DNA from: a virus
Reading direction: 5' to 3' (one strand)
DNA length: 31,395 nucleotides
IMG/VR virus record: IMGVR_UViG_3300020429_000007
Coordinates: 1-31,395 of that record
A program made the position numbers and the translations under genes. Positions 1-31,395 of the stretch are shown piece by piece (positions within the stretch are counted from its first letter, which is position 1; each line of letters starts with the position of its first letter). Under the pieces are notes generated by a model that saw nothing but the letters and a program-made list of their open reading frames with translations, searched no databases and was not told where the DNA came from.

Positions 1-543
1 CCTGTTAATAACCTGACAGATACACTTCCTGTTGATGCTCAACAAGCTTTGTCTATTCTTAATGAACAAAGCAGAATGATTCAAAGTGAAGGATGGAGTT
101 TCAATACAGAAATTGATGTAACTCTACCTAGAGATAATTTTAAAAAAGTTGCCTTAGGTGTTGATGTCTTAAGAGTTGATCCTAATATTCATCATCATCC
201 TAATATTGATGCCATTCAACGTGGTTTAAAAATGTATGACAGGTTAAATAATACTTTTGAATTTAATCAGGATTTGATTTGTACCATTGTTTATTTTAGA
301 GATTTTACTGAAATACCAGAACCCGCAAGAAACTATATAACAATAAAAGCAGCACGTATTTTTATTGATAGATTAATAGGTGATAATAATCTTAGAGCTT
401 ACAATCAGCAAGACGAAGCCAGAGCTAGGGCTGTATTACTTGAAACTGATACAGAGAATGGAGATCATAATCTTTTAAGAGGTGATCCATCACTTACTAA
501 TGTATTTGATACATATAGTCCTTCAAGCGCATTAATTAGGTAA
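1..543 (+). CDS. Tail tubular protein A (T7 gp11-like), 5' end outside window
   Basis: The reading frame is open from the first base, so the start codon lies upstream and 180 residues are visible. The visible N-terminal part, with a Leu-rich stretch followed by QSEGWSFNTE, matches the conserved core of T7 gp11, where bulky GW(W)FN residues follow a helix. Gatekeeper tail tube proteins of this family form a dodecameric ring between portal and nozzle. Residues near IQRGLKMYDRLNNTFEF, and the helix ending in ARIFIDRLIGD, also fit. The stop is followed two bases later by the ATG of tail tube B, the usual gp11-gp12 order. A TTG at 49 would be an internal codon and not a real start. Confidence 0.85.
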   Translation, partial: PVNNLTDTLPVDAQQALSILNEQSRMIQSEGWSFNTEIDVTLPRDNFKKVALGVDVLRVDPNIHHHPNIDAIQRGLKMYDRLNNTFEFNQDLICTIVYFRDFTEIPEPARNYITIKAARIFIDRLIGDNNLRAYNQQDEARARAVLLETDTENGDHNLLRGDPSLTNVFDTYSPSSALIR

Positions 544-545
544 TC

Positions 546-3500
546 ATGGTACTTATTTCAAGATCAATACCTACGTTATTAAGAGGTATTTCACAGTCTT
601 CTGATTCGATAAAACAATCAGATCATGCTGTTGAACAGTTGAATTGTGATAGTGATCCAGTTAAAGGTCTTGTAAAACGTAGTGGCACACAACATATATC
701 AACTTTAATTAATAATGAAGTAAGCATAGGTGATGCTTTAGTTCATACAATTAATAGAGATGAGACAGAAAGATATGTTGTCATATTTACTTCAACCACT
801 ATAAGAGTATTTGATCTTGATGGAACTGAAAGAACTGTAAATAATCTTTCTAATTCCAGTGGTTATTTACTTTGTGATTCTCCTCGTTTACAACTTAAAG
901 CTACCACTGTTGCTGATTTTACTTTTGTTGTAAATACAAATATTAGAACTGGTATGGACACAAGCCAACGAAGCTTACCAGATTCAAATATTACTCAAGC
1001 TATTGTTTTTGTAAATCAAGTTTCAGACAACACTGAGTATGGCATAACAGTAGATGGAGTTACAGTTACAGATAACACCACAAATGACACTACTTTAAGC
1101 ACTACACAAGTTGCTACTGACTTAAAAACTGGATTAGAAGCAGGTCTTGCAACAATTGTTAATGGAGTTACAGTTTTAGATTTTACCATTGCACAAAATG
1201 GACCTGTGCTACATATAAAAAAAACAGATGGTACTGATTTTGCTATTGATGGTACTGATACTCAAGGTAATACTCAACTAACCGTAATTAAAAATAGCGT
1301 TCAAAGATTTACAGATCTACCAACTGTATCTCCTCCTGGTTATGTAGTTGAAGTAAAGGGAGATGAATCTACTAATTTTGATAATTACTATGTGAAGTTT
1401 GTCACTAATAATGGTGGCACTCAAATGGAAGAAGGGCAGTGGGAAGAATGTGTGAAACCTGGTATTGATTTTAAATTTAATTACGACACAATGCCTCATG
1501 TTTTAATAAGACAGGCTGATGGTAATTTTAGATTTTCACAAGTTAATGGTAATAATTATTTAGTACCAACTAATACTGGTACATACGCTCAAGCTGGTAA
1601 TTTAGTTACTATTACTATTAACAATCATGGCTTACAAACTAACGATAAAGTTGAACTAACATTTACTACTGCACCTAATGCTCAAAGTGCAGGCTTTCAA
1701 CCAACTGACGGTATTGCACAAGGAGCAGGTATTAAATATACAGTTTTTGTTCCTAATGCTGGTAATAATGCAAACTTTTTTACAATAAACCGAACAGAAC
1801 ATAATAGTGTTCCACTTTCAAGTCCTACTGTATCTGACAGTGGGTCAGCCAGTATTGCATTTCAACAGACACTTCCTGTATGGGGAGAACGAAATGTAGG
1901 TGATGAAAATTCAGCACCTAAACCTTCTTTTATTGGACATAAAATAAATAATATTTTCTTTTTTAGAAATAGATTAGGTTTTCTAGCTAATGACAATGTA
2001 ATTTTATCTAGCGTATCTAAATTCTTTCAATTCTTTCCTGAGACTGTTTTAACAGTTATAGATAGTGATCCTATAGATGTGGCAGCATCACATACAAAGG
2101 TTGCAATTTTAAAAAATGCAATAAATATGGGAGAACAATTGATATTATTTTCAGATCAATCACAATTTATTTTAAGCAGTTCATCAGATAGTCTTACACC
2201 TAAAACTGCAAACATCTTAGTTGCAACAGAGTTTGATAGTAGCGATATTGCCACACCTGTAGGAGCAGGTAATTCTATTTATTATTTAACAACTAAGGGA
2301 GAATTTTCTGCTGTTAGAGAATACTTAGTGTTAGGTGGACAACAAAAGATAAGAGATGCTGCTAATATTACAGTTCATGTTCCAAAATTAATACCAAATG
2401 ATATTTATAAAATTGCTATTTCTACAAGTGAAGATACGTTGGTTTTATTAAGTGCTTCAGAATCAAATAAACTTTATATTAATAAATGGTTATATGGAAG
2501 TAATAATGAAAAAATATTAAACTCATGGTTTGTTTATCAATTTGATGAAGGTAGAAGTATTAAAAATATAGATTTTATTGGTAGTGAATTATTTATTGTA
2601 AGTGAAGATGATGTTTACTCTGGTTCAACTTCAAGAGTTTATTTAGAAAAACTGCCTTTTCAAACAGATGTTAAAGAACCTAACTGTGATTATGAATATC
2701 ATCTAGATCGAAAGATAACAGAATCTACTACTGGAGTGTCAATTACTTATGATGCAAGCACAAATTTATCTGAGATCACTTGTCCTTACAGGCTTGATAC
2801 TCAAATAAAATTAGTATCAAGACATTTAGCACCATCAGTTCGTGCAACCTATAACAGTACAAATGCAAATAATGTGGTAACAATAACCAAAACCAGTCAT
2901 GGATTTAATACTGGAGATGAAGTAGAAATTACTTTAGCAGATCAAACAATTTTTACTTTTGAAACAACTCCAGGAAATATAGATACTTCTTTTATCGAAA
3001 GCAGTAGATTTAGATTATTAAAAGACAAATTTATTATTACCAAAGTTAATGATGATACATTAACATTTCAAACAACAACTAATTTAGGAACTATAAATTC
3101 TTCATCTAATACAAGTGGTTTAGAACCTTTATGCACAATAAAAGAAACAAGTTCTTTTGTTCCTGGTTTGGTTGGTAATAATACAAATGGTGATGACAAA
3201 AGAGATGTAAGTCCAGGAGAAGTTTTTGATATGGATTTTTCTACTGATTTTTTAGTTGGTAGTAATAATAAATTTAAAGTTGCAGGTGATATAAGAAGAA
3301 CAAAATTTATTATGGGTGAAAATTATTTGATGATTTATGAATTTGCAAAACAACGATATACGGAAACTGAAAAAGGTGGTAGTGAACAATTAGGAGGTAG
3401 ATTACAGTTAAAAGATTTTTATTTTAAATTTGAAAACACTGCAATAATCCAAGTAAGCGTTAGTTTTGATGATCCTACTGAATTAAGTAATACAACACCA

Positions 3501-3707
3501 GCACGTACCTATAGATTTAATTCTTTAATTGGATCTCCCAAAACAACTTTAGGATCAATAAAATTACAGAAAGGTACATTTAAAGTACCAGTAATGAGCA
3601 GAGCAGATAAAGTACGTATAAGTATTTTTGGTTTTGAATATTTACCAACAAATATTACAAGTGCTGAATACGAAGCTAATTTTTATATTAGATCTCAAAG
3701 AACATAA
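546..3707 (+). CDS. Tail tubular protein B / tail nozzle (T7 gp12-like)
   Basis: A 1053-residue protein directly after the gp11-like gene, longer than T7 gp12 (about 794 residues). The N-terminus, with the GISQSSDS element and DCDPVKGLVKRSGT-like text (here NCDSDPVKGLVKRSGT), is the typical start of podoviral nozzle proteins. The product forms the hexameric nozzle through which DNA is ejected. Two copies of a short motif built on HG, a turn, then D.VE(L/I)T (about residues 350-370 and 776-796) suggest a duplicated small beta domain, which may account for part of the extra length. The stop overlaps the next start by one base (TAATG). Family assignment is strong from position and N-terminal sequence; the extra domains are unassigned. 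Confidence 0.88.
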   Translation: MVLISRSIPTLLRGISQSSDSIKQSDHAVEQLNCDSDPVKGLVKRSGTQHISTLINNEVSIGDALVHTINRDETERYVVIFTSTTIRVFDLDGTERTVNNLSNSSGYLLCDSPRLQLKATTVADFTFVVNTNIRTGMDTSQRSLPDSNITQAIVFVNQVSDNTEYGITVDGVTVTDNTTNDTTLSTTQVATDLKTGLEAGLATIVNGVTVLDFTIAQNGPVLHIKKTDGTDFAIDGTDTQGNTQLTVIKNSVQRFTDLPTVSPPGYVVEVKGDESTNFDNYYVKFVTNNGGTQMEEGQWEECVKPGIDFKFNYDTMPHVLIRQADGNFRFSQVNGNNYLVPTNTGTYAQAGNLVTITINNHGLQTNDKVELTFTTAPNAQSAGFQPTDGIAQGAGIKYTVFVPNAGNNANFFTINRTEHNSVPLSSPTVSDSGSASIAFQQTLPVWGERNVGDENSAPKPSFIGHKINNIFFFRNRLGFLANDNVILSSVSKFFQFFPETVLTVIDSDPIDVAASHTKVAILKNAINMGEQLILFSDQSQFILSSSSDSLTPKTANILVATEFDSSDIATPVGAGNSIYYLTTKGEFSAVREYLVLGGQQKIRDAANITVHVPKLIPNDIYKIAISTSEDTLVLLSASESNKLYINKWLYGSNNEKILNSWFVYQFDEGRSIKNIDFIGSELFIVSEDDVYSGSTSRVYLEKLPFQTDVKEPNCDYEYHLDRKITESTTGVSITYDASTNLSEITCPYRLDTQIKLVSRHLAPSVRATYNSTNANNVVTITKTSHGFNTGDEVEITLADQTIFTFETTPGNIDTSFIESSRFRLLKDKFIITKVNDDTLTFQTTTNLGTINSSSNTSGLEPLCTIKETSSFVPGLVGNNTNGDDKRDVSPGEVFDMDFSTDFLVGSNNKFKVAGDIRRTKFIMGENYLMIYEFAKQRYTETEKGGSEQLGGRLQLKDFYFKFENTAIIQVSVSFDDPTELSNTTPARTYRFNSLIGSPKTTLGSIKLQKGTFKVPVMSRADKVRISIFGFEYLPTNITSAEYEANFYIRSQRT

Positions 3708-4159
3708 TGGGTTATTTAAGAAAAGCAAATATAGCTGACCTTAATCATGTATGTAAACACATGAGAGATATGGATAGGTTAGAAGCTGTATATCAAACAG
3801 GTAACGAACCAGAAGATGCTTTACGTTTAAGCTACTTATCAGGGCAGCAAGTGTTGGCAATAGCTGGTGATAATGACCAACCAATGGGATTATGTGGTGT
3901 TATAAGTGATGGTTGTATATGGATGATATGTACTGATGAATTGTTTAGTAATAAAAAATATAGAATACAACTGATAAGAAAAGGTAGAAAATGGGTAGAT
4001 AAGTTGTTGCAATCTTACAAAGTCTTATATAATTTTGTATATGCAGAGAATCATTCTGCTATTAAATGGTTAAAAGCTTTGGGATTTACATTTGTGAACT
4101 ATTATGAAAAGTATGGAGATCAAGAAAAACCATTCTACGAATTTGTGAGGATTGCATAG
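3707..4159 (+). CDS. gp13-like internal virion-associated protein (GNAT-like fold)
   Basis: A 150-residue protein beginning with an RKANIADLNHVCKHMRD helix and ending in NHSAIKWLKALGFTFVNYYE. This layout is typical of N-acyltransferase-like folds: the segment AENHSAIKWLKALGF corresponds to the last helix of GNAT enzymes, which often reads N..A...Y...GF. T7 gp13 and related podoviral proteins (the DUF2833-type family) occupy exactly this place, between the nozzle gene and the internal core genes, and are needed for virion assembly. No clear acetyl-CoA pyrophosphate-binding loop (Q/RxxGxG/A) is visible, so enzymatic activity is doubtful. It is translationally coupled on both sides, with a one-base overlap upstream and an abutting start downstream. 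Confidence 0.7.
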   Translation: MGYLRKANIADLNHVCKHMRDMDRLEAVYQTGNEPEDALRLSYLSGQQVLAIAGDNDQPMGLCGVISDGCIWMICTDELFSNKKYRIQLIRKGRKWVDKLLQSYKVLYNFVYAENHSAIKWLKALGFTFVNYYEKYGDQEKPFYEFVRIA

Positions 4160-4819
4160 ATGTGTGTATTTGCTGCTGCTGGACCAGGTATTTTAGGTTT
4201 AGGTGGTGCTGCCAGTAATTTGTTTCTTGGATCTTTAGGTCTTAACGCAGTTACTGGTTTAGCAGGTAGATCAGCTAAACAAGCAGCAGCAAGGCGAGCA
4301 TATCAAGCAGCATTAATAGGAAACAGATCAGCAGAACAAGCTTTTGCTAGGCAACAAGAAGCCTTGGGAGCACAGTTAAAAGAAACAGAAGCATCAAAAG
4401 CACAAGAGAAATTAGCAGCATCCCTTAGAGGATTACAGGCACAGGGTCGTTTAAGGGCAAGTGAAAGAGCAGGTCTTACTGTTGGTTTATTATTACGTGA
4501 TCAAGAAAGACAAGTTGCAAACTTTAGAGAATCTATAAACCAATCACTTGAATCAGCGAGAAGACAATATACAAGAAATACTGAAGGTCAGATAGCACAA
4601 AGAGATAACATAAGAAATCAACTACAGAGCACTGTTAATGAAGCTTATAATCAAGTACCTTCACTTGCTGGCACCTTACTTAATGTAGCTACTCAAGGCT
4701 TATCTTCTTACACAGACCTTACAGGTGGGTTAGGCCGTAGAAATACTATTACATCTTCTTCTACTCCATTTGAATATGGAGAACAGTATTTCACTAATTT
4801 ACCTAATCCTTTTGGTTAA
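4160..4819 (+). CDS. Internal virion protein B (T7 gp14-like)
   Basis: A 219-residue protein with a Gly/Ala-rich hydrophobic N-terminus (residues about 4-38, GILGLGGAASNLFLGSLGL) followed by a long Ala/Gln/Arg/Glu helical region (about 40-170). This is the architecture of T7 gp14, an ejected core protein that forms a pore in the host outer membrane. The ATG directly abuts the stop of the gp13-like gene and the gene ends two bases before the gp15-like ORF. Assignment rests on gene order, size (T7 gp14 is 196 residues) and composition, not on a signature motif. The Tyr/Ser-rich tail fits no known catalytic domain. Confidence 0.75.
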   Translation: MCVFAAAGPGILGLGGAASNLFLGSLGLNAVTGLAGRSAKQAAARRAYQAALIGNRSAEQAFARQQEALGAQLKETEASKAQEKLAASLRGLQAQGRLRASERAGLTVGLLLRDQERQVANFRESINQSLESARRQYTRNTEGQIAQRDNIRNQLQSTVNEAYNQVPSLAGTLLNVATQGLSSYTDLTGGLGRRNTITSSSTPFEYGEQYFTNLPNPFG

Positions 4820-4821
4820 TT

Positions 4822-7347
4822 ATGACATCTAGTTTTCAAAGCACAGCTTTTCAATCCTCTGCAAGACCTGTAGATACTTTTGTACGACCTCCCAGTGTTC
4901 TACCTAAAACTGGTGTTGAAGAACTTGCTACTGTCTTATCTTCTATAAATCCTAAACTACAACAATTTATATCATTTCAACTAAATCAAGAAAAACAAAA
5001 ACAAGAACAGCTTGGAATGGAAAAAGTTATACAAGCTAGTAAACCAGAGTTGCAAAAAATTATAAGTCAAGTAAAAAAACAAGATGGTTCTAAAGCTGCA
5101 AGACAACTTATTGGTAGTAATATCTTTTTTAGAGCAGGTGTAGAAAAACAATTAGCTAAAACTCTTGGGTCTTTTACAGAAACAAAAGCAAAAACATTTT
5201 TTGATAATTACACAATACAAAAACAACTTAATGATGGCACTGTTGTAGATATACCATTAGAGCAATATGATATTGATTCACCAGAATTTCAATCTGCTTT
5301 AGAAGAATTTAATCAGTCTTCTAAAAGTGATACCAAAGGTATAAGACAATTATATATAAGTGAATTTTTCTTACCTCAACGAAGCAAAGCTTTAGAAAAA
5401 ATACATATAAATCATAAAAAAAATCATAATGAATATAAAGTTCAAAATGCAGAACAAGGTATTCAATATTCTTTAAAATTAGGGTTTTTAAATATAGACG
5501 ATAACCAAGAAAAAATAGATGAAGGACTTATTGATAATCCAAATAATTTATCAGGTATTGATATATCAAGAAATGCTGTGCAAGAAACTTTACAGGATTT
5601 TGTTGATAATGGTCTTACAGAAGCAGTTTCACCTTCAAGTATGATAGAAATTGTTAAAGATACAGCTAATAGTATATTTTTAGAAAATGAAGATAATAAC
5701 TTAGATGGATATGACGCTGTAAATGATTTTTTAAAATTTGCTGGTGAATTACAAGTCGGACCAAGACAAATAAAAAAAGATGGTACTTTAAAAGAAACAA
5801 AGCTTAAAGACTTTTATCAAGAAGATATTAGAAAACTAAGAGTTGATTTATTAAATGCTAGTGAAAAGTTTAGAGATGAAGAAGAAAGAGATGCTATTGA
5901 AAATAGACAAAAGATATTTCTTGATGAAATAAAACAGTATGGTTTCTTTCAAGTTGAAGATGAAAAAGTAAATAGAAACAGACTTAATAATCTTGCTGAG
6001 CTTTATCCAGAAGAACTAGATTTCTTAAAAGATAAAATTGAAATTGAAGATTTTAGTAGAGATGATTGGTTTAGAAACTTTGAAAATGATTTAAGATTTA
6101 AAGGAGTTTATGATACGAACCCTTCTAGGGCATACACAGAATTAATTAAATTTGAAAAGTCATTAGGTGTAACGATTACAGATGAAGACAAAAGAAATTT
6201 AGATCGACTAAAAAATGAAATAGAAGAAACTTTAGGTAAAGGATTAAGAACAAATAGAAGCACAGAGATATTAAATAATTTAAAAACAGCAAAAGATATG
6301 ATTGGGGAAAAAGACGTAAGAGGTATTATTACTTTAGGAAAAGAAGAAACAGCAAATTTTTATGATTTAGAAAAAAGATATGTTGATAAAATTAGAGAAA
6401 TAGAAAGTGATCTAACTAAAACAACAGAAGAAAGAAATGAATTAATAAAAGAAGAAACTATTAAATTATTTGTTGATGCTAAAAAAATAAAAACAGGTGG
6501 ATATGATCCTACTGGAATTATGGCTGAAGTTGATAAGCGTTTTAAAGAATTTCAAATACAAAAAAACAATAACAATCCTTTTATTCAAGATAAGCAAGAT
6601 AAAAAAACTGGTGCTGAATTATTCTTTGGTGGTAGAAAAAATAATTTTGAAGGCGGTGCATTTAGCGAAGGAGGTTTTACAACAGTTGATATAGTTTCTG
6701 GTGATACTCTATCTGGTATTGCAAATGATTTAGATACTTCCGTTGAAGCAATTATGAAAGCAAATAATATGACTGATACTAATATTCAAATAGGTGATGT
6801 CTTAGTTATACCAGAAGGTATTACTGACCCTAATAAAGTAGATGCTCCTAACTTTGATATGAATAAATTAATTACAAGTAGTGACCACCCATTTAATCCT
6901 GTTAGAGAAAAACATAATTTTCAAGTCATTTATAATATTGCCAAAGACATAGGTATAAAATATCCCGAACTTGTAGCTGCACAAGCTATGGAAGAAACAG
7001 GTTATGGTAAAGATCAATCAGCAGATAACAATTTCTTAGGTCTTAAGGCTACATCTTCAGAGGTTGCAAGAGGTCAATCTGAAAGAAAGATGACTACTGA
7101 AGATAGAGGTCAAGGTAGAAAACCAGAAGTAGCAGACTTTAAAACATTTAATAATATCAGAGAAATGATGATGCAATATAAAAAAGAGTGGAATGATAAT
7201 TTCTTAGGCAGAAAAGGCATAGCAAATGCAGACAGTATTGAAGAAGCAATTAAAATGCTACAAGCTGAAGATTATGCAACTAATAAAGATTATGATAAAA
7301 ATGTATTAAGCATTATTAGTCGTGCCACTAGAGAAGGTTGGTTTTAA
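4822..7347 (+). CDS. gp15-like internal virion protein with C-terminal LysM and glucosaminidase domains
   Basis: An 841-residue protein. Residues 1 to about 600 are charged and mostly helical, as in T7 gp15, an ejected core protein of the trans-envelope channel. Residues about 622-667 form a LysM peptidoglycan-binding domain (SGDTLSGIANDLDTSVEAI, NNM, then IQIGDVLVIPEG). Residues about 690-841 match the FlgJ/mannosyl-glycoprotein glucosaminidase family, with the probable catalytic Glu in AQAMEETGYG (about residue 724) followed by NNFLGLKA. It should cleave peptidoglycan glycan strands during DNA entry. In T7 the murein-cleaving domain is a transglycosylase at the start of gp16, so here the lytic function seems to have moved to another core protein and another fold. 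The stop-TT-ATG junction upstream (TAATTATG) recurs in this genome. Confidence 0.82.
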   Translation: MTSSFQSTAFQSSARPVDTFVRPPSVLPKTGVEELATVLSSINPKLQQFISFQLNQEKQKQEQLGMEKVIQASKPELQKIISQVKKQDGSKAARQLIGSNIFFRAGVEKQLAKTLGSFTETKAKTFFDNYTIQKQLNDGTVVDIPLEQYDIDSPEFQSALEEFNQSSKSDTKGIRQLYISEFFLPQRSKALEKIHINHKKNHNEYKVQNAEQGIQYSLKLGFLNIDDNQEKIDEGLIDNPNNLSGIDISRNAVQETLQDFVDNGLTEAVSPSSMIEIVKDTANSIFLENEDNNLDGYDAVNDFLKFAGELQVGPRQIKKDGTLKETKLKDFYQEDIRKLRVDLLNASEKFRDEEERDAIENRQKIFLDEIKQYGFFQVEDEKVNRNRLNNLAELYPEELDFLKDKIEIEDFSRDDWFRNFENDLRFKGVYDTNPSRAYTELIKFEKSLGVTITDEDKRNLDRLKNEIEETLGKGLRTNRSTEILNNLKTAKDMIGEKDVRGIITLGKEETANFYDLEKRYVDKIREIESDLTKTTEERNELIKEETIKLFVDAKKIKTGGYDPTGIMAEVDKRFKEFQIQKNNNNPFIQDKQDKKTGAELFFGGRKNNFEGGAFSEGGFTTVDIVSGDTLSGIANDLDTSVEAIMKANNMTDTNIQIGDVLVIPEGITDPNKVDAPNFDMNKLITSSDHPFNPVREKHNFQVIYNIAKDIGIKYPELVAAQAMEETGYGKDQSADNNFLGLKATSSEVARGQSERKMTTEDRGQGRKPEVADFKTFNNIREMMMQYKKEWNDNFLGRKGIANADSIEEAIKMLQAEDYATNKDYDKNVLSIISRATREGWF

Positions 7348-7350
7348 ACT

Positions 7351-10300
7351 ATGACAGATTCAAATTTTAATAACAAGCAACCTATTCGTGGTTTTAAAAA
7401 AGTAAAAGGACTTTTTTCTGATGTAGAAGCAAATTTTTTAGATCCTATTAATGACAATATATATAAACAAACAGAAAGTTTTTTAGATTGGGATATAGAT
7501 GTAGATTTAGAAAAGTCTTTAAATAATTTTTATACAAGAGGAGATGAAGGTACTTATAAAGATATAAAAGGAGATCCATATAAACAAGCAGCAGGTTTAG
7601 GTATCGAAGTTGGTACTGGTGTTCTTACAGATCAATTAACTGTAGGTCTACTAGCAGGTGGTCCTGTTGGTATTGGTGCTTATGGTGTTATTAATTTTGG
7701 GTCTGGTTTTGGATCAAGCATACTTGCACAAAAGACAAGAGGAGAAGCCAACATAAATTATGGAGAAGCTATATCAGCAGGTCTTATACAAATGATACCT
7801 TTTGGATCTACAGCTAAAATAGGAAAAGGAGGTTTAAAAAGGGCTGCTTTGCAAGGAGCTTCAACAGCAGTAGCAGATAGACAAATACAAAAACTTATTA
7901 ATGAACAAGAACTATTATCACCGACAGAATTTGCTACTTCCGCTACTCTTGGTGCTGGTCTTGGTCTTACATTCAAAGGTGCTATAGAGGGTCTTGAAAG
8001 TCTAAGTAAAAAGTTTGCTGGCAAAACAGCACAAGAAATAAATAATACAATAACTAAAGAAGAGAAGATACAAGTAGATGAAATAGTAAAACAAGCTAGT
8101 AAATCAAAAAAAATATTAAATCAACAACCAAATAATATAGAAGCAAACGAGACTACAAAACCCAAAAGAGTATTTCAATTACCTAAGTCCTTGCAACGCA
8201 TGAAACCTAGATATGGGTTAGCAAGCATACAGTTTGAATCTGAATTAGATCAAGTTGCTTACATTATTAGAAGCGGTAAAACTAAATCTAAAGCTGAAGA
8301 TAGAATTGTAGCAGCATTAGAAGCTCAAGGATTTTCAAAGGCAGAAATAAAGGCTCATGGTGTAAAGGTTCACCAAAAAGTAAAAGATATGGTTACAGAA
8401 ATGACAGGTAATGCTAAAGCATCTCCTGACAATACTTCTGGACTTATTTTAAAAATACCAGCAGATGCAAAATATTTTGGGGAATCTGTTAGTACAGTTG
8501 CTAAAAAGAAAAAACAAGACTTAGGAGATACATCAAAAACACCACAGCAATATACAAACAAAGGAGTTAAAGGTACTTTCCAAGAAGGCATAGATCAAAC
8601 TATTAGAGAAATGAAAGATAATAATGTATTTGAAGGTAGAAAATCACAGTTAAAAACAAAGCTTGGTGCTTTAAATTTATATGATGACAGAGTTATAGAT
8701 CTTAAAAATTCAAAAAGAATAAGAGCTATGGCTGAAGAATATATAAAATTTTATGGTGAAAGACCACCTGATGAGTTGGCTTTTGCTTTAGCACAGAACG
8801 TAGTATTAGCTTCAGATGGAGTTGTTAATGCAAATACAAAATATGTAAATGCTTTAAATAGTAAAGATTTTAAATTAATAGAACAAGCAGCAGATGAATT
8901 AAATGACGCTTTAGAGAAAGTAGAAGATTGGTTAACTATGGATATAAAAGCAGTTAGAACTCCCTTTGGTCGTGTAGGTAAAACTTTACAAGCTAAACCT
9001 GATTCTGGTATCGCAGGTAAAACCCCAGAAGAAGTAATGGATATGACACCTGCACAAAAACGAGAAGCAACAGAACAGGTAGGAGAATCAACTTTAGATT
9101 TTAATGAAGCATTAAGAGAGAAAAGAGATTTTAAAGCATTATTAAAACAACGTATTCAAGAAGCAAAAGAATCGGGAGACTTAGATGATTTGTATAGATT
9201 GGCAAATCGTATAGAACGTACAGATGGCAAAGTAGAACAAATAGTCGCCATGAAAAAAGTTGATGGTTTTATGGGTACTTTAGATAAAACAATGAGAACC
9301 GTTAACGAAGTAGGTATCAACGCATTACTCTCTGCACCTACCACACAAGAAGTTAACTTTATATCAGGAGTAGCACAGAGTTATTTAGCAGCTTTAAAAC
9401 TAGCTTTAGGTTCAAATAATTTAAAAGAATTAGAAGGTGCTAAAAAACATTTGTTTGCTTTAAATTCTAATTTGAATTTTGGTCTTAAAGCTTGGAAAAA
9501 GTCTTGGGATATGGAAGATAACTTTGTAAATATTGGAAACTATAAAGGTGATACTGGACAAAGATTTATGATTTCTTCTGATGGTGATAATTTAGCTTCT
9601 AGGTTTGTAGATGGTACAGGTAAATTTATAAGATTACCAATGAGACTCATGACATCAACTGATGCTTTAATACAAGCTCCTAACATTATTGCTGCTGCTA
9701 CATTTGAATCTTTCAATGAAGGTCTTAGACTTGGCAAACAAGGAGATGAATTAGATAAATTTATAAAAGGTCATGTTGATTCAATTCTTCAATACTATGC
9801 TGAGAATGGCAAAGTGCCTTTAGGTAGTGGTAGTGAAGATATTGTAGATACTGGTTTAACAGAAAAGATATTAAAACAAGCACAGGATTTTGGTAAAACA
9901 ATAACCTTTACACAAGATATAAGAACAGAAGATTATTTTGGCAAAGGTGCTTCTGCTTTAAATAAGTTTGCTAATAAACACCCACTTGCTAGATTTTATT
10001 TTTCTTTTACAAAAGCACCAACAAACATCTTAAAATCAAACGCAAGATTACTTCCTATTATCAATCAACCTATGGTTATTGATACAGGTAAAGGTTTTAC
10101 TAATTTAAACCCATTAAATCAGGTACTTTTACCAGAGATAAGAAATGATTTGTTAAGTGCAGATCCAATCATTGCACAACAAACAAGAGGTGAAATACGT
10201 TTAGGCATGGGTCTAGCAATGCTGATTGGTGCAACTGCTATGGACTATAGAAGAAAATTAAGAGATGAAGAATTTGTACCTCCAATAATTTTGACAGGTG

Positions 10301-11613
10301 GTGGTCCTAATTTTGGAAAACCAGAAGGTGCTGCTATGTGGAAAGCTATGTGGAAAAATGGTTGGCGACCATACAGTAAAGGAACTTTGCAGTATGACGA
10401 AGATGGCGAACCTTTATTTGGTGATGATGGTGAACCAGTATATGTATATGAAACTTACGAAAATATACCCGAACCTATGGCTGGTTATCTACGTCTGATG
10501 GTAGATTTCATCAACGCTTCTGGTGTGATTGGTGATAAACCTTATGACGATTTTACTATTGGTTGGATAGGTGCTGTAGGTAGAAATATTTTTAATAGAA
10601 GTTTTACAGCACAAATAAATGAATTGTTAAATATATTTCAAGCAGTACCTAAAGTAGGAGAAGGAGATCAAAGTCAAGTTGATAGTCCTACAAATTATAG
10701 ACTTAAAAAGTTTTCAGAATATGTTGGAAGAACACTAACAGGAAGAGGACTTGGTGCTGTTCAAGTTGGGTCAAAAACTATACCTATACCTATTCCATAT
10801 TCAAACTTAGGAGTAAGACTAAAACAGACACCAGCAGATGTTTTAAAAATAATGGGTTTTAGTAATGAAGAAGTGCAACTTTTACAACAAAGAGTTGATA
10901 CAAAAGTTAGAGAAGGTGATGCAATAAATCAAGAACTTTCAATAAGTGATCCTGACTTCAATAAACATAATGCGTATCAAAGAGTTTTAAGAGACATAAT
11001 TAATCAATCACAAGAAAAATTTATGGGTATTAACTATGATTTACCTTTTATGTATGAACATATAACAAATGAACCAGTGCTATATCCACAAAAGAAAGGA
11101 TTAGATTTGTTTTCTTTATCAAGACATAGTAAAAGTAAAAATTACAAAATATATAAAGCTCAGAAAATAATAGGAAGATTATTACCAGAACCAAAAGAAA
11201 TTATTACTGGCACAATAACAGGTGGACGTAAGAATGTAGCACCTATTAAATTAAATACAGGTGATTATAATAAGTTAAAAGAAGTTATAAATACTGTAAA
11301 ATTAGATAGAGATGGTTTTGGTGAAAAAACAATATTAGAAAGTATGAATGAATTTCTTGAAAGTCGTGATTATATTTTTAGAGAAAACATTATTGAAGAG
11401 AATGGTTTAAATTCTGATATTGGTAGAGTAGCAGCACAAGAAATATATTTAAAACTGGCACAGATAAATAGAGACTATATAAGACATGGTGAAAACTTGT
11501 ATTTTGAAAGTAGAGGTCAAAATGAATTACAGCAAAGATTTGATAAAAAGAATAAAATTAAAATAGATTATATTAATGCATTAGAAAAACAATTAAACCA
11601 ATTATCTAATTAA
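7351..11613 (+). CDS. Internal virion protein D / DNA ejection protein (T7 gp16-like)
   Basis: The largest gene in the window, 1420 residues (T7 gp16 is 1318). The order nozzle, gp13, gp14, gp15, this gene, tail fibre is the T7 order. Residues about 75-130 and 185-215 are Gly/Ala-rich and hydrophobic (for example AGGPVGIGAYGVINFGSGFG), suiting membrane insertion of an ejected protein. The rest is charged and helical, and I see no lytic transglycosylase motif at the N-terminus, consistent with the glucosaminidase sitting on the preceding protein. The C-terminal third contains ARFYFSFTKAPTNILKSNAR and many Lys/Asn-rich helices. The product is expected to form the inner-membrane part of the ejection channel and drive early DNA entry. 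Assignment comes mainly from position and length. Confidence 0.8.
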   Translation: MTDSNFNNKQPIRGFKKVKGLFSDVEANFLDPINDNIYKQTESFLDWDIDVDLEKSLNNFYTRGDEGTYKDIKGDPYKQAAGLGIEVGTGVLTDQLTVGLLAGGPVGIGAYGVINFGSGFGSSILAQKTRGEANINYGEAISAGLIQMIPFGSTAKIGKGGLKRAALQGASTAVADRQIQKLINEQELLSPTEFATSATLGAGLGLTFKGAIEGLESLSKKFAGKTAQEINNTITKEEKIQVDEIVKQASKSKKILNQQPNNIEANETTKPKRVFQLPKSLQRMKPRYGLASIQFESELDQVAYIIRSGKTKSKAEDRIVAALEAQGFSKAEIKAHGVKVHQKVKDMVTEMTGNAKASPDNTSGLILKIPADAKYFGESVSTVAKKKKQDLGDTSKTPQQYTNKGVKGTFQEGIDQTIREMKDNNVFEGRKSQLKTKLGALNLYDDRVIDLKNSKRIRAMAEEYIKFYGERPPDELAFALAQNVVLASDGVVNANTKYVNALNSKDFKLIEQAADELNDALEKVEDWLTMDIKAVRTPFGRVGKTLQAKPDSGIAGKTPEEVMDMTPAQKREATEQVGESTLDFNEALREKRDFKALLKQRIQEAKESGDLDDLYRLANRIERTDGKVEQIVAMKKVDGFMGTLDKTMRTVNEVGINALLSAPTTQEVNFISGVAQSYLAALKLALGSNNLKELEGAKKHLFALNSNLNFGLKAWKKSWDMEDNFVNIGNYKGDTGQRFMISSDGDNLASRFVDGTGKFIRLPMRLMTSTDALIQAPNIIAAATFESFNEGLRLGKQGDELDKFIKGHVDSILQYYAENGKVPLGSGSEDIVDTGLTEKILKQAQDFGKTITFTQDIRTEDYFGKGASALNKFANKHPLARFYFSFTKAPTNILKSNARLLPIINQPMVIDTGKGFTNLNPLNQVLLPEIRNDLLSADPIIAQQTRGEIRLGMGLAMLIGATAMDYRRKLRDEEFVPPIILTGGGPNFGKPEGAAMWKAMWKNGWRPYSKGTLQYDEDGEPLFGDDGEPVYVYETYENIPEPMAGYLRLMVDFINASGVIGDKPYDDFTIGWIGAVGRNIFNRSFTAQINELLNIFQAVPKVGEGDQSQVDSPTNYRLKKFSEYVGRTLTGRGLGAVQVGSKTIPIPIPYSNLGVRLKQTPADVLKIMGFSNEEVQLLQQRVDTKVREGDAINQELSISDPDFNKHNAYQRVLRDIINQSQEKFMGINYDLPFMYEHITNEPVLYPQKKGLDLFSLSRHSKSKNYKIYKAQKIIGRLLPEPKEIITGTITGGRKNVAPIKLNTGDYNKLKEVINTVKLDRDGFGEKTILESMNEFLESRDYIFRENIIEENGLNSDIGRVAAQEIYLKLAQINRDYIRHGENLYFESRGQNELQQRFDKKNKIKIDYINALEKQLNQLSN

Positions 11614-11615
11614 TT

Positions 11616-11723
11616 ATGGCTACTAACACTGCTGCATCTTTTACAAACCATACTGGTAATATTTTTGTTAACAAAACTAATAAAGATATAATAAAACTAA
11701 TTCAATTCATATCTTATAATTAA
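11616..11723 (+). CDS. Small ORF (35 codons) between ejection protein and tail fibre
   Basis: ATG GCT ACT AAC begins two bases after the stop of the gp16-like gene (TAATTATG) and the ORF ends two bases before the tail fibre start (TAATCATG), so it fills the gap exactly. The product starts MATNTAASFTNHTGN and ends KDIIKLIQFISYN. Its first eight residues (MATNTAAS) resemble those of the tail fibre (MASNSGSS), and both starts share the DNA pattern ATGGCTwCTAA. It may be a tiny gene, or the relic of a duplicated tail-fibre 5' end that was later truncated. No known family is recognised. Confidence 0.45.
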   Translation: MATNTAASFTNHTGNIFVNKTNKDIIKLIQFISYN

Positions 11724-11725
11724 TC

Positions 11726-13951
11726 ATGGCTTCTAATTCTGGGTCTTCTACTTCTAATACAGTAGTCGGTAATGGTACTGCTGGTCCTTTTACTATTAGT
11801 TTTGATTATTTAAATAGAACTGATGTTGAAGTATTAGTTGATGGTGTATTAAAAACTGAGACAACTCACTACACTTTTGATAGTAAATTTAATATCTCAT
11901 TTACCTCTGGTAACGAACCTGCAAATGGAGCTAATATTGTTTTTCAAAGAAATACTAAAGTAAATACTGCAAGGATTTCTTTTAGTGATGCAAGTGTTTT
12001 AAAAGCATTAGATTTAAATCAAAATAATGATCAGGTCTTACATGCAATACAAGAACTAGTTGATGATTATGTTAAAAGAGATGGTACTAAAACTATAAAA
12101 GGTAATTTATCTTTTGAAGGAACTACTGAAGATAATAATCAAACTTCATTAGCAGTAACAGATCCTACTCAAGATAATACTATTACTCTTCCTAATACAA
12201 CTGGAACAGTTATTACATCAGGAGATACAGGTACTGTAAGTTCAACAATGATCACTGATGGAACTATTGTAAATGCTGATATAAATGCAAGTGCAGCTAT
12301 AAGTGGTTCTAAGTTACAAGCAGCCTCTGGATCTAATCCTGGAAGTATGTCTGCTAGTGATAAATCAAAATTAGATAATATTGAAAATAATGCGACCGCA
12401 GATCAAACAGCAGCAGAAATAAGAACACTCGTTGGTAATGCTACTGATAGTAATGTTTTTACAGATGCTGAAAAAAGTAAATTATCAGCAATAGAAAATA
12501 ATGCGACCGCAGATCAAACTGGAGCAGAAATAAAAACAGCGTATGAAGGAGAAGCAAATACTAACGCTTTCACCGATGCAGAAAAAACAAAACTTTCTGG
12601 TATAGCCACAGGAGCAGATGTAACCTCATCTAATTCAGTAGGAGCATTAAATGATGTCGATCTAACAGGTGTAGCTGATAATAAAATTCTTAAATATCAA
12701 GCATCAAGTGCAAAATTTGTTATTGCTGATGATACAGGTGGAGGTGGAGGTTCTAGTACTTTTACAGGGCTTACTGATTCTCCAACAAACTACACAGGAG
12801 CAGCAGGTAAAACAGTTAAAGTTAATTCAACAGCAGATGGTGTAGAGTTTGTTGATGTAAATACAGATTTAGATCAAGATAGTACACCACAACTGGGTGG
12901 TAACTTAGATGTACAAAGCAATGAAATTAATACAAGTACAACTGACGGAAATATAGTTTTAAATCCTAATGGTGCTGGTGTTGTTGAAATCAAAGGTGAT
13001 GGTACAGCTAATGGAACTGTTGGGACAATAAAGCTTAATTGCTCAAATAATAATCACGGAGTACAAATTGCTTCACCACCGCACTCTGCTGGTGCAAGTT
13101 ACACCCTTACTTTGCCTAATACAGATGGAAATGCTAATCAAGTTTTGAAAACTGATGGCTCAGGTGGTCTTGATTGGGTAGATCAAACAACTGATACCAA
13201 TACAACATATACTGCTGGTACTGGCCTGACACTTACTGGTACTACATTCTCTGTTGATACTTTGAATCAAAATACTACAGGAACATCAGGAGGGTTAACT
13301 GGTACACCTTCGATTACTGTTAATCAAGTTACAGCAGCAAGCTTAGATATTTCTGGAGATGTAGATGTCGATGGTACGTTAGAAGCTGATGCGATTACAG
13401 TAAACGGTACTGCTTTAGCCGCTTCAGCAACAACTGATACTACTGATGCAAATAATATTTCTAGCGGAACTTTAGCAGCAAATAGGGTCGCACAACTAAA
13501 TCAAAATACTACAGGATCAGCAGCAACATTAACTACACCAAGGACTATAAATGGTGTTAACTTTGATGGCTCTGCTGATATAACTGTAGCTGACTCAACA
13601 AAGATGCCTCTTGCTGGCGGTACTTTTACAGGTGAAGTTATTTTTCAAAAGGAGATAACTGAAACTGTTTTTGCAATAACAGATGCCTCTTCAGTAGCCT
13701 TAGATCCTATTAATGGAATGATTCAAACTTGGACATTAGGAGCAAATAGAACTGCAACTGATTCTCTTACTACAGGGCAATCAATGCTTCTTATAGTTAC
13801 TGCAAGTGGTTCTTCTTATACAATGACTTGGCCAACGATGACTTGGGTAGGAGGTTCTGCTCCAACATTAGGAGGTGCTACACCAACAGCAATAGAATTA
13901 TTTAAAGTTGGCAGTACATTATATGGTGCAACTGTAGGAGATTTAGGTTAA
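11726..13951 (+). CDS. Tail fibre protein with T7 gp17-like N-terminal domain
   Basis: 741 residues. The first about 120 residues (TVVGNGTAGPFTISFDYLN, DVEVLVDGVLK, HYTF, NGANIVFQRNT, LNQNNDQVLHAIQELVDD) are the conserved T7 gp17-type N-terminal domain that anchors fibres to the tail. The remainder is Ser/Thr/Asn/Gly-rich and repetitive, as in trimeric beta-structured fibres. Two near-identical blocks around residues 220-265 contain ENNATADQT(A/G)AEI and TDAEK(S/T)KLS. Two LNQNTTG(T/S) motifs occur later. The C-terminus (GATVGDLG) has no visible chaperone or hydrolase domain. The stop overlaps the next start (TAATG), so the LamG-like protein is translationally coupled and may be the distal receptor-binding partner. 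Confidence 0.88.
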   Translation: MASNSGSSTSNTVVGNGTAGPFTISFDYLNRTDVEVLVDGVLKTETTHYTFDSKFNISFTSGNEPANGANIVFQRNTKVNTARISFSDASVLKALDLNQNNDQVLHAIQELVDDYVKRDGTKTIKGNLSFEGTTEDNNQTSLAVTDPTQDNTITLPNTTGTVITSGDTGTVSSTMITDGTIVNADINASAAISGSKLQAASGSNPGSMSASDKSKLDNIENNATADQTAAEIRTLVGNATDSNVFTDAEKSKLSAIENNATADQTGAEIKTAYEGEANTNAFTDAEKTKLSGIATGADVTSSNSVGALNDVDLTGVADNKILKYQASSAKFVIADDTGGGGGSSTFTGLTDSPTNYTGAAGKTVKVNSTADGVEFVDVNTDLDQDSTPQLGGNLDVQSNEINTSTTDGNIVLNPNGAGVVEIKGDGTANGTVGTIKLNCSNNNHGVQIASPPHSAGASYTLTLPNTDGNANQVLKTDGSGGLDWVDQTTDTNTTYTAGTGLTLTGTTFSVDTLNQNTTGTSGGLTGTPSITVNQVTAASLDISGDVDVDGTLEADAITVNGTALAASATTDTTDANNISSGTLAANRVAQLNQNTTGSAATLTTPRTINGVNFDGSADITVADSTKMPLAGGTFTGEVIFQKEITETVFAITDASSVALDPINGMIQTWTLGANRTATDSLTTGQSMLLIVTASGSSYTMTWPTMTWVGGSAPTLGGATPTAIELFKVGSTLYGATVGDLG
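12383..12519 (+). repeat. Exact 26-bp direct repeat inside the tail fibre gene
   Basis: The same 26 bases occur at 12383-12408 and 12494-12519, 111 bases (37 codons) apart and in frame. They encode ENNATADQT. The flanking codons encode related text but have diverged. DNA-level identity in an otherwise degenerate protein repeat suggests a recent duplication or ongoing recombination within the fibre shaft. Confidence 0.85.
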
Positions 13952-14913
13952 TGAGATCGCATAGGCTACGTGCTGCTGCTGGTGGTGATGTTGGGGTAAT
14001 TAAATCTGGTGCTGTTTTACATTGGGATTTTGGAGATGTAAATTGTTGGAATAGAACTAGCAATAACGTTTTAGATCTAAGTGGTAATAGTCGTAATGGT
14101 AAAATAATAAATTATAATTCATCATATGCTCTTTTAGGTCAGGTATGGAGCCAATCATATAATTCAGCTAATGGAGGCTACTTAGAAGCTAGTGCAACTT
14201 ACAGTGGTAAAGCATACTATACAGATATGCCTGGTATAAGTGTTAGTGGAACTTCAGCATCACAAGCAGATCTTTTTCGTGTTCCCTCAACTGGGGGTAA
14301 TCTAAATTTATGGTATTCTACAAGTTCTTCACTTGCTGCATATACTCTTGAATTTATTTATGATGCAAAATTGCCTAGAAATGCTGACACTGGAGCTTAT
14401 GAAAACAAAACAACATCATCCTCAAAACTTTATGTAGGATATGAAGGTCATTCACTTTACGAATTTCATACTTATGCTATAAGAAACGGTACTTTCGCAA
14501 AACCTACAATGGGTCTTTTTCTTGGACAGTCTGATTTTGCTGAAATTGGTTTTACTGGAAATGATGATGATTATGCTGGTGCAGCTACTTGGAAATTAAC
14601 TAATAGTTATGCACCATATGCTAATTTTTCTTATAGTGGTAGTAATACAGGTTGGGAGCAAATCATAATAACTAGAGATAGTAGCGGTAATTTAAAAATG
14701 TATAGAAATAAAAATTTATTTTATTCAGTAACTTCAAACACTGATTATTATTATAATTTCAGTCAATTATACTTACAGATTTTTAACGTATATTCACAGT
14801 GGTTTGCTTTTCAAGGAAAATGGGGAGTTATAAGGGGATATGATCAATCTTTTACACTAGCAGATGTTACAAGTCAATACAACGCACAGAAATCCCGATT
14901 TGGGCTACCTTAA
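13951..14913 (+). CDS. LamG / concanavalin A-like adhesin, probable receptor-binding tail component
   Basis: 320 residues. The segment AVLHWDFGDVNCWNRTSNN followed by VLDLSGNSRNGKI is a recognisable start of LamG/concanavalin-like lectin folds, which in many phage and bacterial proteins read as a strand, then W/Y..D, then DLSG.GN.G. The rest is rich in Tyr, Trp, Ser and Gly with alternating strands (YTLEFIYDAK, WEQIIITRDSSGNLKMYRN, YLQIFNVYSQWFAFQGKWG). The ending GVIRGYDQSFTLADVTSQYNA is typical of LamG C-termini. The basic N-terminus (MRSHRLRAAAGG) is not a signal peptide. It is coupled by TAATG to the tail fibre and followed by a tail assembly chaperone, so it probably binds surface glycans as part of the fibre. 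Sugar specificity cannot be read from sequence. Confidence 0.75.
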   Translation: MRSHRLRAAAGGDVGVIKSGAVLHWDFGDVNCWNRTSNNVLDLSGNSRNGKIINYNSSYALLGQVWSQSYNSANGGYLEASATYSGKAYYTDMPGISVSGTSASQADLFRVPSTGGNLNLWYSTSSSLAAYTLEFIYDAKLPRNADTGAYENKTTSSSKLYVGYEGHSLYEFHTYAIRNGTFAKPTMGLFLGQSDFAEIGFTGNDDDYAGAATWKLTNSYAPYANFSYSGSNTGWEQIIITRDSSGNLKMYRNKNLFYSVTSNTDYYYNFSQLYLQIFNVYSQWFAFQGKWGVIRGYDQSFTLADVTSQYNAQKSRFGLP

Positions 14914-14922
14914 AATTTAATT

Positions 14923-15360
14923 ATGAACTATGCAATTATTGATGGTACCACTGTAAAAAGCACTGGTACAATACAACAACTATTTCCTAATACAAGTTTT
15001 AGTATTACAGGACCAAATGCAGATTTTCTTACTGAAAATAACGTAGTAGAACTAGTAGAAAATCTTAGCTATACGACACCAACACAAAAACTATCAACTG
15101 TAGATGCTTATGTGGAAGGTGGTAAAGCCTACAACGTAAGAGTAGAAAACACAACAGCAGATGAACAGACTGAACTAATTAATCAGAAATGGATACAAAT
15201 TAGAGAACTAAGAAATGAAATTTTAAAAGATACCGACTGGAGAGCCAGTAGCGATCTCACCTTATCTGATGATTGGAAGACTTATAGACAGGCTTTGCGT
15301 GACGTGCCAACGCAGTCAGATCCATATAACATTACTTGGCCTTCAGCACCCAGTAGCTAA
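14923..15360 (+). CDS. Phage tail assembly chaperone-like protein
   Basis: 145 residues. The C-terminal half carries the hallmark of the tail-fibre assembly chaperone family (Phage_tail_APC type): an IRELRNEILKDTDWRASSD helix, then WKTYRQALRDVPTQ, then YNITWPSAP at the end. These chaperones help fold or attach fibre proteins and are common in myoviruses and some cyanophages. T7 itself lacks one at this site. The N-terminal 80 residues form a beta-rich domain with no match I recognise. It starts ten bases after the LamG-like gene with the TTAATTATG context used elsewhere in the late region. Its partner is probably the preceding LamG-like protein or the tail fibre. Confidence 0.8.
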   Translation: MNYAIIDGTTVKSTGTIQQLFPNTSFSITGPNADFLTENNVVELVENLSYTTPTQKLSTVDAYVEGGKAYNVRVENTTADEQTELINQKWIQIRELRNEILKDTDWRASSDLTLSDDWKTYRQALRDVPTQSDPYNITWPSAPSS

Positions 15361-15440
15361 AGGTCAAATATTTTAGTTATACACTGCTAGTTGTAAATAC
15401 TTAGAGATCAATTAATATATAACTTTAATTTTTTAAAATT

Positions 15441-15800
15441 ATGCTAAAGAAAGTTTTAACACTATCTGCTGCGTCTGTAGCACTTAGCGTTCCAGCTTAT
15501 GCAGGATTCTATCTAAACCCTGAGTTTAACCAAACCAACGTAGGTTCTGAGTGGGGTGGTAATGCAATAGACCTTCACATTGGTTATGAGAACACTGTTG
15601 GAGAGAATGGATCGTTCTATCTACAAGGTGGTCCTAGTTTCATCAATCCTTCTGTAGGAGATTCTGACACTAAGCTTTCTGGTAAAATTGGTGGTGGATA
15701 TGATCTAAGCGATAAATTAAATGCTTATGGTGAGTTCGCTGTTGTAACAGATGACGTTAATACATACGGAACTAAGGTTGGCTTGAAGTATAGCTTCTAG
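15441..15800 (+). CDS. Exported small beta-barrel / porin-like outer membrane protein
   Basis: 119 residues with a clear signal peptide: MLKK, the hydrophobic VLTLSAASVALSV, then a signal peptidase I site PAYA/G. The mature 98 residues alternate polar and non-polar residues, end in an aromatic residue (VGLKYSF, the C-terminal Phe of outer membrane proteins) and carry strands such as FYLQGGPSF and KLSGKIGGGYDLS. This fits a small outer membrane barrel or one repeat unit of one. I recall similar small porin-like proteins in marine cyanomyoviruses; that is memory, not a search. An 80-base leader separates it from the virion genes, and the DNA is visibly richer in GC than the preceding genes, consistent with separate acquisition. 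Confidence 0.7.
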   Translation: MLKKVLTLSAASVALSVPAYAGFYLNPEFNQTNVGSEWGGNAIDLHIGYENTVGENGSFYLQGGPSFINPSVGDSDTKLSGKIGGGYDLSDKLNAYGEFAVVTDDVNTYGTKVGLKYSF

Positions 15801-15901
15801 TCATCATACTTAACGTGACATATAGAGGTGCAATAGCCATTACAGACACAAAGGTTATAATGGTAACAGGCACTAATGCCTTTAAAAATGCATCTCTAAT
15901 C

Positions 15902-16117
15902 ATGTTAAATAAAATTTCTTCTATCTTATCTATCGTATCGTTTGTTATCAGCATTTCAACTTTAGGTGGAGCTTATGCAGGATATCGTTACTTAACCAGC
16001 CCACAGTTTGAAAAGATGATGATGGAAAAGGTTATGGGTAAAGTATCAGGACTCATGCCAAAAGCATTAGATAACGCAATGCCTAGCAGCACTGGTATAT
16101 CTATACCTAAGTTTTAG
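15902..16117 (+). CDS. Small single-pass membrane protein of the exported cassette
   Basis: Read from ATG 15902 this is 71 residues: MLNK, a hydrophobic segment (ISSILSIVSFVISISTLGGAYAGYRYL, about residues 4-30), then a helical tail ending in SSTGISIPKF. A larger frame is open to ATG 15860 or GTG 15815. I prefer 15902 because it places the membrane segment right after a short basic N-terminus. No Shine-Dalgarno site decides the matter. The stop overlaps the GTG start of the next gene (TAGTG), so the two are coupled. The shared IPK text at the end of this protein and the start of the next (SIPKF, then VPKITIP) suggests a functional pair. The function is unknown; I recall similar pairs in marine cyanomyoviruses. 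Confidence 0.6.
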   Translation: MLNKISSILSIVSFVISISTLGGAYAGYRYLTSPQFEKMMMEKVMGKVSGLMPKALDNAMPSSTGISIPKF

Positions 16118-16794
16118 TGCCAAGTATAAAAGTACCGAAGATAACGATACCAACTGTTGATATTCCTTCTGTTCCTTTTGTCACTGAATTTGTTTTAACA
16201 GGTGTGCAACCTGCCTGTGATTTAGTTGATAGAGATCTGAAGATAACACAAAATCCAACTATAGTTTTTTATAACCGTAAGCAATATGCAACCTGTCCTC
16301 AAGGACCGATAACTGCTACTGCACCTGTTGAAGAGGAGAAAACTACTGCACCAAAAGCAGAAAGACAAAGAATTAGATCTATTGTTTACGATCCAAATGA
16401 CACAATAGAAACAGAAAGCTCATCAAAATATTCATCAGGCATAAAACTGAATGGTGCATTTATGCCACCAAAGGATGATGATAAGGATGAGCAGGAACCA
16501 CCACCATGTCCTGACTTATCAAGAGTGCTACCAGTTGGAAGTTTTACATCAGATTTAAGAACAGAACGTATAAAAGAATATAAAAGAGCAGATAATGGAT
16601 ATGATTGCATACCAATCCTTGAAGAAGTCACTTTCCTTAAATCGGTATTACCAACGCCTGCTGCTGCTCTTAATGTTGTTGCTGTGTCTTTCATTGCTGC
16701 CAGTACTCCACTTCTTTTACCTATCGTGAAATCTGCAAGCAAGACAATATTTAAGAAAATAATTGCTAAATTTAATAAGGGCAAGAAGGATTAA
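16117..16794 (+). CDS. Proline-rich protein with C-terminal membrane anchor
   Basis: 225 residues starting at GTG, overlapping the previous stop by one base. The N-terminus is a Pro/Val/Ile/Lys repeat (PSIKVPKITIPTVDIPSVPF). The middle is acidic and Pro-rich, with PPKDDDKDEQEPPPCPDLS at about residues 126-145. The C-terminus has a hydrophobic segment (about residues 186-208, ALNVVAVSFIAASTPLLLPI) followed by a strongly basic tail (KKIIAKFNKGKKD). This fits a tail-anchored membrane protein with a long extended domain; sidedness is uncertain. Five cysteines are present. There is no recognised enzyme motif. It is the last + strand gene before a rho-independent terminator. Confidence 0.62.
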   Translation: MPSIKVPKITIPTVDIPSVPFVTEFVLTGVQPACDLVDRDLKITQNPTIVFYNRKQYATCPQGPITATAPVEEEKTTAPKAERQRIRSIVYDPNDTIETESSSKYSSGIKLNGAFMPPKDDDKDEQEPPPCPDLSRVLPVGSFTSDLRTERIKEYKRADNGYDCIPILEEVTFLKSVLPTPAAALNVVAVSFIAASTPLLLPIVKSASKTIFKKIIAKFNKGKKD

Positions 16795-16862
16795 AGGTCT
16801 GTGTTCGACTTGCCCATAAAATATTATTAGTTAAGATAAGTTTGTTCCAAAAATAAATCGTA

Positions 16863-17501
16863 TCAACCACCTTTTTCTGGGTTATTAGGTGGTTTTTTTA
16901 TTTCATGAGTATGAGGTAATATCTGATTTGGAATTGTAGTAAGAACAATATTTCTACAAGATATAGCATCATCTCCTACAAACTTAATACCTTCTTTCAG
17001 CATGGTTGCACAGACTTTAGCACGATTAAGATTAACCTCTAAACGCTTTGCTTCTAACATAAACTCCTGTGTCTTTCTGTAAGCCTGTGCAGCCTTCAAA
17101 CATTCATTGTTAAACCTTTTACCTAATGGAACTTGTAAGCTTATAGTCGCTCCATAAGATAGATTATGGTTTGTCTGATCTATTCTTTCCTGTTCTGCAA
17201 CATATAGAATACTTCCTGGGTTAAGCAACTGGCCTGTATCGCTGTCCGTTGCAGTGTCATATATATTAGTTCGTGATGTAGTGATTCTTGGAGTGTTATA
17301 CCCTTCTCCCTTAGTAACAAAAGGAGTGAAAGCCAATGTCGGTAACTGACATTGTATTCCGTTTGAAAATCTATGAGTTGGGAAGTTTCCATTTATTGTT
17401 TGATATCCATTATTAATCACTGTTCCCTGTGAAGAACTGCTAGGTGAGCTTATTGTGGTGTTTGCATATACAGGTGTAGAACATAATAAAGCTACTGAAA
17501 T
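16863..17501 (-). CDS. Exported protein of unknown function, last gene of the opposite-strand operon (start uncertain)
   Basis: The frame is open from ATG 17660 to the stop, but its first 50 codons overlap the upstream gene out of frame and look like noise. Real protein text seems to begin near a signal peptide, NAISVALLCSTPVYA/N, whose hydrophobic core lies right at the stop codon of the upstream gene. The coordinates given use an in-frame ATT (17499-17501), two codons before that overlap ends. GTG 17627 and ATG 17660 are the alternatives. The mature part (about 190 residues) has TTISSPSSSSQGTVINNGYQ, FTPFVTKG, and a basic helix LEVNLNRAKVCATMLKEGI. It has four cysteines after the signal peptide. 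I recall homologues in marine cyanomyoviruses but no known function. Confidence 0.6.
   Translation of the reverse strand: MSVALLCSTPVYANTTISSPSSSSQGTVINNGYQTINGNFPTHRFSNGIQCQLPTLAFTPFVTKGEGYNTPRITTSRTNIYDTATDSDTGQLLNPGSILYVAEQERIDQTNHNLSYGATISLQVPLGKRFNNECLKAAQAYRKTQEFMLEAKRLEVNLNRAKVCATMLKEGIKFVGDDAISCRNIVLTTIPNQILPHTHEIKKPPNNPEKGG
16865..16899 (+). terminator. Rho-independent terminator inside the convergent gene's 3' end
   Basis: AACCACC (16865-16871) pairs perfectly with GGTGGTT (16888-16894), and the stem runs into a T tract to 16899. It terminates + strand transcripts about 70 bases after the Pro-rich gene. The same bases encode the last residues of the opposite-strand gene ending at 16863 (…KKPPNNPEKGG). 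On the - strand the hairpin is not followed by a T-run, so it should act in one direction only. Confidence 0.8.
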
Positions 17502-17917
17502 AGCGTTACAGAGTCTTGCACAGTTTCTATAGTTTGATTTCTTGTGATGATTGATACTGCGTCTAGCCCTGGAGCTAGAAAGTTTTCCATTATTGAAAAG
17601 TCTGATGAGCCTGGAATCATCTCCCACTGAGGCTTGGTAGGTAGATCTGGTGTCACCCATTGAAAGCTAACCTTTCCTGTGTTTTGACTTGTAGTATATG
17701 TGGCATCAGGTGATATGACAGAGCCTTCCTTAACACGAATGTTTGTTCCAGAAACACTGTAGCTATATCCTGTCCTATAGTTTTCAGTGACAATAGTTTC
17801 ATTGATAGTAGAAACACTTTTGCTTGTACTTTGCATCTGATTTGCACTGAACCTAGGAGTGGTAGCCTGTGCATACGAACTATGAAAAGCTATAAACAAA
17901 AGCAACAACCATCTCAT
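17492..17917 (-). CDS. Exported protein of unknown function, third gene of the opposite-strand operon
   Basis: 141 residues from ATG 17917, which overlaps the previous stop by one base (TGATG); a TTG one codon upstream is also possible. The N-terminus MRWLLLLFIAFHSSYAQA is a clean signal peptide with cleavage near YAQA/T. The mature part is Ser/Thr-rich with predicted strands: STINETIVTENYRTGYSYSV, then VSGTNIRVKEGSVISPDATY, and a closing ITRNQTIETVQDSVTLFQ. It lacks cysteines and recognisable catalytic residues, so a structural or binding role in the periplasm or at the surface is more likely than an enzyme. I recall similar proteins in marine cyanomyoviruses. Its 3' end overlaps the next gene's frame. 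Confidence 0.65.
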   Translation of the reverse strand: MRWLLLLFIAFHSSYAQATTPRFSANQMQSTSKSVSTINETIVTENYRTGYSYSVSGTNIRVKEGSVISPDATYTTSQNTGKVSFQWVTPDLPTKPQWEMIPGSSDFSIMENFLAPGLDAVSIITRNQTIETVQDSVTLFQ

Positions 17918-18441
17918 CAATCCAAGCCAAGTGTGATTGTTGATTGGAGCGTTGCAGTTGTTCCAGCACCCATGTCAGATAGGTTTACAGTTAAACCTTG
18001 TCCACTATCTAGCGTGATAGCAACAGAACCAGGATCACCACCAGCCACTACCGTATTCTTGCCCAAAAGAGGTAAGGATGGAACTGCCCCATTGGTTACT
18101 GTGGCAGATAACAGGCTTGGAACACTATCAGCTTGGATATAAGATTCTGATACAGAGAAAGCATCACCAGCAGTAGTAATTGAAAAAGAAGTGTCTGCTG
18201 AAACTACTGGAACACCGTTAGATATACCATTGCTACTAAGATTTAAAGATCCTATTCCACCTGCTGTACCATCATTTGGTGTTACATTCGTACCAGCTAC
18301 ACTGATTGAAGCTGCAATCCTTTCTGATGTAGCTGAAGCTGCGACTGTTGAGACTGAAGCTACACTCTGAATACTGTGAGTGATGTCTGCAAAACTAGCT
18401 GTTGGAAATGCCAGTAAAATCAAAGGTAAGAATTTTTTCAT
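17917..18441 (-). CDS. Exported Ser/Thr/Ala-rich protein, second gene of the opposite-strand operon
   Basis: 174 residues starting with a textbook signal peptide, MKKFLPLILLAFPTASFA/D. The mature protein is very low in charge and rich in Ser, Thr, Ala, Gly and Val (SVASVSTVAASATSERIAAS; GNTVV- and TTATLQSTITL-like strands). It contains no cysteine and only two lysines or arginines in the mature chain. This composition suits a secreted beta-rich surface or structural protein. The start overlaps the upstream stop by four bases (ATGA), and the stop overlaps the downstream start, showing translational coupling. Family: unrecognised, apart from a remembered resemblance to cyanomyovirus hypothetical proteins. 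Confidence 0.68.
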   Translation of the reverse strand: MKKFLPLILLAFPTASFADITHSIQSVASVSTVAASATSERIAASISVAGTNVTPNDGTAGGIGSLNLSSNGISNGVPVVSADTSFSITTAGDAFSVSESYIQADSVPSLLSATVTNGAVPSLPLLGKNTVVAGGDPGSVAITLDSGQGLTVNLSDMGAGTTATLQSTITLGLD

Positions 18442-18848
18442 TTTTTCTCTTCTTTTGTGATTTGAGGTTTGCTTGTTATTAATTCGATAGGCTGACGGAT
18501 TACTATAACTTGCTGTCCACCAGTGCCACCATTATAACTATCATTTTGCTGTTCTTCCTTCTTCTTCTTTTTAGCTCCTGTAGCAGCACCAACAGAAACA
18601 CCCCACCCAGCAAGGATGTTTCCTAGAAGTCCAGCAGCGAAGGTACTATCGACTCTAGGTTGATCTGGTATATCCATACCAAATAACCTATTAGGCAGTT
18701 TTACATATCCAAGAGACAAGACTATAAGACACCAAGCTAAGATTGCTCCTTGTGCAGATGTACTCACTAAGAACATTATTTTTTCTTGATAATCAGGTTT
18801 ATCGTCTTCTTTTGTTTCTTGTATCTGTGCAGTTTTTTGTTCTTCCAT
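18438..18848 (-). CDS. Two-pass membrane protein, first gene of the opposite-strand operon
   Basis: 136 residues: an acidic cytosolic-type N-terminus (EEQKTAQIQETKEDDKPDYQ), membrane segment 1 at about residues 24-50 (IMFLVSTSAQGAILAWCLIV), a short loop, membrane segment 2 at about 69-92 (FAAGLLGNILAGWGVSVGAA), then KKKKK and a polar tail. Charges predict both termini inside. Size, two helices and charged termini resemble class II holins, and T7 holin (gp17.5) lies at the equivalent place after the fibre gene, so a holin role is possible. Against this are the opposite strand and three exported partners. It starts just below a divergent intergenic region containing a 10-bp inverted repeat. Confidence 0.62.
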   Translation of the reverse strand: MEEQKTAQIQETKEDDKPDYQEKIMFLVSTSAQGAILAWCLIVLSLGYVKLPNRLFGMDIPDQPRVDSTFAAGLLGNILAGWGVSVGAATGAKKKKKEEQQNDSYNGGTGGQQVIVIRQPIELITSKPQITKEEKK

Positions 18849-18854
18849 ATAAGA

Positions 18855-18894
18855 AAGACTACTTAGTGTGTGAGGATGAGTCTAAAGTAGTCTT
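18855..18894. repeat. Perfect 10-bp inverted repeat in the divergent intergenic region
   Basis: AAGACTACTT (18855-18864) and AAGTAGTCTT (18885-18894) are exact reverse complements separated by 20 bases. The element lies seven bases upstream of the - strand operon start (18848) and 49 bases upstream of the + strand gene at 18944. Neither side is followed by a convincing T-run, so an operator or a leader hairpin of the - operon is more likely than a terminator. Confidence 0.6.
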
Positions 18895-18943
18895 ATTGCA
18901 AATTTAGCAAATATTGATATGTTTGGAAAGACACACAACTTTA

Positions 18944-19243
18944 ATGAAAGACAAAGATTTTTTTCAATTACTTCTTGGTGACCCTCCAACAGAAATAAAA
19001 TTTGAAATTGAATTAAAAATTAGAGAAATACTACAACTTCCTGACCATTTACTAAAAGAACATTGCATTGAATTAGTAAGACACTCAAGACTGCAAGACT
19101 TATTGCTTACTGCTGCCCTTACTCGTGTGTCAGAAGCAGAAGGAAAACTATACAAATTGGAGAATAAATTACAGAAATACGAACAAAGTAGTATTTTCAA
19201 TAAGATTCTCTATATTTTGTTTGGCAAAACAACTAAAAAATGA
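18944..19243 (+). CDS. Small helical protein of unknown function before the terminase genes
   Basis: 99 residues from ATG 18944 (MKDKDFFQLLLGDPPTEIKF). The frame is open ten codons further to TTG 18914, but that start has no support. The protein is almost all helix: an acidic N-terminal helix EIELKIREILQL, a middle LVRHSRLQDLLLTAALTRV, a coiled-coil-like EAEGKLYKLENKLQKYEQ, then a hydrophobic end FNKILYILFG followed by KTTKK. The final segment might dip into a membrane but is too short to span one. T7 has lysis genes near its small terminase, so a lysis role is possible but unsupported. It is the first + strand gene after the divergent promoter region and precedes terS by 28 bases. Confidence 0.6.
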   Translation: MKDKDFFQLLLGDPPTEIKFEIELKIREILQLPDHLLKEHCIELVRHSRLQDLLLTAALTRVSEAEGKLYKLENKLQKYEQSSIFNKILYILFGKTTKK

Positions 19244-19271
19244 TTATATTAATTCATAAATACAGCTAACT

Positions 19272-19490
19272 ATGGATAAGAATTTTAAATTATTAGAACA
19301 GTTACACCTAGTCTTAGCTCAAGAATTATTAGACAAAGTTAAAAGTGGTGATGCAAAGGCAGGGGATCTAAATGTAGCTAGACAGTTCTTAAAAGATAAT
19401 GGTGTTGAGTGTATTCCTGTAGAAAAGAATCCTATGGAAGAACTAATGTTAAATTTACCAGACCTAGATGCTGTACCTTTAGCTGATTAA
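19272..19490 (+). CDS. Small terminase subunit (T7 gp18-like DNA maturase A)
   Basis: 72 residues. The core GDAKAGDLNVARQFLKDNGVEC is the signature of T7-type small terminases, where LNVARQFLKDNGV forms the conserved helix. The protein recognises concatemer junctions and directs the large subunit to cut and package DNA. It is slightly shorter than T7 gp18 (89 residues) and ends acidic (LPDLDAVPLAD). It sits just upstream of terL with a three-base gap, the usual pairing. The start ATG is well placed, with no other in-frame candidate nearby and no strong Shine-Dalgarno site. Confidence 0.87.
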   Translation: MDKNFKLLEQLHLVLAQELLDKVKSGDAKAGDLNVARQFLKDNGVECIPVEKNPMEELMLNLPDLDAVPLAD

Positions 19491-19493
19491 TAA

Positions 19494-21215
19494 TTGCACC
19501 CCTTACCAGAAAAACTACAAGACTTTAGATATTTCTTAATTGTTACTTGGAGACATCTAAACCTACCAGACCCTACACCAGTTCAGTTAGACATAGCTGA
19601 ATACCTACAATATGGTGCTAGACGTAAAATCATACAAGGATTTAGAGGTGTAGGTAAGAGTTGGATTACTTCAACATACGTTGTGTGGAGACTTCGTATG
19701 AATCCACAACTTAAATTCTTAGTTGTCTCAGCCAGTAAAGACAGAGCAGATAATTTTACTACCTTCACTATGCGTCTTATCAATGAGATGCCTATACTCT
19801 CTCCATTGATCCCCAGAGACGATCAGAGGAACAGTAAGGTAAGTTTTGATGTAAGACCAGCACAAGCTGATCATGCACCCTCCTGTTCGTCCAGAGGGGT
19901 CTTAGGACAAATGTCTGGTGCTAGGGCAGATGAAGTTATCGCTGATGACGTAGAAGTTCCCAATAATTCTTTTACTCAACCTATGAGAGACAAGTTATCT
20001 GAAGCTGTAAAAGAATTTGAAGCAATACTAAAACCAAATGGCAAGATTACTTTCCTTGGTACACCACAGGTAGAAAATTCTGTTTATCTCACACTAGAAG
20101 AACGTGGATATGAAACTAGAATCTGGACTGCACGTTATCCAGAACTAAAAAACAACTACGGAGATAGACTTGCTCCAAAAATCCAGAAAGAACTCCTAGA
20201 AGGTCTAGTAAAGCCACAAGATCCTGTAGATCCTATAAGGTTCTCTGCACAGGATCTAATGGAACGTGAAGCTTCCTATGGTCGTTCTGGCTTTAATCTA
20301 CAATTCCAACTAGACACCACTTTGTCAGACCAAGATAGATACCCATTAAAAATAAACGACCTAGTAATTGCTTCCATCAACAAAGAATTTGCACCAGAAA
20401 AAGTTATCTGGTCTAACAATCCCGAATATGTGATACAAGATTTACCCTGCGTTGGCTTCAATGGTGACAGATTTCATAGACCTGCACAAGAATTTGGTGA
20501 CTTCATAGAATACACAGGCTCAGTTATGTTTGTTGACCCTTCAGGAAAAGGTAAGGATCAGACCGCTATAAGCTGCGTTAAGATGCTTAACGGTAATTTA
20601 TACGTAACTGAGTGTTTAGGCTTGTCTGGGGGCTATACAGACCCCGTTCTGGATAAAATATCAAGACTGGCTAAAGAAAATAATATTAATACTATCCTCA
20701 TTGAACAAAACTTCGGGGGTGGTATGTTTGCTGAACTACTAAAACCCTTCATATCTCGAATACACCCCTGTCAAATCGAAGACATCAGAAACAACAAGAC
20801 CAAAGAATTACGCATAATTGATACCCTCGAACCTGTTATGAACTCTCACCGTCTAATTATCGACCGCAAAGTAATAGAAAAAGACTTTCGTTCCAACCCT
20901 CAAGAAACTCCAGAACGTAGATTAAAACTTCAACTCGTTTATCAACTATCACGTATTTCCCGTCATAGAGGTTCCCTTGTACATGACGACCTCGTAGATT
21001 CCCTCGCTGGTGCAGTTGCCTATTGGACTGAGTACATGGCTCAAAACGAAGACCTTAACATGGCTAAAAGGCAAGATGAACTTCTCTCAATACACACTGA
21101 TAACTGGGCTTACCTACTAAACAACACCATCTCTCAAACTGCTATGGGTATGACCCCTCAACAAATCAAAAATAGCAACCCCAAAAACCAAGGCTTTATC
21201 AGCGATCTCTATTAG
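19494..21215 (+). CDS. Large terminase subunit (T7 gp19-like DNA maturase B)
   Basis: 573 residues (T7 gp19 is 586), starting at TTG; the next internal Met is after the ATPase motif, so TTG is needed. The ATPase domain has Walker A GFRGVGKS (residues 49-56), Walker B VIADDVE (148-154) and coupling motif FLGTPQ (187-192). The RNase H-like nuclease domain has D348 in MFVDPSGKGKDQTA, E404 in ILIEQNFGG and D498/D499 in HDDLVDSLAGA. It cuts concatemeric DNA at genome ends and pumps it into the prohead. Its stop codon lies inside an SP6-like promoter. The last 300 bases use noticeably more C-rich codons than the structural genes. Confidence 0.95.
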   Translation: MHPLPEKLQDFRYFLIVTWRHLNLPDPTPVQLDIAEYLQYGARRKIIQGFRGVGKSWITSTYVVWRLRMNPQLKFLVVSASKDRADNFTTFTMRLINEMPILSPLIPRDDQRNSKVSFDVRPAQADHAPSCSSRGVLGQMSGARADEVIADDVEVPNNSFTQPMRDKLSEAVKEFEAILKPNGKITFLGTPQVENSVYLTLEERGYETRIWTARYPELKNNYGDRLAPKIQKELLEGLVKPQDPVDPIRFSAQDLMEREASYGRSGFNLQFQLDTTLSDQDRYPLKINDLVIASINKEFAPEKVIWSNNPEYVIQDLPCVGFNGDRFHRPAQEFGDFIEYTGSVMFVDPSGKGKDQTAISCVKMLNGNLYVTECLGLSGGYTDPVLDKISRLAKENNINTILIEQNFGGGMFAELLKPFISRIHPCQIEDIRNNKTKELRIIDTLEPVMNSHRLIIDRKVIEKDFRSNPQETPERRLKLQLVYQLSRISRHRGSLVHDDLVDSLAGAVAYWTEYMAQNEDLNMAKRQDELLSIHTDNWAYLLNNTISQTAMGMTPQQIKNSNPKNQGFISDLY

Positions 21216-21232
21216 GTCGCACTATAGGAGAG
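21210..21232 (+). promoter_or_regulatory. SP6/T7-type phage RNA polymerase promoter
   Basis: The 23 bases match the SP6 promoter from -17 to +6 at 18 positions, including TTAGGT, then CACTATAG with +1 at G21227 and AGAG at the end. The T7 consensus matches fewer (15). It overlaps the terL stop codon. T7 has its phiOR promoter at the same place, between the terminase gene and the right terminal repeat. Transcripts would begin GGAGAGAG and could fold GGAGA against TCTCC at 21245-21249. Confidence 0.72.
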
Positions 21233-21445
21233 AGTAATGGTTCGTCTCCCTCCCTCTAATTAGTGTTACCTAAGATTACACTAAGTGTCTACTAAGGGGG
21301 ATCTAAGGATTAACAAAGATTTCTCTGCCTACCTGCCTTCCTTCCTATCCAAATAGTTTTACTACAAAAATTTGAAGGGGTTATACGTATATAGAAAATA
21401 AATTTTACCCCCTAGCCTGTCGCAAAAATATAAAAATAATAGCCT

Positions 21446-21478
21446 AATCCTAGTAAAACTATTGATATAACTAGGATT
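21446..21478. repeat. 9-bp perfect hairpin in the junction region
   Basis: AATCCTAGT (21446-21454) pairs with ACTAGGATT (21470-21478) across a 15-base loop. There is no clear T-run on either side, so a terminator role is weak. It is the first of two hairpins nested in the larger inverted repeat. Confidence 0.7.
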
Positions 21479-21480
21479 TC

Positions 21481-21499
21481 ATAATATATCTTATATTAT
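21481..21499. repeat. 8-bp AT-only hairpin with 3-base loop
   Basis: ATAATATA (21481-21488) and TATATTAT (21492-21499) flank the loop TCT. It is composed only of A-T pairs and so melts easily. Placed two bases after the previous hairpin, it could act as an unwinding element. Confidence 0.55.
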
Positions 21500-21542
21500 T
21501 CTTAGTGTATTTTGTCTTATTTTCCTTGCTTGCATGTATTCA

Positions 21543-21570
21543 TTTTCATATTATCGCTAGGGGGTATAAT
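21543..21570 (+). promoter_or_regulatory. Candidate host sigma-70 early promoter
   Basis: A perfect TATAAT (21565-21570) is preceded by TTTTCA (21543-21548; four of six matches to TTGACA) with a 16-base spacer. It points at the early genes, whose first start codon is about 150 bases away. A host-read promoter is required before the phage polymerase gene can be expressed. The -35 match is modest. Confidence 0.5.
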
Positions 21571-21722
21571 GCAACAAAATGTTAAGAAGTAATTACTAAG
21601 TGATACTAAGGGGATTGAGGGAATCAATAAGCAAATACTTCACAAATACCAGAATATGTTGGTATATTAAAAACAGTTAGTAAACCAGCTAACTAATCAG
21701 TACAAACCAATCAACCAAAACT

Positions 21723-22679
21723 ATGACATTTACTTCAAAGAAACCAAGAGTAAAAGTAGAGGAAGAAATTCTTAAGGATGTTATCAACGCTCTTGAAAAT
21801 AGGACTTCAGATATTAGTCCTTGGCGTAAGCCTTGGAAGCCTGACAATCAGGGAATACATCAAAACTTCTTAACTGGTCATCATTACACAGGATCTAATC
21901 CAATTATCTTGGAATTATATATGTGGTCTAAAGGTCAAGACCTACCTTTGTGGATAGGTTACGGCCAAGCCAAAGAGCAAGGGTGGGTAGTTAAGAAGGG
22001 ATCTAAAGCTGCAAGAATCTTAAGACCTAACCCCTTTAAGATAGATCTTACTAATGAAGATGGCTCACCTAAACTTGATAAAGAAGGGAACCAAGAATTT
22101 ATTATGAAGGTTAGCTTTAAAGGAGCTACTGTCTTTAATGTTTCAGATATTGAAGGTAAAGACCAAAAGAGCCAAGAAAAATTAGATGCAAAGTTAGCAG
22201 AATTTAAGAATCAAAGTATTAAATCTGCAAGACCTTTAGCACTTAGGTGTAAGGAAGCCTTAGAGCGTCTTATGACATACTCAAAAGGCTTAGAAGGTGG
22301 TTTACATCATGCAGGTGATAGAGCCTTTTATAGGAGCTCTCAAGACCTTGTGAACATGCCAAGAAGGGAATCGTTTGAGAATGATGAAGCCTATCTTGCA
22401 ACCTTGGCACATGAGTTTTCACACTCAACCGCACATAAGACAAGATTAGATTTACCAATAGGTAATGCTTTTGGATCTAAGCCTTATGCCTTGGAAGAAT
22501 TAAGAGCAGAATTTGCAAGCATGTTAATCACTAATAGACTACAAATTAGCTGCGATACTCAGAACCATGTAGCATATTTTGATTCTTGGATTAAAGCTCT
22601 TGATGGTAAAGCATCTAACCTTATGAAAGTATTCTCTAATGCTGTTAAAGCTGCTGATCTTGTAGTAGGTGAGCAGTAA
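21723..22679 (+). CDS. ArdC-like antirestriction protein with zinc metalloprotease domain
   Basis: 318 residues. The N-terminal half matches the ArdC/TraC-type ssDNA-binding domain (DUF1738): helix VINALENRTSDISPWRKPW, then PDNQGIHQNFLTGHHYTGSNPI, WIGYGQAKEQGWVVKKGSK and ATVFNVSDIEG. The C-terminal half is the associated metallopeptidase domain, with zinc motif HEFSH (H230-H234) and the following ALEELRAEFAS (Glu residues 258-263, probable third ligand and family hallmark). ArdC proteins protect incoming DNA against type I restriction and coat single strands. As the first gene of the early region it would be made on entry, which suits a counter-defence role. It ends just before a strong terminator. 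Protective activity is inferred from the family. Confidence 0.85.
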   Translation: MTFTSKKPRVKVEEEILKDVINALENRTSDISPWRKPWKPDNQGIHQNFLTGHHYTGSNPIILELYMWSKGQDLPLWIGYGQAKEQGWVVKKGSKAARILRPNPFKIDLTNEDGSPKLDKEGNQEFIMKVSFKGATVFNVSDIEGKDQKSQEKLDAKLAEFKNQSIKSARPLALRCKEALERLMTYSKGLEGGLHHAGDRAFYRSSQDLVNMPRRESFENDEAYLATLAHEFSHSTAHKTRLDLPIGNAFGSKPYALEELRAEFASMLITNRLQISCDTQNHVAYFDSWIKALDGKASNLMKVFSNAVKAADLVVGEQ

Positions 22680-22689
22680 TAAATTATCT

Positions 22690-22738
22690 AGTCAACCTAA
22701 TAAACTTACCTTTGGGCGTTTTATGGGTTGACTTTTTT
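22690..22738 (+). terminator. Rho-independent terminator after the ArdC-like gene
   Basis: AGTCAACC (22690-22697) pairs perfectly with GGTTGACT (22726-22733), followed by a run of Ts to 22738. The 28-base loop is long and holds an 18-base sequence that recurs exactly upstream of the integrase gene. It would separate ArdC transcription from the genes downstream, so a conditional terminator is conceivable. Confidence 0.75.
22697..22714 (+). repeat. 18-bp exact direct repeat, copy 1 (terminator loop)
   Basis: CTAATAAACTTACCTTTG, identical to 24447-24464, lies in the loop of the terminator after the ArdC-like gene. The two copies bracket the block of small early genes. Confidence 0.85.
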
Positions 22739-22811
22739 AATGTCTTAAATTACACTAGATATAGTCATGTTTATATGACTTACAACCAATTTACAAAAGG
22801 AGCCAAGCATC

Positions 22812-23117
22812 ATGCCGTGCCTACAAGGTTATGTTAAAACAACTTACTCACAGTTAGTAGAGAAGTTAGGAGAACCCACTTATAAAAGGGAAGGAACTTA
22901 CAGTAATCCTACTGAAAATGATGGGGACGGAAAGACATCAACAGAATTTAATAGACCCTTTGATGATTCTTTCTATGTCTATGACTGGAAGCTAGACGAA
23001 ACACCAATGAAAGAACATTGGTGGCATATAGGAGGAGAGACACAACAATGTCTCAGAGACTTTGAACTAGCTACTGGTTTAAAAGCAACCAGTTCTCATA
23101 ATTTCTACCCTAATTAA
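22812..23117 (+). CDS. Conserved phage protein of unknown function
   Basis: 101 residues with a good Shine-Dalgarno site (AAAGGAG, about nine bases before ATG). The pattern YVKTTYSQLVEKLGEPTYK, then FYVYDWK, then EHWWHIGG resembles a small conserved family I remember from many phages, which reads Y..L...FG.P near the start, then TIYDWK and WHIGG. Its function is unknown. It is the first gene after the terminator, so it needs its own promoter or read-through. AT-rich DNA at 22740-22800 could supply one, including TAGATATAGT and a 6-bp hairpin AGTCAT/ATGACT. The small size and acidic character fit early host-takeover proteins, but this is a guess. Confidence 0.65.
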   Translation: MPCLQGYVKTTYSQLVEKLGEPTYKREGTYSNPTENDGDGKTSTEFNRPFDDSFYVYDWKLDETPMKEHWWHIGGETQQCLRDFELATGLKATSSHNFYPN

Positions 23118-23119
23118 CA

Positions 23120-23266
23120 ATGACTATTTACGAATACTTTGATTCTTTAACCAACATAGGTCTAGGGATTTCACACTCAGAAGAATTTGAAGATGCAATT
23201 AATGACACTCTTGCATTAATACAAGAGTCATCACTAGCTGATATTGAATCAGGGGAAGATGACTAA
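23120..23266 (+). CDS. Small acidic ORF (48 residues)
   Basis: ATG lies two bases after the previous stop (TAACAATG). The product, MTIYEYFDSLTNIGLGISHS then EEFEDAINDTLALIQESSLA then DIESGEDD, is a very acidic helical peptide. Its 3' end carries the AGGGGAAG ribosome-binding site of the following gene and overlaps its start by eight bases, a layout that supports both being real genes. The function is unknown; acidic small early proteins of phages sometimes mimic DNA or inhibit host enzymes, for which there is no direct evidence here. Confidence 0.6.
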   Translation: MTIYEYFDSLTNIGLGISHSEEFEDAINDTLALIQESSLADIESGEDD

Positions 23267-23429
23267 AAGAAAAACCTATCAAACTCTTTGGGAACTAGAG
23301 AGTATTTATCACCGAGCCTGTAGGATTACAGGCTCTTCTATTGATACTGATTTCTTACACAATAAAGATCCAAAAGAGTGTATATCTTTATTGAAAAGAA
23401 AAACTATTGAAACTATTTTAAAAATCTAA
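23259..23429 (+). CDS. Small basic ORF (56 residues)
   Basis: Start chosen at ATG 23259, which follows AGGGGAAG and overlaps the stop of the previous gene (ATGACTAA), rather than an upstream TTG at 23244. The product MTKRKTYQTLWELESIYHR continues with ACRITGSSIDTDFL and ends KRKTIETILKI. It is basic and helical with no recognised domain. Placement between other closely packed early genes with good ribosome-binding sites supports expression. The acidic product immediately upstream and this basic one might act together, but that is only suggested by charge. Confidence 0.55.
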   Translation: MTKRKTYQTLWELESIYHRACRITGSSIDTDFLHNKDPKECISLLKRKTIETILKI

Positions 23430-23445
23430 ACAAGGAGGAACCACA

Positions 23446-23853
23446 ATGAAAACACAAACTGATAAAGAATGGTTTTTAGAGCATTTTGGAAGGCTTACTA
23501 AAGATCATCAGGAACAGCTAGAAACTATTGGTACGAGATTTAGAAACTATTGGAAACTAATTGAGACATTTCACGTTAGTCCACAAGTACAAGCTAAAAG
23601 TTTTGATCCTAATGAAGAACCATACTTTTATGTAGAGGTTAAAGACCCATCAAAAATACATAAAGTTGAGGAGGTTTGTTTTTATTGTTATGCAGATCGA
23701 ATAGAGGTTAAAAATTATTTTGATTTTGACCAATCAAATGAATATTGGCTAGATGAATACAAAATGACAATAGAAAACTTTTTTAAATATTTAGATCAAT
23801 TACCAAAAGGTTTTCATCACTTTGCAGAATGTATTAATGGGGAAGTGCACTAA
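23446..23853 (+). CDS. Unknown early protein (135 residues)
   Basis: A strong ribosome-binding site, AAGGAGG, lies nine bases before ATG, within the GAGGAACCAC element also found before the integrase gene. The protein starts MKTQTDKEWFLEHFGRLTKD, is rich in aromatic and acidic residues, and contains two paired segments with a D/EPxxYFYVEV strand and KVEEVCFYCYADRIEVKN. The C-terminal helix runs MTIENFFKYLDQLPKG. No family is recognised. The stop overlaps the next ATG (TAATG). Confidence 0.6.
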   Translation: MKTQTDKEWFLEHFGRLTKDHQEQLETIGTRFRNYWKLIETFHVSPQVQAKSFDPNEEPYFYVEVKDPSKIHKVEEVCFYCYADRIEVKNYFDFDQSNEYWLDEYKMTIENFFKYLDQLPKGFHHFAECINGEVH

Positions 23854-23996
23854 TGAATTTTATGGAAGAACTAGAGAAGGAAACTCAAGCTATGTTGAAA
23901 CAAATCAACATAAGAAAAATTGAGAAAACTAAAAAAGCTAAGGAGCGGATCTCTGAATTAAAAACACTTATTAAATTTTGGGAGGAAGACAAATGA
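23853..23996 (+). CDS. Small coiled-coil-like ORF (47 residues)
   Basis: ATG overlaps the previous stop by one base and the stop overlaps the next start by four bases (ATGA). The product is one charged helix (MNFMEELEKETQAMLKQI, then NIRKIEKTKKAKERISELKT) with heptad-like spacing of Leu and Ile, ending KFWEEDK. It also carries the GGGAGGA ribosome-binding site of the next gene. The exact overlaps on both sides support translation. Function unknown; a small dimerising coiled coil is the only structural inference. Confidence 0.6.
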   Translation: MNFMEELEKETQAMLKQINIRKIEKTKKAKERISELKTLIKFWEEDK

Positions 23997-24193
23997 AAAC
24001 CTATAAAGTTGTTACATTCATCTATGAGTTTATTTATGAAGCTGAAGGCGAGCAAATAACTCATTATTTTGTAGGTTTAGAATCACAACAAGATGCCGAT
24101 TGGCATGCTAAAAATTTTTGTGATTGCTACAAACACAAACTTATTTCAATAAAACCTATTTCAAGCAAAGAATACGATAGGAGGTTCCCTTGA
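23993..24193 (+). CDS. Small early protein of unknown function (66 residues)
   Basis: Start chosen at ATG 23993, preceded by GGGAGGA and overlapping the previous stop (ATGA), in place of a start 15 bases upstream. The product MKTYKVVTFIYEFIYEAEGE, then ITHYFVGLESQQDADWHAKN, then FCDCYKHKLISIKPIS looks like a small alpha/beta domain: two strands, a helix and a last strand. A CDCYKH cluster could bind metal but is incomplete. The stop overlaps the TTG start of the following zinc-ribbon gene by four bases. Confidence 0.6.
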   Translation: MKTYKVVTFIYEFIYEAEGEQITHYFVGLESQQDADWHAKNFCDCYKHKLISIKPISSKEYDRRFP

Positions 24194-24450
24194 AGTGTCC
24201 TAAATGTGAGAGCCTAGAAAGTCAAGTGTTTGACAGTCGGGCTACTCTTTCCCAACGTGGTCACAAAATAGGCAAGCCAGTACCCACTTACAAAGAACAA
24301 AGAGAAAAATTTATTCCTTACATTTGGAGGAGGAGGAAGTGTCTAGCTTGTGGTCATAAATTTTCTACTAGGGAATACACAATAAAAAACTTAGTAGATT
24401 TTAATAAACAAAGCTATCTAAAAATGATAGATGAATTAATGCCTGACTAA
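24190..24450 (+). CDS. NrdR-like zinc-ribbon protein without the ATP-cone
   Basis: 86 residues from TTG 24190, supported by GGAGG five bases upstream. The start overlaps the previous stop (TTGA). The protein begins MKCPKCESLESQVFDSRAT and continues IWRRRKCLACGHKFSTREYT. The two CxxC pairs, the VxDSR and the RRRxCLxCGxxFxTxE text are those of the N-terminal zinc ribbon of NrdR, the repressor of ribonucleotide reductase genes. The ATP-cone domain that senses nucleotides in NrdR (total about 150 residues) is missing; only a short helix follows. It may bind DNA without nucleotide control, competing with host NrdR or regulating phage genes such as the integrase gene 25 bases downstream. Confidence 0.72.
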   Translation: MKCPKCESLESQVFDSRATLSQRGHKIGKPVPTYKEQREKFIPYIWRRRKCLACGHKFSTREYTIKNLVDFNKQSYLKMIDELMPD

Positions 24451-24464
24451 TAAACTTACCTTTG
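24447..24464 (+). repeat. 18-bp exact direct repeat, copy 2 (integrase leader)
   Basis: CTAATAAACTTACCTTTG, identical to 22697-22714, begins at the stop codon of the zinc-ribbon gene. It runs directly into GAGGAACCACC, the ribosome-binding segment of the integrase gene. The copies are 1750 bases apart. Confidence 0.85.
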
Positions 24465-24474
24465 AGGAACCACC

Positions 24475-25317
24475 ATGAAAACTAAAATGCCTACACTTTC
24501 TGAAGCAACTAGGGTTGTATATAAAAGAAGAAAGAACGGAACTAAATCTGCTACTAATTTCTTGATAGGAATGAAGCATAACATCAAAGCACTTGGGGAT
24601 TTACCAGTAAATAAAATTACTAGACCCTTGGTAAATAAAATGATGGATTATCACAAAGAAAAATTAAAGAATAGTAATGCAGTTATCAATCAAAAGATGG
24701 GTTATCTTAGGGTCGTCTTATCTGAAATGGAGGAGGACGGATTTATAGAGATGATTAAGATGCCAAAACCTAGACCAACAAAGAACAGTAAGGTTCATTA
24801 TCTAACTAAAAAAATGGAAAATGAATTACTAAATTATTTACAAGATAATGATTATCAAGAAGCAAAAGTAATTATTGAATGTCTTATTGATCTTGGTTGC
24901 AGAGTGAATGAACTTCTTAATTTAGAAAAAAGATTTGTTGATCTTGATAACAACCAAATAAATTTCAACGACAGAAAAAATGATAAAGCCGTAGCTGTGC
25001 CTATGACTAATAGAGTTAATTGGCACATGATTGGTTATCATGCTTTTTGCAAAGATAATGAAAAGTTATTTGATATAAACTACAGCGAACTAAATGCTAT
25101 ATGGCAAAAGGCTAGAAAGGACTTAGGCTATGCCGATAAAAAGTTTTATACTATCCACCTATGCCGACATACCTGTGCGTCTAGGCTAGTACAGAGAGGA
25201 GTACCGATACTACTGGTTAAGGATTGGCTAGGGCATGAGGATATAGAGAACACTATGATTTATGCACACTTACAACCTAAAGCTTTGCACTCTGTAGTAA
25301 ATGTTTTAAATGACTGA
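24475..25317 (+). CDS. int: Tyrosine recombinase / phage integrase
   Basis: 280 residues with the full catalytic set of tyrosine recombinases: R143 (LGCRVNELLNLE), probable beta-hairpin Lys K171 (DRKNDKAVAVP), H228 and R231 (IHLCRHTCASRL), H254 (WLGHEDIENT) and nucleophile Y263 (MIYAHL). The N-terminal about 100 residues form a SAM-like core-binding domain (NFLIGMKHNIKALGDLPVNK); an arm-binding domain is not obvious. The enzyme would integrate or excise phage DNA at an att site. Integrase directly before RNA polymerase is the order known for T7-like marine cyanophages and pelagiphages. The gene has a GAGGA ribosome-binding site and overlaps the polymerase gene by eight bases. Integrity of all residues suggests function. 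Confidence 0.93.
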   Translation: MKTKMPTLSEATRVVYKRRKNGTKSATNFLIGMKHNIKALGDLPVNKITRPLVNKMMDYHKEKLKNSNAVINQKMGYLRVVLSEMEEDGFIEMIKMPKPRPTKNSKVHYLTKKMENELLNYLQDNDYQEAKVIIECLIDLGCRVNELLNLEKRFVDLDNNQINFNDRKNDKAVAVPMTNRVNWHMIGYHAFCKDNEKLFDINYSELNAIWQKARKDLGYADKKFYTIHLCRHTCASRLVQRGVPILLVKDWLGHEDIENTMIYAHLQPKALHSVVNVLND

Positions 25318-27706
25318 GCCTAGTGAAAGACAGTTAGAACTAGAGAAAAGTATCTGTTCTATTGCTGCATACAACAAACTCAGCAAACAAAATAGAAACA
25401 TAGAGAAGGGAAGAGAGAGTTGTAATTACTACGCTAGAAATCTTATTGAAGCAGGGCTAGATAAGCTTACAAAAGAAATAGATAAACATATACAAGAAGC
25501 CTTTAGTGGTAAGGTCGGAGCCAAAGCTGTCTCTGCTATCTTTCTTAAAAAGTTTAGTGACCTTGATGTAGTTTCTTTTATTGCTTTCAAGGTGATAATA
25601 GATAATGTTTCGCAGGTAAAAACTACAACGCAAACAGCTTTAAAGATAGGGCAAATGTTAGAAGATGAACTAAGGTTTACATCTTTTGAAGAGCAAGATA
25701 AAAAGCACTATGACAATATAAAGAACCATACCAGAGACACCAACCACGAAGGATATAAAAAAAGATTAATGGTATATCACATGAATAAGAAGGGTCATAC
25801 CTATGAAGATTGGGGTCGTACTAATAAACTTAAAGTTGGGCTAAAGCTTATTGAGATAGTAATGCTCAAGCTTAGAATGATAAAGCTTATCAATCGTAGG
25901 AATAAAAATAAAACTACCTCTCATATTATCTTTACTGAGGTGTATATGGATTACATAAGGAAGGGTAGAGCCAATAGGATAGCAGCTTATCCTATATACC
26001 TCCCTTGCTTGGATGAACCTAGACCTTGGACTTCTATATATGAAGGTGGTTACTACACATATAGATTAAAGACTAAAGCAATTAAGACTAACGACAAAGC
26101 TTATTTAAAGTCAGCACAAGAACAAGACTTAACAACAAGTCTAAGAGCGTTGTCTCTTGCTCAACAAACAGCTTGGACTGTAAATAAATTTGTTCTTGAA
26201 ACTCTAGTGTATTGTTGGGAAGAACGTATAGAAGTAGGTGCATGTATTGATAGAGAACTGGCAGAGCTACCAACAAAACCTTTGGACATAGATACCAATA
26301 AAGAAAGTCGTAAGGAGTGGAAATATTTAGCTTCTTTAATACATGATATGAACGCACACAATAGAGTCAAGAGATACCAAATACTTACCTTGATTGATAC
26401 AGCAAAAAGATATGATGGCGAAAAATTTTTTCACGTTTACCAGTTTGATTTTACTGGTCGGATGTACCCTGTAACAGCACACTTTCATCCACAAGGTAAT
26501 GATATTGCTAGAGCCTTACATATCTTTCATAAAGGTGCGGAGATAAAAAACAAACAAGATGCAAACTGGCTGGCAATAAGCGGAGCCAATCACTGGGGTC
26601 TTAATAAACATACCTATGAGGAAAGACTAGAGTGGGCATATACAGCAGGGGTAAGTATAGCTGAACAAATATATAAAGATCCAAAGGCACATACAGCTTT
26701 ATGGGGTCAGGCAAAAGAACCATTTCAGTTCCTTGGTTGGTGTAAAGAGTGGCACGAATATCAAATGGTAGGAGAGGGGTATATCTCACATCATTGCTGC
26801 TGCCTTGATGGAACTAATAATGGTTATCAACATATAGCAGGTCTTACATTCGATCAAAGTTTAGCTAATAAAGTAAACCTACAAAATATAAATCAACCAC
26901 AAGATTTATATAAACAAGTACTTGATATTCTATTGCTACTACTAAAGAATGAAGACAATGAACAGGCTAAAGAATGGTATAGATATAAAGATAAATTAAC
27001 TAGAAAGTTTATAAAGAAACCTGTGCTAATGATTCCATACAATTCAACAACATTTGGTATAGCTAACTATATAGAAAAGTATTTTGTAAATGAAAATATA
27101 TCTATGGCAAAGAACTATAAAAATAATTTTTACTTAGCAAGTCTTATCGAACAAGCAGTAAAATATATAACACCTGAGAGCTATAACTTATTAAATTATT
27201 TAAGGACTACTGCTGCTTCTTTTAATGAAGAAAATAAACCTATCGCTTGGCACTCACCATCTGGTTTCTATGTACAACAAAACTATTACGTTAATAAAGT
27301 TAAAAGAGTTAAGACAAAGCTAAGTAGTATGACAATAGATTTAAACATACATGAACCAAATCAAACAAAGATAGATAAACGTAGGCAGTCACAAGGGTTT
27401 CCCAGTAACTATATACATAGTTTAGATGCTGCACATTGTCAGTTAAGTTTAGTAAAGGCTAGTCAAAAAGGACTTAAACAATTTTGTGTAATACATGATT
27501 GCTATGGAAGTCCAGCAGGTGAACTAGAAACATTTATTCAATGTGTAAAACAAACATTCTTTGATATATATAGTGACAATAATTTAGATATTTTGTACCA
27601 TCAAACAGCAGAACAATTAAGTGATACCAGTAAGTTACCACCCGCACTAGATATGGGAGGGTATAACATAACAGATGTCTTGACTGCACCATATATATTT
27701 ACATAA
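25310..27706 (+). CDS. Single-subunit T7-type DNA-directed RNA polymerase
   Basis: 798 residues (T7 enzyme 883), starting inside the integrase gene. Diagnostic motifs: VYQFDFTGRMYPVTAHFHPQ (about 376-395; T7 DFRGRVY...PQG), motif A with catalytic Asp D500 in CLDGTNNGYQH, motif B with K569 and Y577 in KKPVLMIPYNSTTFG, the HSLDAAH segment (703-709), and motif C with D730 in VIHDCYG. The C-terminus ends PYIFT; T7 ends FAFA, and the terminal carboxylate lies near the active site. It transcribes the middle and late genes from phage promoters such as the SP6-like one after terL. A divergent N-terminal domain is expected since this part controls promoter recognition. It is expressed from the early, host-read block. 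Confidence 0.96.
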   Translation: MTEPSERQLELEKSICSIAAYNKLSKQNRNIEKGRESCNYYARNLIEAGLDKLTKEIDKHIQEAFSGKVGAKAVSAIFLKKFSDLDVVSFIAFKVIIDNVSQVKTTTQTALKIGQMLEDELRFTSFEEQDKKHYDNIKNHTRDTNHEGYKKRLMVYHMNKKGHTYEDWGRTNKLKVGLKLIEIVMLKLRMIKLINRRNKNKTTSHIIFTEVYMDYIRKGRANRIAAYPIYLPCLDEPRPWTSIYEGGYYTYRLKTKAIKTNDKAYLKSAQEQDLTTSLRALSLAQQTAWTVNKFVLETLVYCWEERIEVGACIDRELAELPTKPLDIDTNKESRKEWKYLASLIHDMNAHNRVKRYQILTLIDTAKRYDGEKFFHVYQFDFTGRMYPVTAHFHPQGNDIARALHIFHKGAEIKNKQDANWLAISGANHWGLNKHTYEERLEWAYTAGVSIAEQIYKDPKAHTALWGQAKEPFQFLGWCKEWHEYQMVGEGYISHHCCCLDGTNNGYQHIAGLTFDQSLANKVNLQNINQPQDLYKQVLDILLLLLKNEDNEQAKEWYRYKDKLTRKFIKKPVLMIPYNSTTFGIANYIEKYFVNENISMAKNYKNNFYLASLIEQAVKYITPESYNLLNYLRTTAASFNEENKPIAWHSPSGFYVQQNYYVNKVKRVKTKLSSMTIDLNIHEPNQTKIDKRRQSQGFPSNYIHSLDAAHCQLSLVKASQKGLKQFCVIHDCYGSPAGELETFIQCVKQTFFDIYSDNNLDILYHQTAEQLSDTSKLPPALDMGGYNITDVLTAPYIFT

Positions 27707-27779
27707 GCAAAGATCAAGGTATAGTTAGTGAACGTCTTTTATAGACGATTAATCAAGCAACCAAACCAAGGTAAAAAAC

Positions 27780-28436
27780 ATGGAAGAACTCAAGCCAGAG
27801 ACTATTAAGATAGTCACACCTAACCCTACTAATTTTAGGTATTCATATCTTGTAACCCCTGATGAATACAAAGGTGTTAGGAAATATAAAGCAGAGTGTC
27901 TAATAACAAAAGGCACAATGATGAAAGATCAAATGGGTAAAGAAGTTGACGCTGTTGAACATATCTTTGAACAGCTAGAAGGATTACTTGAAAGATGGAA
28001 AGTTGCTTTAAAAGAACACTATCCAGATAGAAAGTTTAGTCTTACAAAAAACAAACATGGCGAACCATCATTGCCTTACTTTCTTGAAGATGATTATTTA
28101 GTAATCAGAACAAGCAAGAAAGCTGGTGGTGTAAAACAGAATGGTGATGTATGGACTAATCCACCTGTAACTTTTTGGGCTAATGAAGATCCCTTACGTC
28201 TTATGACAGAGGAGGAAAAGAAAGAGTATGAAAAGATTAGTCCAGCTTTAGAAGGTCAAATGTCTATGAAATGTAGTGGTTATGATGCAGGTGCTAATGG
28301 TGTCGGTATCAGATGCCAACCTTTACAAGTCATAGTAAGAAAACACGCTGAGTGGACAGGCAGCCCCGACTTTGAAACAGAAGCACAACCTAGTTATGAA
28401 GAAAAAAGAACTGCAACCACAGCAGCAGATTTCTAA
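27780..28436 (+). CDS. Single-stranded DNA-binding protein (T7 gp2.5-like)
   Basis: 218 residues directly after RNA polymerase, where T7-like cyanophages place their gp2.5 analogue. N-terminal strands IVTPNPTNFRYSYLVTPDEY, YKAECLITKG and a KRKFSLTKN-like basic patch suit an OB-fold. The C-terminus ends in an aromatic residue (TATTAADF, with acidic residues earlier in FETEAQPSYEE). In T7 the acidic tail ending DF contacts polymerase and helicase. The protein coats single strands in replication and recombination. A GG-rich site (CAAGG) lies before ATG. The 73-base gap upstream holds a short 5-bp hairpin CGTCT/AGACG. The 3' end overlaps the endonuclease gene out of frame. Confidence 0.82.
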   Translation: MEELKPETIKIVTPNPTNFRYSYLVTPDEYKGVRKYKAECLITKGTMMKDQMGKEVDAVEHIFEQLEGLLERWKVALKEHYPDRKFSLTKNKHGEPSLPYFLEDDYLVIRTSKKAGGVKQNGDVWTNPPVTFWANEDPLRLMTEEEKKEYEKISPALEGQMSMKCSGYDAGANGVGIRCQPLQVIVRKHAEWTGSPDFETEAQPSYEEKRTATTAADF

Positions 28437-28779
28437 ATACAAGAGTAAGTTTGAAGCTGACTTTGCAGCTACACTAAACAAAAAGAAAATTGTATTTACT
28501 TACGAATCATTAGAAATTCCCTATGAAATTACTTACTGCTACAAGCCTGATTTTATCCTCAACAATTTTATTGTTGAAACAAAAGGGTACTTCTCAAAAG
28601 AGGACAGAAGAAAACATCTTATTATCCAGAAGACTAGACCCGAACTAGATATTAGATTTTGTTTTCAAAACAGCAAGACTAAATTATCTAAAGCTAAGAA
28701 CTCTATCTCGTATGCCAAATGGTGTACGAGACATGGTTTTAAATACTGCGATAAAACTATTCCTGATGATTGGTACTAA
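28396..28779 (+). CDS. Endonuclease I / Holliday junction resolvase (T7 gp3-like)
   Basis: 127 residues from ATG 28396; a TTG at 28372 would add eight residues but no homology. All catalytic residues of T7 endonuclease I are present by alignment: Glu in SKFEADF (T7 E20), Asp in YKPDF (D55), Glu and Lys in VETKGY (E65, K67). Further matches are RKHLIIQKTRPELDIRFCF and HGFKYCDKTIPDDW. The enzyme resolves branched DNA before packaging and degrades host DNA. It overlaps the ssb gene by about 40 bases and its stop overlaps the next ORF by one base, so it is tightly coupled in the replication operon. Confidence 0.93.
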   Translation: MKKKELQPQQQISKYKSKFEADFAATLNKKKIVFTYESLEIPYEITYCYKPDFILNNFIVETKGYFSKEDRRKHLIIQKTRPELDIRFCFQNSKTKLSKAKNSISYAKWCTRHGFKYCDKTIPDDWY

Positions 28780-28934
28780 TGTTTAATTACAAAATGCCTG
28801 ACAATCCAAAAGCAGGTGCAACTTATTTTGATCCCATTAATGAGATGTGGAGAGTTTTTAATGGTAAGACTTGGGTTGATGTAAACCTAAGAGAACACAA
28901 ATGTAACTTAGATGAAGAGTCAATACAAGACTAA
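28779..28934 (+). CDS. Small conserved-looking ORF (51 residues)
   Basis: The ATG overlaps the endonuclease stop by one base (TAATG), and the 3' end overlaps the primase-helicase start by 23 bases. The product has a compact pattern: NPKAGATYFDPINEMWRVFN, then GKTWVDVNLREHKC. The G.TYFD......W.VFNG..W.. text resembles short beta modules found in phage structural and tail proteins (a trimmed fibre- or carbohydrate-binding-like hairpin), although here it sits among replication genes. It fills the space exactly, so I regard it as a genuine gene of unknown function. Confidence 0.6.
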   Translation: MFNYKMPDNPKAGATYFDPINEMWRVFNGKTWVDVNLREHKCNLDEESIQD

Positions 28935-30519
28935 AAAGATTTGCCCTGAGTGTGGCAAAAAAAATTGTGCAGTCTTTGATGATGGGCATGAACATTGTTT
29001 TACTATGGGCTGCGACTATACCTACTACCCAAACAAGAAAGAAAAGAAATTGAGTAACATCATTCCAATGAGAAAGCCATCACCTAAATTATTAAAGGTG
29101 ACACCGATAGCTCTACCCAAACGTGGAATCACTAAAGAGACTTGTGAACTATTTGGTTATGGACAGGGAGAATACAGAGGACAACCAGTGCAAGTAGCTA
29201 CTTACAAAGATCAGTTCGGTAAAGATGTAGCACAGCATGTAAGGTTTCAAGACAAAAAGTTTATATGGATTGGTGATATGTCAAAGGTACAACTATGGGG
29301 TCAACATCTATGGAGACAACATGGTAGTAATGGATCAGTATTTGTTACCTGTTGTGAGGGAGAGATTGACTGCATGAGTGCTAGCCAGATACAGGGTAAT
29401 AAGTTTCCTTGTATATCTATTCCGTCAGGAGTGCAGTCAGCAGCTAAGTATCTGGCAGCAAACTATAAATGGTTAGATAGTTTTTGTCGAATAGTTCTTT
29501 GCTTTGATAATGATGAAGCAGGGGAGAAAGCTAGTGAGAAATGTATGGAGGTCTTGCCTAAAGGAAAGGTTGCTATTGCAAGACTAGATAGAAAAGATGT
29601 CAACGAACATCTGATATTGAATGAAGGAGAACTTGTTAAAGATAGATTATGGAAAGCTAGACCAGTAAGACCAGACAGTTTAATTAATGCTGCTGATGCT
29701 TGGGATTTATTTAATAAAGAAACAAGTTTACCTATCTCAGATTTTCCTTATCCAAAGTTAAATGAATATACAAGGGGTCTATTTCCAAGCCAACTGTTTA
29801 CGATAGCTAGTGGTAGTGGTGCAGGTAAAAGCACTATATGTAGAGAGATGGCTTATCACTTTTTGCAACGTGACATCAAGGTAGGTTACATAGGACTAGA
29901 AGAAACAGTACAAAGAACATTACAGGGATTAGTTGGAATAGATCTTAACTGCCCTTTGCATCTCAACGACAATAGATATACAGATGAAGAGATCAAAGCT
30001 GCATTTGATAAGCTGACATCTACTAGAAATTTATTTTTATATAACCACTTTGGTAGTCTTGATCCTGATGTATTGCTTGAACAGATAAGGTATCTGGCAA
30101 CAGTAGATAAAGTAAAGGTAGTAATACTGGATCACATATCTATAGTCATGTCTGGTCTTGAGTTAGACAATGAACGAAGAGCTATAGATGTAACCATGAC
30201 AAAGCTTAGAAGCTTATGTGAATCTACAAATATAGCTTTGATAGTAGTCAGCCATCTACGCAGACCACAAGGCCAAGGACATGAGGAAGGTAGAGACATA
30301 TCTGTTTCTGATCTACGAGGATCTCATAGTCTGGTTCAGTTAAGTGATATTGTTCTTGGTGCTTCACGAAATCAAGTAGGAGAAGCATACGAAAGATCAA
30401 GACTACAACTAAAGATACTTAAGTCAAGACATACTGGTATGACAGGAGAAGTGGATAGGCTGCTGTACGACCAGAACACAGGTCGGTTAGTTGTTTATGA
30501 AGATACCTTTGGAGATTAA
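28912..30519 (+). CDS. Primase-helicase (T7 gp4-like)
   Basis: 535 residues (T7 gp4 566). The zinc-binding domain has C11, C14, C29 and C34 (CPECGKKNC; HCFTMGC). The TOPRIM primase core has E149 in CCEGEIDCMSA and D199/D201 in CFDNDEAG. The RecA-type helicase has Walker A SGSGAGKST (300-308), E330/E331 (IGLEET), Walker B VVILDHISI (403-411) and VVSHLRRP (445-452, motif H3). The acidic C-terminus YEDTFGD is like the T7 tail that contacts DNA polymerase. It unwinds DNA at the replication fork and makes primers. The start follows AGATGAAG with overlap of the previous ORF, and exonuclease follows two bases after the stop (TAATTATG). Confidence 0.96.
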   Translation: MKSQYKTKKICPECGKKNCAVFDDGHEHCFTMGCDYTYYPNKKEKKLSNIIPMRKPSPKLLKVTPIALPKRGITKETCELFGYGQGEYRGQPVQVATYKDQFGKDVAQHVRFQDKKFIWIGDMSKVQLWGQHLWRQHGSNGSVFVTCCEGEIDCMSASQIQGNKFPCISIPSGVQSAAKYLAANYKWLDSFCRIVLCFDNDEAGEKASEKCMEVLPKGKVAIARLDRKDVNEHLILNEGELVKDRLWKARPVRPDSLINAADAWDLFNKETSLPISDFPYPKLNEYTRGLFPSQLFTIASGSGAGKSTICREMAYHFLQRDIKVGYIGLEETVQRTLQGLVGIDLNCPLHLNDNRYTDEEIKAAFDKLTSTRNLFLYNHFGSLDPDVLLEQIRYLATVDKVKVVILDHISIVMSGLELDNERRAIDVTMTKLRSLCESTNIALIVVSHLRRPQGQGHEEGRDISVSDLRGSHSLVQLSDIVLGASRNQVGEAYERSRLQLKILKSRHTGMTGEVDRLLYDQNTGRLVVYEDTFGD

Positions 30520-30521
30520 TT

Positions 30522-31256
30522 ATGACACTACTTATTGATGCTGATTGGTTAGTATATTCTTCTTGTTGTGCCTGTGAAGAAGACACACGTTGGAATGAGT
30601 GGCAACATCAACTTACAAGTGATGTTAGAGACTGTCTTAACTGCTTAGAAAATAGGCTTGATGTTTATAAAAATATTGCACAAGACAAGCATGATATTGT
30701 TATGTGCTTTACTTCTTACCCTACATTTAGACATGAGATATTTCCTGATTATAAAATTAATAGGATAGGTAGAAGGCCACCTTTAGCTTTAAAAAATACA
30801 ATTAACAAAGTAAAAGAAAGATATGAATGTATTACTTATCCAAACCTTGAAGGTGATGACGTACTTGGGTTACTTGCAACTAATGGTAAGTATGACAATC
30901 CTATTATCGTGTCAGTCGATAAGGATATGAGAACCATTCCTTGCAAGCTACTTGCAACAGAAGAGATAGAACATATTACAGAAAAGAAAGCTAACAGGCA
31001 TTGGTTTGAAATGTCTATAGCTGGTGATGCAGGTGACGGAATACTAGGTATTAAAGGTATGGGTATGGTTGCAGCAAGCAAGACCTTAGCTGATACACCT
31101 GATACTAAAGAAGCACTATGGTCTAAGGTACAGGAAACATATACAAAGAAAGGTTATACAATAGCTGATGCCGTACTCAATGCAAGACTTACAAGAATAC
31201 TAAGAGAAGGTGATTATAACTATCAGACAGGAGAAGTAAATCTTTGGAGGCCATAA
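30522..31256 (+). CDS. 5'-3' exonuclease / FEN-like nuclease (T7 gp6-like)
   Basis: 244 residues. It carries the metal-binding motifs of the FEN/gp6 family: LLIDADWLVY at the N-terminus, GDDVLGLLA (EGDD about residue 110), SVDKDMRTIP (D about 129-131) and GDAGDGILGIKGMG (helix-hairpin-helix region with Asp ligands, about residues 168-181). It is shorter than T7 gp6 (347). The enzyme trims DNA ends and removes primers, and degrades host DNA. T7-like phages usually have DNA polymerase between primase-helicase and exonuclease; here the exonuclease follows directly. A stop-TT-ATG junction couples it to the helicase gene. It is followed by a strong hairpin. Confidence 0.9.
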   Translation: MTLLIDADWLVYSSCCACEEDTRWNEWQHQLTSDVRDCLNCLENRLDVYKNIAQDKHDIVMCFTSYPTFRHEIFPDYKINRIGRRPPLALKNTINKVKERYECITYPNLEGDDVLGLLATNGKYDNPIIVSVDKDMRTIPCKLLATEEIEHITEKKANRHWFEMSIAGDAGDGILGIKGMGMVAASKTLADTPDTKEALWSKVQETYTKKGYTIADAVLNARLTRILREGDYNYQTGEVNLWRP

Positions 31257-31257
31257 A

Positions 31258-31293
31258 GAAAACCCTATGAGGAACCACCAACATAGGGTTTTC
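31258..31293 (+). terminator. 12-bp perfect hairpin after the exonuclease gene
   Basis: GAAAACCCTATG (31258-31269) and CATAGGGTTTTC (31282-31293) are exact reverse complements. The 12-base loop is AGGAACCACCAA, which matches the ribosome-binding leader used before the integrase gene. Only four Ts follow the GC part, inside the stem, so it is a weak classic terminator and may be a pause, processing site or translational control element. Confidence 0.55.
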
Positions 31294-31303
31294 AAAGCAG
31301 TAC

Positions 31304-31325
31304 AGCAAGGCAACCAATCCTTGCT
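31304..31325 (+). repeat. 7-bp perfect hairpin downstream of exonuclease
   Basis: AGCAAGG (31304-31310) and CCTTGCT (31319-31325) pair around an 8-base loop. This second stem lies 10 bases after the larger one, followed by AT-rich DNA to the window's end. Together they look like a double stem transcript boundary before the next operon, probably one including DNA polymerase. No gene starts in the last 139 bases visible here. Confidence 0.5.
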
Positions 31326-31395
31326 ATCTATACATTAACATATAAAATAATTATAACTATATTAAATCTGTGGATCATAAATTACCTGTAATTAC

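Follow-up and report, generated by a model that had tools for sequence, protein, structure and literature searches.

A mobile gene module of marine cyanophages with an out-of-frame overlap under selection and a possible role in opening the host envelope

Between the tail and terminase genes of a 31,395-nt stretch of viral DNA, referred to here as the window, four genes (g1 to g4) run on the reverse strand and are part of a larger unit that includes three forward-strand genes (15441-16794). We read this unit as a late, mobile module that breaches the cyanobacterial envelope at lysis, a function that we infer and to which we assign a probability of roughly two in five. The features of the region are as follows, in window coordinates.

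15441-15800, + strand: OMP, an outer-membrane beta-barrel-like protein of 119 aa (phrog_417; PF24653, Phage_OMP)
15902-16117, + strand: f568, a small membrane protein (phrog_568; T4-GC 414)
16117-16794, + strand: f570, the converging partner, 225 aa, C-terminal region hydrophobic (phrog_570; T4-GC 234)
16779-16894, no strand: convergent 3' ends of f570 and g4 with a hairpin by each stop codon (16779-16815 on +, 16894-16865 on -)
16863-17660, - strand: g4, a predicted exported protein of 265 aa from ATG 17660 (phrog_848/1755; T4-GC 235)
17492-17660, - strand: dual-coding stretch formed by the end of g3 and the start of g4 in the -1 frame, with stop avoidance and a K+R excess
17492-17917, - strand: g3, a predicted exported beta-rich protein, 141 aa from ATG 17917 (phrog_650; Pfam DUF6322; T4-GC 236)
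17917-18441, - strand: g2, a predicted exported beta-rich protein, 174 aa (phrog_564; T4-GC 237)
18438-18848, - strand: g1, a predicted two-pass membrane protein, 136 aa (phrog_2714/721; Pfam DUF6450; the counterpart of T4-GC 218 of P-HM1)
18851-18926, no strand: divergent g1/p8 intergenic region with a g1-leader hairpin and the imperfect dyad CCAAACATATCAATATTTGCTA
18944-19243, + strand: p8, 99 aa, beside g1 on the opposite strand and adjoining the small terminase gene (phrog_30071)

The first-pass annotation, made from the sequence alone, had described a reverse-strand operon of one membrane and three exported proteins between tail and terminase genes, and both its location and its make-up are borne out. 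Profile searches, which that annotation had proposed, gave PHROG matches for all four genes (E 4e-11 to 2e-45), and g1 and g3 additionally passed the Pfam gathering scores of PF20048 (DUF6450) and PF19847 (DUF6322), so that these are genes and not chance open reading frames. The g1 sequence contains two hydrophobic segments, as expected of a small holin-like membrane protein with two predicted transmembrane segments, and its homologue PSSP7_043 is annotated by TMHMM with two transmembrane regions. The N termini of g2, g3 and g4 resemble signal peptides and are those originally quoted. The g4 protein begins with a basic extension of roughly 50 residues, followed by a hydrophobic region and a VYA/N cleavage-like site, and carries four invariant cysteines and an HxH motif at its C-terminus. 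Since g2 also matches phrog_650 (E 2e-6), g2 and g3 appear to be paralogues. The tight junctions are as claimed, with g1 and g2 sharing 4 nt (ATGA) and g2 and g3 sharing 1 nt. A lower AT content than in the neighbouring DNA, also claimed, holds for the immediate flanks (39-41% GC in the module against 34-36% directly alongside) but is not distinctive, because the tail-fibre (13-14 kb) and terminase (19.5-21 kb) regions of the window are at 39-40% GC too.

Homologues of the module are widespread and linked. A tblastn search with g4 returned 390 phage records, all of them cyanophage or marine/uncultured, while a DNA-level search against phages gave zero matches. Profile searches of viral and genome contigs recovered approximately 170 loci in which, with very few exceptions, the order g2>g3>g4 is kept and converges on two to three forward-strand genes, namely f570, f568 and sometimes OMP, which has a copy in range of the module in 26 of 175 loci. 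The concern that linked homologues might be lacking elsewhere is thus clearly dispelled. The carriers are T4-like, siphovirus-like and T7-like phages of Prochlorococcus and Synechococcus: g2, g3 and g4 face f570 and f568 in the myoviruses P-HM1, S-TIM5 and S-CAM22, in agreement with the first-pass annotation, which had pointed to similar genes in cyanomyoviruses, and the same arrangement occurs in the 38 kb phage MED4-184, taken as siphovirus-like, and in Marine virus AG-345-A17. The position of g1 varies: podovirus and siphovirus types have it at the head of the operon, and most T4-like types have it in the facing unit.

In the myoviruses this cassette is already known. A mobile cluster of hypothetical genes, comprising T4-GCs 218, 219, 234, 235 and 237 and a 'plasmid stability' gene, was reported in 15 of 16 cyanomyoviruses, and a shared function was proposed (Sullivan et al. 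2010; PMC3037559). Here g1 corresponds to GC218, f570 to GC234, g4 to GC235, g2 to GC237 and f568, named 'plasmid stability' in annotations, to GC414; the window likewise has g2, g3 and g4 in order on one strand with f570 and f568 converging on g4. GC219 was not among the cluster members identified in the loci. It differs from the cyanomyovirus cluster in its T7-like carrier, in the attached OMP gene and in having g1 at the head of the g2-g4 operon instead of in the facing unit. The f568 reading frame of the window opens at GTG 15815, and its homologues begin at the position of ATG 15902. A cellular origin of the module was considered and rejected: the matches in bacterial and archaeal isolate genomes and MAGs carry the T4-like phage cluster and therefore probably represent phage contamination or infected cells. 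Six such loci (L086-L090 and L092, filed as Lewinella, Formosa, Euryarchaeota, Nonlabens and others) hold the T4-like cyanophage module, probably through phage contamination of the assemblies.

As far as we found, reduced versions in cultured podoviruses had not been described. Using profiles built from the loci, we detected them in P-SSP7, P-SSP10, P-RSP2, P-SCSP1u and P-SCSP2. In each of the five they occupy the interval flanked by tail fibre genes and terminase genes; P-SSP7 and P-SSP10 carry them in the direction of the genome, and the other three carry them reversed. In P-SSP7, gene 043 matches g1 (E 2e-27), 044 matches g3 (E 4e-10) and 045 matches g4 (E 2e-27). P-SSP7 genes 042-045 and the reverse-strand genes of P-SCSP1u and P-SCSP2 thus share with the window the g1, g3 and g4 homologues, the genomic slot and the out-of-frame g3/g4 overlap, whereas they lack g2, f568 and an adjacent OMP; P-SSP7 differs further in that its genes are all co-directional and its f570 counterpart is weakly similar (E 0.08). 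No trace of the module was seen in the profile comparison with Syn5 and P60, and in P60 the slot is occupied by an endolysin (phrog_181, E 3e-31). In T7, holin 17.5 lies in the same interval, with the spanins just beyond.

The window itself most likely derives from a T7-like Prochlorococcus podovirus, given the closeness of its large terminase (about 88.7-88.8% identity) and RNA polymerase (70.2% identity) to those of phage P-SCSP2. P-SCSP2, a cyanopodovirus of the MPP-C group obtained on MED4, encodes an integrase and produces erratic bursts (PMC9860041); an integrase gene is present in the window as well. In the g4 tree, the window groups with siphovirus-type g4 sequences (support 100/99), and P-SCSP2 and P-SSP7 stand apart (100/100), a result that carries the tool's warning of long branches, although the g4 proteins of the window and P-SCSP2 can indeed be aligned over 46 residues only. 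Replacement of the module explains this discordance with the terminase most simply and supports the exchange between phage families that the first-pass annotation had suggested. The synteny comparison placed the linked module in T4-like, siphovirus-like and T7-like phages. Elsewhere in the window, LysM and glucosaminidase domains occur in the internal virion protein encoded at 4822-7347 (the comparable P-SCSP1u protein has an SLT lysozyme-like domain instead), and an anti-restriction protein (phrog_7245, E 7e-70) is encoded at 21723-22679, downstream of the terminase. Many cyanopodoviruses have a roughly 54-aa protein (phrog_2738/402) encoded next to their terminase genes, with copies at L175 5278-5442, L176 42399-42563 and L178 36665-36835; none was seen in the window.

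The most unusual feature of the operon is the start of g4. The window has no ATG, GTG or TTG close to the g4 signal region, and the ATG at 17660 lies inside g3, so that the two genes share 169 nt, with g4 in the -1 frame. The g4 frame is open back through at least the last 142 nt of g3 in 168 of 170 related loci. Per gene, the overlap frame contains 0.01 stops against 3.19 expected per 49 codons, which indicates that the overlap is under selection; for the last 45 codons of 15 divergent representatives, no stops were observed where synonymous shuffling predicts 33.5 +/- 5, and the +1 frame of the same representatives had 58 stops against 43 expected. The g4 portion encoded by the overlap is basic (K+R 10.5 against 6.3 expected, D+E 2.0 against 3.0). 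In most of the 168 loci the first g4 start is an ATG at -163 to -175, usually with an in-frame stop 0-11 codons upstream, and this combination indicates, from sequence comparison, that g4 initiates within g3 and that a basic extension of about 50 residues precedes the hydrophobic region and AxA-like site. Conservation of the ATG proves little by itself, because it sits in a conserved Trp codon context of g3, and the case for selection rests on stop avoidance and charge because synonymous-site constraint over the overlap is inconsistent, lower at medium divergence and higher among close pairs. A programmed -1 frameshift from g3 into g4 was rejected, in favour of initiation at the ATG, as in-frame stops occur 0-11 codons before the first start in almost all loci and the frame is open only downstream; a non-AUG start (ATT) near the hydrophobic region was also weighed and is unnecessary. 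P-SSP7 and P-RSP2 have a 121-nt version of the overlap, with GTG as the first possible start. In two loci (L134 and L164) g4 is detached and has an ordinary signal peptide with its own ATG, which supports g4 as a separate exported protein. The conserved 169-nt overlap of two putatively exported proteins is a clear example of overprinting under selection, and it accounts for the conflicting g4 starts given in annotations.

The timing of expression was approached through the late promoter motif published for cyanophages, NATAAATA (PMC2984593). We searched the T4-like loci for [ACT]TAAATA, which covers NATAAATA and the CTAAATA variant, within 60 nt upstream of each gene. It precedes g2 in 54 of 78 loci and g1 in 66 of 74, mostly 27-35 nt from the ATG, and is rare elsewhere in these loci (0-10% for other module genes, 62 of 489 for other open reading frames). 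Both convergent units therefore look late, and the module is probably late-expressed in the T4-like relatives. In P-SSP7, transcription proceeds from left to right through three gene classes (PMC9860041), and the module genes of that phage lie in the tail fibre-terminase part of the genome, which belongs to class III (tail and packaging). Within the window, no late promoter could be recognised.

Structure prediction gave models of low confidence. AlphaFold2 built mature g3 with two strands of more than 20 residues (pTM 0.39) and mature g4 with strands of more than 20 residues and a 41-residue helix (pTM 0.32). The structure search proposed at the outset returned cyanophage relatives, including P-SSP10 and P-SSP3, among predicted viral structures; Foldseek found no PDB match with E <0.001, the best non-significant ones being podovirus tail tubes (E 0.016 and 0.12). 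Tail tubes and oligomeric beta-barrel pores are frequent in the PDB list, which amounts to no more than a hint. A sequence search of the PDB found no match; among outer-membrane efflux (TolC-like) and pore-forming families, OEP appeared only at E 0.1 in 2 of 93 members; and alternating hydrophobicity, as a test for amphipathic beta-strands, was not above chance. A likeness to pores or TolC based on the long beta-hairpins, being suggestive only, was set aside.

Late, envelope-directed, cyanophage-specific and located in a lysis slot, the module is best read as a device for breaching the envelope. The g1 protein would reside in the inner membrane as a holin-like protein or membrane anchor, and g2, g3 and g4 would be exported through Sec to form a beta-rich complex in the periplasm or outer membrane, in which g4 may be stabilised by disulphides. 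Together with f570, f568 and, in some phages, the small OMP, the complex would disrupt or perforate the outer membrane once virions are ready, with peptidoglycan cutting supplied by other proteins, such as virion glycosidase domains. In favour of lysis are the P60 endolysin and T7 holin found in the slot, together with the lack of the module in Syn5 and in P60, the late promoter motif of the T4-like loci, the combination of a two-pass membrane protein, exported proteins and an optional OMP, and the confinement of g4 to cyanophage or marine/uncultured records. Furthermore, a Pfam scan of 20 unassigned proteins of the lytic phage P-SCSP1u revealed no free endolysin, holin or spanin, the only domain of this kind being the virion SLT domain, and this result also counts for lysis.

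Other observations count against it. PHROG and Pfam searches found no endolysin in or beside the window module, and g2-g4 have no lipobox and no cysteine at their cleavage-like sites of the kind expected in a spanin. The weak models, the lack of a significant PDB match and strand amphipathicity at chance level also weigh on that side, as does the neighbourhood in T4-like phages, where hsp20, hli or polymerase genes and not recognised lysis genes adjoin the module. MPP-A podoviruses infect Synechococcus without it, and late promoters would suit virion or maturation roles too. Compared with the lysis cassettes of T7 and lambda, the module is alike in its genomic slot, its small two-pass membrane protein, its putatively exported partners and a late expression suggested by the promoters of T4-like relatives; it differs in having no endolysin, Rz/Rz1-type spanin or lipoprotein, and the sequences are unrelated. 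The stronger proposal that this is a new lysis machinery of Gram-negative phages, in which Sec-exported beta-rich proteins and a two-pass protein form an outer-membrane pore in place of spanins, we regard as rather unlikely. If true, a single cassette would be common to three tailed-phage morphotypes of marine cyanobacteria, and a conserved out-of-frame overlap would link two of its proteins and give g4 its long basic signal extension. When marine cyanophages open their hosts, by a route that is largely unassigned, much of the carbon that Prochlorococcus and Synechococcus fix is set free, and a cassette present in hundreds of cyanophages of three morphotypes, in a lysis slot and late as judged from promoters, is a concrete candidate for this route.

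A non-lysis, auxiliary role, in which an outer-membrane channel or support would sustain the infected cyanobacterium during the late phase, seems unlikely to us. The confinement of the module to phages of picocyanobacteria, the OMP companion (PF24653) and the hli, psbA and hsp20 genes adjoining T4-like copies would suit envelope upkeep or transport, whereas the proteins have no transporter similarity, the podovirus copies occupy the holin/endolysin slot, and the reduced podovirus version dispenses with g2, f568 and the adjacent OMP. The first-pass annotation favoured envelope modification, superinfection exclusion or lysogenic conversion, in connection with the integrase, and placed lysis by a holin with periplasmic partners second; the lysis reading, conditional as it is, turns out to fit better. 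Exclusion or conversion, now improbable, in which the exported proteins would alter the cell surface and block further phages, would account for the exported proteins and OMP, the integrase of the window, the integrase and erratic bursts of the closest isolate, P-SCSP2 (PMC9860041), and a possible operator dyad upstream of g1, but many carriers are T4-like cyanophages with late promoters on both units, and the P-SSP7 genes lie in the class III region. A virion-associated role, such as that of an accessory adhesin or entry protein, for proteins assembled via the periplasm is suggested by the nearby tail-fibre genes, the late promoters, the beta-rich proteins and the tail-tube matches. It seems very improbable to us: signal peptides are unusual among virion proteins assembled in the cytoplasm, and those matches fall below significance.

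Apart from this envelope-breaching interpretation, the non-coding parts of the region contain several minor elements. The g1-leader hairpin has a z of -2.9, and the dyad CCAAACATATCAATATTTGCTA at 18905-18926 occurs once in the window; 39 of 68 relatives have its word CAAACATA upstream of g1 (inverted in L008), and the conserved dyad is a candidate operator or promoter. In the window, a scan for sigma-70-like promoters gave sites no more numerous than in shuffled sequence, and a search for a repeated phage promoter yielded nothing clear. Of the two hairpins at the convergent 3' ends (z -1.9 for 16779-16815 and -0.3 for 16894-16865), only the first beats most shuffles. The 3' ends of g4 and f570, separate in the window, overlap in antisense in 67% of 166 loci. 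This overlap, present in most T4-like loci at lengths of up to 230 nt (for example, L004 9599-9828), may help to maintain the convergent order.
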